This document shows, in pieces, positions 1 through 58,860 of a stretch of DNA of 58,860 nt. The stretch is taken from assembly GCA_025455865.1 (NCBI GenBank), contig JALOLS010000029.1, forward strand, positions 1 through 58,860. Direction: 5' to 3'. The translations under genes and the position numbers were made by a program. Every line of letters begins with the position of its first letter. The first letter of the stretch is position 1. This DNA is from Thermoleophilia bacterium (GTDB lineage: Bacteria > Actinomycetota > Thermoleophilia > Miltoncostaeales > Miltoncostaeaceae). Under the pieces are notes generated by a model, which made no database searches, had not been told where the DNA came from, and was given only the letters and a program-made list of their open reading frames with translations.

Positions 1-45
1 CCGTCCGGGCCGGCGCGGGGGGATGACCCGGCGCGGCCGAGCGCC

Positions 46-51
46 CATACT
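46..51 (+). promoter_or_regulatory. Putative -10 box CATACT
   Basis: CATACT matches the NANNNT -10 pattern seen before many genes here. Transcription would begin about 6-7 bases downstream, giving a leader of about 20 bases before the GTG at 78. No -35 box or Shine-Dalgarno is evident. Confidence 0.4.
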
Positions 52-77
52 CGGATGACGCCGACCGCGAACCCGGG

Positions 78-284
78 GTGAGCATGGCGACGACCGAGCC
101 ACGCGTCGAGCACCGCCCGAGGCCCACGCGCCGCGCCCCCGGCCGGCCACCGGTCCGGCGGCCCGACCCGGCGCCGTCCACCTGCTGCGGGGTCGCCCTG
201 GAGCCGCTCGACCCCGGCCCGGACGCCGGGCGCATGCACTGCCCGCGCTGCGGCCTGGTGGTCTGGATCGCCCGGGAGGAGTAG
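78..284 (+). CDS. Small zinc-ribbon-like protein
   Basis: A 68-residue protein of unknown function. The N-terminal half is rich in Arg and Pro and probably disordered. The C-terminal half carries Cys36-Cys37 and a CPRCG knuckle (Cys55, Cys58), a spacing compatible with a single zinc ribbon. The first start is GTG at 78; an in-frame ATG lies two codons later at 84. It is a single gene with a -10-like box just upstream and a convergent xseB 15 bases beyond its stop. Cys placement is what can be seen; zinc binding is inferred. It could be a small regulator or an RNA-associated ribbon, but nothing here decides. Confidence 0.6.
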   Translation: MSMATTEPRVEHRPRPTRRAPGRPPVRRPDPAPSTCCGVALEPLDPGPDAGRMHCPRCGLVVWIAREE

Positions 285-299
285 CCGGGCGGCCTCCGC

Positions 300-581
300 T
301 CAGAACGGGGCGTCGCCGGGAGGGGGCGGCGCCCCATCCCCCTGCCCGTCCACGGTGAGCTCCTCGATCTCGGCCCGGATGGCCGCCAGGCGCCGCTCGC
401 AGTAGTCCCGGAGCGCCGCGCCGCGCCGGTAGACGCGCACCGCCTCATCGAGGCCCGCCTCCCCCGACTCCAGGCGCTCGACGCAGTGGGCGAGCGCCGC
501 CTGGGCGGCCTCGAACGGCGTCCCGGGCGGCACGTCGTCGGCCGACGCGATCTCGATGGCCTCCAGGTCGGGCGTGGTCAC
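300..581 (-). CDS. xseB: Exodeoxyribonuclease VII small subunit
   Basis: A 93-residue small subunit of exonuclease VII, which with XseA degrades single-stranded DNA to oligonucleotides. The central helices (FEAA..AL..CVERLESGEAGLDEAV..Y..G) match the XseB signature, in which several small subunits coat the XseA coiled coil. The C-terminus adds an acidic, Pro-rich tail. The GTG start at 581 overlaps the xseA TGA (4-base GTGA overlap), so the two are translationally coupled, as expected for a stoichiometric complex. A longer frame exists upstream inside xseA, but the GTG is the natural start. Confidence 0.93.
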   Translation of the reverse strand: MTTPDLEAIEIASADDVPPGTPFEAAQAALAHCVERLESGEAGLDEAVRVYRRGAALRDYCERRLAAIRAEIEELTVDGQGDGAPPPPGDAPF

Positions 582-1933
582 GCTGGACCTCCGGTGACGG
601 TGGCGGGGACGGTGCCGTCGGCGAACGTGAGGCGGACCTCGCCGGCCGCGTGCGCGGCGGCGGCGCCGGTCACCGCGCGCCCGGCCGGATCGCGCACCAG
701 GGCGAAGCCGGATGCCAGCGGCCGGGTGGGGTCGGCGCCCGCGAGCCGGGCGGCCAGGACGGCCAGGCGGGCGCCGGCGTCCCGCGTGCAGGCGGCCGCG
801 GCCCGGCCGGCCCGCGCGCCGAGGGCGGCCACGTCGCGGCCCTCGGCGGCGCCCCGGGCCCGGAGGGCCACCCGGAGCGCCCGGCCGCGGCCGCGCAGGC
901 CGGCATCCGCCCCCGCCGCCCGCGTGCCCAGGCCGGCGCGCAGGCGCCGCCCGAGGTCGGCCGTCGCCCGCGCGGGCGCCTCGGCCAGCGACGCCGGCCG
1001 GGCCAGGCACGGCCGGCCGGTGAGCGCGCCGAGGTCGCGGGCGGCGAGGTCGACCCGGCGGCGCGCGGCGGCGCCCAGCCGCCGGCCCGCCGCCCCGACC
1101 TCCTCGCGCAGCAGGGCGAGGTCGGGCACGACCAGGTCGGCCGCGGCGGTCGGCGTGGCGGCGTCGCGGTCGGACGCCCGGCAGACCAGGGTGGTGTCGC
1201 GCATGTGGCCCACCGCGGAGACGACCGGGGTCGCGCACGCCGCGACCGCGCGCACCAGCCCCTCGTCGCTGAACGGCATGAGGTCCTGCAGGCTCCCCCC
1301 GCCGCGGGCGATCACGATGACGTCCACCCGGGGATCCGCGTCGAGCGTCCGGAGGGCGGCGGTGACCTCGCCCACGCAGGCCGGCCCCTGCATGGCGGCG
1401 CGCACCACCGTGAGCGGCACCGGGCAGCGGGCCTCCATGCGCCTGCGCACGTCGTCGAGGGCCGCGCCGCCCGCCGCGGTGATGAGCCCGACCCGGGCGG
1501 GCAGGAACGGGAGCGGCCGCTTGCGGCCGGGATCGAAGAGCCCCTCCCGGGCCAGGCGCTCGGCCCGCTCGGCGATGATCCGCAGGAGCTCCCCCTCGCC
1601 GGCCGGCTCCAGGTGGGTGAGCCGCAGCCGCAGCCCGCCGTCGCGCCGGGAGAGCTCCAGCCGCCCGAAGCCCTCGACCAGCATCCCGTCGGCCGGGTCG
1701 AAGCCCCGCGCCATCTCGCTGGCGAAGCTCATCACCTGCAGGCGGGCCTCGACCCCGGGACGGGGGTCGACGAGCTGGAAGAACAGCACCCGTCCGTCCC
1801 GGCCCCGCCGGAGGCCCACCACCTCGCCCCGCACCCACATGCCCGGGGTGGTGGCGAGCAGGTTCTCGACGGATCGCACGACCTGGCCCACCTCGAAGGT
1901 GCGCCGGGCGGCTCGGCGGGCGGTGACGGCCAC
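578..1933 (-). CDS. xseA: Exodeoxyribonuclease VII large subunit
   Basis: The 451-residue catalytic subunit of exonuclease VII (single-strand DNA nuclease in repair and recombination). An N-terminal OB fold spans about residues 12-107, followed by the nuclease core with the ARGGGS..DL..F motif (residues 209-221) and the SAVGH..DTT..D..A.TPTAAAD segment (239-266), both diagnostic. The C-terminus ends with the usual LASGFALVRD.. strand segment. Start is GTG at 1933. It lies 31 bases downstream of the CopCD gene and is coupled to xseB. A weak -10-like GATCAT lies 5 bases before the start, so an internal promoter is possible. Confidence 0.95.
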   Translation of the reverse strand: MAVTARRAARRTFEVGQVVRSVENLLATTPGMWVRGEVVGLRRGRDGRVLFFQLVDPRPGVEARLQVMSFASEMARGFDPADGMLVEGFGRLELSRRDGGLRLRLTHLEPAGEGELLRIIAERAERLAREGLFDPGRKRPLPFLPARVGLITAAGGAALDDVRRRMEARCPVPLTVVRAAMQGPACVGEVTAALRTLDADPRVDVIVIARGGGSLQDLMPFSDEGLVRAVAACATPVVSAVGHMRDTTLVCRASDRDAATPTAAADLVVPDLALLREEVGAAGRRLGAAARRRVDLAARDLGALTGRPCLARPASLAEAPARATADLGRRLRAGLGTRAAGADAGLRGRGRALRVALRARGAAEGRDVAALGARAGRAAAACTRDAGARLAVLAARLAGADPTRPLASGFALVRDPAGRAVTGAAAAHAAGEVRLTFADGTVPATVTGGPA

Positions 1934-1964
1934 GGGGGGATGATCCCACGGCCCCCCGACGCGC

Positions 1965-3365
1965 TCAGCCCGGGGGCGGCAGGGCGGTCAGGAGCGCCAC
2001 GCACACCATCACGCCGAGCGCGAGCACCAGCTCCGCCCGCACGCTCGCCCCGAGCGCCCGCGCCGCGCCGCGGTCGGCGGCGTCGAGGCCGAGGGCCGTG
2101 CGCTCCAGGCGCGGATGGACCACGAAGCGGTTGTAGGCCCCGCCGGCCAGCATGACGGCGAACAGGAGCAGCTTCACCGCGAGCGCCCGGCCGTAGCCGG
2201 TGTCCCACAGGTCGTCCAGCGATGAGAGCTCGGCGAGCGCGCGGTAGGTCCCGGTGACGACCAGGGCGACCACGGCGGCCACGGCGAGGGCCGAGAAGCG
2301 GACCACCACACCGGCCCCCAGGCGCACCCGGTCGCCCTCGTCCAGGGGCCGGAGCGCCGGCGCGACGAGCACCAGGAGCACGACGAGCCCCCCGAGCCAG
2401 AGGCCGGTCGCCCAGGCGTGGACCGCGTCGACGCCCACGTTCAGGGTGACGTCGGACCCGGTGGAGGCATGGCCGGACCAGGCCAGGGCGAGCGCCGCGA
2501 GCGCGGGCGGGCCGGCGAGGGCGGCCGCCCAGCCGGGTCCCGGGGCGGCCCGGTCGCGGCGCGCGAGCAGCGCGCCGGCGAGCGCGGCGAGGGCGACCGC
2601 GAGGGCGACGACCACGATGGCGCGGCCCCAGCGGGTGTCGGCGAGCAGCGCGGTGAGGTCGCCCGGCCCGGCCCGCAGGGCCCGGAGCTGGGCGACCGGC
2701 AGCAGCAGGACCCCGAGGCCCGCGGCCGCGACGAGCGCCCACCAGGCCCGCCACCACCCCCGGGCCGCGGCCTGGAGCGGCCCCGCGGACCGCGCCTGCA
2801 GCCCGGCGCGGTCCGCGGGGCCCGGCGGCCACACCCCGCCCTCCCGCCAGGCGGCGCCCACCACCCCCGCGCGCACCGCCGCGAGCCCGATGAGCCCGAG
2901 CGCCCCCGAGAGCAGGAGCAGCCGCGCCACCACCCCGAGCGCCGAGGTGCCGCCCCGGACCGGGTCGCCCGGCGGCGGCGGCACGGGCTCGGTCCGGCGC
3001 ACCGCGAAGGCGAGGGTGCCCCCGGTCACGTGGCCGTCGCCCGAGAACGCCCGCCAGGCCACGCGGTAGGTACCCGGCCCGGCCGGGCGGAGCCGGGCGA
3101 CCACCGCCTGGGGGTCGGCCGGGTCCCGGCCCGCGGGCCCGGAGACGACCCGGCCCCGCGGCCCGGTGACCTCCAGGCGCAGGAACGTCCCGGACACCGG
3201 CGCGGCCAGGGCCAGGCGCACCTGCCCGGGCGCGGCCGCCAGGAGCGCCCCCCCGGGCGGCGACGCCGACACCAGGCCGGCGTGGCCGAGGGCCGGCGCG
3301 GCGGGCACGAGGGCCGCCGCGGCGAGCAGGACGAGCGCGAGGATGGTCCGTCCGCGGGCGGGCAT
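1965..3365 (-). CDS. CopC-CopD fusion copper protein
   Basis: A 466-residue membrane protein. A signal peptide (about residues 1-27) is followed by mature His28 in a GHAGL..SPP context, typical of the CopC cupredoxin-like domain whose N-terminal His binds Cu(II) (about 28-127). A Pro-rich linker leads into a CopD-type integral membrane domain with about eight hydrophobic helices. This YcnJ-like architecture is known in Gram-positives for copper uptake or handling. Only part of the usual Met/His copper motifs can be judged by eye. The start ATG at 3365 sits 9 bases from a TAGCGT box, so the mRNA is probably leaderless. A solo CopC occurs at 55.2 kb. Confidence 0.85.
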   Translation of the reverse strand: MPARGRTILALVLLAAAALVPAAPALGHAGLVSASPPGGALLAAAPGQVRLALAAPVSGTFLRLEVTGPRGRVVSGPAGRDPADPQAVVARLRPAGPGTYRVAWRAFSGDGHVTGGTLAFAVRRTEPVPPPPGDPVRGGTSALGVVARLLLLSGALGLIGLAAVRAGVVGAAWREGGVWPPGPADRAGLQARSAGPLQAAARGWWRAWWALVAAAGLGVLLLPVAQLRALRAGPGDLTALLADTRWGRAIVVVALAVALAALAGALLARRDRAAPGPGWAAALAGPPALAALALAWSGHASTGSDVTLNVGVDAVHAWATGLWLGGLVVLLVLVAPALRPLDEGDRVRLGAGVVVRFSALAVAAVVALVVTGTYRALAELSSLDDLWDTGYGRALAVKLLLFAVMLAGGAYNRFVVHPRLERTALGLDAADRGAARALGASVRAELVLALGVMVCVALLTALPPPG

Positions 3366-3374
3366 CGGGCGGCG

Positions 3375-3380
3375 ACGCTA
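3375..3380 (-). promoter_or_regulatory. -10 box TAGCGT, leaderless CopCD start
   Basis: On the minus strand TAGCGT is followed by nine bases and then the ATG at 3365, placing the predicted transcription start at or next to the start codon. It is back to back with the plus-strand box at 3404. Confidence 0.55.
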
Positions 3381-3403
3381 GCAGCGCCGCCGGGTCCAGC
3401 GGC

Positions 3404-3409
3404 TACCCT
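3404..3409 (+). promoter_or_regulatory. -10 box TACCCT for methyltransferase
   Basis: TACCCT lies 27 bases upstream of the ATG at 3437. The predicted leader is about 20 bases and includes GGAG a few bases before the start. It forms a divergent pair with the CopCD promoter. Confidence 0.45.
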
Positions 3410-3436
3410 GCACGCTCACCCCGACGTGGAGCCCGG

Positions 3437-4207
3437 ATGCACCAGGCGCTTGAGCAGTGGCAGCAGGAGACCATCGAGTGGGAGGAGCGCGACAACCGGC
3501 GCTTCACCCTCGAGTACACCGCGCCGGTGCTCAGCCGCCTCATCGGCCCGCCGTCGGCGGGCGGGCGGGTGCTCTCGGTGGGCTGCGGGGTCGGCAGCGA
3601 CGTCGAGGCGCTCGTCGAGCTCGGCTGGGACGCGCACGGGGTGGAGCCCGGCTACCGCTCCAGCGCCTGGGACCGCCGGCGCGAGCCGGAGCGCTTCCGG
3701 TCGGTGGACGGGCGCACGCTCCCGTTCCCCGACGCGGCCTTCGACGCGGTGACCTCCTACGGGGTCATCGAGCACGTCGGGGCGATCGGGGACTCGGTCG
3801 CCACCCACCCGGACGTGTGGGAGCAGCGGGTGCGCTTCGCCCGGGAGCTCGCGCGGGTCGTCCGGCCGGGCGGGGCGATGGTCATCTCCACCCCCAACAA
3901 GCTCTTCCCGGCCGACTTCTTCCACTCGCCCAACCGGTTCGGGATGCGCTGGCACTCCCCGCGCGAGCCGTTCTCGGTCTCCTTCGCGGAGCTCCGCCGC
4001 CTGTTCCTCGATGAGGCCGGGTGCCGGGCCATCCGCCACCTGTCCCTCGACGGCGCGTTCGTGTTCCGGCGCTCCCAGCAGCACCTGTGGGGCCGGATCC
4101 TGGTGCCGCCGGCCCGGGTCGCGTTCCGGGCGCTCGGGCGCCTGGCCATGCAGCCGGTCGCCCGCTCGCCGCTCAACCCGTTCCTGATCGTGGCGATCGC
4201 CCGCTAG
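3437..4207 (+). CDS. Class I SAM-dependent methyltransferase
   Basis: A 256-residue Methyltransf_11-type protein. Motif I is VLSVGCGVGSD (about residues 45-55), the acidic loop after strand 2 is HGVEPG, and the post-I region FDAVTSYGVIEHV and the VRPGG turn are intact, so it should bind SAM. The region after motif VI carries an SPNRFG..WHSP stretch often seen in surface-sugar or lipid methyltransferases, but the substrate cannot be named. It is divergent from CopCD and lies 6 bases before the Tim44-like gene on the same strand, probably co-transcribed. No signal peptide or membrane helix is evident. Confidence 0.8.
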   Translation: MHQALEQWQQETIEWEERDNRRFTLEYTAPVLSRLIGPPSAGGRVLSVGCGVGSDVEALVELGWDAHGVEPGYRSSAWDRRREPERFRSVDGRTLPFPDAAFDAVTSYGVIEHVGAIGDSVATHPDVWEQRVRFARELARVVRPGGAMVISTPNKLFPADFFHSPNRFGMRWHSPREPFSVSFAELRRLFLDEAGCRAIRHLSLDGAFVFRRSQQHLWGRILVPPARVAFRALGRLAMQPVARSPLNPFLIVAIAR

Positions 4208-4213
4208 CGAGCG

Positions 4214-5522
4214 ATGCGCCGCGTCCTCCCGCTCGCGCTCGCCTGGGTCCTCGCCGGCGCCGCGACCGCCCTCGGGGCGGCCGGCGGGGGCAGCAGCGGC
4301 TTCGGCGGCGGCGGGGGCGGCGGCGGGGGCTTCGGCGGCGGGGGCGGCGGGAGCGGGGGCGGCGGGAGCGGGGAGTTCGAACCGTGGAGCCTGCTGTTCG
4401 TCGTCATCGTCTTCGCGATCATCCTGCTGATCAGCCACGTCCACTCCCGCCGGAAGCGCCGGCGGCAGGCCGGGACCTGGGACCCGTCGGTGGCCGCCGA
4501 CCGGGACCGCGAGACGCACGAGGTGCGCACGGAGCGCACCCGGAAGGTCGCGGGCAAGGCCCTGGTCGCCGCGGAGGACGACCCGGCCTTCGCGCCCGAG
4601 GTGGTGGCCCGGGAGGGCGAGCGGCTCTTCCGGGAGATCCAGGCCGCCTGGGACCGCCGCGACGACGCGGCCCTGCGGCGGATGGTCGCCCCCGAGCTCA
4701 TGGTCGAGTGGTTGCGGCGCCTGGCCGACTTCCACGCCAAGGGCTGGCACAACCGGGTCATCGTGCACGAGCCCGTCGTGGTCGAGTACGTGGGGCTCAC
4801 GAACCGCGAGGGGCACGAGGAGGACCGCGTGGTGGTCCGGGTCTCGGCCACGATCGAGGACTTCGTGCAGGAGGCGGACGGCGACGTGCTGCACCACACC
4901 GGGATGGACCAGACGACGACGGCCATCCGGGAGTTCTGGACGCTGGGCCGCCACGGCGACGGCTGGATGCTGCTCTCGATCGAGCAGGACCACGAGGGCG
5001 AGCACCAGCTCCGGGCGCCGATCGTGGCCGATCCGGCCGACGACGGGCGCATGGTCGACGAGGCCCTGGTCGAGGGGGGCGTGGAGCGGCGCCTGCCCGC
5101 CGGCCACCGGATCGCCGATCTCGCCGACCTGGACTTCGACGGCGACGCGCTCACCGCGGCACGTGACCTGTCCCTGGCCGACGGCCGCTTCGACCCCGGG
5201 GTCATCGAGGCCGGGGTCCGCCGCGCGGTGGCCGCCTGGGCCGAGGCGGTGGACGGCGAGGACGACCCCCTGCTCGCGGTGGCCCCGGGTCGGGGCGATC
5301 CGGGTGAGCGAGGTCGACGCGGCGACGGAGCCGCCCCGGGTGCGGGTGGAGGTGGACGTGGAGGGCGTCCGGTTCGTCGAGGACCGGGACACCCTCGCGC
5401 TCCTGGCCGGCAGCCGCACCGAGGCGGCGCGCTTCACCGAGCACTGGACCCTCGCGCTGGACGACGCCTCCCCCGACACGCCGTGGCGGCTGGTCGGCGG
5501 GGCGCCGGTCAGCCTCGCCTGA
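4214..5522 (+). pseudogene. Tim44-like membrane protein, frameshift/internal deletion
   Basis: The start at 4214 encodes a signal-like hydrophobic segment, a long Gly/Ser-rich linker, one transmembrane helix (about residues 57-75) and a Tim44/NTF2-like domain (RLFREIQAAWD...MVAPELMVEW...; REFWTLG...LLSIEQD) followed by a second, similar domain. Around 5281-5296 the reading frame changes: after DPLLAVA the coding sense continues one base later with VGAIRVSEVDAA and ends FTEHWTLALDD...VSLA at 5522. From family memory about 20 residues that normally join these parts also seem to be absent. The uninterrupted frame instead runs on as low-quality sequence to 6280. Either a pseudogene or an assembly indel. 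Confidence 0.7.
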
Positions 5523-5527
5523 CCGGC

Positions 5528-6082
5528 TCAGAAGGGGACGCGGCCCCCGGCGCGCCAGCCGGCGAGGTCATACAGCGCGCGCCGGGGCACCCCCACGGCC
5601 GACACCACCACGGTGTGCCCGCCGCGCCGGAGCGTGACCACGGTCCGTCCGCCCACGTCGAAGCTCCTGAGGAGCGTGCCGGACCGCGCCGCCCGCCGGG
5701 CCATGGCGGGAGGGTCGAGCGGGGGGCCGGAGATGACCGAGTACCCCAGGCGCCGTCCGCCCCGCTCGAAGTCGACGGTGGTCGCGACCCGCCCGTGCAC
5801 CCGGTCCTGCCGGACGCCGACCGGGCGCCAGCCCCGGGCGGTCAGGTCGGGGACCGGGACGCCCTCGGGGGCGATCGCGAGCAGGCCCGGGGCGGCCGGC
5901 GCGGGCGCCCCGGACTCCGGCGGCAACCCCTGGATCCCCGCCGTCGTGGCGAGGACGTCGCCGCCGGTCACGTCGCCCGGCAGCATGAAGGCCACCGACA
6001 CGCCGAGGGCCACGACGGTGACGCCGAGGCCGCAGGCGAGGCCGGCGCGGCGGCGGGCAGGGCTCGGGGGCGGCTCGCTCAT
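5528..6082 (-). CDS. Membrane-anchored anti-sigma-like extracytoplasmic domain
   Basis: A 184-residue protein with one N-terminal membrane helix (about 12-35) and an exported domain. The pattern VPDLTARGW..VG......VAT.VDFERGGRRL.Y.V followed by RSFDVGGRTVVTLRRGGHTVVVSAVG resembles the periplasmic C-terminal domain of RsiW-type transmembrane anti-sigma factors. There is no cytosolic zinc-binding anti-sigma domain (HxxxCxxC) and no sigma factor next to it. It is convergent with the Tim44-like gene (5 bases apart) and divergent from ctaA. The fold assignment is by pattern memory; the function is unknown. Confidence 0.6.
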   Translation of the reverse strand: MSEPPPSPARRRAGLACGLGVTVVALGVSVAFMLPGDVTGGDVLATTAGIQGLPPESGAPAPAAPGLLAIAPEGVPVPDLTARGWRPVGVRQDRVHGRVATTVDFERGGRRLGYSVISGPPLDPPAMARRAARSGTLLRSFDVGGRTVVTLRRGGHTVVVSAVGVPRRALYDLAGWRAGGRVPF

Positions 6083-6089
6083 CGGGGGG

Positions 6090-6095
6090 ATTGTG
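6090..6095 (-). promoter_or_regulatory. Putative -10 box CACAAT
   Basis: On the minus strand CACAAT is followed by seven bases and the ATG at 6082, consistent with a leaderless start; the first position deviates from TANNNT. Confidence 0.35.
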
Positions 6096-6146
6096 ACCCC
6101 TCGAGGAGGGGACGAAGGGCGCGGCCGTCCGCGGGGGGGTGCGGGA

Positions 6147-6152
6147 TAGCAT
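6147..6152 (+). promoter_or_regulatory. -10 box TAGCAT, leaderless ctaA start
   Basis: TAGCAT is followed by seven bases and a GTG at 6160. This argues for 6160 rather than the earlier in-frame GTG at 6139, which lies upstream of the box. Confidence 0.55.
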
Positions 6153-6159
6153 CCGCGGC

Positions 6160-7149
6160 GTGGCGCAGCGCACCGCGAGCCTCCCCGTTCCCGGTCCGTT
6201 CCGGCGGGCCTGGGGCGCCGTCACCGCCCGGCGCGGCTTCCGCGCGCTGGCGATGGTCAACGCGGTGCTCCTGTGGCTGATCATCCCGAGCGGCGGCATC
6301 GTGCGGCTCACCGACTCGGGCCTCGGCTGCACCGACTGGCCGCTCTGCGACAACGGGGCCCTCGTCCCGGCGGCCACCCACCACGCCTGGATCGAGTACA
6401 CGAACCGGATGCTCTCCGCGGTGATCATGGGCGTCGCCGTGCTGACCTGGCTGGTCGCCCGCCGGGTCGACGGCCGCCCGCGCGCCGCCCGGCGGGCCGC
6501 GCTGGTCGCGGCCGTGGCCACCGTCGGCCAGGTCCCCCTGGGCGCGGTCACCGTGGTGTTCGACCTGCACCCGCTGCTGGTCGGCAGCCACTTCCTGCTC
6601 TCGATCGTCGCCCTGAGCGCCGCCGTCGTCTGCGTGACCGCGGCCGACGACCACCTGCGCCGGGCGCGGCGCGCCTGGCGGCGCATCCAGAGCCCGCTCG
6701 CCGTGGGCAGCGCCGTCGCGCTGCTCGGCGTCATCGTCACCGGGGTGCTGGTGACCGCCGCGGGGCCCCACTCCGGCGACCCCGACGTGCTCGACCGCTT
6801 CGGCAACCTGGACCAGGCGGCCTACATCCACGTGCGCGTGGTCGTCGGCTTCCTGGCCCTCGGCGCGGCGCTCGCGGTGTGGGTCTGGAGGCGCGGGACG
6901 GCCGACCGCACCGCCCGCATCCTCGCCCTGTGCTTCCTGCCCGCGCTGATCGCCCAGATCGTGATCGGCGAGGTCCAGTGGCGCACGGAGCTGCCCTGGG
7001 AGGTCGTGGTCTTCCACGTGAGCATCGCCGGCCTGGTCTGGGGCATCGGCGCCGCCCTGGCGCTGCGCCTGGCGCGGCCCGTGGTGACCGGCGACCCGCC
7101 CGCGCCCACCGGCGAGACCGCGGGCGCCGGGGGGCCGGCCCGGGCCTGA
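6160..7149 (+). CDS. ctaA: Heme A synthase (COX15/CtaA family)
   Basis: A 329-residue polytopic membrane enzyme that oxidises the C8 methyl of heme O to a formyl group to make heme A for aa3-type oxidases. The first helix is followed by RLTDSGLGCTDWPLC, the family signature with a Cys pair in the first extracytoplasmic loop, then EYTNR and two HxxLL/HF-type heme-ligand regions (HPLLVGSHF, HVRVVVGF, VFHVSIAG). About eight helices are predicted. The GTG at 6160 is chosen because a TAGCAT box lies seven bases upstream. No ctaB or oxidase genes are in the window. It is convergent, 7 bases from the DksA-like gene. Confidence 0.92.
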   Translation: MAQRTASLPVPGPFRRAWGAVTARRGFRALAMVNAVLLWLIIPSGGIVRLTDSGLGCTDWPLCDNGALVPAATHHAWIEYTNRMLSAVIMGVAVLTWLVARRVDGRPRAARRAALVAAVATVGQVPLGAVTVVFDLHPLLVGSHFLLSIVALSAAVVCVTAADDHLRRARRAWRRIQSPLAVGSAVALLGVIVTGVLVTAAGPHSGDPDVLDRFGNLDQAAYIHVRVVVGFLALGAALAVWVWRRGTADRTARILALCFLPALIAQIVIGEVQWRTELPWEVVVFHVSIAGLVWGIGAALALRLARPVVTGDPPAPTGETAGAGGPARA

Positions 7150-7156
7150 GCCCGGG

Positions 7157-7516
7157 TCAGCGCCGGCCGCGGCCCGCGCGGGAGGCGCAGGCGACGCAGC
7201 GATCGGCGTCCGGCATCACCTTGAGCCGGGCCTCGGGGATGGCCTCCCCGCAGTCGACGCACACCCCGTAGGTGCCGGCCTCGACGGCCTCGCGGGCCCG
7301 GCGGGCGCGCTCCTCCTGATCACGCAGGCGCAGGAGCGCGCGCAGGTCGCGCTCGCGGCGCTCGGCGTCGGTGGCCGCCTCGGCCGGATGGTGGTGGGCG
7401 TCGGAGCGCTCGTCGCCGTCGGCGGCGAGGTCGCGCCGCCGCGCCTTCTCCCGCGCCTCGGCCTCCAGGCGGGCCAGCACATCGGCCGGGTCGCTCTCGC
7501 GGGGCGTCGTGGACAT
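7157..7516 (-). CDS. DksA/TraR-family zinc finger protein
   Basis: A 119-residue protein with a charged helical N-terminal two-thirds and a C-terminal C4 zinc finger: YGVCVDCGEAIPEARLKVMPDA..CVAC (Cys86, Cys89, Cys107, Cys110). This is the DksA/TraR family finger; family members bind the RNA polymerase secondary channel. The helical arm is acidic and His-rich (SDAHHHP). The acidic Asp pair at the DksA coiled-coil tip cannot be identified with certainty. The start ATG at 7516 lies eight bases after a TACGAT box (leaderless), and the promoter is divergent from the ABC exporter operon. It may be a general stress regulator like other short actinobacterial members. Confidence 0.85.
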   Translation of the reverse strand: MSTTPRESDPADVLARLEAEAREKARRRDLAADGDERSDAHHHPAEAATDAERRERDLRALLRLRDQEERARRAREAVEAGTYGVCVDCGEAIPEARLKVMPDADRCVACASRAGRGRR

Positions 7517-7524
7517 GGGCCGGG

Positions 7525-7530
7525 ATCGTA
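7525..7530 (-). promoter_or_regulatory. -10 box TACGAT, leaderless DksA-like start
   Basis: On the minus strand TACGAT is followed by eight bases and the ATG at 7516. The plus-strand box at 7555 is only 24 bases away, so polymerases at the two promoters would compete. Confidence 0.6.
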
Positions 7531-7554
7531 GCGGCGCGCCCGGCGTGGTGGCGA

Positions 7555-7560
7555 TACCCT
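7555..7560 (+). promoter_or_regulatory. -10 box TACCCT, leaderless ABC operon start
   Basis: TACCCT is followed by eight bases and the GTG at 7569. There is no Shine-Dalgarno before that GTG, supporting leaderless initiation. Confidence 0.6.
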
Positions 7561-7568
7561 CCCGCGTC

Positions 7569-8558
7569 GTGACCGCGCTGGCCGTCGAGACCCGGGACCT
7601 GGTGCGGGAGTACAAGGGCGGGGTGCGCGCCGTGAACGGCGTGAGCCTCGCGGTCGCCTCCGGCGAGGTGTACGGGTTCCTGGGCCCCAACGGCGCCGGC
7701 AAGAGCACCACCGTGCGGATGCTCTGCACCCTGCTCAGGCCCACCGCGGGCTGGGCGAAGGTGGCCGGGCACGACGTGGCCCGCGACGCCGCCGCCGTGC
7801 GCCGGTCGATCGGCGTCGCCCTGCAGGACGCGGCCATCGACCCGTACATGACCGGCCGCGAGCTCCTGCGCCTGCAGGGGGTGCTGCACGGGCTCTCGCG
7901 CCAGGGCTGCCGCGACCGCGCGGATGTGCTGCTCGACCGCGTGGGGCTGGTCGATGCCGCCGACCGGCGGGTGGGGACCTACTCGGGCGGCATGCGCCGG
8001 CGCCTGGACCTGGCCCTGGCCCTCGTGCACGAGCCCGTCGTGCTCTTCCTGGACGAGCCGACCACCGGCCTGGACCCGCTCTCGCGGGTCACGCTGTGGG
8101 ACGAGGTCCGCCGGCTGAACACCGAGCTGGGGACGACGGTCTTCCTGACCACGCAGTACCTGGAGGAGGCCGACCAGCTCGTCGACCGGCTGGGGATCAT
8201 CGACGACGGGCGGATCGTGGCCGAGGGCACCCCGCGGGAGCTGAAGGCCCAGGTGGGCGACCCGACCCTCGCCGTCACCCCGGTGCGCGCCGAGGACCGC
8301 GCGCGGGCCCGCGAGGTGCTGAGCGGCTTCGGGCCGGAGGTGCTGGGGGCCCACGGGTGCGTCGCGGTGCGACTGGCGGCCGGCGCGGAGGGCCTCGCCG
8401 CGGTGGTGCGCGCCATGGACGACGCCGGGGTCGCGGTCCGCGAGATCGACCTGGCCGAGCCCTCGCTCGACGACGTGTTCCTGGCCGCGACCGGCCGGCA
8501 CCTGGAGGGCGACGAGGCCCCCGCGCCGGCCGGGCCCGCGCCGGCCGCCTCCCGGTGA
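7569..8558 (+). CDS. ABC exporter ATP-binding protein (DrrA type)
   Basis: A 329-residue ATPase of the ABC-2/DrrA family. Walker A is GPNGAGKST (residues 39-47), the signature is YSGGMRRRLDLALAL, Walker B is VVLFLDEPTTGLDP, and a D-loop and H-loop region (TTQYLEEADQL) follow; the C-terminal DUF4162-like extension ends SLDDVFLAATGRHLE. It energises the two permeases encoded next in the operon. The GTG start is chosen from the leaderless promoter and the usual N-terminus (VETRDLVREYKGG). The GTGA overlap with the first permease implies translational coupling. Substrate unknown; drug or lipid export is typical of the family. Confidence 0.92.
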   Translation: MTALAVETRDLVREYKGGVRAVNGVSLAVASGEVYGFLGPNGAGKSTTVRMLCTLLRPTAGWAKVAGHDVARDAAAVRRSIGVALQDAAIDPYMTGRELLRLQGVLHGLSRQGCRDRADVLLDRVGLVDAADRRVGTYSGGMRRRLDLALALVHEPVVLFLDEPTTGLDPLSRVTLWDEVRRLNTELGTTVFLTTQYLEEADQLVDRLGIIDDGRIVAEGTPRELKAQVGDPTLAVTPVRAEDRARAREVLSGFGPEVLGAHGCVAVRLAAGAEGLAAVVRAMDDAGVAVREIDLAEPSLDDVFLAATGRHLEGDEAPAPAGPAPAASR

Positions 8559-9346
8559 GCTGGGACGGCTCGGCCGCCCGCCAGACCGGCGCGCTGGCCT
8601 GGCGGTCGGTGGTCACGACCGTGCGGCTGCCCCAGGCGTGGGTGCCGGCGCTCTTCTTCCCGCTGGTGCTCATGGCGATCTTCACCGCGTCCTTCGGCGG
8701 CGCGCCGGGCAACATCCCCGGCTTCCCGCCGGTGCGGAGCTTCCTGGACTTCGCGGTCTCGGGGGCGATCGTGCAGGGCGTGCTGATCGGCGGCACGACC
8801 GCCGGGGCCGCGTTCGCCACCGACATCGAGGGCGGCTTCTTCGACCGGCTGGTCGCCTCCCCGGTCTCGCGGACGGCCATCCTGACCGGGCGCCTCGGCG
8901 CATCGGTGGTGCTCGGGATCGCCCAGGCCCTGCTCTTCGTGGGGATCGCCGAGCTGTTCGGGGCCGACGTGGCCGGCGGACCCGGGGGCTTCATGGTGCT
9001 CCTGCTCATCACCGCGCTGTTCGCGGTGGCGGTCGGGGGGCTCGGGGTGTTCCTCGCGCTGCGCTTCGGATCGGCCGAGGCGGTGCAGGGGATGTTCCCC
9101 CTCTTCTTCGCCCTGCTGTTCTTCTCGTCGGCGTTCTTCCCCCGCGAGACCATGACCGGCTGGTTCCGCACCGCGGCCGACTGGAACCCGATCAGCCACC
9201 TGGTGGAGGCCATGCGCGACGAGGTGGTGGGCGGCGCCGAGCCCGGGACGGTGATCGCCGGGGTCGCGATCGCCCTGACCCTGGCGGTGCTCGCGGTGGG
9301 CGCGAGCGCGCTCGCCTTCCGCCGGCGGCTGCGGGAGGCCCCCTAG
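8555..9346 (+). CDS. ABC-2 type permease, first subunit
   Basis: A 263-residue membrane protein with six predicted helices and the ABC-2 core pattern: an N-terminal coupling region, IEGGFFDRLVASPVSR, which is conserved in DrrB-type permeases, and the C-terminal FFPRETMTGWFRTAADWNPISHLVEAMRD. Start GTG at 8555 overlaps the ATPase stop; the stop TAG overlaps the next GTG. It works with the adjacent ATPase and second permease, probably as a heterodimer. Confidence 0.88.
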   Translation: MSWDGSAARQTGALAWRSVVTTVRLPQAWVPALFFPLVLMAIFTASFGGAPGNIPGFPPVRSFLDFAVSGAIVQGVLIGGTTAGAAFATDIEGGFFDRLVASPVSRTAILTGRLGASVVLGIAQALLFVGIAELFGADVAGGPGGFMVLLLITALFAVAVGGLGVFLALRFGSAEAVQGMFPLFFALLFFSSAFFPRETMTGWFRTAADWNPISHLVEAMRDEVVGGAEPGTVIAGVAIALTLAVLAVGASALAFRRRLREAP

Positions 9347-10113
9347 TGCAGCGCACCCTCACCGTGAGCCTCGGGCTCGCCGGCCGCAACCTGCTGCTGG
9401 TGCGCCGCGTGCCCTCGGTCTTCATCCCGTCGCTGGTCATGCCGCTGTTCATCCTGATCGCGACGGCGGGGGCCTTCCGCGGCATCGCGGCCCTGCCGGA
9501 GTTCGCCGGCGAGTCCTACCTGGCCTTCACCATCCCGATGGCCGCGACCATGGGCGCCGGCTTCGCGGGCATCAACTCAGGCATGACCCTGGCCCGCGAT
9601 CTGGAGGGCGGCTTCTTCTCGCGCCTGCAGTCCAGCCCGGCGCCCCGCCTGGCCCTGGTGCTCGGGCCGATCGGCGCCGCCCTCGTGCGGTCGGCGTTCA
9701 CCACCACCGTGGTCTTCATCGCCGGCGGCATCGGCAGCGTCGGGCTGCCGGGGCTGTGGGGCACGCTGACCGTCTACGGCCTGGCGATGGCCTTCGCGGC
9801 GATCACCTCCTGCTGGGCGATCGGGGTGGCGCTGCGGGCCAAGAGCGTGCAGGCCGCCCCGCTCATGCAGGTGGTGGTGTTCCTGTCGGTCTTCACCTCG
9901 GTCGCCTACGTGCCCCAGGACGCGCTGACCGGGTGGCTGTCGCGGGTGAGCGAGTGGAACCCGGTCACCTATATCCTGAACGCGTCCCGGTCGGCGGAGC
10001 TGACCGGCACGATCGTCTGGTCCGAGACCTGGCCCGGGCTCGTCGCGGCGGGCATCCTGCTGGTCGTGCTCGGCGCCTTCGCCCTGCGTCCCCTGTTCCA
10101 CCTGGAGCGCTGA
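9346..10113 (+). CDS. ABC-2 type permease, second subunit
   Basis: A 255-residue paralogue of the preceding permease: six predicted helices, DLEGGFFSRLQSSPAPR in the conserved cytoplasmic loop, and YVPQDALTGWLSRVSEWNPVTYILNASR near the C-terminus. The GTG start at 9346 shares its G with the previous TAG, and the TGA overlaps the ATG of the next gene. Two different permeases with one ATPase is a common DrrABC-like layout. Confidence 0.88.
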   Translation: MQRTLTVSLGLAGRNLLLVRRVPSVFIPSLVMPLFILIATAGAFRGIAALPEFAGESYLAFTIPMAATMGAGFAGINSGMTLARDLEGGFFSRLQSSPAPRLALVLGPIGAALVRSAFTTTVVFIAGGIGSVGLPGLWGTLTVYGLAMAFAAITSCWAIGVALRAKSVQAAPLMQVVVFLSVFTSVAYVPQDALTGWLSRVSEWNPVTYILNASRSAELTGTIVWSETWPGLVAAGILLVVLGAFALRPLFHLER

Positions 10114-10763
10114 TGGCCCTGGAACGCCACGCCCCGGACCCCGCGCTGGCCGCATGGCTCGACGGCCTGCTCGCGCCCGCGCCGCCGCTTCAGGACCTCT
10201 ACGCCGAGATGGCCGAGGATGAGTGGGCGGAGATGATGACCCACCCGGACCTCGGTCGGCTGCTGGCGGTGCTGGTGCGGGCCACGGGGGGCCGGCGCGT
10301 GCTGGAGGTGGGCACCTTCGTCGGGACCTCGGCCGCCTGGATGGCGCCGGCGCTCGCCGCCGGCGGCACGATCGACACGCTGGAGGCCGACCCCGCCCGG
10401 GCCGCGCGGGCGGCGGCGTTCCTGGAGCGGGCGGGCCTCGCCGGGCGCGTGCAGGTGCACACCGGCCCGGCGCTCGAGACCCTTCCCGGGCTGCCCGACG
10501 GCGCGTATGACCTCTGCTACCTCGACGCCGACAAGACCGGCTACCCCGCCTACCTGGACCATGCGCTGCGCCTGGTGCGCCCGGGCGGGCTGATCGTGGC
10601 CGACAACGTCTTCGGCGGCGGGGCGCTGGGCCGCCCGCGCGGGCAGGACGACGCCCGGGCCGCGGCGCTGCGCGGCTACACGGAGCGCGCGATGGCCGAC
10701 CCGCGCCTGCTCACGACGATCCTCACGGTGGGCGACGGGGTCGCGGTGTCGGCGGTGCGATGA
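10113..10763 (+). CDS. O-methyltransferase, CCoAOMT-like
   Basis: A 216-residue SAM-dependent O-methyltransferase (Methyltransf_3). The SAM site is VLEVGTFVGTSAAWMA (about residues 64-79). The divalent-metal residues fit YLDADK (Asp) and VADN (Asp-Asn), as in catechol or caffeoyl-CoA O-methyltransferases. Start ATG at 10113 overlaps the permease stop (TGATG), so it is part of the exporter operon. Bacterial members methylate catechol-like or other small phenolics; the real substrate is not evident. Co-expression with an exporter hints at modification and export of a small molecule, which is inference only. Confidence 0.87.
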   Translation: MALERHAPDPALAAWLDGLLAPAPPLQDLYAEMAEDEWAEMMTHPDLGRLLAVLVRATGGRRVLEVGTFVGTSAAWMAPALAAGGTIDTLEADPARAARAAAFLERAGLAGRVQVHTGPALETLPGLPDGAYDLCYLDADKTGYPAYLDHALRLVRPGGLIVADNVFGGGALGRPRGQDDARAAALRGYTERAMADPRLLTTILTVGDGVAVSAVR

Positions 10764-11251
10764 GCGCGTTCCTGCCCCACGACCACCCGGTGCCGCCCGG
10801 CATCAGCGCCGAGCGGTTCACGCTCCGCCCCATCACGGTCCACGACGTGGTGCGCGACTACGACGCGGTGATGGGCAGCCAGGCGCACCTCTGGGCCCGC
10901 TTCGGCGCCGCGTGGGGCTGGCCCCCGGCCGACCTCACCCTCGAGCAGGACCTGATCGACCTGGCCTGGCACCAGAAGGAGGCCGACCTCCGGCGCTCCT
11001 TCAACTACGCGGTGGTGAGCCCCGACGGCGCCCGGCTGCTCGGCTGCGTCTACCTCGATCCGCCCACCCGCGCGGGCTGGGACGCCGAGGCGTACGCCTG
11101 GACCCGGGCCGACGCCCTGGACCTGGAGGACGAGGTGGTGGACCGGGCCCGGGCCTGGATCGCCGCCGAGTGGCCCTTCCCACGGGTGGCCTGGCCCGGC
11201 CGCGACATCCCGTGGGCCGAGTGGGACGCCCTGCCCCCCCGCGACCGCTGA
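10760..11251 (+). CDS. GNAT-family acetyltransferase-like protein
   Basis: A 163-residue protein resembling the GNAT fold: RFTLRPITVHDVVRDYDAVM at the N-terminus (first strand and helix), a central FNYAVVSPDGARLLGCVYLDPP strand-turn-strand and AYAWTRADALDLEDEVVDRARAWI, a late motif-A helix. The canonical RxxGxG/A acetyl-CoA loop is not clear, so activity is uncertain. The ATGA overlap with the O-methyltransferase shows coupling. Substrate unknown. Confidence 0.65.
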   Translation: MSAFLPHDHPVPPGISAERFTLRPITVHDVVRDYDAVMGSQAHLWARFGAAWGWPPADLTLEQDLIDLAWHQKEADLRRSFNYAVVSPDGARLLGCVYLDPPTRAGWDAEAYAWTRADALDLEDEVVDRARAWIAAEWPFPRVAWPGRDIPWAEWDALPPRDR

Positions 11252-11255
11252 GGCG

Positions 11256-11947
11256 GTGCGCCTCGGCATCCACCTGCCGCAGTTCCGCGCCCCGGCGGAC
11301 GGGCCGGGGCTCATCGGGGCCGCCCGGGCCGCCGAGGCCGCCGGCGCCGAACCAGCGTGCTGGTGGCCCCCTACCGGCACGCGGTGGTGAGCGCGAAGGC
11401 GCTCGCGAGCCTCGACGCCCTCTCGGGGGGACGGGTCATCGCCGGGGTCGCCTCCGGCTGGATGGCGGGGGAGTTCGCCGCCCTGGACACACCGTTCGCC
11501 GGCCGCGGGCGGGCCACCGACCGGGTCATCCGCACCTGGCGGGCGCTCTGGCGCGGCGAGGACCTGCCCGGGCCGCTCGCGGGCATGCGCCTCTCCCCGC
11601 CCCCCGCGCGCCCCGGCGGCCCGCCGGTGTGGGTGGGCGGCGACTCCGACGCCGGCATCCGCCGCGCCGTCCGCCTGGGCGACGCCTGGCACACCACGGT
11701 GAGCGACCCGGACCGCCTGGCCGGGCGCCTGGCGGTCCTGCGGGCGACCCTGGACGCGGCCGGGCGCGACCCCGGGACCCTCGGCGTGTCGGTGCGCGTG
11801 CGGGCGGACAGCCGGGCGGTGGCCGGGCTCGCGCCGCGCCTGGCCGCCCTCGGGGTGGGGCATCTGCTGGTCGACCCGCCCCCCGGGACCTGGGCCGATC
11901 CGGCGCCGGAATACCGGCGGCTTCGCGAGGCGGTTCCCGCCGCCTGA
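11256..11947 (+). pseudogene. LLM-class (F420-type) oxidoreductase, internal deletion
   Basis: A GTG at 11256, 5 bases after the GNAT stop, begins a clear luciferase-like N-terminus (VRLGIHLPQFRAPADG...AARAAEAAGA). Near 11348-11355 the sense jumps to another frame and to a later part of the fold: TSVLVAPYRHAVVSAKALASLDALSGGRV...GVASGWM..EF.A, then VWVGG and the rest to 11947. In intact relatives about 45 residues (the SDHV...ATERV.LG segment) lie between, so roughly 130-140 bases plus frame are missing. The remaining frame has its first start at 11357 and would lack part of the flavin/F420 barrel. Probably non-functional, or an assembly collapse. Confidence 0.75.
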
Positions 11948-11963
11948 CCGGGGTCACGGCGGG

Positions 11964-11978
11964 CGGGGGATTCCCCCG
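11964..11978 (+). terminator. Short GC hairpin downstream of oxidoreductase
   Basis: CGGGGG-ATT-CCCCCG is a perfect six-base stem with a three-base loop, 17 bases after the stop at 11947 and 12 bases before the next -10 box. No U-tract follows; many actinobacterial terminators lack one. Confidence 0.35.
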
Positions 11979-11989
11979 GGGGCGCGGGG

Positions 11990-11995
11990 CATACT
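11990..11995 (+). promoter_or_regulatory. -10 box CATACT, leaderless start
   Basis: CATACT is followed by six bases and the ATG at 12002. The leader would be zero to one base. Confidence 0.5.
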
Positions 11996-12001
11996 CCCGC
12001 G

Positions 12002-14716
12002 ATGATCCGCCGTCTGCTCCCCCTGCTCGTCGCCGTCCTCGCCCTCGCGGGCGCCGCCGGCGCCGCCCCCGCCCTCGGTGCCGAGCCGCCGAACCAGAAC
12101 GACCCCTGCTCCAGCGCCGGCCGCAACACCTGTGGCACCACCGGCGTCGGGTCATACCGCGACTACCGCTACGGCATCCGCTGGTTCGGCGACTACCGCC
12201 GGGTCATCCCCGGGGTGGCGCAGGCCTTCTGCATCGACCTGCGCTTCTGGTACCCGGCCGCCCGCTCCCGCTTCGAGGAGCGGAGCGCCGATGGCCTGCG
12301 CAACAAGGCCGGGCGGGCGGTGCCGCCGGCGTCGCTCCGGCGGATGGCCTGGGCCCTGTGGAACGCCGGCCGCACCGACGTGCGCGACCAGCAGGCCGCG
12401 GTCATGCTCTACGTCCACGCGCTCATGGGCGACGGCGCCCCGGGCGAGGCGGCCCCCGACGCGGCGGGGCCGGCGGTCGCGGCCCGCTACCGGCAGATCG
12501 AGCGCGACGCCACGCGCTTCGCCGGCCCCTACCGCGTCGAGGCCGAGGTGCCCCAGGGGCTGCAGGTGGCCCGGCGGGCCACCGGGACGGTGCGGGTGGT
12601 CGCCGCCTCCGGGGCGGCGCTTCCCGGGGTGCGGATCACCCTGCAGGCGCCGGGCGCCGAGGGGCTGCCCGCTGAGGTCCGCACCGACGCCGCGGGCGTC
12701 GCGCGGATCACCTTCACCCCGGCCAAGGCCGGCCCGCTGCGCCTCGCGGCCCGCACCGAGCCGGTGGCCTCCACGCTCCCGCGCATCTTCGCCCCGACGG
12801 TGGGCCCGGCCCGGGTGAACGGCCAGCGCCTGGCCGCGCCCGGCTCGCAGGTGGTCACGCAGGAGGTCGTGCGCCCGGTCGCCCAGGGGCGGATCGCCGT
12901 GACGACCAAGGCGACCCCCGACCGCCTCGCGGTGGGTGAGCAGAGCCGCGACGAGGTCACCTTCGCCGGCACCGCGCCGTCCTGGCGGGCCCGGGTGCAG
13001 GTGCAGATCCACGGGCCGTTCCGCAGCCGGGAGGAGATCCGCTGCGACGGCCCGCCGGCCGCCGAGGGCGCGCTGGAGGGCGCCCCGGGGACCCGGGCCA
13101 CCGACCCGGTGACCATGACCCGGCCCGGCTGGTACACCTACCGGCTCATCATCCCGGCGAGCGACGACTACGCGGGCGTCGTCACGCCGTGCGCGGTGCC
13201 GGAGGAGAGCTTCCGGGTGGAGGCCGCGCCCCGGGTGCGGACCCAGGTGAGCGAGCAGGTGGTGCAGCCCGGCGCCCAGGTGACCGACCTGGTGATCGTG
13301 GAGGGCCTGGCCGGTGAGGCGGTCACCGTGAACGCCGCGCTGTACGGCCCCTTCCCCACCAGGCAGGCCATCAGGTGCGACACGCCGCCGGTCTGGAGCG
13401 GCACGATCGCCGCCGCCACCGACGGCGAGTACCGGACCGAGCCGGTCACCCTCACCACCCCGGGCTACTACCACTACCGGGAGACGATCGCCGCCACCGA
13501 GCTGGTCCGGGCGGCCGAGACCGCCTGCGGCGACGTCGCCGAGACCACCGTCGTGCGCGGCGCCCCGCAGATCCAGACCCAGGTGAGCAGCCAGGAGACC
13601 CGCCCCGGGGCGACCATCACCGACCGGGTGGTGGTGAGCGGCCTGGGCGCCCTCACCGCGCAGGTCGAGGCGCGCCTGTGGGGGCCGTTCCCGTCCCGCG
13701 AGGCCATCCGCTGCGAGGGCGAGCCGTTCTGGTCGGGCACGTTCACCGCGAACGGCGACGGCACGTACACCACCGCGGGCGTGCGCATCGACCGTGCGGG
13801 CTACTACACCTACACCGAGGCGATCGCCGCGGCGCCCGAGTTCGACGCCGCGGCCACCGCGTGCGGCGAGGCGGCCGAGACGACGTTCGCCCGGGCGACA
13901 CCCGAGGTGACCACCCAGGTGCAGGACGAGGTGGTCCGCCCCGGCGGCACCGTCGCCGACCGCATCCGGGTCAGCGGGCTGGGCAAGACCCAGGTCCGCA
14001 TCGAGGTCGACCTGTTCGGCCCCTTCCCCACCCGGGCGGCGATGCGCTGCACCGGGACCCCGTTCTGGACCGGCACGGTGACCGCGAAGGGCGACGGCGA
14101 GGTGCGCACGCCGCCGGTCCGGGTGCGCCGGGCCGGCTTCTACACCTTCCGTGAGCGCCTGGCCGGCACGCCGCTGATCGCCGGGAGCGAGGGCGAGTGC
14201 GGGGTGGCGGCGGAGACCGCGATCGCCGCGCCGGGCATCGCCACGGGGCGGGGCGACCCGCCCGGGCGCGCCGTGCGGCGCGCGGCGGCCACCCCGCCCA
14301 CCCTGGGGATCGACGCGCCGGTCGGGCAGGCGGGCATCGACGTGGGCCGCGGGCTGCTGGACGTGCCGGCCGACATCCGCCGCACGAGCTGGTGGCGCGA
14401 CGGCGCCGCGCCGGGCCAGCCGCGCGGGAACGTGCTCATCGCCGGCCATGTCGACTCGGCCGCCCGGGGGGCCGGCGCGTTCTTCCGGCTCAAGGACGCC
14501 CGGGCCGGCACCCGGATCGAGGTGCGCACCGCCGACGGCCGCACCCGGGCCTACCGCGTCACCGGCGTGCGGGTCATGCCCAAGGACCGGCTGCCCACCG
14601 ACATCTGGTCCATCTCGGGCCCGGCGCGCCTGGTGCTGGTGACCTGCGGCGGGCCCTTCAGCCCGGCCATCGGGCGCTACGTCGACAACGTGGTGGTGAC
14701 CGCGGTCCCCGCCTGA
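12002..14716 (+). CDS. Secreted thioester-domain-like repeat protein with C-terminal sortase domain
   Basis: A 904-residue exported protein. A signal peptide (1-27) precedes a head domain with AQAFCIDL (Cys77) and, after a W-rich helix, RDQQAAVMLYVHAL (Gln130/Gln131). This Cys...QAA pattern resembles thioester domains of Gram-positive adhesins. An Ig-like segment (about 180-270) leads to four repeats of about 110 residues (about 298-741), each with GPF.(S/T)R..IRC and a late CG, giving two Cys per repeat (348/397, 459/509, 571/621, 683/733). The C-terminus (about 766-904) is a class F-like sortase: AGHVDS (His816), LVTCGG (Cys882), GRYVDN (Arg892). No LPXTG or C-terminal membrane anchor is seen. 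Its TGA abuts the convergent MFS stop. Domain names are inferred from motifs. Confidence 0.8.
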   Translation: MIRRLLPLLVAVLALAGAAGAAPALGAEPPNQNDPCSSAGRNTCGTTGVGSYRDYRYGIRWFGDYRRVIPGVAQAFCIDLRFWYPAARSRFEERSADGLRNKAGRAVPPASLRRMAWALWNAGRTDVRDQQAAVMLYVHALMGDGAPGEAAPDAAGPAVAARYRQIERDATRFAGPYRVEAEVPQGLQVARRATGTVRVVAASGAALPGVRITLQAPGAEGLPAEVRTDAAGVARITFTPAKAGPLRLAARTEPVASTLPRIFAPTVGPARVNGQRLAAPGSQVVTQEVVRPVAQGRIAVTTKATPDRLAVGEQSRDEVTFAGTAPSWRARVQVQIHGPFRSREEIRCDGPPAAEGALEGAPGTRATDPVTMTRPGWYTYRLIIPASDDYAGVVTPCAVPEESFRVEAAPRVRTQVSEQVVQPGAQVTDLVIVEGLAGEAVTVNAALYGPFPTRQAIRCDTPPVWSGTIAAATDGEYRTEPVTLTTPGYYHYRETIAATELVRAAETACGDVAETTVVRGAPQIQTQVSSQETRPGATITDRVVVSGLGALTAQVEARLWGPFPSREAIRCEGEPFWSGTFTANGDGTYTTAGVRIDRAGYYTYTEAIAAAPEFDAAATACGEAAETTFARATPEVTTQVQDEVVRPGGTVADRIRVSGLGKTQVRIEVDLFGPFPTRAAMRCTGTPFWTGTVTAKGDGEVRTPPVRVRRAGFYTFRERLAGTPLIAGSEGECGVAAETAIAAPGIATGRGDPPGRAVRRAAATPPTLGIDAPVGQAGIDVGRGLLDVPADIRRTSWWRDGAAPGQPRGNVLIAGHVDSAARGAGAFFRLKDARAGTRIEVRTADGRTRAYRVTGVRVMPKDRLPTDIWSISGPARLVLVTCGGPFSPAIGRYVDNVVVTAVPA

Positions 14717-15850
14717 TCACACGGCCGCGCGCAGCGGCCGGAGCACCAGCCACGAGGCGAGCGGGGCCAGCGCCAGCAGGGCGAACCCGCCCTGCCAGGA
14801 GGTGGCGTCGACCAGCGCCCCGAAGAGCGGCGCGCTGACCGCGACGATCGCGAAGAGGATCGTCGACTGCAGCCCCATCGCGGCCCCCGCGCGCCCGGGC
14901 CCCGAGAGCTCGGCCGTGGCGACCTGGGTCAACGCGTTGCCGCTCATCGCGGCCGCGCAGCCCAGGCCGATCAGCGGCACGGTGACCCAGTCGCCCTGGT
15001 CCATGGTGAGCGCGCCGAGGCCGATCAGTCCCGCGGCGGCCAGCACGAGCCACCGCAGCGGGCGCACCCGGGCGCCGAGCAGGTCCGACCACCGCCCCAC
15101 GGCGATCCGTCCCGCCGCACCGGTGAGCTGGGTGGCCGCGAGCACGCCGGCGGCGGCGGCGGTCGACCATCCCCGGTCCTCGTTCAGCCAGATGACCAGG
15201 AAGCTCACCGTCGCCACGTGGGCGAGCACGAAGAGGGCCGAGCCCGCCGCGAGCAGCCAGATCCGGGCGTCGCGCACGGGCGATCCCGGCCGGGCGGCGA
15301 CGGCGGGCGAGGTCAGCCCGGCCGGCGGCTCGCGCAGCCACCGCCAGGCCGCCAGGGCGGCCAGCAGGGAGCCGGCGGCCAGGGCGAGGAACGCGGCGGG
15401 CAGCCCCCCGACCAGCAGGCACACCGGAAGGAGCAGCGCGGCGCTCGCCCCGGCCAGCGGCGTGCCCATGTGCCGGATGCCGAGCGCGAGCCCCCGCTCG
15501 CCCGGGCCGAACCACCCGACCACCGCCCGCCCGCTCGCCGCGCTCCCGGCCGCGCCGAGCATCCCGGTGAGGACCAGGGCCCCGACCAGCAGCCCCACGC
15601 CGGGCGCCACCGCGCACACGGCCAGGGTGAGGGCGGCTCCGGCCAGGCCGCTCGCGATGACCACCCGCTCGCCCGCGCGATCGGCCAGGGCCCCCCACGC
15701 GAACAGGGTGAGCACCGTGCCCAGCGTCACGCTCCCGAGCACGACCCCGACCCCGGCGAGCGACAGGTCATAGCCATCGCGCAGGTCCGGCCCGAGCACC
15801 GGCAGGCCCTGGTGGACGGCGGCGAGCGCGCCCTGGGCGGCCAGGCCCAC
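14717..15850 (-). CDS. MFS transporter
   Basis: A major facilitator superfamily protein with about twelve hydrophobic helices. The loop 2-3 motif GALADRAGERVVIASG (the GXXXDRXGRR signature) and its second-half counterpart GRWSDLLGARVRPLRW are present. The best canonical start is GTG at 15850 (377 residues), but that clips the first helix; coding-like sequence (RYRWTIL) continues upstream to the acyl-CoA dehydrogenase stop at 15897 without ATG, GTG or TTG, the only candidate there being an ATC at 15895. The true start may be non-canonical or lost. Substrate unknown. It is co-directional with acyl-CoA dehydrogenase. Confidence 0.8.
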   Translation of the reverse strand: MGLAAQGALAAVHQGLPVLGPDLRDGYDLSLAGVGVVLGSVTLGTVLTLFAWGALADRAGERVVIASGLAGAALTLAVCAVAPGVGLLVGALVLTGMLGAAGSAASGRAVVGWFGPGERGLALGIRHMGTPLAGASAALLLPVCLLVGGLPAAFLALAAGSLLAALAAWRWLREPPAGLTSPAVAARPGSPVRDARIWLLAAGSALFVLAHVATVSFLVIWLNEDRGWSTAAAAGVLAATQLTGAAGRIAVGRWSDLLGARVRPLRWLVLAAAGLIGLGALTMDQGDWVTVPLIGLGCAAAMSGNALTQVATAELSGPGRAGAAMGLQSTILFAIVAVSAPLFGALVDATSWQGGFALLALAPLASWLVLRPLRAAV

Positions 15851-15896
15851 GCCGAGGATGGTCCACCGGTAGCGCGGGGCCCCGCGCGCGGCGATG

Positions 15897-17051
<1,155 letters not shown>

Positions 17052-17058
17052 GCCGGTG

Positions 17059-17064
17059 AGCCTA
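17059..17064 (-). promoter_or_regulatory. -10 box TAGGCT, leaderless acyl-CoA dehydrogenase start
   Basis: On the minus strand TAGGCT is followed by seven bases and the ATG at 17051. It lies 15 bases beyond the stop of the upstream coiled-coil gene. Confidence 0.5.
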
Positions 17065-17078
17065 CGCCCGCGGGCCGC

Positions 17079-17411
17079 CTACCCGTCCCCGGCGAGCCGG
17101 CGGGCGAGCATCTGGACGTCGCGGTCGATGCCGTCCATACGCGCGCCGAGCCGCGACTCCATCGCCTCCATGCGGGCGTCCACCGCGTCGAAGCGGTGGT
17201 CGACGGCGTCGAAGCGGTGGTCGACGGCATCGAAGCGGGCATCAACGGCGTCGAAGCGGGCGTCCACCGCGTCGAAGCGGCGCTCGATCGCCTCGAAGCG
17301 CGACTCCAGGCCCCCGAACCGGGCCTGCACGAAGGCGACGACCACGGCGACGAGCGACGCCGAGAGCGTCCCGAGGATCCCCACCACCACCCAGCCCTGC
17401 GTGCCGCCCAT
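17079..17411 (-). CDS. Membrane-anchored heptad-repeat coiled-coil protein
   Basis: A 110-residue protein: one N-terminal membrane helix (about 7-29) followed by a predicted parallel coiled coil built from perfect or near-perfect RFDAVDA/H heptads (five copies, residues 45-79) with flanking degenerate copies (RFEAIER, RMEAMES). Val and Phe fill the a/d positions. Proteins of this layout act as membrane-tethered oligomerisation scaffolds; no specific role is apparent. Start ATG at 17411 is six bases after TACCCT. Confidence 0.75.
   Translation of the reverse strand: MGGTQGWVVVGILGTLSASLVAVVVAFVQARFGGLESRFEAIERRFDAVDARFDAVDARFDAVDHRFDAVDHRFDAVDARMEAMESRLGARMDGIDRDVQMLARRLAGDG
17175..17279 (-). 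repeat. 21-bp tandem repeat (five copies) encoding heptads
   Basis: Five in-frame 21-base units encode RFDAVD(A/H). The near-identity at DNA level suggests recent expansion by slippage and predicts length variation between strains. Confidence 0.8.
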
Positions 17412-17417
17412 GGGATG

Positions 17418-17423
17418 AGGGTA
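17418..17423 (-). promoter_or_regulatory. -10 box TACCCT, leaderless coiled-coil gene start
   Basis: On the minus strand TACCCT is followed by six bases and the ATG at 17411. Confidence 0.5.
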
Positions 17424-17505
17424 CCGGGCGGGCGGCCACGGATCACGCGCGGGGTGTGCCCGGGGTGTGCCGGGTCGCCGGCCGTGGCCGGGCGCGCGCC
17501 GACCG

Positions 17506-18066
17506 TCAGCGGGGGCCGATCTCCCGCGCGAGGCGCAGGAGCCCGATCAGGGTCTTGGCGTCGTGCACCGAGGCGATCAGCCGGTCGATGTCGGCCAGCG
17601 GCCAGGGCACCACCTCGATCTCCTCCTCGGGGATCGGCTCGTGGGGCACCGGGACCAGGTCGGTGGCCATCATGCAGTGGATGTACTCGGTGAGGATGGC
17701 CGGGGCGGTGTAGAAGCCGCCGAGATCCCGCCAGGTGCCCGCCGCCCGCCCGACCTCCTCGGCCAGCTCGCGCACCGCGCAGTCCATCGGGTCCTCGCCG
17801 GCGTGGTCGAGCTTGCCGGCCGGAAGCTCCAGCAGGCGCTCGCCGACCGCCTCCCGGGGCTGGCGCACCATCAGCACGTGGCCGTCCTCGACCGGCACCA
17901 TCACCACCGCGCCGTGGTGGTCCATCACCTCGCGGCGGACGACCATGCCGCTCGGGCGCCGGTACTCGGTCACCCGCAGGCGCACGACGTTGCCCAGGAA
18001 GACCGGCTCGGACGAGACCACCTCGAGATCCAGGCCCTCCGTGCCGGGGTCGGGGGCCCCGCTCAC
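17506..18066 (-). CDS. NUDIX hydrolase, ADP-ribose pyrophosphatase-like
   Basis: A 186-residue NUDIX enzyme. The NUDIX box runs through LPAGKLDHAGEDP.. and AVRELAEEVG (about residues 81-106), with the catalytic REL.EE Glu pair. The preceding strand pattern (VVMVPVEDGHVLMVRQPR) and the ELPAGK lead-in are typical of ADP-ribose or nucleoside-diphosphosugar pyrophosphatases. The GTG start overlaps the M20 peptidase stop (GTGA), so the two are coupled. There is a 94-base spacer to the coiled-coil gene. Confidence 0.88.
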   Translation of the reverse strand: MSGAPDPGTEGLDLEVVSSEPVFLGNVVRLRVTEYRRPSGMVVRREVMDHHGAVVMVPVEDGHVLMVRQPREAVGERLLELPAGKLDHAGEDPMDCAVRELAEEVGRAAGTWRDLGGFYTAPAILTEYIHCMMATDLVPVPHEPIPEEEIEVVPWPLADIDRLIASVHDAKTLIGLLRLAREIGPR

Positions 18067-19196
18067 GCGGCCCGTGCGTGATCGAGGATCGCGAGGGTGA
18101 CGTCGACCATCGTCTCCAGGCTGCGGACCGCGATGCGCTCGTCCGGGGTGTGCACGTCGACCATGCCGTTGCAGAGGTTGACCGCGGGGAAGCCGTTGGC
18201 CAGCAGGGCGTTGGCGTCCGAGCCGCCGCCCGAGGGCACCATGACCGGGTCGAGGCCGATCGCGCGCAGGGCCGCGGCGGCCAGGGTCACCTGGGGGTCG
18301 CGCTCACCCAGCCGGTACCCGGCGAACTCCTGGTGGACGCGGGTCTCCAGGTCGCACTCGCACTCGGTGGCCGCCCAGGTGAGGGCGTCGAGCATGGCGG
18401 TGACCTGGGTGGCGAGCGCCCGCTCGCCCCGGCTGCGCGCCTCGGCGGTGAACGTGCAGCGCTCGGCGACCACGTTGGTGGCCGTGCCGCCCTCGATCGC
18501 CCCGATGTTGGCGGTGGTCTCGGGGTCGATGCGCCCGAGCGGCATGCGGCCGATGGCCCGGGCGGCGGCGGTGATCGCGCTCCGGCCGAGCTCGGGCTGG
18601 ATGCCGGCGTGGGCGGCCCGCCCGACGAGGGTCGCCTCGACCTTGCGGAGGGTCGGCGCCGAGCCGACGATGCGCCCGATGTCCCCGGTGTGGTCGTACA
18701 CGAAGCCCATGCGCGCCCGCAGGGTGGACGGGTCGAACAGCGCCGCCCCCCGGAGGCCCACCTCCTCGCAGGGCGTGAAGACCAGCTCGACCCCGGCGTG
18801 CGGCCGGCCCTCGCCGAGCACGCGGGCCATGGCCACGAGCAGCGTGGCCACGGCCGACTTGTTGTCGCCGCCGAGGATCGTCGGGTGGCGGTTGGTCAGG
18901 TGCCCGTCCTCGAGCACCACCTCGATCGGGCCGAGGTTCGGGACGGTGTCCAGGTGGGCGCAGAACATGACCGGGACACCCTCGGCGGTCGGCGCGAAGC
19001 GGGCGGTGATGTTGTTGCACCCGGCCCCGAGGCGGGCGCCGGCGTCGTCCTCGGTGATCTCGGCCCCGAGGGCGGCGAGCTCGTCGCGCACGACCGCGGC
19101 CACCCGGCCCTCCCGGCCCGACGGCGAGGGGATCTCGCACAGCCGGGCGGTCAGGCGCGCCACCGCGGGAAGCGCCTCCAGCGTGTCGGCGTCCAC
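18063..19196 (-). CDS. M20 family metallopeptidase (tripeptidase T-like)
   Basis: A 377-residue di-zinc exopeptidase of the M20 family, subgroup near PepT. The metal and catalytic residues are all visible: FCAHLDTVPN (His, Asp), LGGDNKSAVA (bridging Asp), CEEVG (general base Glu plus Glu ligand), YDHTGD (Asp) and a late CNGMVDVHTPDERI (His). The lid domain carries GRAAHAG. Start GTG at 19196 lies 3 bases after the pyrG stop, so it is in the pyrG-peptidase-NUDIX transcription unit. It likely trims small peptides in the cytosol. Confidence 0.9.
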   Translation of the reverse strand: MDADTLEALPAVARLTARLCEIPSPSGREGRVAAVVRDELAALGAEITEDDAGARLGAGCNNITARFAPTAEGVPVMFCAHLDTVPNLGPIEVVLEDGHLTNRHPTILGGDNKSAVATLLVAMARVLGEGRPHAGVELVFTPCEEVGLRGAALFDPSTLRARMGFVYDHTGDIGRIVGSAPTLRKVEATLVGRAAHAGIQPELGRSAITAAARAIGRMPLGRIDPETTANIGAIEGGTATNVVAERCTFTAEARSRGERALATQVTAMLDALTWAATECECDLETRVHQEFAGYRLGERDPQVTLAAAALRAIGLDPVMVPSGGGSDANALLANGFPAVNLCNGMVDVHTPDERIAVRSLETMVDVTLAILDHARAA

Positions 19197-19199
19197 CCG

Positions 19200-22602
<3,403 letters not shown>

Positions 22603-22609
22603 CGGGCCC

Positions 22610-23503
22610 CTACGGCCGGCCGAACTTCTCCCGGTAGCGCCGGAAGAACGACGCCTCCGGGAAGATCGCCAGGTGCACCTCGGCGCCGCCGAGCCCCACC
22701 GAGATCGACCGCCCCGGATGCAGCGCGCCGATCCGCACCCCGTCGGCGAGCACGTCGCAGTCGCCGACCACCGCCGCGTTGGTCACCGTGAGGGTCTCCT
22801 CCGGCGCGATGATGAGCGGCCGGGTGTCGAGGTGGTGGGCGGCGATGAAGGAGATGACGAAGCAGCGGGCCCGCCACGACACGGTGGGTCCGCCGGCGGC
22901 CAGGTTGTACGCGGTGGAGCCGACCGGCGTCGAGCAGATGACCCCGTCGCAGCGCACGGTGGCGACCCGCTCCCAGTCCACCGAGTAGGAGAGGTCCGCG
23001 ATGCGCGACTCGCCGCCGCGGAGCAGCGCGAGGTCGTTGACCGCGGTGATCTCCCCCTCGCCCCACTCGGCCCGGAGCGACGGCAGCCCGAGCACCTCGT
23101 AGTCGCCGGCCAGCGCCCGGCGGAGCCCGTGCTCCAGATCGGCCTGCTCGATGGAGGCGAGGAAGCCCACCCGCCCGTAGTTCACCCCGAGGACCGGCGC
23201 GCCGCTGCCGGCCTCGCGGGCGAGCGCGCGCAGGATCGAGCCGTCCCCGCCGAGGACCAGGATGAGGTCCTCGCCCCCGGCCCGGAGCTCGGCGCCGTCG
23301 GCCGATGCCGAGCCGGCGAGGAACGGGTGCTTCTCGATCTCCCGCTGGGGCACCAGGACCTCGACCCCGTGGTCGGCCAGGATGTCGAGCACCGAGGGGA
23401 TGGAGCCGCGGGTGGCCTCGGGCGCCCGGTGGGTGAGCAGGAGCACCCGCCGGACCGGCCGGCCGGGGACCTGCACGATGGGGTCGCGGGCGCCCAGGCT
23501 CAC
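22610..23503 (-). CDS. nadK: NAD kinase
   Basis: A 297-residue NAD kinase (ATP or polyphosphate-dependent NADP synthesis). The GGDGS motif (residues 85-89) replaces the common GGDGT, the second motif is STPVGSTAYNLAAGGP and a late VLADG segment follows. All match the family. The GTG start overlaps the tlyA TGA (GTGA), indicating coupling. Confidence 0.95.
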   Translation of the reverse strand: MSLGARDPIVQVPGRPVRRVLLLTHRAPEATRGSIPSVLDILADHGVEVLVPQREIEKHPFLAGSASADGAELRAGGEDLILVLGGDGSILRALAREAGSGAPVLGVNYGRVGFLASIEQADLEHGLRRALAGDYEVLGLPSLRAEWGEGEITAVNDLALLRGGESRIADLSYSVDWERVATVRCDGVICSTPVGSTAYNLAAGGPTVSWRARCFVISFIAAHHLDTRPLIIAPEETLTVTNAAVVGDCDVLADGVRIGALHPGRSISVGLGGAEVHLAIFPEASFFRRYREKFGRP

Positions 23504-24294
23504 GCCGGGTCCCCCACCGCGGCGGCGGCGAGCGCGTCGGGGTCGGCCGCGGTCCCGGGCCGCGCGGGGCCCTCGGCGAGCAGCACGACCTCACGGTTGC
23601 CGCGCGGCCCGGGCAGGCCCGAGTCCACCGCGCCGGCCGGCCGCCAGCCCGTCCGGGCGATCGCGGCGGCCACGTCGCGCACGGCCTGGGCGCGGAGCGC
23701 CGGGTCGCGCACCACCCCGCCCGAGCCGACCTGCTCGCGCCCCACCTCGAACTGGGGCTTGACCAGCACGAGCGCCCGGCCGCCCGGGTCCAGGCAGGCC
23801 GCGAGCGCCGGCCACACGAGCCGGGCCGAGATGAACGAGACGTCGACCACCGCGAGGTCCGGCGTCCAGGGCAGGTCGCCCGGCGTGAGGTGCCGGGCGT
23901 TGGTCCGCTCCATCACGTGGACCCGGTCGTCGGTCCGCAGGCGCCAGTCGAGCTGCCCGTAGCCCACGTCCACGGCGATCGCGCGCGCGGCGCCGCGCGC
24001 GAGCAGGCAGTCGGTGAAGCCGCCGGTGGACGCGCCCACGTCGATCGCGCTCGCCCCGGTCACGACCACCCCGAGGGCGTCCAGCGCGTTCGCGAGCTTG
24101 CGCCCGCCCCGGGAGACGAACTCCTCGGCCGCCTCGACCTCGAGCGCGACGTCTCCGGCCACCCCCGACCCGGGCTTGCCGGCCGGGCGGCCGTCCACGC
24201 GCACGCGCCCGGCCAGCACGGCGGCCTGGGCGCGGGCCCGGGTGGGGAACAGGCCGCGCTCGACCAGCACGGCGTCCAGGCGCTGACGCGGCAT
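23500..24294 (-). CDS. tlyA: TlyA-family rRNA 2'-O-methyltransferase
   Basis: A 264-residue protein: an N-terminal S4 RNA-binding domain (RLDAVLVERGLFPTRARAQA..., residues 5-60), the SRGGRKL junction, and an FtsJ/RrmJ-like Rossmann methyltransferase (AIDVGASTGGFTDCLL, residues 83-98; DVSFIS; VLVKPQFE). TlyA methylates 16S and 23S rRNA at cytidines and confers capreomycin sensitivity in mycobacteria. Start ATG at 24294 is six bases after TATCAT, so probably leaderless, although the frame is open further upstream into dxs. Confidence 0.93.
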   Translation of the reverse strand: MPRQRLDAVLVERGLFPTRARAQAAVLAGRVRVDGRPAGKPGSGVAGDVALEVEAAEEFVSRGGRKLANALDALGVVVTGASAIDVGASTGGFTDCLLARGAARAIAVDVGYGQLDWRLRTDDRVHVMERTNARHLTPGDLPWTPDLAVVDVSFISARLVWPALAACLDPGGRALVLVKPQFEVGREQVGSGGVVRDPALRAQAVRDVAAAIARTGWRPAGAVDSGLPGPRGNREVVLLAEGPARPGTAADPDALAAAAVGDPA

Positions 24295-24300
24295 CGTCCG

Positions 24301-24306
24301 ATGATA
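24301..24306 (-). promoter_or_regulatory. -10 box TATCAT, leaderless tlyA start
   Basis: On the minus strand TATCAT is followed by six bases and the ATG at 24294, within the 35-base gap after dxs. Confidence 0.6.
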
Positions 24307-24329
24307 TCGCCGGCCCCGGAGGGCGGCGG

Positions 24330-26237
24330 CTACCGGGCCGCGAGCCCTCGCCGGACCGCGGGGACCAGCGCCCCGACCACCCGGGCGCCGATCGCCTCGG
24401 GGGTCAGGCCGGCCTCGGCGAGCAGGATCTCCCGCTTGCCGTGGTCGATGAAGCGGTCGGGCAGGCCGACCCGCATCACCCGCACGGGCTCGCCCTCCAG
24501 CGCCTCGAGCACCGCCGCCCCGAAGCCGCCGAGCACCGCGTGGTCCTCGATGGTGACCACCAGCTCGTGGGAACGGGCGAGACGGCGCATGAGGGCCTCG
24601 TCCAGCGGCTTGGCGAAGCGGGCGTTCACCACCGTGGGCCGCACGCCGAGATCCTCGGCCACGACATCCGCCGCGGCGGCGGCCAGGGCCGCGCCGGCGC
24701 CGTAGCCCACCATCGCCACCCGCTCGCCGTGCTCCAGGACCTGGGCCACGCCGACCTCGAGCACCGAGGGCCGCTCCGGCACGGCGACGCCGGGGCCAGC
24801 CCCGCGCGGGTAGCGGATGGCCACCGGGCCGTCGATCCGCAGGGCGGTGTGGAGCATGTCCACCAGCTCCGCCTCGTCCATCGGCGCCATGAGGGTCATC
24901 CCGGGGATGCTCCGCAGGTACGCGATGTCGAAGGCGCCATGGTGGGTCGGGCCGTCGTCGCCCACCAGCCCGGCGCGGTCGATGGCGAAGACCACCGGCA
25001 GCCCCTGGAGGGCGGCGTCGTGCACGATCGGGTCGAAGGCCCGCTGCAGGAACGTCGAGTAGACCGCGCACACCGGGCGGTACCCGGCGATCGCGAGGCC
25101 GCAGGCGAAGACCACCGCGTGCTGCTCGGCGATGCCGACGTCATAGGTCCGCTCGGGGAAGCGCTTGAGCAGGTGCTGCACCCCGGTGCCCTTGAGCATG
25201 GCCGCGGTGATGCCGACCACGCGGGGGTCGCGCTCGGCCTCGGCGACCAGCGCGCGCCCGAACACCTCGGTGTAGGCGGGCGGCGAGGGCGCCTTGGGGG
25301 CGGCCTTGCCGCTCGACACCGAGAACGGGGTGGCCCCGTGCATGGCCTCGCCGTCGGCCTCGGCCGGCGCGTAGCCCCGGCCCTTGGTCGTCTTGACGTG
25401 GACCAGCACCGGCCGGTCGAGGCTCACCGCCCGCGCGATGGCGCTGCGCACCGCACCGATGTCGTGGCCGTCGATCGGCCCGGTGTAGGCGAAGCCGAGC
25501 GCCTCGAAGAGCAGGCCCGGGATGAACAGCGACTTGGCCGCGTTGCTCAGGGCGCTCTCGAGGTCGCCGACGCCGGGCACCCGCCTGAGCCCGCGCTCGA
25601 TCTCGTGCCGCACCCGGGTGAGCGTCGGGTCGAGCCGCGCCCGCTGGAGCGCGCCGGCGAGCGCCCCGACGTTCTCGGAGATGCTCATGCCGTTGTCGTT
25701 CAGCACCACGGTGAGCGGCGACCCGAGCGCGCCGGCCTGGTTCAGCCCCTCGTAGGCCATGCCGCCGGTGAGCGCGCCGTCGCCGATGACCGCCACCACC
25801 CGGGCGTCGCGGCGCGCGGCCACCCGCTGCGCCTCGGCCAGCCCGGTGCCGTAGGAGATCGAGGTGCTGGCGTGACCCGCGCCCATGATGTCGTGCTCGC
25901 TCTCCTCCCGGCGCAGGAACCCCGAGAGGCCGCCGTACTGGCGCAGCGACCCGAACCGGTCCAGGCGGCCGGTCAGCAGCTTGTGACCGTAGGCCTGGTG
26001 GCCGACGTCCCAGAGGATGCGGTCGCGCGGGCTGTCGAGCTCGGTGTGGAGCGCGATCGTCAGCTCGACCGTGCCGAGCGACGAGCCCAGGTGGCCACCG
26101 GTCTCGGCCACCGTGTCGATGATCGCCCGGCGCATCTCCTCCGCCAGCTCCTGCAGGCGGGCGTCGCCCAGGCCCTTGAGGTCGGCCGGGCTGGAGATCG
26201 ATGCCAGGGTCGGGTACCGCGAGAGGTCGTCGGACAC
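24330..26237 (-). CDS. dxs: 1-deoxy-D-xylulose-5-phosphate synthase
   Basis: A 635-residue thiamine-diphosphate enzyme that condenses pyruvate and glyceraldehyde 3-phosphate, first step of the MEP isoprenoid pathway. The ThDP motif is VVAVIGDGALTGGMAYEGLN with the later VVLNDNGMSIS; the transketolase pyrimidine domain has DVGIAEQHAV and DDGPTHHGAFD; the C-terminal transketolase domain is intact. The GTG start at 26237 is chosen because a TACGAT box lies eight bases upstream; the frame is open further but reads as non-coding. It precedes tlyA on the same strand. Confidence 0.96.
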   Translation of the reverse strand: MSDDLSRYPTLASISSPADLKGLGDARLQELAEEMRRAIIDTVAETGGHLGSSLGTVELTIALHTELDSPRDRILWDVGHQAYGHKLLTGRLDRFGSLRQYGGLSGFLRREESEHDIMGAGHASTSISYGTGLAEAQRVAARRDARVVAVIGDGALTGGMAYEGLNQAGALGSPLTVVLNDNGMSISENVGALAGALQRARLDPTLTRVRHEIERGLRRVPGVGDLESALSNAAKSLFIPGLLFEALGFAYTGPIDGHDIGAVRSAIARAVSLDRPVLVHVKTTKGRGYAPAEADGEAMHGATPFSVSSGKAAPKAPSPPAYTEVFGRALVAEAERDPRVVGITAAMLKGTGVQHLLKRFPERTYDVGIAEQHAVVFACGLAIAGYRPVCAVYSTFLQRAFDPIVHDAALQGLPVVFAIDRAGLVGDDGPTHHGAFDIAYLRSIPGMTLMAPMDEAELVDMLHTALRIDGPVAIRYPRGAGPGVAVPERPSVLEVGVAQVLEHGERVAMVGYGAGAALAAAAADVVAEDLGVRPTVVNARFAKPLDEALMRRLARSHELVVTIEDHAVLGGFGAAVLEALEGEPVRVMRVGLPDRFIDHGKREILLAEAGLTPEAIGARVVGALVPAVRRGLAAR

Positions 26238-26245
26238 GGGGCGGG

Positions 26246-26251
26246 ATCGTA
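26246..26251 (-). promoter_or_regulatory. -10 box TACGAT, leaderless dxs start
   Basis: On the minus strand TATACGAT is followed by eight bases and the GTG at 26237, giving a TACGAT core. Confidence 0.6.
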
Positions 26252-26389
26252 TACCCACCGGCCCCCGGTTCGGGGGCGAAGCGTCGCCGCGCCGGGTTCC
26301 CGGCGCCTTAACGTGACGTTCGTACGCTCCGCCCGGACCGCCTCCCACCATGCCCGAAACGCATCGGGTGGCCGAGGACGGGAGGCGGG

Positions 26390-26602
26390 ATGGGCGCTCC
26401 GGCAGACGCACTGCACACCGCACGGGAGCGCGTCGCGCGCGCGCTGCGCGCCCAGCCGCACGTGCTCCCCCACCCGGGCGCGGGCCGCGACCTGGACGCG
26501 TGGCTCGCCGCCGAGGCCCGCCGTGCGCGGTCACGGCCCGGCGGCCCCGCCCCCGCCCGGGTGCGGATGGCCCCCGACGACCGGAGCCCGGTGGCCGCGT
26601 AG
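26390..26602 (+). CDS. Small basic hypothetical protein
   Basis: A 70-residue Arg/Ala/Pro-rich protein with no recognised domain. It has a helical N-terminus (ALHTARERVARALRAQPHVLPHPGAGRDLDAWLAAEARRA) and a disordered tail. GGAGG lies about 5 bases before the ATG at 26390, which favours real translation. The 150-base divergent spacer to dxs contains a local low-GC patch (about 26308-26330) with TACGCT, a possible promoter. Function unknown. Confidence 0.5.
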   Translation: MGAPADALHTARERVARALRAQPHVLPHPGAGRDLDAWLAAEARRARSRPGGPAPARVRMAPDDRSPVAA

Positions 26603-26678
26603 GGCGCGCGTGGCGGCCGCCTCGGCGGCCGCGGGGGCGGGGCGGCGTTCGGCGCGGCCGCCCCGCCCGCCCGCCTGA

Positions 26679-26684
26679 CACCAT
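26679..26684 (+). promoter_or_regulatory. Putative -10 box CACCAT
   Basis: CACCAT, six bases before the GTG at 26691, is a weak match to TANNNT. The rest of the 88-base spacer is plain GC-rich sequence with short inverted GGCGGCCG runs. Confidence 0.3.
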
Positions 26685-26690
26685 CCGGGG

Positions 26691-27527
26691 GTGCCCATGC
26701 CCGGACACATCACCGCCTGCGTGGACGCCTCGGCCGCCGCCCGCCGGGCCCTGGCCGAGGCGGTGCGGCTGCGGGACGCGACCGGCGCGTCCCTCACGGT
26801 GCTGCATGTCGCGACCGCCCCGGCCCTGGTCGGCTTCAGCCGGTGGGGGCCTGAGCGCCAGACCTTCTTCGAGGACGCGCGCCGGTGGCTCGACGCGCTG
26901 GCGGCCGGGGTCGAGGGCCCCTGCGAGCCCGTCCTGCTCTGGGGCCATCCCGCCCACGCCGCCTGCGGGTGGGCGGCCGGCCGCGGCGTGGACCTCCTGG
27001 TCGCCGCCAGCCACTCCGGCCGGGTCCACCGGGCGGTGCTCGGCAGCTTCGCGGGCTACGTCGCCCACCACGCGCCCTGCGACGTGCTGCTGGTCCCGCC
27101 CGCCGCCGGCCCGCCGCCCCCGCCGGCGGCGCCGGCCCCGGCCGAGGACCTGACCGCGGCGGTCGACGAGGAGGGGGACCTCTTCGCGGAGGGCACCTGG
27201 CCCGTCCGCCCGGGCGAGGGGTGGTCGGCCGCCCACCTGCTGCTCGCGGCGCTCGCCCGCGAGGCGGTCGACGCCCTCCTTGCCGCCGGCCGCGCGGCCG
27301 GGCACGAGGCCTGGGGACGGGCCACCGCCGGCGCCGAGCGGCGGGCGGGGCGCCTGGCGGCGGTGCGGATCGGGGTGCAGGCCGAGATCGACCCGCCGCC
27401 CGGCGACGCCGAGCTGCGGGACCTGGTCGCCCGGGCGGTCGCCACGAGCGCCGTGGCGCGGGCGCTGGACCCCGCCCCCGCGGTGACGTGGCAGGTCAAC
27501 GGCGTGCTGGTGGCGCCCCCCGGGTGA
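26691..27527 (+). CDS. Universal stress protein domain fused to OsmC-like domain
   Basis: A 278-residue fusion. Residues about 5-137 are UspA: a first strand ITACVDAS, VLHVATAP, and the ATP-loop SHSGRVHRAVLGSFAGYVAHHAPCDVLLV (G-2x-G-type spacing with GS). A PPPPPAAPAPAED linker joins a C-terminal domain (about 165-278) whose W.AAHLLLAALAREAVDALL helix, VRIGVQAEIDPP strand and ELRDLVARAVATSAVARAL helix follow the OsmC/Ohr pattern. Both OsmC redox Cys positions appear replaced (near 190 and Ser253), so peroxidase activity is unlikely. The stop overlaps the alsD GTG. The OsmC assignment is inference. Confidence 0.7.
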   Translation: MPMPGHITACVDASAAARRALAEAVRLRDATGASLTVLHVATAPALVGFSRWGPERQTFFEDARRWLDALAAGVEGPCEPVLLWGHPAHAACGWAAGRGVDLLVAASHSGRVHRAVLGSFAGYVAHHAPCDVLLVPPAAGPPPPPAAPAPAEDLTAAVDEEGDLFAEGTWPVRPGEGWSAAHLLLAALAREAVDALLAAGRAAGHEAWGRATAGAERRAGRLAAVRIGVQAEIDPPPGDAELRDLVARAVATSAVARALDPAPAVTWQVNGVLVAPPG

Positions 27528-28294
27528 GCGTCGACCCGGGCCTGGCGCTCGTGGCGCTCGACCGCGCCGGCGCCGCCCGCGACCCGGCCGCCGCCCACGT
27601 CGCGTTCCAGGTCTCCACCCTGGCCGCGCTCCTGGACGGCCGCTACGAGGGAGAGCTCACGCTGGCCGAGCTCACCCGGCACGGCGACCTCGGCATCGGG
27701 ACCCTGGACGGGCTGGACGGTGAGCTCGCGGTGCTCGACGGCGAGTGCTGGCAGGCGCGGGCCGACGGCACGCTGCACCGGCCCGACCCCGCCACCCGGA
27801 CGCCGTTCGCGGTGGTGGTGCCGTTCACGCCCGGGCCGCCGGAGCCCCTGGCCGGACCGCTCCCCCTGGAGGCGCTCTGCGCCCGCCTCGACGCCCTGCG
27901 GCCGGCCGGCGCGCCGGCGTGCGCCGTGCGGGTCGACGGGCGCCTGGCCCGGGCGCGGCTGCGGTCGGTCCCCCGCCAGTCCCCGCCGTACCGCCCGCTC
28001 GCCGAGGTCGCCCGCCACCAGGCGGTGTGGGAGACCGGCCCGGTCGAGGCCACCATCGTGGGCTTCCGGTTCCCGGCGGCGGTCCAGGCCCTCGAGGTGC
28101 CCGGCTGGCACCTCCACCTGCTCGCGGCCGACCGCTCGACCGGGGGGCACGTGCTCGACCTGGTCCTCGAGCGGGGCACGGCCCGGCTCGACGGGTCGTC
28201 GGCCCTGCACCTCGAGCTGCCCCCGGGCGTCGTCGCCGAGGCGCGCGGCGGAGGGCCGACCGCGGACGCGATCCGCAGGATCGAGCAGGGCTGA
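27524..28294 (+). CDS. alsD: Acetolactate decarboxylase
   Basis: A 256-residue alpha-acetolactate decarboxylase (acetolactate to acetoin + CO2). The three zinc-ligand His are visible in WHLHLLAADRSTGGHVLD (His196, His198, His209), the catalytic Arg region is SVPRQSPPYRPL, and the GELAVLDGECW strand carries the conserved Glu. The N-terminal strand FQVSTLAALLDG..EG is typical. Start GTG overlaps the UspA-OsmC stop (GTGA). No acetolactate synthase gene is nearby, so acetolactate presumably comes from branched-chain biosynthesis. Confidence 0.93.
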   Translation: MSVDPGLALVALDRAGAARDPAAAHVAFQVSTLAALLDGRYEGELTLAELTRHGDLGIGTLDGLDGELAVLDGECWQARADGTLHRPDPATRTPFAVVVPFTPGPPEPLAGPLPLEALCARLDALRPAGAPACAVRVDGRLARARLRSVPRQSPPYRPLAEVARHQAVWETGPVEATIVGFRFPAAVQALEVPGWHLHLLAADRSTGGHVLDLVLERGTARLDGSSALHLELPPGVVAEARGGGPTADAIRRIEQG

Positions 28295-28312
28295 TCGGCC
28301 CGCACCGGGATC

Positions 28313-28328
28313 GGAAACGGTTGTTTCC
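28313..28328. promoter_or_regulatory. GGAAAC-N4-GTTTCC inverted repeat
   Basis: A perfect six-base inverted repeat with loop GGTT in the 91-base gap between alsD and the c-di-GMP enzyme, 22 bases upstream of the TACCAT box. It is AT-rich for this genome. It could be a repressor operator or a weak alsD terminator. Confidence 0.45.
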
Positions 28329-28350
28329 TGGCATCGGGCGGGCGCATCCC

Positions 28351-28356
28351 TACCAT
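28351..28356 (+). promoter_or_regulatory. -10 box TACCAT
   Basis: TACCAT lies 29 bases before the GTG at 28386; predicted leader about 23 bases with a GCGGAG purine stretch before the start. Confidence 0.45.
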
Positions 28357-28385
28357 TCGCGCCGTCGGCGACCGCGGAGCGCCCC

Positions 28386-31300
28386 GTGGCGGTGTCCCCT
28401 GACGGTACGGAGGAGCGAGACCCCACCCGGGGCGGCGCCGCCGTGCCCGCGCTCGTCCCGGCTGCGGACGCCGTGCCCGAGGGCGTCGCGGTCCTCGATG
28501 CGGGCGGGACGGTCGTCCACGCCACCGACGCGTTCTGCGAGCTGATCGGCTGGAGCCGGCACGAGGTCGCCGGCCGGGCGCTGCCCCATCCCTGGTGGCC
28601 GGGCAGCCAGGGGGCGCGGGTGCTCGCGGCCCGTGAGGAGGCCGACCGGCACGGCAGCGCCGAGCGCCGGGTGACCGTGCGGCGCCCCGACGGCGGGCGC
28701 GTGACCGCGACGCTCAGGCTCACCGCGCTCTGCGCCGCCGACGGGACGCCCGGAGGCCACGTGCTGGCCCTGCGCGACCCGGCCGCCGTCCGGCGCGCCG
28801 AGGACGCCGCGCGCGAGGGCGACGCCCGCCTGCGCCTGGTGGTCGAGAACGTCTCGGAGATGGTCGCCCTGTGCGACCCGTCGGGGGTCATCCAGGACGC
28901 CTCGGGCGCGTGCCGGGCGGTGGTCGGCCGGCCGGCGAGCGGCCTCGGCGGGCGGGCGCTGCATGAGCTCTGCCACCCCGACGACCGCCCGAGGCTCGAC
29001 GCCGACGTCGAGGCCGCGCGCTCGGCGCCCGGGCGGCCGGTGACCACCCGCTGGCGCGCGCTGCGGCCCGGCGGCCGGCCGAGCTGGGTCGAGTCGCGCA
29101 TGCGCGCGCGCCCGGACGGCAGCGGCGGGGCGGCGGCGCTCGAGGTCGCCGTGCGCGACGTGAGCGAGCGGGTCCGGGTCGAGCAGGCGCTGGAGGTGGA
29201 CCGGGAGCGCCACCGCCGCCTGGTGGAGGCGCTCGCCGCCGGCATCGTGGTGATCGGCCCGGACGGGGCGGTCGAGCAGGCGAACCCGGCCGCGGAGCGG
29301 ATCCTCGGGATGGGCGAGGAGGAGATCCGCGCCCGCGGGCTCGCCGCGGAGGACTGGGTGCCGGTCGGGCCCGACGGGGGCGATCTGGCCCGGGCGCTCG
29401 CCGGGCCCGAGCCCCTCGAGGCCTTCCGCGCCGCGGTGCGGCGGGGCGACGGCGGCACGGCCTGGGTCGAGGGCGCGGTCGCGGTGCTCGCGGCCCCGGC
29501 CGGGGGGCGGCCCGGCGCGGTCGTCAGCTTCCTGGACGCCGGGGAGCGGGTCGCGGCCGAGACGGCGCTCCGCGAGTCCGAGGCGCGCTTCCGGATCATG
29601 GCCGAGAACGCCACCGACCTGGTCGCCCGCCAGGACCCCGGCGGGCGCTTCCTGTGGGTGTCGCCCTCGGCGCTGCGCATCACCGGCTACGCGGCGTCCG
29701 AGCTGCGCGGGCGCGACCTCTTCGGCCTGGTCGACCCGGTGGACCAGTACCGCCTGCGCCGGGCGTTCGACCGGGTGCTCGCCGGCGGCGAGGAGCGCGC
29801 CACCTACCGGTTCCGTCACGCCCGCGGCCGGTGGATGTGGCTGGAGACGATCGCCCGCGGCATCGCCGGCGCCGACGGCGTCGTGCTGGAGGTCCAGACC
29901 TCGACCCGCGACGTCACCGCCGCGGTCGCGTCGGCCGACCGCCTGGGGGCGAGCGAGGAGCGCTTCCGCCACCTGGTGGAGAACGCGAGCGACCTGGTCG
30001 GGCGCCTGGGCCCGGGCGGCGTCGTGACCTACCTCGCGCCCTCGTGCGAGTCGGTGCTCGGGCGCCCGCCCTCCGACTACGTGGGGCGCCGCCTGGCCGA
30101 CGCGGTCCACCCCGACGACCGCGCGGCGCTCGTCGCCGCCATCGCCCGGCCCCGGCGGACGGCGTCGCCGGCGTTCCGCCTGCGGACCCGGCTCGGGCGC
30201 TGGGTGTGGCTCGAGGCGCGCCTGCGGCCGGTCCGCAGCCCCGAGGGCGCCGACGAGATCCAGATGTCGGCCCGCGACGTCACCGACCGGGTGCTCGCCG
30301 AGGAGGAGCGCCGGGCCGCCGACACCCGCCTGCGCGCGGCCATCGACGCGGGCTCGGACCCGTTCCTGCTGCTGGCCGCGACCCGCGGACCGGACGGGGA
30401 GGTCGACGACTTCATCGTGCTGGACCTGAACGACGCCGCCGAGGCCCTGGCCGGGCTCACGCGCGATGCGCTGGTGGGCCGGCCCATCTCCGAGACCATG
30501 CCGGTCAACCGGGAGCGGGGGTTCATCCGGCTCTACGCCGAGGTGGTGGCGAGCGGGGAGCCGCTGCGCGACGAGGTGATGCTGGGCGGCGACGGGGGCC
30601 CGCCGCGCTGGCTCGCGCGGACCGCGGTCCGCTCGGGTGAGGGCGTGGCGATCACCGTGCGCGACATCACCGACCGCAAGGAGCGCGAGGCCGAGGAGGC
30701 CGCGCTGCGGCGGGTGGCCACCGCGGTCGCCGGCGCGGCCCCCCCGGAGGCGGTCGTGCAGCTCGTCGCCGAGGAGGCCATGGGGCTGCTCGCGGCCGAC
30801 GGCGGGCTGGTCTCGCGCTTCGCCGAGCCCGGGCGGGTGGAGGTCGCCGGCACCGCCGGCACCGTCGAGCGGCCCTCGGGGGCGGCGGCGGAGGTCCTGC
30901 GCGTCGGGGCGGCCGCCCGGGTCGACCCGGGGTCCGGGGAGGACCCGGCGGTGAGCGGGGTCGCGGCGCCCATCCGGGCCTCGGGGCGCCTGTGGGGGGC
31001 GGTCGAGGCCGTGGCCGCCCGGGCCGGGGCCTTCCCGCCCGGGGCCGAGGAGCGGCTGGAGCGCTTCGCCGACCTGGTCGGCCTGGCGGTCCAGAACGCC
31101 GACGACCGCGACCGCCTGGCGCGGCTGGCCGCGAGCGACGCCCTCACCGGCCTGGCCAATCACCGGGCCTTCCACGAGCGCATGCGCGAGGAGGCCCGGC
31201 GCGCCGCCCGGCACGGCCGCACCCTCTCCCTGGTGCTGCTCGACCTCGACCACTTCAAGGAGGTCAACGACAGCCACGGCCACCAGGCCGGGGACCGGGT

Positions 31301-32216
31301 GCTCGCCGAGGTGGCGCACGCGCTGACCGCCTGCGCGCGGCCGGGGGACCTGGTCGGGCGGATCGGCGGCGAGGAGTTCGGCTGGCTCCTGCCCGAGACC
31401 GACGCCGAGGGCGCCTTCGCGGCGGCCGAGCGGGGGCGGGCCGCGGTGGCCGCGCTCCGGTTCGCCGAGGTCGGGGCGATCACCGTGAGCGCGGGGGTCT
31501 GCGACCTCGCGCGCGCCGGCGGCGACGTCACGGCCATGGCCGAGCTGGCCGACGGCGCCCTCTACTGGGCCAAGGCCGAGGGCCGCGACCGCTGCTGCCT
31601 GTACTCCCCCGAGGTCGTCCACGAGCTCTCGGCGCACGAGCGGGCCGAGCGGCTGGAGCGCGGGCGGGCGCTCGCGGCGCTGAAGGCCCTGGCCCGGGCG
31701 GTCGACGCCAAGGACCACTCGACCCACCTGCACTCCGAGCGGGTGGCGGCCCTCGCCTGCGCGGTGGCCGAGCGCCTGGGCTGGCCCGCCCACCGCGTGG
31801 CGCTGCTGCACGAGTCCGCCCTGCTGCATGACGTCGGCAAGATCGGGGTGCCCGACGCGGTGCTGTTCGCGCCCGGCCCGGTCCGGGGGGCCGACCTGGC
31901 CCAGTTGCGGATGCACGCGGCGCTCGGCGGCGACATCAGCGGGGAGGCGCTCACCCCGGAGCAGGCGGCCTGGGTGCGCTCACACCACGAGCGGTGGGAC
32001 GGCGACGGCTACCCGGACGGCCTGGCCGGCGAGGACATCCCCGAGGGGGCCCGCATCCTGGCGCTCGCCGACGCCTGGGACGCCATGACCGTGGCGCGCC
32101 ACTACGGGCGGACCCTGCCCGCCGCCGAGGCGGCCGCGGAGATCCGCCGCTGCTCCGGCGCGCAGTTCTGGCCGGCCGGGGCCGCGGCGCTGGACGAGGT
32201 GCTCGGGATCCCCTGA
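28386..32216 (+). CDS. Multi-PAS/GAF GGDEF and HD-GYP c-di-GMP enzyme
   Basis: A 1276-residue sensor enzyme. About six PAS-like domains begin near residues 28, 148, 276, 399, 525 and 646; a GAF domain covers about 775-905. The diguanylate cyclase domain (about 915-1075) has DALTGLANHRAF and a GGEEF active site (994-998). A C-terminal HD-GYP phosphodiesterase (about 1100-1276) has LLHDVGK (HD at 1148-1149) and the DGDGYPDGL motif (GYP at 1208-1210). Both catalytic motifs look intact, so one chain may both make and hydrolyse c-di-GMP. No membrane helices are seen, suggesting a cytosolic sensor. Start GTG at 28386 is favoured; 28392 is an alternative. Confidence 0.92.
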   Translation: MAVSPDGTEERDPTRGGAAVPALVPAADAVPEGVAVLDAGGTVVHATDAFCELIGWSRHEVAGRALPHPWWPGSQGARVLAAREEADRHGSAERRVTVRRPDGGRVTATLRLTALCAADGTPGGHVLALRDPAAVRRAEDAAREGDARLRLVVENVSEMVALCDPSGVIQDASGACRAVVGRPASGLGGRALHELCHPDDRPRLDADVEAARSAPGRPVTTRWRALRPGGRPSWVESRMRARPDGSGGAAALEVAVRDVSERVRVEQALEVDRERHRRLVEALAAGIVVIGPDGAVEQANPAAERILGMGEEEIRARGLAAEDWVPVGPDGGDLARALAGPEPLEAFRAAVRRGDGGTAWVEGAVAVLAAPAGGRPGAVVSFLDAGERVAAETALRESEARFRIMAENATDLVARQDPGGRFLWVSPSALRITGYAASELRGRDLFGLVDPVDQYRLRRAFDRVLAGGEERATYRFRHARGRWMWLETIARGIAGADGVVLEVQTSTRDVTAAVASADRLGASEERFRHLVENASDLVGRLGPGGVVTYLAPSCESVLGRPPSDYVGRRLADAVHPDDRAALVAAIARPRRTASPAFRLRTRLGRWVWLEARLRPVRSPEGADEIQMSARDVTDRVLAEEERRAADTRLRAAIDAGSDPFLLLAATRGPDGEVDDFIVLDLNDAAEALAGLTRDALVGRPISETMPVNRERGFIRLYAEVVASGEPLRDEVMLGGDGGPPRWLARTAVRSGEGVAITVRDITDRKEREAEEAALRRVATAVAGAAPPEAVVQLVAEEAMGLLAADGGLVSRFAEPGRVEVAGTAGTVERPSGAAAEVLRVGAAARVDPGSGEDPAVSGVAAPIRASGRLWGAVEAVAARAGAFPPGAEERLERFADLVGLAVQNADDRDRLARLAASDALTGLANHRAFHERMREEARRAARHGRTLSLVLLDLDHFKEVNDSHGHQAGDRVLAEVAHALTACARPGDLVGRIGGEEFGWLLPETDAEGAFAAAERGRAAVAALRFAEVGAITVSAGVCDLARAGGDVTAMAELADGALYWAKAEGRDRCCLYSPEVVHELSAHERAERLERGRALAALKALARAVDAKDHSTHLHSERVAALACAVAERLGWPAHRVALLHESALLHDVGKIGVPDAVLFAPGPVRGADLAQLRMHAALGGDISGEALTPEQAAWVRSHHERWDGDGYPDGLAGEDIPEGARILALADAWDAMTVARHYGRTLPAAEAAAEIRRCSGAQFWPAGAAALDEVLGIP

Positions 32217-32263
32217 CCCGCGGGCCGGCGTGTATCAGCCGGCGCAGGGGCCCCTCTGGACCG

Positions 32264-32322
32264 GTGAGCCCGCGTCTTCGGGAGGGCCCGGGCTCACGCG
32301 GCGCGGACGGGTCCCGCGCCGC
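32264..32322. terminator. Tandem hairpins in convergent spacer
   Basis: Two perfect nine-base stems lie side by side: GTGAGCCCG (32264-32272) with CGGGCTCAC (32289-32297), and GCGGCGCGG (32298-32306) with CCGCGCCGC (32314-32322). They sit in the 166-base spacer between the c-di-GMP enzyme and the convergent end of the aro-nusB operon. A bidirectional terminator is the simplest reading. Confidence 0.55.
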
Positions 32323-32382
32323 GCGGGGCGCGTGGCGGGCGGTGGGCGCGGTGGTGGCGCCCCGCCCGCCCGCCCCGGATCG

Positions 32383-32580
32383 CTAGGCCGGGCGGGCCTC
32401 GTCCTCGGCCTCGCGGATGGCCCGGGGCAGGATCTCGGCCACCAGGCGGGACGCCTGGGCCAGGAGCGCGGCCGTCTCGGACAGGTCGGCCGGGGGGTCC
32501 CCGGGGTCGCCCAGCCGGGCGGTGAGCGCCTCCAGGCGCGCCACGGCCTCGCGGAGGGCGGCGCGCTCCGGGGCGCTCAT
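32383..32580 (-). CDS. Small helical protein coupled to nusB
   Basis: A 65-residue, highly helical protein (AALREAVARLEALTARLG, then ETAALLAQASRLVAEILPRAI) with two predicted amphipathic helices, similar in size and style to XseB-like coiled-coil subunits but not recognisable as one. Its ATG overlaps the nusB stop (ATGA), making it the last gene of the aroC-nusB operon. Function unknown. Confidence 0.6.
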   Translation of the reverse strand: MSAPERAALREAVARLEALTARLGDPGDPPADLSETAALLAQASRLVAEILPRAIREAEDEARPA

Positions 32581-32996
32581 CCCCCGCCGGCCCGCTCGCG
32601 GGCGATGCGGCCGAGCACGCCGTTCACGAACCGGGGCGCCTCGGCGCCGCAGAAGCGCTTGGCCATCTCGACCGCCTCGTCGATGGCCACGGCCGGCGGC
32701 ACCTCGTCGCGGCCGGTCATCTCGTGCACGGCCACCCGCAGGATGTTCCGCTCGAGCGGCGCGACCCGCTCGGCCGTCCAGCCCTCGGCCGCGGCGGTGA
32801 TCTGCTCGTCGAGGACCGCGCGGTCGGCCAGCACGCCCTGGACCAGGTCCCGGGTGAACCGGTCGGTCGGCCGGCCCTCGGCCCGCTCGGCGTTCTGCTC
32901 GAGCTCCTCCACCGGCAGCCCGGTCACGTCGTGCTGGTAGAGCAGCACCACGGCCTGGCGCCGGGCGGCGCGGCGGCCGGTGCCGGGCGCGCTCAT
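32577..32996 (-). CDS. nusB: Transcription antitermination factor NusB
   Basis: A 139-residue NusB, the all-helical partner of NusE (S10) in rRNA antitermination complexes. RRAARRQAVVLLYQHDVTG at the N-terminus and LERNILRVAVHEM...VPPAVAIDEAVEMAKRF...FVNGVLGRIA are diagnostic. ATG at 32996 overlaps the accC TGA; its own stop overlaps the next ATG. Following efp and acc genes is a common bacterial order. Confidence 0.95.
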   Translation of the reverse strand: MSAPGTGRRAARRQAVVLLYQHDVTGLPVEELEQNAERAEGRPTDRFTRDLVQGVLADRAVLDEQITAAAEGWTAERVAPLERNILRVAVHEMTGRDEVPPAVAIDEAVEMAKRFCGAEAPRFVNGVLGRIARERAGGG

Positions 32997-34375
32997 CGGG
33001 CCGCGGCGGCCGCCGCGGCGCGGGAGCCGGCGAGCGACGGCAGGTCCGCCGCGCGCTCGGCGAGGAACGCGGTGGTGTAGCGCCCGCTCCGGAAGACCGG
33101 GTCGCGGGAGATGTCGGCGAGCAGGGGCACGGTGGTCGGGACCCCGGTGACCAGCGTCTCGTCCAGGGCCCGCCGCATGCGGGCCACCGCGCGCGGGCGG
33201 TCGGCCGCGTGCACGCAGAGCTTGGCGAGCAGCGAGTCGTAGTGCGGCGGGATGAGCCCGCCCGGCCGTCCCCAGGTGTCCACCCGCACCCCGGGCCCGC
33301 CGGCCATGCGGAACTCCTTGAGCCGCCCGGCGGCCGGGCGGAAGTCGAAGGCGGGGTCCTCGGCGTTGATGCGCGACTCGATGGCGTGGCCGTCGGGCTC
33401 GCACACCCCGGTCCGGGTGAGCAGCCCGCCCTGGGCCACCTTGAGCTGCTCGGCGACGATGTCCATGCCGCTCACCAGCTCGGTGACCGGGTGCTCGACC
33501 TGCAGGCGGGCGTTCAGCTCCAGGAAGTAGAAGCTCCCCTCGGCGTCGACCAGGAACTCCAGGGTGCCGGCGCTCCGGTAGCCCCACTCGCGCGCGGCGC
33601 GCAGCGACGCCTCGTGCATCCGGGTGCGCGTCTGGTCGGGCAGGTTCGGGGCGGGCCCCTCCTCCACCACCTTCTGGTGGCGGCGCTGGATGGAGCACTC
33701 CCGGTCGCCCACGACCAGCACGCCTCCGAGGCCGTCGGCGAGGATCTGCACCTCCACGTGGCGGGCGCCCTCCAGCAGCTTCTCCACGTACAGCGACCCG
33801 TCGCCGAAGGCGGCCTGGGCCTCCTGCGCGGCGGTGGAGAACGCCCCCTCGAGCTCGCCCGCGCGCTCCACCCGGCGCATGCCGCGCCCACCGCCGCCGG
33901 CGGCGGCCTTGAGCAGGATCGGGTACCCGGCGTCCTCGGCCGCGGCGGCGGCCTCGGCCAGGGTGGACACCGGGCCGTCGGATCCGCCGAGCACCGGAAG
34001 CCCGGCCGCGATGGCCGCGCGCTTGGCCTCGACCTTGTCGCCCATCCGCGCCATCACCTCGGGCGCGGGGCCGACGAAGGTGATGCCCTGGCGGGCGCAG
34101 TCGGTGGCGAACTGGGGGTTCTCCGAGAGGAAGCCGTAGCCGGGGTGGACCGCGTCGCAGCCGGTGATGGCGGCGGCGCCGAGCACGTTGGCCACGTTGA
34201 GGTAGGAGTCGCGCGCGGCCGGCGGGCCCACGCAGACGGCCTCGTCGGCCAGCTCGACCGCGAGCGACTCCGCGTCGGCGGTCGAGTAGATGGCCACGGT
34301 GGGGATCTCCATCTCCCGGGCGGTGCGGATGACCCGCACGGCGATCTCGCCCCGGTTGGCGACGAGCAGCTTCAC
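32993..34375 (-). CDS. accC: Biotin carboxylase subunit of acetyl-CoA carboxylase
   Basis: A 460-residue biotin carboxylase (ATP-dependent carboxylation of BCCP biotin). The N-terminus KLLVANRGEIAVRVIRTARE, the ATP-grasp loop LLKAAAGGGGRGMR, the IQRRHQKVVEEGPAP stretch, ELNARLQVEHPVTE with the metal and catalytic residues, and RINAEDP are all present. The GTG start at 34375 overlaps the stop of the upstream fused BCCP gene (GTGA), so carboxylase and carrier are co-translated. The carboxyltransferase subunits accA/accD are not in the window. Confidence 0.96.
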   Translation of the reverse strand: MKLLVANRGEIAVRVIRTAREMEIPTVAIYSTADAESLAVELADEAVCVGPPAARDSYLNVANVLGAAAITGCDAVHPGYGFLSENPQFATDCARQGITFVGPAPEVMARMGDKVEAKRAAIAAGLPVLGGSDGPVSTLAEAAAAAEDAGYPILLKAAAGGGGRGMRRVERAGELEGAFSTAAQEAQAAFGDGSLYVEKLLEGARHVEVQILADGLGGVLVVGDRECSIQRRHQKVVEEGPAPNLPDQTRTRMHEASLRAAREWGYRSAGTLEFLVDAEGSFYFLELNARLQVEHPVTELVSGMDIVAEQLKVAQGGLLTRTGVCEPDGHAIESRINAEDPAFDFRPAAGRLKEFRMAGGPGVRVDTWGRPGGLIPPHYDSLLAKLCVHAADRPRAVARMRRALDETLVTGVPTTVPLLADISRDPVFRSGRYTTAFLAERAADLPSLAGSRAAAAAAAR

Positions 34376-36114
34376 GGCGCCAGCACGAAGAGCAGCTGCC
34401 CGTACTCGACCGACTCGGCGTTCTCGGCGCACACCTCGCGCACCGTGCCGGCCCGCTCGGCGACGATCTCGTTGAAGATCTTCATCGCCTCGATGATGCA
34501 GAGCGTCTGCCCCTGGACCACGCGGTCGCCCTCCTTCACGAACGGATCGGCATCGGGGTTCGGCGCCCGGTAGAAGGTGCCGACCATCGGGCTCTCGACC
34601 CGGATGCCGTCGTCCTCGGGCGGCGGGGCCCAGCCGGCGTCGGGCGCCCGGCCGGGTGCGGGGCCGGCGCGGCGCACGGTCACCCGGGCGCCGCCGACCT
34701 CGACGGTGACCTCGGCCTGGCTCGCGCCCTCGACCACCTCGACCAGCGTCTCGATCAGGCCGCGGTCGAGCGTCGGCGGGGCGCCCTCGCTCGCCTCGGC
34801 CTCCAGCGAGCGCCGGCGCGCGGCCAGCCGCTGCCCGGGCTCGGGGAACTGCGCCAGGAGCAGGGCGTCCTCGCGGCTGAGGTCCTCCGGGGCGGCGGCG
34901 AGGACCTCCTCGAGGGCGAGCACCGCCTCGTCCCCGGGATCGGCCCCGGCCGCCGCGGCGGCCGCGTCGGGGGCCACCGGTCCGCGGGAGGGACCCAGGC
35001 GGCCGAGCGCGACCGCGGCGAGCAGCGGCGTGGTCTCGCTCCAGCGGCGGCCCTCGACCAGGTGGCGCGCGGCCTGGGCCACCACGTCGGCGCCGACCGG
35101 CGGGGACATCGTCACGCTGCCCAGGTCGCGGCAGACCGCCGCCGCCTCGTCGGCCGCGCCCCGCAGCTGCGCGGAGAGCCCCTGGCGGGCCAGCCGGGCG
35201 ACCAGCCCGGTGGCGAGGTCCGGGGGCAGCGAGAGGGCGGGGCCGCCCGCGAGCGACGCCGACTGGCGCAGGCGCTCGGCGGGGACCAGCGGCCACACCA
35301 GCCGCCCGGCCACCTCGAGCGCGGCCCGGTCGCAGGCGAGCTCCCGGGGGGCGCCCGCGAGCGCCGCGCGGAGCGCCTCGGCCGAGGGGCGCCCGGCCAC
35401 CAGGGCCACCGCGCCGACCGCGGCGTGCAGGGCCGACGCGCCCGAGGCGACCGCGGCCATCGCGGCCATCGAGGCGATCCCGCTCGGGGCCCGGAGCGCC
35501 ACCTCCACCGGCAGGCCGCAGGCCTCGGTGACCATCGCGACCAGGGTGCCGAGCGCGGTCGGGGCCAGGTGGCCGCCCTCGTCCCGCAGGCAGATGGCCG
35601 TCGCCCCCGGCAGGCCGGCGAGCGCGCGCGCCTCCTCGACCCAGCGGGGGTCCCCCACCGCCGGGGCCGGCCCGATCACCAGGGTGGGCACGAACGCCGC
35701 CCCGGCCTCGGCGGCCGCCTCGGCCACCGGCAGGAGGGCCTCGGCGTGGTTGAGCGGGTCGAACGCCCGCACCCGGCGCACGCCGGTGTCGCAGGCGCCG
35801 AGCACCATCGCCCGGACCACGTCGGGACCGAGCACGCGCCCGCCGAGCAGCATGCGGCCGTTCACCGAGATGCCGAGCGGCACCCTCGGGGCCATGCGGG
35901 CGACCACCCGCAGGCGGTCCCATGGGCTCTCGGTGCGCCCGGCGAGCGCCGCCATCGCGCTGCCCGGATCGATCACCTCCAGGGCCTGGGCCCCGACGGG
36001 GGCGAGCGCGGCGGCGACCTCGCCGAGGTCCTCGGCGGCCACGCCGGCCCCCCACGGCGCGGCCCCCAGGTCGCGCAGGGTGGTGTCGACGAGGCGGAGC
36101 GTCGGGTCGCTCAC
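34372..36114 (-). CDS. Carboxyltransferase-like domain fused to biotin carboxyl carrier domain
   Basis: A 580-residue fusion. Residues about 5-370 follow the PycB/OadA carboxyltransferase fold: DTTLRD (10-15), ESPWDRLRVV, RAFDPLNHAEAL, and the C-terminal conserved region (LPPDLATGLVARLARQG...DLGSVTMSPP...VVAQAARHLVEG). The catalytic metal motif HxH is absent (LPVEVALRAPSG at 201-212) and the carbamylated-Lys KDMAG motif reads LRDEGGHLAP (176-185), so the domain looks catalytically dead. A linker (about 380-500) leads to a BCCP domain with VESPMVGTFYRAP and EAMKIFNEI, biotin on Lys545. It is coupled to efp (upstream) and accC (downstream). Probably the AccB of this organism with a structural N-terminal domain. 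Confidence 0.85.
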   Translation of the reverse strand: MSDPTLRLVDTTLRDLGAAPWGAGVAAEDLGEVAAALAPVGAQALEVIDPGSAMAALAGRTESPWDRLRVVARMAPRVPLGISVNGRMLLGGRVLGPDVVRAMVLGACDTGVRRVRAFDPLNHAEALLPVAEAAAEAGAAFVPTLVIGPAPAVGDPRWVEEARALAGLPGATAICLRDEGGHLAPTALGTLVAMVTEACGLPVEVALRAPSGIASMAAMAAVASGASALHAAVGAVALVAGRPSAEALRAALAGAPRELACDRAALEVAGRLVWPLVPAERLRQSASLAGGPALSLPPDLATGLVARLARQGLSAQLRGAADEAAAVCRDLGSVTMSPPVGADVVAQAARHLVEGRRWSETTPLLAAVALGRLGPSRGPVAPDAAAAAAGADPGDEAVLALEEVLAAAPEDLSREDALLLAQFPEPGQRLAARRRSLEAEASEGAPPTLDRGLIETLVEVVEGASQAEVTVEVGGARVTVRRAGPAPGRAPDAGWAPPPEDDGIRVESPMVGTFYRAPNPDADPFVKEGDRVVQGQTLCIIEAMKIFNEIVAERAGTVREVCAENAESVEYGQLLFVLAP

Positions 36115-36671
36115 GCGCGGCTGATGTACTCGCGGGTCCGCGTGTCCACCTTCACGCGGTCGCCCTCGTTCACGAACAGCGGCACCTGCACCGCGGCCCC
36201 GGTCTCGAGCTCGGCCGACTTGGTCACGTTCGAGACCGTGTCGCCCTTGACCCCGGGATCGGTCCGGGTGACGGTGAGCTCGACCGTGGTCGGCGGCTCC
36301 ACCCGGAACGGGGCCTCGCGCACGAACAGCACCGACACGTCGCTGGAGGGCGCGATGAGGTCGAGCGCGTCGATCTCGGATGCCGGCACGCTCACCTGCT
36401 CATAGGTCGACTTGTCCATCAGCACGACATCCTCGCCGTCCAGGTAGAGGAACTGCATGGTGCGCTGCTCGGTGGTCACGCGCTCCAGGCGCTCCCCGGC
36501 GCGGAACGTCCGGTCGACCACGTTGCCGCTGGACATGTTCTTGAGCTTGGTGCGCACGAAGGCGCCGCCCTTGCCGGGCTTGACGTGCTGGAACTGTACG
36601 ACCGTGACGAGGTCGCCCTCGACGTCGAGCACGTAGCCGTTCTTCAGGTCGTTCGTGGTGATCGGCGGCAC
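36111..36671 (-). CDS. efp: Translation elongation factor P
   Basis: A 186-residue three-domain EF-P that relieves ribosome stalling at polyproline. The loop HVKPGKGGAFVRTKLKN bears the tip Lys34, the residue modified in other bacteria; no epm or ymfI-type modification gene is nearby. The C-terminal DPGVKGDTVSN and V.VPLFVNEGD..KVDTRT signature is complete. The GTG start has a strong AAGGAGG about 6 bases upstream. Its stop overlaps the next start (ATGA). Confidence 0.97.
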   Translation of the reverse strand: MPPITTNDLKNGYVLDVEGDLVTVVQFQHVKPGKGGAFVRTKLKNMSSGNVVDRTFRAGERLERVTTEQRTMQFLYLDGEDVVLMDKSTYEQVSVPASEIDALDLIAPSSDVSVLFVREAPFRVEPPTTVELTVTRTDPGVKGDTVSNVTKSAELETGAAVQVPLFVNEGDRVKVDTRTREYISRA

Positions 36672-36696
36672 CGGTCCTCCTTCCCCCCTCTGGGAC

Positions 36697-37776
36697 TCAA
36701 CCGAGCGTGACGAGATCGGTGGTGGACGTGGTGAGCACCTCGCAGCCGTCCTCGGTGACCAGGACGAGGTCCTCGATCCGCACGCCGCCGGAGCCCTCGA
36801 TGTAGATGCCGGGCTCGATGGTCACGACCATGCCCGCCTCCAGGGTCTCGGTGCCCTCGGGGCGCACCCAGGGGCGCTCGTGGATGTCGAGCCCCACCCC
36901 GTGCCCGAGCCCGTGGCCGAAGCGGTCGCCCAGGCCGGCGTCGGTGATGAGCCCCCGGGCCACCGCGTCGAGATCCGCGGCGGCGATGCCCGGCCGGCAC
37001 GCGGCCAGCGCCGCCCGCTCGGCCTCCAGGCAGACCGCGTAGGCGTGGGCGAGGTCCTCCGGGAGCGGCCCGGTGGCGAAGGTCCGGGTGCAGTCGGAGC
37101 AGTAGCCGCCCACCACCGCGCCCAGGTCGACCACCACCAGCGCCCGGGGAGGGATCGCCTCGCGCCGGGGCTCGGCGTGCGGGAGCGCCCCGTGCGGCCC
37201 GCCGGCCACGATGATGTCGAAGCTGGCCCGCTCGGCCCCGGCGGCCCGCATCAGGCCCTCGAGCGCCCAGGCGACGTCGGCCTCCAGCCGGCCGGCCAGG
37301 CCCTCCCGGGCGACCGCCTCGTAGGCGAGGTCGGCGATTCGGGCGGCCTCGCGGACCATCGCGATCTCCTCGGGCGCCTTGCGGACCCGCAGGCCCTCCA
37401 CCAGGCCCTGGACGGGCACCAGCTCACACCCCTGGGCCAGCTCGGCCAGCCGGGTGTGGCGGGCCACCGTCACGTGGTCGGACTCGAAGCCCACCCGGCC
37501 GCCCCCGGCGGCGTCGGCGGCGGCCTCGGCCACCCGCTGGAGCAGGTCGCGCCCGGCCTGCACCACCTCCACCCCACGGGTCTGGGCGCGGGCGGCGCTC
37601 ACGTAGCGGGAGTCGGTGAACAGCAGGCGGCGGTCCCCGGCGAGCAGCGCGACCGCGTTGCTGCCGACGTACCCGGTCAGGTACCGGACGTTGGTCAGGT
37701 CGCTGACCAGCAGCACGTCCAGGCCCTGTTCGGCCTGCAGCGCGGCGGCACGGGCCTGGCGGTCCTCGTACCTCAC
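36697..37776 (-). CDS. Xaa-Pro aminopeptidase / prolidase (M24B)
   Basis: A 359-residue pita-bread metallopeptidase that cleaves X-Pro bonds. The N-terminal creatinase-like domain (VRYEDRQARAAAL..GLDVLLVSDLTNVRYLTGY) is followed by the metallodomain with VVVDLGAVVGGYCSDCTRT (two Asp), FGHGLGHGVGLDIHE (His), TIEPGIYIEG (Glu) and RIEDLVLVTEDG (Glu). Start GTG at 37776 overlaps the aroQ stop (GTGA). Location between aroQ and efp is a well-known bacterial arrangement. Confidence 0.93.
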   Translation of the reverse strand: MRYEDRQARAAALQAEQGLDVLLVSDLTNVRYLTGYVGSNAVALLAGDRRLLFTDSRYVSAARAQTRGVEVVQAGRDLLQRVAEAAADAAGGGRVGFESDHVTVARHTRLAELAQGCELVPVQGLVEGLRVRKAPEEIAMVREAARIADLAYEAVAREGLAGRLEADVAWALEGLMRAAGAERASFDIIVAGGPHGALPHAEPRREAIPPRALVVVDLGAVVGGYCSDCTRTFATGPLPEDLAHAYAVCLEAERAALAACRPGIAAADLDAVARGLITDAGLGDRFGHGLGHGVGLDIHERPWVRPEGTETLEAGMVVTIEPGIYIEGSGGVRIEDLVLVTEDGCEVLTTSTTDLVTLG

Positions 37777-38210
37777 GACGGGCGCTCCCGCGCGAGCAGG
37801 TCGAGGGCGTCCCGGTAGCCGTCGGGACCCTTCCCCCAGACCGCCGCCAGCGCGATGTCGCGCACCACCGAGACGCGGCGATGCGGCTCGCGGGCCTCGA
37901 CGTCGGACAGGTGGACCTCCACGAACGGCGCGCCCATCACCTCCAGCGCGTCGCGGATCGACCACTGGTAGTGCGTCCACGCGCCGGGGTTCACGATGGC
38001 CCCGTCGACCACGCCGGCCAGGCCGTGGACGTGCTCCAGGAACGCGCCCTCGTGGTTGGTCTGGAACGGGCTCACCCGCATGCCGCGCTCCTCGCCCCAC
38101 GCGCGCACCCGGGCCTCGAGCTCGGGCAGGGTGAGCGTCCCGTAGTGCTGCGACGGCCGGCGGCCGAGCATGTTCAGGTTGGGGCCGTGCAGCAGGGCGA
38201 TCCGCCTCAT
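37773..38210 (-). CDS. aroQ: Type II 3-dehydroquinate dehydratase
   Basis: A 145-residue type II dehydroquinase (third step of the shikimate pathway, dodecamer in other bacteria). HGPNLNMLGRRPSQHYG carries the active-site loop Arg and Tyr; the NHEGAFLEHVH and IVNPGAWTHYQWSIRDAL motifs and VEVHLSD are present. ATG at 38210 overlaps the aroB stop, and its own stop overlaps the peptidase start. Confidence 0.95.
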   Translation of the reverse strand: MRRIALLHGPNLNMLGRRPSQHYGTLTLPELEARVRAWGEERGMRVSPFQTNHEGAFLEHVHGLAGVVDGAIVNPGAWTHYQWSIRDALEVMGAPFVEVHLSDVEAREPHRRVSVVRDIALAAVWGKGPDGYRDALDLLARERPS

Positions 38211-39313
38211 GCGACCAGCTCCTCGATCGCCCCGCGGACCAGCGCCGGATCCGGGTCCCGGTGGGTGCGCGGCTCGCCCGGACGGGGCAGCAGCACCATG
38301 TTGAGCGCCCGCGCGTCGGCCTTCTTGTCGCGGCCCATCGCCGCGAGCACGTCGTGGACCCCGACGGCCGGGTCGAGCGCCACCGGCAGGCCGTGGCGGG
38401 CCAGCACCGCGCGGGTGCGCTCGCGCCACTCGGGCGCGAGGCCCTCCTCGCGCTCGGAGATCCGGAGCGCGGCGAGCAGGCCCAGGCTGATGGCCTCGCC
38501 GTGGCGGTAGCGCTCGTATCCGGCCGCCGCCTCGATGCCGTGCCCCACGGTGTGGCCGAGGTTGAGCACCGCCCGGAGGCCCAGATCGCGCTCGTCGGCC
38601 GCCACCACCCCGAGCTTGTAGGTGACGCACCGGCGGATGAGCCCGGCCAGGTCCTCCGCCGGCCCCGGCAGCGCGGGCCACGCCTCGACCTCCTCGAAGA
38701 GCGCGGCGCCGTCCAGCAGGCCGTACTTGACCACCTCGGCGAAGCCGCAGGCGAGCTCGCGGGCCGGGAGGGTGTCCAGCGCGCCGGGGTCCATGACCAC
38801 CATCCGGGGCTGCCAGATCGCCCCGACGTAGTTCTTGCCCTCGGGCAGGTCCACTCCGGTCTTGCCGCCGATGGCCGAGTCGACCATGGCCAGCAGCGTG
38901 GTCGGCACGTGGACCAGGCGCACCCCGCGCTGGTAGCTCGCGGCGACGAAGCCGGCCAGGTCACCCACCACCCCGCCGCCCAGGGCGAGGACGCAGTCGG
39001 CCCGCCGGATGCCCTCGCGGGCGGCGAGCCGGCAGAGGCGCTCGACCTCGGCGAGCGACTTGGACGCCTCGCCGGGCTCGACCGGCGCACGCACCACCCG
39101 CAGGCCGGCCGCCTCGAGCGACGCCCGGGCCCGCACGGCCAGCCCGCTCACCGCGCCGTCGTGGATCAGGAGCACCGCGGGGCCGGCCGCCTGGGGGGCC
39201 CAGAGCGCGCCCACGAGGTCGATGAGGCCCGGCCCGAGGTGCACGGGCACCCGGTGCTCGCCCACCTCCCCCACGATCGCGGGCGCCGGGGCGACGGCGC
39301 GGAGCGCGCTCAC
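38207..39313 (-). CDS. aroB: 3-dehydroquinate synthase
   Basis: A 368-residue NAD-dependent enzyme converting DAHP to 3-dehydroquinate. LALGGGVVGDLAGFVAASYQRG (NAD loop), PTTLLAMVDSAIGGKTGVD, and the metal ligands in EVVKYGLL, LNLGHTVGHGIE and the later RHGEAISLGL (His) are clear. GTG start overlaps the aroK stop; translational coupling runs through the whole cluster. Confidence 0.96.
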   Translation of the reverse strand: MSALRAVAPAPAIVGEVGEHRVPVHLGPGLIDLVGALWAPQAAGPAVLLIHDGAVSGLAVRARASLEAAGLRVVRAPVEPGEASKSLAEVERLCRLAAREGIRRADCVLALGGGVVGDLAGFVAASYQRGVRLVHVPTTLLAMVDSAIGGKTGVDLPEGKNYVGAIWQPRMVVMDPGALDTLPARELACGFAEVVKYGLLDGAALFEEVEAWPALPGPAEDLAGLIRRCVTYKLGVVAADERDLGLRAVLNLGHTVGHGIEAAAGYERYRHGEAISLGLLAALRISEREEGLAPEWRERTRAVLARHGLPVALDPAVGVHDVLAAMGRDKKADARALNMVLLPRPGEPRTHRDPDPALVRGAIEELVA

Positions 39314-39831
39314 CCGGCCTCCCGGGCGCCGCGCTGGCCGGCCCAGGCCGCGATGCGCTCGGCCACCTCCTCGGGCGGCTCGGCGGCGTCGACCTCGATG
39401 TCGGCCGCCTCGCGGTACGCCGGCTCCCGCTGGGCGGCGCGGCGCAGGAAGCGGTCACGGTCCTGGGCGAGCGGCCGGTGCTCGGATCCGCCGACCCGCT
39501 CCCAGGCGGCCTCCGGGGCGAGACGGAGCCAGGCCACCCATGCGGTGCGCGCGAGCAGGTCCCGGGTGCGGGCGCTCCCGAGCGCCCCGCCGCCCAGGGC
39601 GATCACCCCGGCCGGCCCGGCGAGGGCCTCGCGGACGACGTCCTCCTCGGTGCGCCGGAACCAGACCTCGCCGCGCCGGGCGAAGATGTCGGGGATCGGC
39701 ATCCCGGCCCGCTCCTCGACCACCCGGTCGGCGTCGGTGAACGTGCACCCCAGGCGGGCGGCCAGCCGCCGGCCGACGGTGGACTTGCCGGCTCCCATGT
39801 AGCCGGTCAGGGCGATCCAGCGGGCGCTCAA
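39310..39831 (-). CDS. aroK: Shikimate kinase, TTG start
   Basis: A 173-residue kinase phosphorylating shikimate C3-OH. The P-loop is GYMGAGKST (residues 10-18), the shikimate site is DADRVVEERAGMPI.DIF...GE..FR, and GGGAL and the LID (RPLAQD) are intact. The only start that keeps the P-loop is TTG at 39831, which overlaps the aroC TGA (TTGA). The next ATG would cut into the P-loop, so the TTG decides the annotation. Confidence 0.92.
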   Translation of the reverse strand: MSARWIALTGYMGAGKSTVGRRLAARLGCTFTDADRVVEERAGMPIPDIFARRGEVWFRRTEEDVVREALAGPAGVIALGGGALGSARTRDLLARTAWVAWLRLAPEAAWERVGGSEHRPLAQDRDRFLRRAAQREPAYREAADIEVDAAEPPEEVAERIAAWAGQRGAREAG

Positions 39832-40991
39832 CTGCGGGCGAGGACCGCTCGGTAGCGCTCCACCGCCGCGTCCAGGTGGGCGATCGAGTCGCCGCCGAAC
39901 TTCTCGAGCAGGGCGCGGGCGAGCACGAACGCGAGCGCCGCCTCGCCGATCACCGCGGCCGCCGGCACCGCGCAGATGTCCGAGCGCTCCTTGAACGCGG
40001 CGCGGGCCTCCTTGGTGGCCACGTCGACCGAGGCGAGCGGGCGGCTGAGCGTGGAGATGGGCTTCATCACCGCGCGCACCACCACCGGGGCGCCGTGGGT
40101 CATCCCGCCCTCGAGCCCGCCGGACCGGTTGGTGCGCCGGTGGTAGCCGTGGCCCTCGTCCCAGAAGATCTCGTCGTGGGCCTGGCTCCCGGGCACCGTG
40201 CCCAGGTGGAAGCCCGCCCCGACCTCGACCCCCTTGATCGCCTGGATGCCCAGGAACGCCTCGCCGATCCGGGCGTCCAGGCGGCTCTCGCCGGTCACGT
40301 GGGACCCGAGCCCCGGGAGCACCCCGAACGCCCACACCTCGAAGACCCCGCCGAGGGTGTCGTGGGACTGCCCGGCGGTCTTGATCGCCGCCCGCATGCG
40401 CGCCGAGGCGTCGGGGTCCAGGCAGCGCACCGGGCTCTCGTCGACCTCGGCGAAGTCCTCCAGGGCGAGGTCGTCGCGCAGGTCCACCGCCTCGGCGCCG
40501 ACCCGCACCACGTGGCTGCGGACCTCCATCCCGTAGCGGCGCAGGAGGGCCTTGGCGACCCCGCCGGCGGCCACCCGCGCGGCGGTCTCGCGCGCGCTCG
40601 CCCGCTCCAGGATGTTGCGCAGGTCGTCCGTCTCGTACTTCTGCATCCCGGCCAGGTCGGCGTGGCCGGGCCGGGGCAGGGTGATCGCGTCGACCTCGGC
40701 CGCGGGCTCCCAGACCGCCATGCGGTCGGCCGCCCAGTTCGGGAAGTCGAGGTTGGGGATCATGAGCGCCAGCGGGCTGCCCAGCGTGCGGCCGTGGCGC
40801 AGGCCGGACTGCACCTGCACCCGGTCCCGCTCGATCTTCATGCGCCCGCCGCGGCCGTAGCCGAGCTGGCGCCGGGCGAGGTCGTCGTCGACGTCCTCCG
40901 GGCGGAGCGGGAGGCCCGCGGGCAGCCCCTCGACCAGGGCGATCAGCGCCGGTCCATGGGACTCGCCGGCGGTTCGGTAGGTCAGGGCCAC
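39828..40991 (-). CDS. aroC: Chorismate synthase
   Basis: A 387-residue FMN-dependent enzyme (EPSP to chorismate). Signatures GESHGPALIALVEGLPAG, RRQLGYGRGGRMKIERD, ARETAARVAAGGVAK and RSGGLEGGMTHG are all present. The GTG start at 40991 is nine bases after TAGACT and has no Shine-Dalgarno, so the operon mRNA is probably leaderless. It is the first gene of a ten-gene operon ending near 32383. Confidence 0.97.
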   Translation of the reverse strand: MALTYRTAGESHGPALIALVEGLPAGLPLRPEDVDDDLARRQLGYGRGGRMKIERDRVQVQSGLRHGRTLGSPLALMIPNLDFPNWAADRMAVWEPAAEVDAITLPRPGHADLAGMQKYETDDLRNILERASARETAARVAAGGVAKALLRRYGMEVRSHVVRVGAEAVDLRDDLALEDFAEVDESPVRCLDPDASARMRAAIKTAGQSHDTLGGVFEVWAFGVLPGLGSHVTGESRLDARIGEAFLGIQAIKGVEVGAGFHLGTVPGSQAHDEIFWDEGHGYHRRTNRSGGLEGGMTHGAPVVVRAVMKPISTLSRPLASVDVATKEARAAFKERSDICAVPAAAVIGEAALAFVLARALLEKFGGDSIAHLDAAVERYRAVLARS

Positions 40992-41000
40992 GACCCGGGG

Positions 41001-41006
41001 AGTCTA
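41001..41006 (-). promoter_or_regulatory. -10 box TAGACT, leaderless aroC operon promoter
   Basis: On the minus strand TAGACT is followed by nine bases and the GTG at 40991. It drives the 8.6-kb aroC-nusB unit. Confidence 0.6.
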
Positions 41007-41044
41007 CCGGCGCCCGGAGGGGCCTCGCCCGGGACCGAGCGCGC

Positions 41045-41725
41045 TCAACTGCGGGTGAACGGCAGGCGCTCGGTGAGGAAGTCGATCAGCGCGCTCGGGT
41101 TGCGCGACTGGCTGAGCACCTCGCCGGGGCCGGTGAACTCGAACACCAGCACCTCGCCGCTCTTCACCGCGGTCCAGGTGCCCGCGGCCCGGCGCAGGAT
41201 CGAGGTGACGCCCTCCTCGAATGCGACCATGTGGCCCGAGTCGAGCACCAGGCGCTCGCCCTCGCCGAGGCGATAGGCGTCCACCGCGCCGTAGCAGGAC
41301 AACAGCACCGGGCCCTGGCCCTCGGCGCGGATCAGGAAGCCCCCCTCGCTGCCGAACAGGTTCTTGAACCCGCCCCACTTGGTCTCGATCTGGACCCCGG
41401 GGCCGGAGGCGAGGTAGGAGCCGGCCTGGATGAAGAGCGGACGCCCGGGGGCCACCTCGCGCACCACCAGGTCGCCCGGGAGGCTCGCGGCCACGTCCAC
41501 GAAGCCGCCTTGATCGGGGGCCGTGAACGTGGTGATGAACACCGACTCGCCCCCGAGCACCCCGCGCTTGAGGGACTTGAACAGCCCCCCCTGCATCTTG
41601 GCCTCGATGCGCACCCCGTCCGAGGTGGCCATCATGGCCCCGGCCTCGGCGCGCATCGTCTCGCCGGCCGCGAGGGTGCAGCGGGCGACCGCGAAGCTGG
41701 GGGCGTGCCTGACCTGGACGTCCAT
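41045..41725 (-). CDS. AIM24/TIGR00266 family protein
   Basis: A 226-residue protein of the AIM24 (DUF124) family, a trimeric beta-prism fold. Characteristic stretches are MRAEAGAMMATSDGV, LKRGVLGGESVFITTFTA and GGFKNLFGSEGGFLIRAEGQGPVLLSCYG. The bacterial role is undefined. A GAGGAG Shine-Dalgarno lies about 7 bases before the ATG at 41725, so this gene uses leadered initiation. It precedes the aroC promoter on the same strand. Confidence 0.9.
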   Translation of the reverse strand: MDVQVRHAPSFAVARCTLAAGETMRAEAGAMMATSDGVRIEAKMQGGLFKSLKRGVLGGESVFITTFTAPDQGGFVDVAASLPGDLVVREVAPGRPLFIQAGSYLASGPGVQIETKWGGFKNLFGSEGGFLIRAEGQGPVLLSCYGAVDAYRLGEGERLVLDSGHMVAFEEGVTSILRRAAGTWTAVKSGEVLVFEFTGPGEVLSQSRNPSALIDFLTERLPFTRS

Positions 41726-41817
41726 GAGCGCTCCTCGTCGTCGACCGCGCGATTCTGACAGGGCGACGGCACGGCAGGACGCCGGCCGCGGGCGGTGAAC
41801 ATGGCGGTGGCCCAACC

Positions 41818-41823
41818 TACGCT
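41818..41823 (+). promoter_or_regulatory. -10 box TACGCT before c-di-GMP gene
   Basis: TACGCT is followed six bases later by an overlapping GTG/ATG pair at 41830/41833, the usual leaderless geometry, but those starts are out of frame with the downstream enzyme. Confidence 0.4.
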
Positions 41824-41903
41824 CCGGGAGTGATGCGTACTCCAGCCATGCGGAGGTCGCCGCGGCCGGCGACGCCGGCCCCGCCGGGCGCGAGATCCCG
41901 CTC

Positions 41904-43562
41904 GTGCTCGAGGTGGTCCCCCTCACGACCGGCGGCGGAGCCCTGATCGCCGCCCGCATCCGCCCGGCGACCGCCCCGGGCTCGCCCGGCGGGCTGGGCG
42001 GGGACATCGTCGACTGGCTGGCCGACGCGGTCGTGGTGGTGGACCGCTCCGGCCGGCTGCGCTACGCCAACCCGGCCGCCGCGGAGCTCTTCGGCGCGGC
42101 CGACGCGGCCGCGATGCTCGGGACCCCGTTCGGCTTCCCGCTGGCCGCCGGGGTGACGACCGAGGTCGAGGTGGTCCGCCGCGGCCGCGTGCCCCTGGTC
42201 GCCGAGATGCGGGTGGCCCCGGCGACCTGGGAGGGCGCGCCGTGCCACGTCGCGGCGCTGCGCGACGTGACCGACCGCCACGCCGCCCAGCGCGCGGCCG
42301 AGCGCGCCGCGCTGCACGACCCGCTCACCGGCCTGCCGGGGCGGGCCCTGCTCCTGGACCGGGCCGGGCGGGCCCTGGCCGCCGCGCGGCTCGCGCGGGG
42401 CGCCGGGCCGGCCCTGCTCCTGCTCGACCTCGACCACTTCACCCACACCGACGACATCCTCGGCCACCGTCAGGCCGACGCGCTGCTGGCCGCCCTGGGC
42501 CGCCGCCTGGCCGAGCGCCTGCGCGGATCGGACACCCTCGCGCGGGTCGGCGGCGACGAGTTCGGGGTGCTCATCACCGGCGTCCCGGGCCCCGACGCCG
42601 CCGAGCAGGCCGGCCGGCGGATGCTCTCGGCCCTGGACGCGCCGTTCCGCGCCGGCCGGCGCACGGTCCACCTGCGGGGGAGCATCGGGGTCGCGCTCGG
42701 CACCCCCGGCGCGGACCCCGAGCGGCTCATCCGGCGGGCCGAGCACGCCGTGCGGGCGGCGAAGGCGGCCGGCGGGGCCACGGTCCGGGTGTACGACCCG
42801 GGCCTGCACCGCGCGTCGCGGCGGGAGGTCCGGCTGGAGACCGACCTGCGCGCGGCGGTCAACGAGCGCACCTTCGACGTGCGCTACCAGCCGATCGTCG
42901 ACCTGGCCTCGCACGACGTGATCGACGTCGAGGCACTCGTCCGCTGGCCCCGGCGCGGGGGCGACCTGCTCACCCCCGACGCCTTCGTGCCCGTGGCCGA
43001 GCGGATCGGGCTGATCGGGGCCATCGACCTGTGGGTCCTCGACCGCGCCTGCTCGGACCTCGGCGACTGGGCCCTGCGCACCGGCGGGCGCATCTGCGTG
43101 AACCTCTCGGGCAGCGGCGTGGCCGACGGCGGGCTCGCCCGGCGGGTGGCGCGGGTCCTCGACGAGCGCGGGGTGAGCCCGGAGGCGCTCCGGCTGGAGA
43201 TCACCGAGAGCGCCCTCATGCGCGACCCCGACGGGGCGCGCGCGGCCCTCACCGAGCTGGCCGAGGTGGGCGTCGAGGTGGCGCTGGACGACTTCGGGAC
43301 CGGCTACTCGTCCCTGGCGCGCCTGCGCCGCTTCCCGATCGACATGCTGAAGATCGACCGCGGCTTCGTGGCCGCGGGGGACCAGGACATCGTGCGGACG
43401 ATCATCTCGCTGGCCGGGCACCTCGGGATGGGGGTGGTGGCCGAGGGGGTGGAGACCCCCGCGCAGGCCGAGACGCTGCGCGACCTCGGCTGCCGCCTGG
43501 GCCAGGGCTGGCTCTTCGCCCCGGCGGTCGAGCGCCACGCCCTGGAGGCCCTCCTCATCTGA
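41904..43562 (+). CDS. PAS-GGDEF-EAL c-di-GMP enzyme
   Basis: A 552-residue protein: a PAS domain (about 30-130), GGDEF (about 140-300, GGDEF at 216-220) and EAL (about 315-552; EAL at 343-345, then NLSG, ITES, DDFGTGYSSL, KIDR and EGVE, all the catalytic loops). Both domains look active. The first in-frame start is GTG at 41904, but coding-like sequence (SHAEVAAAGDAGPAGREIPL) continues upstream in this frame to about 41829 with no start, and the only promoter-like box points to a start in another frame. A small 5' indel or lost start is likely. It is one of two dual-domain c-di-GMP enzymes in the window. Confidence 0.9.
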   Translation: MLEVVPLTTGGGALIAARIRPATAPGSPGGLGGDIVDWLADAVVVVDRSGRLRYANPAAAELFGAADAAAMLGTPFGFPLAAGVTTEVEVVRRGRVPLVAEMRVAPATWEGAPCHVAALRDVTDRHAAQRAAERAALHDPLTGLPGRALLLDRAGRALAAARLARGAGPALLLLDLDHFTHTDDILGHRQADALLAALGRRLAERLRGSDTLARVGGDEFGVLITGVPGPDAAEQAGRRMLSALDAPFRAGRRTVHLRGSIGVALGTPGADPERLIRRAEHAVRAAKAAGGATVRVYDPGLHRASRREVRLETDLRAAVNERTFDVRYQPIVDLASHDVIDVEALVRWPRRGGDLLTPDAFVPVAERIGLIGAIDLWVLDRACSDLGDWALRTGGRICVNLSGSGVADGGLARRVARVLDERGVSPEALRLEITESALMRDPDGARAALTELAEVGVEVALDDFGTGYSSLARLRRFPIDMLKIDRGFVAAGDQDIVRTIISLAGHLGMGVVAEGVETPAQAETLRDLGCRLGQGWLFAPAVERHALEALLI

Positions 43563-43565
43563 GGG

Positions 43566-43582
43566 CCTGACGCCCGGTCAGG
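43566..43582. terminator. CCTGAC-N5-GTCAGG hairpin between convergent genes
   Basis: A perfect six-base stem with five-base loop spans the 15-base gap between the GGDEF-EAL stop and the convergent secreted-protein stop; it overlaps the latter. Confidence 0.4.
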
Positions 43583-44720
43583 TGATCGGCGTCCAGGCCG
43601 GGTCGCCGGCGGGCGGGATGCGCACCACGTCGGTGAAGGTCACCCCCCGTGCGCGGACCCGGCCGGCGGCCAGGCGCAGGGCCGTCACCCGCACGCCGTA
43701 GATCCGGTCGCCCCGGAGCCCCCGGGCCACCACGGTGTACGGCCGGCGCGACGCGGCGCAGGACACGCGCCGCGTGCGCCCGGCCACCGCCACGTCGAAG
43801 TGGGTGGCCGCCACGCACGACACCCGGGTCACCGCGAGCCCGAAGTCGGGCCGCGCCCCGGAGGCGGCCGTGCGCTTGTACGGCCCGATCGAGAGCGAGA
43901 CCTCGGGCCGGCCGGCCCCGGCCGGGCCGCGCGCCGTCGCCGACCAGGCCGTGGTGACCCCGACGCAGCCGGGCCGGGCCGGGACCTCCACCGTGAGGCG
44001 CCCGGCGGCCGCGCCCCCGGCGAGGCGCCCGCTGAGGGTCAGGCGGGCCACGTCGCCGGCGTCGGTGAGGGCCCAGCCCTCCTGGCGGAAGGCCCCGTCG
44101 CCGGCCAGCGGCACCTGCTGCACCCCGCGCGCCGCCCCCGACCAGGCGAAGGGGCCGCTCCCCGCACAGCCGCTCGGGCCGGCGGCGTGGACCGCGCGGA
44201 GGGCGCGGCCGAGCACGTCGAAGGACACCGCGGGCTGGGCGCCCGCGGCGGTGGCGAAGCCCGGCCGCGGACCGGGGCGGTCCGGCACCACGGGGACGGC
44301 CAGGAGCGGGCGGCGCATGGCGCAGGGCCCGCGGCCGCTGTCCAGGGTGGCCTGGACCTCACCCCGCACGACCTCGGCCCGGTCGGACGCGCCGGTGAGC
44401 AGGACGACCCCGGCGATGGGAAGGCCGCGTTCGTGCCGCCCGCCCACCGGCACCCGCACGCGCCCGTCGGGGGCGATGCGGACCGCGGGCCCCTGCAGGG
44501 CCACCTGCCCGCTGAACGACGACCCGTCGCCGCAGGCGCCGACGAACCGCATCCGGAGCGCGGTCACCCGGGCGTCGGAGATCGTGAGGGAGACCGGGGC
44601 GGGCTCGGCGTCCGCCGCCGCGACCGTCGAGCCGGCGAGGTCCACGGCGTGCAGCGGCGCGGCGCCGGCGAGCGCCGCCAGCGCCAGGGCGGCGGCCGGG
44701 AGGACCCGGCGGGTGGCCAC
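43578..44720 (-). CDS. Secreted protein of unknown function
   Basis: A 380-residue exported protein with a Sec signal peptide (about 1-25, ending LHA) and an all-beta, Cys-containing mature part. It seems to contain three related beta domains with Cys near their ends (GACGDGSSF..., GPSGCAGSGPFAW..., RVSCVAATHFDVAVAGRTRRVSC). No anchor or known domain is recognised. GTG at 44720 is 20 bases after the kaiC stop with GGAGG before it, so it belongs to the kaiBC unit. A link to clock-type proteins would be unusual. Confidence 0.65.
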   Translation of the reverse strand: MATRRVLPAAALALAALAGAAPLHAVDLAGSTVAAADAEPAPVSLTISDARVTALRMRFVGACGDGSSFSGQVALQGPAVRIAPDGRVRVPVGGRHERGLPIAGVVLLTGASDRAEVVRGEVQATLDSGRGPCAMRRPLLAVPVVPDRPGPRPGFATAAGAQPAVSFDVLGRALRAVHAAGPSGCAGSGPFAWSGAARGVQQVPLAGDGAFRQEGWALTDAGDVARLTLSGRLAGGAAAGRLTVEVPARPGCVGVTTAWSATARGPAGAGRPEVSLSIGPYKRTAASGARPDFGLAVTRVSCVAATHFDVAVAGRTRRVSCAASRRPYTVVARGLRGDRIYGVRVTALRLAAGRVRARGVTFTDVVRIPPAGDPAWTPIT

Positions 44721-44740
44721 GGCGGCCGGCCTCCGGGTCC

Positions 44741-46219
44741 CTACCGGGCGGCCTCGGCCGCCCCGGCCGGCCCCGGCGCCCAGAGCAGGCCGCTGACCTC
44801 GCCGAGGGGGTCCAGGATGTGCATCCCGTCGCCGGTGATGACGAACTCACGGATGGAGGTGTCGTGGCGCGAGCCGCGCATCTTGAGCACGGTGAGCGCC
44901 CGGCGCACCGCGCCCGGGGTCTCCACGTAGCGCAGCAGCACGACGCAGTCGCTGATCGCCGGGACCTGGCCCTCGGCGGCCGGCCCGGCACCGGCGAGCG
45001 GCGAGGTGGTGGTGAGCACCGCGGGCACGCCGCGGTCCTTGAGCGTGGCCGCCAGGCCGGCGACGAACTCGCGCAGGGGCCGGGGGGCCTGGGTGCGCTC
45101 GAGCACGCCGAGGCCGTCCACCGCCACCCGCCGGGGCCCCAGGTCGTCGACCTCGCCCCGCACCTGCACGAGCAGGTCCTCGAGGCTCATCCGGTCCGGG
45201 TCCCGGGCGAGGATCCGCAGGCGGCCCGCGTCCTCGGCGGCCCCCAGGTCGATGCCCCAGCTCAGGGCGTTGCGCACGAGCTGCTCGCGGCCCTCCTCCA
45301 GCGAGAGCAGCAGGCCCGGCTCGCCGCGGGCGATCCCGGCCCGCATGAACTCGGTGACCACCAGGGTCTTGCCGCTGCCGGTGGGCCCGCTCACCAGCAC
45401 CATCGAGTCGCTGAACAGGCCGCCCCCGCACATGCGGTCGAGGTCGGCGATCCCCGACGAGATCCGCTCCCCCCCGGGGGTGCGGCCGAGCTCGATGGCC
45501 GAGTCGGGGATGACCGACAGCCCCCGGCGGGCGTCGATGGCGAACGGGTACTCGCCCCGGCGGTGCGACGCGCCGCGGAGCTTCAGGATCTCCACGGTGC
45601 GCCGGCGCTTCTCCTGCTCGAGCGGGTTGCGCAGGACGACCACGCCGTCGACCACGAACTCCTCGATCCCGTGCCGGGCGACCGACCCGTACTCGTCGAC
45701 GCGCTCGGCGGTGATGAGGGTGGTCACCCCCATCCCGTGCAGCGCGCGCACCATCCGCCGCAGCTCCCGCCGCACCGCGCCCGCGTCGGCGAACACCGCG
45801 AACAGGGAGCCGACCGAGTCCAGCACCACCCGGGTGGCCCCGATGCCGCGGACCGCCTCCCCCACCCGCAGCAGGAGCCCCCCGAGGTCGAAGGGGCCGA
45901 GCTCCGCGTGGTCCTCCTCGTCGGTGGCGGTCGCGTCCACGATCACGACCCGCCCCTGCCCCACCGCGCCGGCGAGGTCCCAGGGGGGCGCATCGAAGTG
46001 GGTGAGCAGGTCGCCCGGGGGCTCCTCGAAGGTGACCAGCACGCCCCGCTCGCCCGCCTGGGCGCCGGCCACCAGGTACTGCACGGCGAACACCGTCTTG
46101 CCCGCACCCGAGGTCCCGACCACCAGCGTCGCGCGCCCGCGCGGCAGCCCCCCGTCGGCGATCTCGTCGAAGCCCGGGACGCCCACCGCCAGGCGCCGGC
46201 CGTCCGGCGGCGGGCTCAC
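44741..46219 (-). CDS. kaiC: KaiC-family double-domain ATPase
   Basis: A 492-residue KaiC homologue with two RecA-like domains. Walker A motifs are GTSGAGKT (35-42) and GPTGSGKT (278-285); the catalytic Glu pairs follow in TFEEPP (65-66) and SLEEGR (308-309). The CII C-terminal part aligns as ISDCVVLLRYVE...KMRGSRHDTSIREF, and the positions of cyanobacterial Ser431/Thr432 read Pro420/Ala421, so the classic autophosphorylation cycle is not expected. It lacks the long A-loop tail that binds KaiA. GTG start overlaps the kaiB stop. Probably a stress or timing-related KaiC variant. Confidence 0.92.
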   Translation of the reverse strand: MSPPPDGRRLAVGVPGFDEIADGGLPRGRATLVVGTSGAGKTVFAVQYLVAGAQAGERGVLVTFEEPPGDLLTHFDAPPWDLAGAVGQGRVVIVDATATDEEDHAELGPFDLGGLLLRVGEAVRGIGATRVVLDSVGSLFAVFADAGAVRRELRRMVRALHGMGVTTLITAERVDEYGSVARHGIEEFVVDGVVVLRNPLEQEKRRRTVEILKLRGASHRRGEYPFAIDARRGLSVIPDSAIELGRTPGGERISSGIADLDRMCGGGLFSDSMVLVSGPTGSGKTLVVTEFMRAGIARGEPGLLLSLEEGREQLVRNALSWGIDLGAAEDAGRLRILARDPDRMSLEDLLVQVRGEVDDLGPRRVAVDGLGVLERTQAPRPLREFVAGLAATLKDRGVPAVLTTTSPLAGAGPAAEGQVPAISDCVVLLRYVETPGAVRRALTVLKMRGSRHDTSIREFVITGDGMHILDPLGEVSGLLWAPGPAGAAEAAR

Positions 46220-46572
46220 GCCACCGCCCCCCCGCCCGCCGCCCGCTCGCGCAGGAGCAGGTCGAGCTCGAGCACGACCATCAGGGAGTCGGCGTCGCGC
46301 AGGTCGCCGACGATCCGCCGGGTGGGCCCGGGCTCCAGCCGGATGAGGGTCGGCGTGGCCATGATCCGCTCGGCCCCGGCGCGGTCGGGGTGCTCGAGCA
46401 GGTCGACCACCTCGACCTCGCAGCGCAGGCCCGGCAGCCGGTCCCGCAGGTCGGCCACCGTCGCGAGCGCCCGGCGGGAGTACAGGCTCCCCCCGGTCAC
46501 GAAGAGCCGCAGGCGGCACCCTGGGACGTCGCCGCCCCCATCCCGAGCCTCCGCGTCACCGGTCATCGTCAC
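46216..46572 (-). CDS. kaiB: KaiB-family protein
   Basis: A 118-residue KaiB: LRLFVTGGSLYSRRALATVADLRDRL, EVVDLLEHPDRAGAERIMATPTLIRL and IVGDLRDADSLM match the fold-switching thioredoxin-like family. The GTG start at 46572 lies nine bases after TAGCAT (leaderless); an ATG at 46566 is an alternative. The stop overlaps kaiC (GTGA), consistent with complex formation. KaiA is absent, as is usual outside cyanobacteria. Confidence 0.93.
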   Translation of the reverse strand: MTMTGDAEARDGGGDVPGCRLRLFVTGGSLYSRRALATVADLRDRLPGLRCEVEVVDLLEHPDRAGAERIMATPTLIRLEPGPTRRIVGDLRDADSLMVVLELDLLLRERAAGGGAVA

Positions 46573-46581
46573 GGTGCGTGG

Positions 46582-46587
46582 ATGCTA
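46582..46587 (-). promoter_or_regulatory. -10 box TAGCAT, leaderless kaiBC promoter
   Basis: On the minus strand TAGCAT is followed by nine bases and the GTG at 46572; it lies 6 bases past the pilus operon terminator. Confidence 0.55.
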
Positions 46588-46592
46588 CGGGA

Positions 46593-46630
46593 CGGCCCCC
46601 GGGGATCCGCGCGGGATCCGCCGGGGGCCG
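46593..46630 (-). terminator. Pilus operon terminator hairpin
   Basis: CGGCCCCCGG and CCGGGGGCCG form a perfect ten-base stem with an 18-base loop that itself contains GGATCC repeats. It starts 19 bases after the lipoprotein stop at 46649. No U-tract. Confidence 0.65.
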
Positions 46631-46648
46631 CCGCGACCCCGCCCGCCG

Positions 46649-47473
46649 TCAGGCGCCGACCGCGCGGACGTCGACCAGCTTGACCTTGTAGCTCTGCCGC
46701 GCCGTCTGGTTGTAGAGGGTGATCGACTCGCCCTCCTCGAGGGTCACCGTGTCGGTGCCGTCCGGCAGGAGCCCGGCCGCGAGCTGGAGCACGACCGACT
46801 TCGCCCCGATCGTCTTCACGGTGAACTGCTGGGTGTCCGGCGGGATGGCGTCGCCCTCGCGGGCGACCACCGGCTCCCCGGAGATGTCGAAGTCGGCCTC
46901 GAGCGCGTTCGGCGTGGTGACCGGCGTCGACGGGGCCGGCGAGGTGGTCGGGTCGGCCGGCGCCGAGGGGGTGCCCGGGGCCGCCGGGGTGCCCGGCGTC
47001 GCGGCCGGCGTGACCGCGGTCGCGGGGGTGCCCGGCACCGCGACCACCGGGGCCGCGTCGATCGGGGTGCCGCCCGGCGGAGGCGCGGCGGTCCCGCCCC
47101 CGGCGGTGGCCGGCGTGCCGGTCGAGCCCTCGCTCGCCGAGGCCGCCGCGCCCCCGTCCTCGGCCTCGCGCACCTGCTGGTGGAAGACGTCCTTGGGGGT
47201 GCCGAACCGGTCGAGCCCGGTGAGGGCCGCCGACTGGCTGCGGTCGCTCACCTCCTGCGGCGCGCCCAGGGCCACCACGGCCTGGCCCAGCGCGGCCCCT
47301 GCGGGCGCCCCGGGCGCCGCACCGGGCGCGCCGGCGACCACCGGCTGGCCGGCGGTGGTGTCGGCGGCCGTGGACTCCCCGCCGCCTCCGCCGCCGCAGC
47401 CGCCGACCAGCCCCACGCCCCCGAGCAGGAGCGCCGCGGCCGCGGCCGCCAGGCGGTTGGACCGGGGGATCAT
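46649..47473 (-). CDS. Lipoprotein in PilP position of pilus operon
   Basis: A 274-residue exported protein. The N-terminus has a lipobox-like GLVGGC (Cys26), then a Gly stretch, a long low-complexity Ala/Pro/Thr region (about 30-190) and a C-terminal compact beta domain (FTVKTIGAKSVVLQLAAG...TVTLEEGESITLYNQTARQSYKVKLVDV). Position after pilO matches pilP, a lipoprotein with a small beta domain in Gram-negatives, but sequence similarity to PilP is not evident. ATG overlaps the pilO stop. It could link the inner pilus complex to cell wall. Confidence 0.7.
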   Translation of the reverse strand: MIPRSNRLAAAAAALLLGGVGLVGGCGGGGGGESTAADTTAGQPVVAGAPGAAPGAPAGAALGQAVVALGAPQEVSDRSQSAALTGLDRFGTPKDVFHQQVREAEDGGAAASASEGSTGTPATAGGGTAAPPPGGTPIDAAPVVAVPGTPATAVTPAATPGTPAAPGTPSAPADPTTSPAPSTPVTTPNALEADFDISGEPVVAREGDAIPPDTQQFTVKTIGAKSVVLQLAAGLLPDGTDTVTLEEGESITLYNQTARQSYKVKLVDVRAVGA

Positions 47474-48189
47474 TGGGTCGCACCTCCGCTCGGGGCCGGC
47501 GCGGCCGGAGCCGTGCCGACGTTCGGGTTCACCATGCCGGGCGCCGTCGCGCCCGCCGCGCCGCCGGCCGCCGGGTCGGTCCGCGAGAAGGCGACGATGT
47601 CGAGGGTCGCCTGCACGCGGTCCTCCGACGCCCGCCGGGCCGCCCCGGACGCCGCCCCGGCCTGGGCCTCGTCCTCCGGGGCCAGGCCGAGCTCGAAGCC
47701 GGTGAGCGCGAGCAGCCGGCCCCCGACCTGCGGCCGGACCCGCTCATCCAGGCCCACCAGGTCGTGCATGCGGTAGAGGAAGTCGTCGACGTCGAAGAAG
47801 TCGCCGCTCACCCGGACCTGGAACTGCGTGCCGGTGACCTCGCCGTAGGGCGTGGTCTTGCTGGTGGAGACCTCCTCCAGCCGCACGTCGGAGCGCGCCG
47901 CCAGCCGCTCGAGCTGCACCAGCGCACCCGGCACCTGGGGCGAGTCGGGCACGGCCTTGGCCATGCGCAGCGACTCGGCCGCGCGCGCGGCCAGGGCGCC
48001 CTTCTCGCCCTGCATCCGGGTGAGGGTGTCCGTGAGCTCGGCCACCCGCTGCCCGGTCGTGGCGATCTCGTCGCGGCGCTGGGCGATCTCCGCCCCCGCG
48101 GGCCGGATGGAGAAGTACCAGACGCCGCCCAGCAGGACCGCGAGGAGCAGGCCCGCCAGGATCAGCTTGTCGCGCTTGGAGATCTTCAT
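47470..48189 (-). CDS. pilO: Type IV pilus assembly protein PilO-like
   Basis: A 239-residue bitopic membrane protein: short cytosolic N-terminus, one helix (LILAGLLLAVLLGGVWYF, about 9-26), coiled coil (IAQRRDEIATTGQRVAELTDTL) and a ferredoxin-like domain (TGTQFQVRVSGDFFDVDDFLYRMHDLV), the classic PilO layout, with an added Ala/Pro-rich C-terminal tail. It would pair with PilN in the inner-membrane alignment complex. Stops and starts overlap on both sides. Confidence 0.88.
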   Translation of the reverse strand: MKISKRDKLILAGLLLAVLLGGVWYFSIRPAGAEIAQRRDEIATTGQRVAELTDTLTRMQGEKGALAARAAESLRMAKAVPDSPQVPGALVQLERLAARSDVRLEEVSTSKTTPYGEVTGTQFQVRVSGDFFDVDDFLYRMHDLVGLDERVRPQVGGRLLALTGFELGLAPEDEAQAGAASGAARRASEDRVQATLDIVAFSRTDPAAGGAAGATAPGMVNPNVGTAPAAPAPSGGATQ

Positions 48190-48851
48190 GGCGTGACCCC
48201 GGTGGGGATGGAGGCGGAGGCCCCGTCGGCCGCGACCACCGACTGGCGGTCACGCCCGCGGGCGTCGAGCGCGGCGTCGATCTCGAACCGCACCACCGTG
48301 CGGCCGTCGATCGTCTGCCGCTGGGCCCGCGCGAGCCGGGGCTCGCCCAGGCCGGGCACCGAGGCCACCCGCACCATGGCGAGGGCGACCTGGCGATGGG
48401 TGTAGGCGAAGCCCTCCACGTGCAGGCCGACCGGGACCTCGGTCGGGGCCTGGCCCGGCGTGGCGGCGGTCACCCCGAGGTTCGGGGTCGCACCCTTGAG
48501 CTTGGTCAGCCAGACCTGCCGGGGCATGACCGTGGCCACGTTGCGCACCACCCGCTCCCAGTTGACCCGCGCGAGCGTGAGCCCGACCACCAGCTGCCGC
48601 TCGGCGGCGGCGCGCTCGGCCTGGGCCTGCACGTCGGCGAAGGCGCCCAGGCGCGTGGTCAGGTCGGCCTCCTGGGCCTGGAGCGCCGTGAGCTGCTCGC
48701 CCAGGTCGGCCTTCTCGGCGCGGAGCGACCAGCCCCACCACCCCATCGCGCCGACCGCCGCGACGGCGACGAGGCCGGCGGCCGCGCCCTTGGCCGAGCC
48801 GAAGCCGCGGGGGCCGCGGCGGCCGGCGGGCAGGAGGTTGACGGCGTTCAC
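48186..48851 (-). CDS. pilN: Type IV pilus assembly protein PilN-like
   Basis: A 221-residue PilN. The N-terminal VNAVNLLPAGRR motif (INLLP type) docks into PilM; one helix follows (AAAGLVAVAAVGAMGWWGW, about 23-41), then coiled coil and a ferredoxin-like domain (VNWERVVRNVATVMPRQVWLTKLKG). The GTG start overlaps the pilM stop (GTGA). Confidence 0.9.
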   Translation of the reverse strand: MNAVNLLPAGRRGPRGFGSAKGAAAGLVAVAAVGAMGWWGWSLRAEKADLGEQLTALQAQEADLTTRLGAFADVQAQAERAAAERQLVVGLTLARVNWERVVRNVATVMPRQVWLTKLKGATPNLGVTAATPGQAPTEVPVGLHVEGFAYTHRQVALAMVRVASVPGLGEPRLARAQRQTIDGRTVVRFEIDAALDARGRDRQSVVAADGASASIPTGVTP

Positions 48852-49921
48852 GACCCCTCCGTCCCGTCCAGGGCGAGCCCGACGGCGACCGCGGCGCGAG
48901 CCGGCACCTCCGGGGCGACCTCGCCCACGGGGTCGAGGTGCAGGAGGGCGTCGCCGCGGTCCACCGGGATGCCGAGGGACTGCTGCAGGTAGCGGTCCAG
49001 TCCGCCGCACAGGGCCGTGCCGCCCGAGAGCACCAGGCGGTCGATGGGCCGTGCGAAGCCCTGGGAGCCGTAGTAGTCGAGCGACCGGCGGACCTCCTGC
49101 ACCAGCGGCCGGGCCCCCAGGGCCAGGGCGTGGCGCACCTCGGTCACCGTGTCGGCGTCCCAGCCCTCGGGCACCTCGCCGAGCAGGCCGCACGCGTTCT
49201 TGAGGGCCTCGGCCTCGGCCGGCGGGAGCCCGGTGCGATCGGCCACCGCCCGGGTGAGCTGGGCGCCCCCGAACGGCACCAGCCGGGTGAACTGGCAGCG
49301 CCGGTCGAGGGCCACGATCACGTTGGTCATCGACGCCCCCACGTGGCAGACCACCTGCGCGGGAGCGCCGGCGGCGCCCTCGTCCAGGAGCCCGGGCGGC
49401 GGGAGCAGCGCCCGCAGGAGCGCGAACGCCTCGAGGTCGATCCCGACCGGCTGGAGCCCGGCCTTGCGGACCCCGCTGACCAGCGCCTCGATCATGTCGC
49501 GGTGGGCGGCCACCAGCATGATCCGCTCGCGCGGCCCCGACTCGCTCTCGTAGCGCAGGATGGGCTGGAAGTCGACGAGGGCCTGGTCGGGCGGGATCGG
49601 GATGTGCTCGGCGGCCTCGAACTCGACCGCCGCCCGCCGCTCGCCCGGATCGTCGATGGCCGGCATCTCGATGGCCCGCACCAGCACCCGCTGGTTGGCC
49701 ACCCCGAGCCGCACCCGGCGCCCGGAGAGCTTGGACGCGCGCCACATGCGCTTGAGCGCCTGGCCGAGGGCGTCCGGCTGCTCCACCTCGCCGTCGACCA
49801 CCAGGCCGTCGGGGAGGGGCTCGACCACCGCCTTGCTGAGGGAGAGCCGGTCGCGGCTCGCGCGGAGCTCGACGGCGGCGACCGAGCTCGATCCGATGTC
49901 CAGTGCGACGACGGTGCTCAC
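48848..49921 (-). CDS. pilM: Type IV pilus assembly protein PilM
   Basis: A 357-residue actin-like (FtsA/PilM) cytosolic ATPase. STVVALDIGSSSVAAVEL is the phosphate-1 motif, VVCHVGASMTNVIV the phosphate-2 motif, and LVLSGGTALCGGLDRYL the adenosine motif. It recruits PilN to the pilus base. The GTG at 49921 is chosen because GAGGAG lies about 9 bases upstream and the fold begins there; the frame is open further upstream into pilD. Confidence 0.93.
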   Translation of the reverse strand: MSTVVALDIGSSSVAAVELRASRDRLSLSKAVVEPLPDGLVVDGEVEQPDALGQALKRMWRASKLSGRRVRLGVANQRVLVRAIEMPAIDDPGERRAAVEFEAAEHIPIPPDQALVDFQPILRYESESGPRERIMLVAAHRDMIEALVSGVRKAGLQPVGIDLEAFALLRALLPPPGLLDEGAAGAPAQVVCHVGASMTNVIVALDRRCQFTRLVPFGGAQLTRAVADRTGLPPAEAEALKNACGLLGEVPEGWDADTVTEVRHALALGARPLVQEVRRSLDYYGSQGFARPIDRLVLSGGTALCGGLDRYLQQSLGIPVDRGDALLHLDPVGEVAPEVPARAAVAVGLALDGTEGS

Positions 49922-49958
49922 TTGGGGAGGCTCCTCACGAGGGACACTGCGCCGCCGC

Positions 49959-50729
49959 TCATCCGAGGCGGTCGGCGTACCAGCCGAGCATCGACGGCCC
50001 CCACCAGAGCGCCACCAGGGCACCGGCGGCCAGGAAGGGTCCGAAGGGAAGGGCCATCTTCCGCGCCCCCCGCCCGAACCGGGCGAGCAGGACGACGCCG
50101 AGGGCGGCGCCCGCGGCGAAGGCGACGGCCATGGCCGGGATGACCGAGCTGCCCAGCACGGCGCCGAGCAGCAGGGCGAGCTTCACGTCGCCCATCCCCA
50201 TGCCGGCCGGGTAGGCCAGGGCGAGGATGAGCAGGAACGCCGCGGCCCCCGCCGCGGCGGTGACCGGGACCCACCAGCGCGCCGGGTCGGCGGCCACCGC
50301 GAAGGCGAGGCCGGCCGCGGCGGCGGGCAGGACGATGACGTCGGGGATGAGCTTGTGCTCGAGGTCGATGACGACCACCGGCACCAGCGTGAGGGCGAGC
50401 ACCGCCGCGGCGAGGCCGCGCCAGGTCGCCCCGAAGGTGACGATGGCCAGGGCCGCGAGCCCGCCGCTCACCAGCTCGAGGGCGGGGTAGCGCCAGGGGA
50501 CGCGCGCGCCGCAGCCGCGGCAGCGCCCGCCCTGGATCACCCAGGAGACGACCGGCACCAGCTCGTACCAGGAGAGCGTGCGGTCGCACGCGGTGCAGTG
50601 CGAGCGCGGGTGCGAGAGGCTCTCGCCCCGCGGCCAGCGCCAGCAGGCCACCGAGAAGAACGAGCCGGCCGCCAGGCCGACCAGGCCGGCCACCACCGCC
50701 CAGAACCAGGTGGGGGCGCCCAGGGTCAC
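49959..50729 (-). CDS. pilD: Prepilin peptidase
   Basis: A 256-residue polytopic aspartic protease of family A24 that cleaves and N-methylates prepilins. The N-terminal loop has two CxxC pairs (CTAC, CRGC), a zinc-binding feature of bifunctional PilD. Catalytic Asp residues are in VVIDLEHKLIPD and GMGMGDVK. About eight helices. GTG start overlaps the FN3-like protein stop. Its substrate is likely the pilin encoded just upstream. Confidence 0.94.
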   Translation of the reverse strand: MTLGAPTWFWAVVAGLVGLAAGSFFSVACWRWPRGESLSHPRSHCTACDRTLSWYELVPVVSWVIQGGRCRGCGARVPWRYPALELVSGGLAALAIVTFGATWRGLAAAVLALTLVPVVVIDLEHKLIPDVIVLPAAAAGLAFAVAADPARWWVPVTAAAGAAAFLLILALAYPAGMGMGDVKLALLLGAVLGSSVIPAMAVAFAAGAALGVVLLARFGRGARKMALPFGPFLAAGALVALWWGPSMLGWYADRLG

Positions 50730-53365
50730 CGGCGACCCCGGAGCACGAAGCGGTCGTAGACGAAGAGCTTGCGCTGCCGGCTCTTGCCGGCGGCCAGCCG
50801 CCGGTCGCCGGGCACCAGCAGCCGCAGGCGGTAGCGGCCGGGGTCCATCGTCGCCCGCATGCTCACCCGGAACCGGGGGCGCGCGGGGGTGATGGTGCGG
50901 ATGGTCTCCCAGCCCGAGGCGCCCAGGGCCTGCAGGCGCACCAGCCGGCGGGGGTAGACCGACCCGCTGACCCGCAGGCGGCCCTTGCGGGCGACCTTGC
51001 CGGAGGCGAGCACCAGGGTCACCCGCGGCCCGACCTCGACGCCGAACGGCGCGATGCCCTCCGGGTGCGCCTCGGTGGCCGCCCAGCGCAGGCGGTAGTC
51101 GGCCGAGCGCTTGGGCCGGATGCGGAAGGCGTAGCGCCCGCGGGCGTCGCCCTTCACGGTCCCGAAGAACCGGTAGTCGCGGTCCGGGAACGCCCGGCGC
51201 TCCAGGACCAGCACCGGCTTCTTGATGCGGCCGCCGCCGAAGGCGAGCGCGCCGACCACGGTCACGGTGTCGCCGTAGCCGACCCGCGTCGGGATCTGGT
51301 TCAGGCCGAAGTCCGGGGGCAGCATGCTGCGGAACGATCGGGCCGGGCTCCAGGGCCCCAGCGACTCATCGCAGTAGTCGGCCCGCACCCGCCAGAACCA
51401 CCGCCCCGGGCCGGTGACCTCCTTGGCCGTGGGCACCATCGCGGTCTGGTAGGTCGAGAGCGCGCCCTCCGCGTCGTCCTGCGGGAAGTCCGGCCCCTTG
51501 TTGATCTGCACCCGGTAGGAGCATGCGTGGGGGACGGGCTTCCAGCGCATGAGCGGCGAGCCGACCACCACCGCGCCGTCCTCGGGCTCGAGCGCCAGGG
51601 GGCGCGGCGAGGTGAGGGTGAACGTGCCGACCGGGCTCCAGGTCTGGCCGTTGCCGACCCCGTCGATGGGCCGCACGTGCCAGTACCAGGTGCCGTCCTT
51701 GAGGCGCTTGGCGTTGGAGAACGAGCCGGGCGCCATCCCGGTGCCCCACACCACCGCCTTGACGCCCTCCGAGCCGGACTCACCGCCGCCGGCGTTGCCC
51801 TTGGCGTCGCCCAGCGACGCCGAGAACTGCCGGTCCTGGCTGAGCTGGACCTCGAAGCGGGCCGCGCCGGGGACCTGCGACCAGGACAGCACCGGCGGCT
51901 CGCTCACCGTGGTGCCGTCGGCCAGGCCGAGCACCACGCGGGTCTGCTTGCGGAACTGCGACCGCGGGGCGAGCGCCTCGTCGATCATCCAGCGCGGGTC
52001 GGCGTTGTCCATGTTCGCGCCCCAGACCACCCGCCACCAGTAGCCGGTGCCGACCTGGTTGTCGGCCAGGGGCACCCGCGGCACCCAGTCGGTCGAGGGC
52101 GTCGTGTCGGACGCGATCACGTTGTTGAACTGCGGGTCGGTGGCCACGTCGACGCGGTAGATCTTCGCGCCGCTCGCCGGCGACCAGTGCAGGTGGGGCA
52201 TGAGCGCGCTGTCGGAGTCGCCCGCCTGCTGCAGCACCGGCTCGGGCGCCGAGGGGGGCTGGTCGACGTAGGAGATCCGCCGCACCGGCGCCCAGGTGCC
52301 GTACACGCCGTTGACCATCGGGCGCACGCGCCACCAGTAGTCCTGCCCGCGGAACAGGCCCTTGGCCTTGTGCTCGAGCACGTCGGGGGCGAAGCCGGTG
52401 TTGGCGGTCTCGCCGTTCACCTTGAGGTCCTCGCCCACCCAGGTGTGCTGGCGGGCGGTGATCTGGACCTGGTACTTCTCGGCGCCGGGCACCGGGTTCC
52501 AGCGCAGGGAGATGCTGTGCACCGCCTCGCCGTCGGCCGGCCCGAGCACCTCGGGGGCCACCCAGGCCTTGGTGAACTGCGCCCCGGCGACCCACGGCCC
52601 CGGGTTGTCCTTGGGGTCGCGGGCGCGGACCCGCCAGCCGTAGGAGTCGTCGGGCAGCACGCCGGCCGTGCCCGGCGTGAAGAACGCCGAGTGGAAGTGC
52701 AGGCCCATGTAGGTGGGGGTGGCGAACTGGTCGCCCGCGGCCACCTCGACCTCGTACTCCTTGGCCCCGGCGAGCGGCTCCCAGGCGAAGTACGGGTTGA
52801 GCAGGAACTGGGTCTGCGCGGGGCCGCCCGGGACCGCCGACTGGCGCAGGCCGCCGACCGCGGCGGGCCACCGCTTGGTGAACCGGGCCGGGTCGCTCGG
52901 CATGCCGACCACCCCGGCCACGTCGGTCGCGGTCACGCGCCAGTGGTAGGCGCCGTCCGGCAGGAGCACGTCGGGCGCGACGGCCGGCTGGTCGGTCACC
53001 TTGGACCACACCACCCCGGTGAAGGCGGCGTTGCCGGAGATCTCGACCTTGTACTCCTTGGCCCCCTGGACCGGGGTCCAGGAGAGCACCACCGGCTCCT
53101 CGGGGTAGTCGTGCGGGTCGGTGGTGCCGTCGGGCGTGAGCCCCGTCGGCCGGCTGGCCGCCCGGTCCGCCTTGAAGGGCGAGCGGACCGCCGGCGCCGT
53201 GGCGGCGTCCGGGGCGGCCGGGGCGGGCGTCGCGCCCGTCGGCGCCGGGGTGGCCGGCGTCGTCTGGGTGGGCGAGGCCGGCGTGACGGGCTCGCCGGCC
53301 GCCACGGCGGCGGCGGGGAGACCGAGCAGGGCGAGGGCCAGGGCGAGTCCGAGGGGGCGCCACAT
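50726..53365 (-). CDS. Giant secreted FN3-like repeat protein heading the pilus operon
   Basis: An 879-residue exported protein. The signal peptide (about 1-23) is followed by an Ala/Pro/Thr-rich linker and about six FN3-like modules, each ending with an aromatic W-R/H-V strand (YHWRVTATD, YGWRVRARD, YWWRVRPM, YWWRVVWG, WYWHVRPID, WFWRVRADY) and starting with an LSW/LRWNPV.GA..Y.V strand. The C-terminal 150 residues are different beta domains (ARGRYAFRIRPKRSADYRLRW, then GKVARKGRLRVSGSVYPRR). No membrane anchor is seen. It precedes pilD with a GTGA overlap, so it is made with the pilus machinery. A pilus-associated adhesin or wall-spanning channel component is a reasonable guess. Confidence 0.8.
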   Translation of the reverse strand: MWRPLGLALALALLGLPAAAVAAGEPVTPASPTQTTPATPAPTGATPAPAAPDAATAPAVRSPFKADRAASRPTGLTPDGTTDPHDYPEEPVVLSWTPVQGAKEYKVEISGNAAFTGVVWSKVTDQPAVAPDVLLPDGAYHWRVTATDVAGVVGMPSDPARFTKRWPAAVGGLRQSAVPGGPAQTQFLLNPYFAWEPLAGAKEYEVEVAAGDQFATPTYMGLHFHSAFFTPGTAGVLPDDSYGWRVRARDPKDNPGPWVAGAQFTKAWVAPEVLGPADGEAVHSISLRWNPVPGAEKYQVQITARQHTWVGEDLKVNGETANTGFAPDVLEHKAKGLFRGQDYWWRVRPMVNGVYGTWAPVRRISYVDQPPSAPEPVLQQAGDSDSALMPHLHWSPASGAKIYRVDVATDPQFNNVIASDTTPSTDWVPRVPLADNQVGTGYWWRVVWGANMDNADPRWMIDEALAPRSQFRKQTRVVLGLADGTTVSEPPVLSWSQVPGAARFEVQLSQDRQFSASLGDAKGNAGGGESGSEGVKAVVWGTGMAPGSFSNAKRLKDGTWYWHVRPIDGVGNGQTWSPVGTFTLTSPRPLALEPEDGAVVVGSPLMRWKPVPHACSYRVQINKGPDFPQDDAEGALSTYQTAMVPTAKEVTGPGRWFWRVRADYCDESLGPWSPARSFRSMLPPDFGLNQIPTRVGYGDTVTVVGALAFGGGRIKKPVLVLERRAFPDRDYRFFGTVKGDARGRYAFRIRPKRSADYRLRWAATEAHPEGIAPFGVEVGPRVTLVLASGKVARKGRLRVSGSVYPRRLVRLQALGASGWETIRTITPARPRFRVSMRATMDPGRYRLRLLVPGDRRLAAGKSRQRKLFVYDRFVLRGRR

Positions 53366-53376
53366 CGTGGGCTCCG

Positions 53377-53382
53377 ACGGTA
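53377..53382 (-). promoter_or_regulatory. -10 box TACCGT, pilus operon promoter
   Basis: On the minus strand TACCGT is followed by eleven bases and the ATG at 53365, giving a leader of about 4 bases or none. Confidence 0.45.
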
Positions 53383-53914
53383 GGCCTGGCCGGCGCGCGG
53401 GATGCGCGCGCTTCGTGCCAGCCTCGTCACGAGAGCGCGCCGTCGTGGCGCGCGCGGGATGCGTGGGCACGTCCGCTTCCTTGCGTCGGGCGACTTCCGG
53501 GCAGATCCGACCGCCGTGGGCCTGGCGGTCTGCACACCGAATCGGCCCGCCCGTGCCCGCCCTTGAGGCGTGCCGGCCGGCGGCGGCCCGGGCGGCGGGC
53601 ACCGATCCTCCCTGGGGTTGTCCTTCGCGCTCCCCCGCCGAGCCCGGGAGCGCCGCGCCGGGGCGCCATGCGCCCGGCGAGACGGCCGAGGTGCCCGCCC
53701 GCGCGCACGACGACCACCAGGCGCCGGATGCCCGTCGCGCCACGCCCCGACCACCGCGCTCGCGCCCGGTCGTCGGCGGGAGCCATCACGTCGGCGCCCC
53801 GCTCACCGCCACCTCCGCGCCCCCCGGGGCGCCGCCGGATGCGGGGCGGGCCCGTTCGCGCCGGGCCGCGGCCGGGCCGCCGGGCGCCCGGTCGCCGACC
53901 TGGGCGCCGGGCAG
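53383..53914. other. About 530-bp gene-free spacer between pilin and pilus operon
   Basis: The open frames here are low-complexity Arg/Pro/Ala shadows without start signals. I see short inverted repeats (for example around 53580-53600) but no recognisable riboswitch, RNA gene or protein. It may hold upstream control elements for the pilus operon. Confidence 0.4.
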
Positions 53915-53953
53915 TCGCCGCAAACGGCGACGGGCCCGCCGAAGCGGGCCCGT
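53915..53953 (-). terminator. Tandem terminator hairpins after pilin gene
   Basis: ACGGGCCCGC (53930-53939) pairs with GCGGGCCCGT (53944-53953) around a CGAA tetraloop, and TCGCCG (53915-53920) pairs with CGGCGA (53925-53930) around CAAA. Read on the minus strand they follow the pilin stop by 27 bases and end in a short TTT run. A very strong candidate intrinsic terminator for a highly expressed gene. Confidence 0.75.
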
Positions 53954-53980
53954 CGGGTCATGCGTGACTCGGGGTGCGGC

Positions 53981-54418
53981 CTACCAGGTGGCGGCGCAGC
54001 TCGAGTTGGCGGCCGCCGCACACGTGCGGGTGACCACGTTGTTGGCCTTGTCCAGGGTGTAGACGTTGCCGGAGTTGCTCTTGGAGGTGATCGTGTACCC
54101 GCCGGCCTTGGCGGTGAAGGTCACCTCGTTGCTCTTGGCCAGGCCCTGCGCGGTGATCTTGATGTTCGGCTCGATCTTGCCGAGCATGGCGGCGTCGATG
54201 GTGTTGTAGTCCTGCGTGTCGGCGTAGGCGGCCTCGACGGCGGTCTGCTCGTTGCGCACGAGCGACTTCGCAGCGGCGTCGTTGGCCTTGTCGCGCTGGC
54301 CGAGGAACGCCGGGATGGCGATGGCGGCCAGCAGGCCGATGATGATGACCACGACCAGGAGCTCGATGAGCGTGAAGCCCTTCTGCTCCCGGGCACGGCG
54401 GCGGAGCCGAGCGAGCAT
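53981..54418 (-). CDS. pilA: Type IV major pilin (PilA-like)
   Basis: A 145-residue prepilin. The short basic leader ends EQKG, with cleavage predicted before Phe15 of FTLIELLVVVIIIGLLAAIAIPAF, including Glu at mature position 5. The mature domain has a conserved YNTIDAAML region, a beta sheet and a C-terminal Cys pair (RTC...SSC, Cys133 and Cys141) like the disulfide loop of type IVa pilins. A GGAGGAG Shine-Dalgarno sits about 8 bases before the ATG at 54418. It has its own tandem terminator, so it is transcribed separately from the assembly operon. Confidence 0.93.
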   Translation of the reverse strand: MLARLRRRAREQKGFTLIELLVVVIIIGLLAAIAIPAFLGQRDKANDAAAKSLVRNEQTAVEAAYADTQDYNTIDAAMLGKIEPNIKITAQGLAKSNEVTFTAKAGGYTITSKSNSGNVYTLDKANNVVTRTCAAAANSSCAATW

Positions 54419-54538
54419 GGGGTGTCTCCTCCATGAGAACGGGGTGGCGCCCCCTGGTGCGGCCGGTCCGTCAGCCGAGAGCGAGGGGCACGTCACCTGT
54501 GTCATCGTTGTCCGCAGGCAATTCCTTGAGTCCCCCTC

Positions 54539-55150
54539 GTGCCCGCGGATGCTCACCGAACCTCCGCGCGCGGCACCCGAGCCACAGGAGCCCCCCTGAG
54601 CACCCCGCCCGTGCGCCTGATCACCGACGGCGCCTGCTCGGCCAACGGCCGCGCCGACGCCCGCGGCGGCTGGGCGGCCATCCTGCAGGTCCCCGGGCGC
54701 CCCGAGGTCGTGCTGACCGGGGGCGAGCGGCCGAGCACCAACAACCGCATGGAGCTCCTGGCCGCCATCGAGGGCCTGCGGGCCGCCCCTCCGGGCTCGG
54801 AGGTCGAGCTGGTCACCGACTCCAGCTACGTGGCGAACGCCATCGCCAAGCGCTGGCTCGACTCCTGGCGCCGCCGCGGCTGGCGGACCGCCGCGAAGAC
54901 CCCGGTGGCCAACCGCGAGCTGTGGGAGCGCCTCATCGCCGAGATGGCCCGCCACCGGCGGGTCACCCCGACCCTGGTGCGCGGCCACGCCGGCCACGAG
55001 CTCAACGAGCGGGCCGACCGGCTCGCGCAGGAGGCCGCGACGCTCGACCACCCGCCGGCCCCCGCGCCGGGCGAGCCGCCCGCCGAGGACCCCCCGCCCC
55101 CCGGCGGGGACCCCGCGCCCGGCCCCGGGGGTCAGCTCGGCCTGTTGTAG
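54539..55150 (+). CDS. rnhA: Ribonuclease HI with C-terminal Pro-rich tail
   Basis: RNase HI (cleaves RNA in RNA:DNA hybrids). Active-site carboxylates: ITDGACS (Asp), NNRMELLAAI (Glu), VTDSSYV (Asp) and NERADRLA (Asp), with the KRWLDSWRRRGWRTA basic protrusion and RGHAGH His loop. A 35-residue Pro-rich tail follows the fold. The start is unclear: GTG at 54539 gives 203 residues with no Shine-Dalgarno; GTG at 54611 is nearest the fold; a CTG at 54596 has AGGAG 5 bases upstream and would be the best-spaced start. The region upstream is the divergent pilin promoter. Confidence 0.9.
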   Translation: MPADAHRTSARGTRATGAPLSTPPVRLITDGACSANGRADARGGWAAILQVPGRPEVVLTGGERPSTNNRMELLAAIEGLRAAPPGSEVELVTDSSYVANAIAKRWLDSWRRRGWRTAAKTPVANRELWERLIAEMARHRRVTPTLVRGHAGHELNERADRLAQEAATLDHPPAPAPGEPPAEDPPPPGGDPAPGPGGQLGLL

Positions 55151-55232
55151 CGGGACGGCCGCCCCGGGCCGGCCCCTCGTGCCCGTGCCAACCTCTGGGT
55201 CCCGTCGCGTCCCCGCATGGAGGTTGGAAACG

Positions 55233-55604
55233 GTGCGCACACGCCACCCGCTGATCGCCGGTGCCGCCCTCGCCCTGGCCCTGGGGGCCACCGCCCCCGC
55301 CCTGGCCCATGTCGAGCTGGTCGCCTCGAGCCCGGCCGACGGCGCGGTGGTCGCCGTGGCGCCGCCGACGCTCCGCCTCACCTTCGGGGGACCGCTCGGG
55401 CGGGTGTCCACCGTCCGGGTCACCGGGCCGAAGGGGACGGTCCGCACGACCGCGCGCATCGACCGGCGGAACGCCCGGGTCGCGCTCGTCGGCTTGAGGT
55501 CGCGCCCGGCGGGCCGATACCGGGTGGCGTGGACCGTGCTGGGCCAGGACGGCCACGCGATCACGGGTGAGTTCAGCTTCCGCAGCCGGAGGGCCGCCGC
55601 ATGA
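55233..55604 (+). CDS. CopC domain secreted copper-binding protein
   Basis: A 123-residue exported protein: signal peptide (about 1-25, ending ALA) and mature His1 in AHVELVASSPADGAVV, the N-terminal Cu(II) site of CopC; the late DGHAITGEFSF strand with its His is also present. GGAGG lies 9 bases before the GTG at 55233. Its stop overlaps the DsbA-like ATG, so copper binding and thiol oxidation functions are co-expressed. Confidence 0.88.
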   Translation: MRTRHPLIAGAALALALGATAPALAHVELVASSPADGAVVAVAPPTLRLTFGGPLGRVSTVRVTGPKGTVRTTARIDRRNARVALVGLRSRPAGRYRVAWTVLGQDGHAITGEFSFRSRRAAA

Positions 55605-56290
55605 AGGGCAGGAACCTGTGGATCGCGATCGCCGGCGTGCTGGTGGCCGTCGCGGTCGTCGTCGTGCTGGTGGTCGTGAGCTCCGGCGGGGACGACGGGG
55701 GCGGCGGGGACGGGGAGGTGACCGGCGCCGCGGAGGCGCTCGCGCTCGTCCAGGGGGTCCCCCAGTCCGGCGACCGGCTCGGGGCGCCCGACGCCAAGGT
55801 GGTCATCCAGGAGTTCGCCGACCTGCAGTGCCCGGCGTGCAAGACGGCCTCGACCGACCTGCTCCCGGAGATCGTCGAGAAGCTGGTCAAGCCCGGCGAC
55901 GCCGCCCTGGTCTTCCGCCCGCTGGCGTTCCTGGGCCCGGACTCGGTGGGCGGCGCCCTCGCCTCGGCGGCGGCGGCCGAGCAGGACCGGGTCTGGCCGT
56001 TCGTCGAGATCCTGTACGCCAACCAGGGCGCCGAGAACTCGGGCTGGCTCGATGACGACCTGATCGAGCGCGCGGCCGCCGCCGTGCCGGGCATCGACGT
56101 GGCCGCGTTCAACGAGTTCCGCAACGGCACCGACGCGACCGCGGTGGTCGAGTCGGCCCAGCGCGAGGCCGACCGCGCGCAGGTGCGGTCGACCCCGACG
56201 TTCGTGATCACCGGGCCGCGGGGCACGAAGACCGTCGTCGGCGCCGTGTCCTTCTCCGAGATCCAGCAGGCCGTCGACGCCGTGAAGTGA
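55601..56290 (+). CDS. DsbA-like membrane-anchored thioredoxin
   Basis: A 229-residue extracytoplasmic thioredoxin-fold protein. One N-terminal helix (about 6-27) and a Gly/Asp linker precede the DSBA domain with the CPAC active site (Cys77, Cys80) in EFADLQCPACK, and the cis-Pro loop STPTFVI. It resembles actinobacterial BdbD/Mce-type DsbA proteins that oxidise exported Cys pairs. Possible clients in this window are the pilin and the disulfide-rich sortase fusion, which is inference. ATGA overlap with copC. Confidence 0.9.
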   Translation: MKGRNLWIAIAGVLVAVAVVVVLVVVSSGGDDGGGGDGEVTGAAEALALVQGVPQSGDRLGAPDAKVVIQEFADLQCPACKTASTDLLPEIVEKLVKPGDAALVFRPLAFLGPDSVGGALASAAAAEQDRVWPFVEILYANQGAENSGWLDDDLIERAAAAVPGIDVAAFNEFRNGTDATAVVESAQREADRAQVRSTPTFVITGPRGTKTVVGAVSFSEIQQAVDAVK

Positions 56291-56319
56291 CCGCGGGTGG
56301 TGGCCGTGGTGACCACCAC

Positions 56320-56345
56320 TTGACAACCGTTCAGTTGTAGAGCAT
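56320..56345 (+). promoter_or_regulatory. ArsR operon promoter with operator-like inverted repeat
   Basis: TTGACA (56320-56325), a perfect -35 box and rare in this window, overlaps ACAAC-N6-GTTGT (56323-56338), an inverted repeat of the size bound by ArsR/SmtB repressors. The -10 is weak (GAGCAT at 56340 or CATCCT at 56343). It suggests autoregulation. Confidence 0.55.
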
Positions 56346-56379
56346 CCTCCGGTTCGTCCACCGACGGACCGGAGGTCTC

Positions 56380-56724
56380 GTGCCCGTTCCCCACCCCATC
56401 CCCGAGCCGCTGGCGGAAGTCATCGCCGCGCGCTTCCGGGCCCTCGCGGAGCCCACCCGCATCCGCATCCTCGACCACCTGCGCGACGGCCCCGCCACCG
56501 TGCAGGAGGTCACCGCGGCCCTGCCGACCTCGCAGCAGAACGTGTCCAAGCACCTGGGGCTCCTGCACCAGGCCGGCGTGGTCGAGCGGCGCAAGGAGGG
56601 CACCCGCACCTACTACGCGATCGCCGACCCGGCGGTCTTCGACCTGTGCGAGCAGGTCTGCGGCGCCGTGCGCAGGGACCTGGCCGAGCTCGCCGAGCTG
56701 CTCGGCGAGGAGGTGGCGCGATGA
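56380..56724 (+). CDS. ArsR-family transcriptional regulator
   Basis: A 114-residue winged-helix repressor: ALAEPTRIRILDHLRDGPATVQEVTAAL, recognition helix SQQNVSKHLGLLHQAGVV and wing RRKEGTRTYYAI. A Cys pair in the last helix (LCEQVCGA, four residues apart) may sense metal or thiol state; the alpha3 CxC site of classical ArsR is absent. GGAGG precedes the GTG at 56380. ATGA overlap with the DUF2892 gene. Confidence 0.92.
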   Translation: MPVPHPIPEPLAEVIAARFRALAEPTRIRILDHLRDGPATVQEVTAALPTSQQNVSKHLGLLHQAGVVERRKEGTRTYYAIADPAVFDLCEQVCGAVRRDLAELAELLGEEVAR

Positions 56725-57080
56725 CGGTCTCGGCATCCCCGGTCCCCGGTGACCCGAGGAGCGGCGAGGCACTCCCGACGGACTCGCGCCTCACCTTGGC
56801 GGATGGCGGCGAGGCCCTCCCGACGGACTCGGGCCTCACCTTGGCGGATGGCGGCGAGGCCCTCCCGACGGACTCGGGCCTCACCTTGGAGCGCGCCCTG
56901 TTCGCCCTGGCCGGGACCATGACCCTGGCCTCGGCCGTGCTCGCGGCGTTCGTCTCGCCCTGGTTCCTGCTGCTCACCGCGTTCGTGGGCGCCAACCAGT
57001 GGCTGTTCGTCCTGGCCGGGGACTGCCCGGCCTCGCTGGTGCTCAGGAGGCGCTGCGGACTGCGGAGGGCCGGGGAGTGA
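56721..57080 (+). CDS. DUF2892-family membrane protein with repeated N-terminus
   Basis: A 119-residue protein. The N-terminal third is three tandem copies of GEALPTDSxLTLADG (last copy incomplete). The rest is the DUF2892 domain: two helices (FALAGTMTLASAVLAAFVSPWFLLLTAFVGANQWLFVL) and the GDCPASLVLRR signature with one Cys. The domain often sits next to sulfur or redox genes and ArsR regulators in other bacteria. A GAGGAGG precedes the ATG; the stop overlaps the transporter GTG. Confidence 0.8.
   Translation: MTVSASPVPGDPRSGEALPTDSRLTLADGGEALPTDSGLTLADGGEALPTDSGLTLERALFALAGTMTLASAVLAAFVSPWFLLLTAFVGANQWLFVLAGDCPASLVLRRRCGLRRAGE
56763..56891 (+). repeat. 45-bp tandem repeat, three copies
   Basis: In-frame units start at 56763, 56808 and 56853, nearly identical in sequence; the third is cut short. 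They add about 43 residues to the N-terminus of the DUF2892 protein. Confidence 0.85.
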
Positions 57081-58860
57081 GCGACGAGGTGAAGGTCGGG
57101 CCCATCGGGCGCCTGGGCCGGTTCGCGGCCCGCCACGCCTGGTGGGTCATCGGGGTCTGGGCCGTGGTCTTCGTCGGGCTCGGGATCCTGAGCCCCCGGG
57201 CCGAGCACGCCCTCTCGGGCGCGGGCTGGGAGGCGTCGGGCTCGGAGTCGGTCGAGGCCCGCACGCTGGTGCAGGACAACTTCGCCGGGAACTCGAGCGC
57301 GGCCCTCATGGTCGTGCTCACCAGCCCCGACCGCCCGGTCGGCGACCCGGCCTTCCGGGCCGCCGTCACCCGGGTCGAGGGCATCCTGCGCGCCGACGAC
57401 CGGGTCGCCTCGGTCACGCCGCCGCAGCCCGGCCAGAGCATCTCCCCCGACGGCCGCACGGCGGTGGTCATGGCCGGCGCCGCCGGCTCGACGACCGAGA
57501 TGGTCCGCGCCGCCGACGACCTCAAGGGGCCGCTCGAGCGCGCCGGCGGCGATGAGGTGACCGTCGCGCTCACCGGCGCGTCGGGCATGTGGTCGGACTT
57601 CAACCAGGCCAACAAGGAGGCCATGCTCAAGTCCGAGGTCATGAGCTGGCCGGTGACCCTGGCCATCCTGCTCCTGGCCTTCGGCGCGCTCGTGGCCGCC
57701 GGCCTGCCGCTCATGCTGACCATCGTCGGCCTGGTGAGCTCGGCGGGCGTGCTGTGGATGGTCGCCCAGGCGTTCGACGTGTCGATCTGGGCGATGAACT
57801 TCGCGCTGATGTTCGCCCTCGCCCTGGGCATCGACTACGCCCTGTTCGTGGTCGTGCGCTTCCGGGCGGCGCTCTTCGGGTCCCACCAGTCGCGCGAGGA
57901 TGCGGTGGCGACGACCATGGACACCGCCGGCAAGGCGGTGCTGTTCAGCGGCCTCACCGTGCTGATCTCGCTCACGGCGGTGATGCTGGTGCCCTCGCCG
58001 GCGTTCCGCTCCATGAGCCTCGGGATCATGCTGAGCGTGATCTTCGTGCTGCTCGCCACCCTCACGCTGCTCCCGGCCGTGCTGATGAAGCTCGGGCAGC
58101 GGGTGAACCGGCTCGCCCTCCCCTGGGTCCACCAGGGCGAGCACCGCTCGGCCCGCTTCGCGGCCTGGGGGGAGCGCCTCTGGCGGCGGCCCGCCCGCTA
58201 CGGGATCCCGGCCCTCGTCGCCCTGGTCGTGCTGGCCGTCCCGGTGCTCGGCCTGGACACCGGCATGCCGTCGATCAAGGTCGTGCCCGAGTCCGACGGC
58301 GCCCGCATCGGCTACGTCGCGGTGCAGGAGGGCTTCGGCGTCGGCGCCCCGGGCGCGCTCCAGATCGTGGGGCCGGCCGCCCAGGTCGAGGAGGCCGCCC
58401 GCCTCGCCGCGGCGGACCCCGGGATCGCCCGGGTCAGCCCGGTCCAGCCCGGCGCCGACGGCCTGGCGCTGGTGCAGGCGATCCCGCGCGAGGACCCCTC
58501 CGACCCGGCGGTCGGGGCGACCATCGACGCGCTCCGCACCCAGGTGCCCGAGGGGGTGCTGATCGGCGGCGCGACGGCCGAGAACCACGACCTGGAGCAG
58601 GCGCTCGCCGACGCGACCCCCATCGTGATCGGGGTCGTGCTGGCGCTCGGCTTCCTGCTGCTCCTGGTCGCCTTCCAGGCCCCGCTGGTCGCGCTGATCG
58701 GCGTCGCCACCAACCTGCTGGCCACCGCCGCCGCCTTCGGCGTCGCCCGTCTGGTGTTCCAGGAGGGCTGGCTGTCCGGGGTCCTCGGCTTCGAGAGCCA
58801 GGGCTTCCTGAACGCCTGGGGGCCGGTGTTCTTCTTCGCGATGATCTTCGCGATCTCGAT
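57077..58860 (+). CDS. MMPL/RND-superfamily transporter, truncated by window end
   Basis: The first about 594 residues of an MMPL (YdfJ-like) transporter: helix 1 (HAWWVIGVWAVVFVGLG), a periplasmic domain, then a helix bundle with the LALGIDYALFVVVRFR motif (GxxxDY, the proton-relay signature) and a matching second half that begins at about residue 375 (RPARYGIPALVALVVLAVPVLGLDTG). GTG at 57077 overlaps the DUF2892 stop. The frame is open at 58860, so the 3' end is outside. It is probably the main product of an ArsR-controlled operon; MMPL members export lipids or drugs. Confidence 0.9.
   Translation, partial: MSDEVKVGPIGRLGRFAARHAWWVIGVWAVVFVGLGILSPRAEHALSGAGWEASGSESVEARTLVQDNFAGNSSAALMVVLTSPDRPVGDPAFRAAVTRVEGILRADDRVASVTPPQPGQSISPDGRTAVVMAGAAGSTTEMVRAADDLKGPLERAGGDEVTVALTGASGMWSDFNQANKEAMLKSEVMSWPVTLAILLLAFGALVAAGLPLMLTIVGLVSSAGVLWMVAQAFDVSIWAMNFALMFALALGIDYALFVVVRFRAALFGSHQSREDAVATTMDTAGKAVLFSGLTVLISLTAVMLVPSPAFRSMSLGIMLSVIFVLLATLTLLPAVLMKLGQRVNRLALPWVHQGEHRSARFAAWGERLWRRPARYGIPALVALVVLAVPVLGLDTGMPSIKVVPESDGARIGYVAVQEGFGVGAPGALQIVGPAAQVEEAARLAAADPGIARVSPVQPGADGLALVQAIPREDPSDPAVGATIDALRTQVPEGVLIGGATAENHDLEQALADATPIVIGVVLALGFLLLLVAFQAPLVALIGVATNLLATAAAFGVARLVFQEGWLSGVLGFESQGFLNAWGPVFFFAMIFAIS

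Follow-up and report, generated by a model that had tools for sequence, protein, structure and literature searches.

An FN3-like array protein encoded next to pilD is a candidate recognition rod of a type IVa-like pilus in Miltoncostaeaceae

The type IVa pili of Actinomycetota have been little studied; according to an excerpt of PMC6916266, work on actinobacterial pili up to 2019 had dealt only with the Tad (Tfpc) type. Two kinds of described protein are among those closest to the one reported here. The first is PilC/PilY1 (PF05567), a non-pilin tip protein of type IVa pili; as stated in an excerpt of PMC8179133, the C-terminal domain of PilY1 is constant while the N-terminal modules attached to it differ. 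The second comprises modular minor pilins such as PilB and PilC of S. sanguinis. In a 58,860-nucleotide stretch of Miltoncostaeaceae DNA (the window, meaning the whole stretch analysed), a gene coupled to pilD encodes an array of FN3-like modules. Such a pilus-coupled, putatively rod-like non-pilin with one hypervariable module would be a concrete candidate for the source of pilus specificity in monoderms.

The FN3-array gene occupies positions 50726..53365 of the minus strand, running from an ATG at 53365 to a stop codon at 50726-50728, exactly where the preliminary description had placed it. Its product of 879 residues, for which "giant" was a generous word, consists of a signal peptide, a Pro/Ala/Thr linker, six FN3-like modules and two basic C-terminal beta-sandwich domains. 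A longer reading of 1005 residues from a GTG at 53743 was not favoured because a signal-peptide-like stretch follows the ATG at 53365 and because the in-frame upstream extensions of relatives, compared by eye, have no common sequence. The predicted type I signal peptide (53297..53365, minus strand; residues 1-23) was assigned by hydropathy, with 19-residue Kyte-Doolittle windows reaching 2.25 at the hydrophobic N-terminus and an AVAA/GEP cleavage site read by eye. Past residue 30 every such window was at or below 1.24, so that a transmembrane anchor was not found, and a simple pattern search detected neither an LPxTG-like motif nor a lipobox; the earlier claims of a signal peptide and of no anchor are both supported. 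The N-terminus also contains an SPFKADR motif that had been overlooked.

The division into six modules ending in W-R-V strands (WRV in five, WHV in module 5) was borne out. W[RH]V occurs six times in the protein, against a mean of 0.28 and a maximum of 5 in 5000 shuffles, and all 15 module-against-module comparisons lay above shuffles (z 4.0 to 15.7). All 13 full-length copies contain the six modules in fixed order, and module 6 (51317..51610, minus strand; residues 586-683) carries a Cys615-Cys665 pair in 12 of them. Structure prediction from the single sequence was unusable (pLDDT 31.3), whereas a 10-row alignment as input gave an all-beta-sandwich model with a pLDDT of 74.9. This model matched the fibronectin chain 8peq_B (Z 12.4, rmsd 9.5 over 259 residues), and its residues 165-268 matched 7ceg_A (Z 10.4, rmsd 2.3 over 91 residues), agreeing with the FN3-like array that the preliminary description had expected. 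The Ig_Rha78A_N profile also matched the protein, at 37.6 bits against a cut-off of 27.4, while a domain profile search of the protein found no catalytic domain.

Two beta-sandwich domains that had been overlooked follow the modules and form a C-terminal tandem, C1-C2 (50729..51316, minus strand; residues 684-879), which is strongly basic in 13 of 13 full-length copies (net charge +13 to +50). Profile matches and partner domains establish its homology to the stalks carried by YkuD proteins and lytic transglycosylases and to tandems in other secreted proteins. The tandem of an L,D-transpeptidase (YkuD) from family f2 is 29% identical over 185 columns (E 5e-9), and 7 of the 19 other carriers scanned contain a YkuD or lytic transglycosylase (DPBB) domain. 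Genome G113 encodes a shortened form from which modules 1-5 have been lost while the tandem is retained.

The neighbouring genes are those of a type IV pilus, all on the minus strand. The start of pilD, encoding the prepilin peptidase (49959..50729), overlaps the stop of the FN3-array gene (GTGA); beyond it lie pilM (48848..49921) and pilN (48186..48851), these three reaching their Pfam cut-offs, and a pilO-like gene (47470..48189) that reached the T2SSM cut-off and fell just under that of PilO. The usual place of pilP is taken by a lipoprotein-like gene (46649..47473) that is conserved in the family; a PilP profile did not match it even with E allowed up to 10, and its identity as PilP was not accepted. 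The gap between the FN3-array gene and pilD, using starts from a custom gene caller, was -4 to +6 bp in all 13 relatives with both genes on one contig, confirming the coupling reported earlier. A type IV pilin gene (53981..54418; 145 aa, N_methyl) lies 615 bp upstream, and between the two stands a 26-nt hairpin (53929..53954) with an 11-bp stem, a TTCG loop and no clear T tract, which was not among the reports of a terminator scan. The FN3-array gene is plausibly the first gene of the operon.

The statement that no secretin exists was likewise upheld, as PF00263 is absent from the FN3-array protein and a genome search at E up to 1 gave 0 candidates. On this ground the protein had been proposed to guide the pilus through the envelope, as a wall-embedded collar: with no secretin to do so, the rod would line or brace the way of the pilus across thick peptidoglycan. 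The tight coupling to pilD is consistent with such a guide, as are the constancy of the six modules, the relation of the basic tandem to peptidoglycan-enzyme domains and the retention of that tandem in the shortened G113 form; the crossing of peptidoglycan by type IV pili is also listed as an open question in an excerpt of PMC6916266. The missing secretin argues against a different proposal, that the protein is cargo, an exoprotein that the pilus machine releases in the manner of a secretion system. That GspG ranks first among the pilin's NCBIfam matches, though under its cut-off, that the pilO-like gene matches T2SSM/GspM and that no anchor was found would suit a released product. However, next to a PilB with MshEN there is another T2SSE-type ATPase whose size and position resemble PilT, as in pili, and the protein has no detectable catalytic domain, leaving the cargo proposal highly improbable.

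The distribution of the protein bears on the guide more directly. Among 119 Thermoleophilia genomes sampled across the class, PilM was found in 87 and the FN3-array protein in 9, one of them a short form, all within Miltoncostaeaceae, the window's own family. Near-full-length matches were thus absent from 78 of the 87 PilM-bearing genomes, most of the genomes compared being metagenome assemblies; the protein is not a general part of Thermoleophilia pili, and at class level this is the outcome that the preliminary description had named as refuting it, absence from most relatives with the pilus operon. Within Miltoncostaeaceae it was present in 15 of 20 PilM-bearing genomes and in none of 22 others (Fisher p 1.6e-7 by genome), an association that is not significant by genus (7/10 vs 0/2, p 0.15). 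It was not found in the remaining 5 of the 20, among them the two genomes of genus g8 (G078 and G121), which contain pilins, pilD, pilM and pilN. Since relatives that lack the protein keep their pilus genes, a needed guide is unlikely if their walls are similar, and we consider the envelope-guide idea, weakened at both levels, improbable. The case is a warning not to take every large product of a monoderm pil operon for a wall guide. In genome G109, two contigs carry the 3' part of the FN3-array gene.

The same data bear on the possibility that the protein, an adhesin of the cell surface or a component of the wall, shares no more than its expression with the pilus and at no point makes contact with it. 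The lack of significance by genus is compatible with this, and so are the occurrence of the C-terminal tandem in varied secreted proteins and the existence in other families of similar FN3-rich proteins around which the stretches inspected (8 loci) contain no pil gene. Against it stand the co-occurrence with PilM by genome, the coupling to pilD in every genome where it could be measured and the joint absence of PilM and the FN3-array protein from G001, three congeners of which keep both. Simple co-expression is unlikely.

Two further ideas were rejected. First, a replacement of minor pilins by the FN3-array protein was dismissed as a strong claim, as N_methyl counts overlap between families. 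Eight tabulated genomes with the full-length protein had 2-4 N_methyl proteins each; medians for PilM-bearing genomes of other families were 2.5 in f5 (n=4) and f9 (n=2), 4 in f3 (n=14) and f7 (n=10), 5 in f6 (n=16) and 7 in f2 (n=11) and f4 (n=16), leaving out PilM-bearing genomes without a match (G064 in f4; G088, G104 and G112 in f6), whose addition by hand count moves the f6 median to 4 and leaves that of f4 at 7. Second, the large genes that precede pilD in family f4 (1025 aa in L081 and L082) were not accepted as counterparts, their sequence being what we take to be oxidoreductase-like; the genes of 291-301 aa in this place are presumably dihydrodipicolinate synthase-like.

Module 3 (52262..52561, minus strand; residues 269-368) is hypervariable between some close relatives, an observation that is new here. 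In four of five genome pairs the most variable 100-codon window began within this module, at residues 275, 275, 283 and 280. Block permutation of the maximal window was significant for G109/G124 (p 0.0002) and G067/G105 (p 0.003) and not for G007/G128 (p 0.28), G031/G043 (p 0.21; top window 772-872, outside module 3) or G119/G120 (p 0.77), which shows no module 3 excess though almost as close as G109/G124. The hypervariability is limited to some close pairs and is not general. The nonsynonymous-to-synonymous odds ratio of modules 3+4 against the rest was 3.7 in G109/G124 (Fisher p 2e-8), 2.4 in G067/G105 (p 0.005) and 2.0 in G007/G128 (p 0.005), modules chosen after the per-module table was seen, which makes the maximal-window permutation the fairer test; pairwise NG86 dN/dS is also rough on GC-rich sequence. 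Synonymous divergence in module 3 lay inside the range of the other modules for the pair G109/G124. In G067/G105 such divergence was highest in modules 3 and 4 (0.34 and 0.43, compared to 0.18-0.28 elsewhere), so their import from elsewhere is possible in this pair. The fast change of module 3, which the guide leaves without a reason, suggests from sequence comparison that the protein may be an outward-facing recognition or adhesion part of the pilus system rather than one needed for pilus building.

We tentatively favour the view that the protein is an accessory, putatively surface-exposed recognition or adhesion rod of the Miltoncostaeaceae type IVa-like pilus, with a role like that of PilY1. 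Its accessory status follows from genus g8, which keeps its pilus genes without it. The adhesin named earlier as the alternative to a guide also fits better, since the operon can do without the gene and some close pairs have a hypervariable module 3. The protein would be exported by Sec, judging from its signal peptide, and its eight beta-sandwich domains in a row would span roughly 30 nm if extended. Its basic tandem may act as a carrier that attaches the protein to the wall or to the base of the pilus, the six-module rod would offer an outward-facing recognition surface, and module 3 could be the part of it that diversifies and makes contact with ligands, rival cells or phages. We place this accessory-rod reading somewhat short of probable because of the raised synonymous divergence in G067/G105, the close pair G119/G120 with no excess and the genus-level p value. 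An unvarying order of six modules and a median identity among relatives of 50.5%, compared to 42% for PilN and PilO, are also unlike adhesins that gain and lose repeats, and the loss of modules 1-5 with the tandem kept in G113 counts against it as well. A bolder version is unlikely: that this is a monoderm-specific answer to PilY1 in Miltoncostaeaceae, a Sec-exported FN3 rod on a wall-affine C-terminal carrier whose module 3 would set what the pilus binds or which phages use it. Genus g8 and the shortened form in G113 provide natural contrasts that make the idea testable.

The L,D-transpeptidases (YkuD) of family f2 share the two-domain stalk with the FN3-array protein and differ by their catalytic domain. 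FN3-rich proteins of about 970-1500 aa from other Thermoleophilia and Actinomycetota (e.g. L107, L108, L210-L212) have similar arrays, and Ig_Rha78A_N matched all four that were scanned (L107, L108, L210 and L211), but similarity is about 24-33% and covers parts only. Modular minor pilins likewise bring adhesion-type modules to a monoderm pilus, and FN3 is, we take it, what IPR003961 denotes. IPR003961 is named among the frequent grafts in an excerpt on these pilins, from which the FN3-array protein differs in being a separate protein with a type I-like signal and no N_methyl match. With PilC/PilY1 it has in common that it is a large modular non-pilin tied to pilus genes, and with PilY1, as excerpted, the combination of varying N-terminal modules and a constant C-terminal domain; it differs in having no PF05567 match at E up to 1, a profile whose search over the class gave no match in any control genome, and no propeller in its all-beta-sandwich model. 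Like PilY1 or a modular pilin, the FN3-array protein would add recognition to the filament, as a member of neither family.

The open reading frame at 50726–53365 (minus strand) was confirmed to be real. It encodes an 879-aa product, the FN3 protein, whose N-terminus is hydrophobic. A Pro/Ala/Thr linker, a mostly conserved SPFKADR motif, and six FN3-like modules come next, and another two beta-sandwich domains end the protein. The repeated W-R-V strands noted in the preliminary description were borne out: W[RH]V occurs six times, compared to a mean of 0.28 and a maximum of 5 in 5000 shuffles, and likeness between modules exceeded that of shuffles in 15/15 pairs (z 4.0 to 15.7). The claimed lack of an anchor also held, as a search of the protein found neither an LPxTG-like motif nor a lipobox, and no hydrophobic segment beyond the N-terminal one. 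Pfam gave a match to Ig_Rha78A_N above cut-off plus three weaker matches, and this family was matched by all 8 members of our alignment A1 (E up to 0.1). An AlphaFold2 model from 10 aligned sequences was almost entirely beta (mean pLDDT 74.9, pTM 0.62), with low confidence at residues 1–60, 520–531, and 852–879. Its top Foldseek matches were mostly long FN3/Ig arrays; by VIA-align, fibronectin 8peq_B gave Z 12.4 (259 residues, rmsd 9.5), and matches to single domains included 7ceg_A with Z 10.4 (91 residues, rmsd 2.3). Such likeness in fold is no proof of function.

The minus-strand gene order in the window is pilin, FN3 protein, pilD, pilM, pilN, a pilO-like gene, a lipoprotein-like gene, kaiB, and kaiC. 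As first described, the FN3 gene is coupled to pilD, whose start overlaps the FN3 stop codon (GTGA); the two genes lie −4 to +6 bp apart in the 13 relatives in which one contig bears both, including one with a short form (G113). Where a pilin was seen (12 relatives), the nearest lies 138 to 368 bp upstream of the FN3 gene, compared to 615 bp in the window, where a hairpin without a T tract (53929–53954) lies 3' of the pilin gene. Mere co-expression with the pilus genes is a rival explanation of the FN3 protein. Genes in relatives, mostly metagenome assemblies, were called with our own codon-bias script. Another contig of the window's genome groups the genes for PilB (identified through Pfam), a PilT-like second ATPase of the T2SSE type, and a PilC-like protein (identified from gene order and look of sequence). 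In this genome two N_methyl proteins scored above cut-off and no secretin was matched. The lipoprotein-like gene (46649–47473, minus strand) is conserved, sits in the usual pilP position, and encodes a strongly conserved C-terminal domain (GEPVVAREGDAIPPDTQQF); no PilP was detected for it. The kaiB-kaiC pair (44741–46500, minus strand) lies 3' of this gene and the pilMNO genes, and other family loci mapped this far have different genes in its place, often aroC. One relative, G128, has a second pilM-like and pilO-like pair apart from the main operon (L190:8351–10353, on an 815-kb contig).

The preliminary description proposed that the protein guides the pilus through the thick envelope or acts as a tip adhesin. 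A required wall guide is made less likely by its absence from most relatives with the pilus operon at class level and, in part, within the family. Among 119 genomes of the class, sampled out of a larger group, 87 gave a PilM_2 match; the FN3 protein was near full length in 8 and short in 1, all from the window's own family, Miltoncostaeaceae, and 14 further genomes showed weaker partial matches. In 30 mapped pil loci from other families, several on contigs that stop early, no gene had the FN3 protein as best match (phmmer E up to 1e-3). When 296 genomes were sampled across the phylum and at most three candidates scored in each, the full-length protein was found only in G000, G007, G031, and G043, all Miltoncostaeaceae, among matches listed. 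FN3-rich proteins were also seen in another family, f3 (L107, L109, L117); their gene neighbours in L107 and L117 resemble heme biosynthesis genes by look of sequence. Within Miltoncostaeaceae (42 genomes), 20 have PilM and 15 the FN3 protein, all 15 falling within those 20, with a weak match elsewhere in G123 left out. The association gave Fisher p 1.6e-7 by genome and 0.15 by genus, so much of it is carried by kinship. PilM occurs without the FN3 protein in G078, G121, G122, G123, and G125; it is more divergent in the last three (E 1e-27 to 3e-31), and in G078 and G121 (genus g8) pilins run directly into pilD with no FN3 gene between. G121 has a five-pilin-gene array ahead of pilD (L179:3109–7923). 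G001 lacks both proteins, and G113, G119, and G120 of the same genus have both. Because it is missing from most PilM-bearing genomes of the class and some of the family, the FN3 protein looks accessory and not a needed guide through the wall, the role proposed by another rival explanation.

The C-terminal tandem (residues 684–879) is distinct in charge: the last 196 residues carry a net +13 to +50 in 13/13 copies, compared to −15 to +1 for the remainder. It shows homology, at 29% identity and E 5e-9, to the stalk found in YkuD L,D-transpeptidases from family f2. Among 19 distinct other carriers, a non-exhaustive selection from hit lists, Pfam found YkuD in 5, a DPBB lytic transglycosylase domain in 2, and subtilase in 4; the remaining 8 either gave no match or carry a multicopper oxidase, CWB2 repeats together with cytochromes, or domains of Ig and other types. 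L158 (subtilase) and L207 (CWB2), both among the 19, match the tandem's first domain only, and the count omits a duplicate record (L021, the gene in L115) and a carrier's neighbour that is no carrier (L112 9285–12110). Other Actinomycetota also have the tandem, on L,D-transpeptidases and on proteins resembling lytic transglycosylases (L021, L022, L024, L114, L115, L198, L199). We infer that it is a wall-affinity carrier. In G113, the 297 aa encoded between pilin and pilD open with a signal-like stretch and otherwise comprise the last part of module 6 (residues 586–683 in the window's protein) and the tandem, which shares 58–65% identity with those of G119 and G120 and looks still constrained, given NG86 dN/dS of 0.23–0.45. 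This form shows that modules can go while the carrier remains, which counts against a purely module-based role.

All six module motifs were present in 13/13 full-length copies, a set omitting G127 (gene cut by the contig) and the short G113 form. Modules of the window's protein scored a mean of 224–314 against same-position modules, compared to 53–106 against others. Median identity to the window (12–16 loci per gene) rose from 42% (PilN and PilO) through 50.5% (FN3 protein) to 66% (PilM) and 69% (PilD); the protein overall is therefore evolving no faster than its operon. Module 3 (residues 269–368) had the lowest mean identity, 0.45, with the others at 0.48–0.61. The most variable 100-codon stretch was 275–376 in G067/G105 (block-permutation p 0.003, amino-acid difference 0.10), 275–375 in G109/G124 (p 0.0002, 0.23), 283–383 in G119/G120 (p 0.77, 0.25), 280–380 in G007/G128 (p 0.28, 0.37), and 772–872 in G031/G043 (p 0.21, 0.40). 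Starts within 8 residues in 4/5 pairs have a chance of ~2e-5, assuming uniform, independent starts. G119/G120 is nearly as close a pair as G109/G124 and has no module 3 excess. In G109/G124, identity was 51% in module 3, 94% in module 1, and 88% in module 5; modules 3 and 4 had 85 nonsynonymous and 33 synonymous codon differences compared to 107 and 153 elsewhere, and module 3 dS (0.60) lay inside the range of other modules (0.41–0.70). For G067/G105, modules 3 and 4 had a higher dS (0.34 and 0.43) than the others (0.18–0.28), and import from another lineage is therefore possible in this pair. The simplest reading of the change in module 3 is local relaxed or diversifying selection, as would be expected for an exposed recognition surface.

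Our best reading, which we offer tentatively, is that the FN3 protein is a candidate pilus-coupled, surface-exposed recognition or adhesion rod; that it is cargo is a further rival. No published account of it was found by title or abstract start, in a search lying mostly outside the subscription literature. In the literature, one source reviews pilus assembly (PMC10191384) and another shows c-di-GMP-linked control of Rubrobacter type IV pili (PMC8325347). PMC6916266 names how pili cross peptidoglycan as an open question and states that monoderms lack a secretin and S. sanguinis lacks PilP, and PMC8179133 describes modular pilins and modular PilY1.
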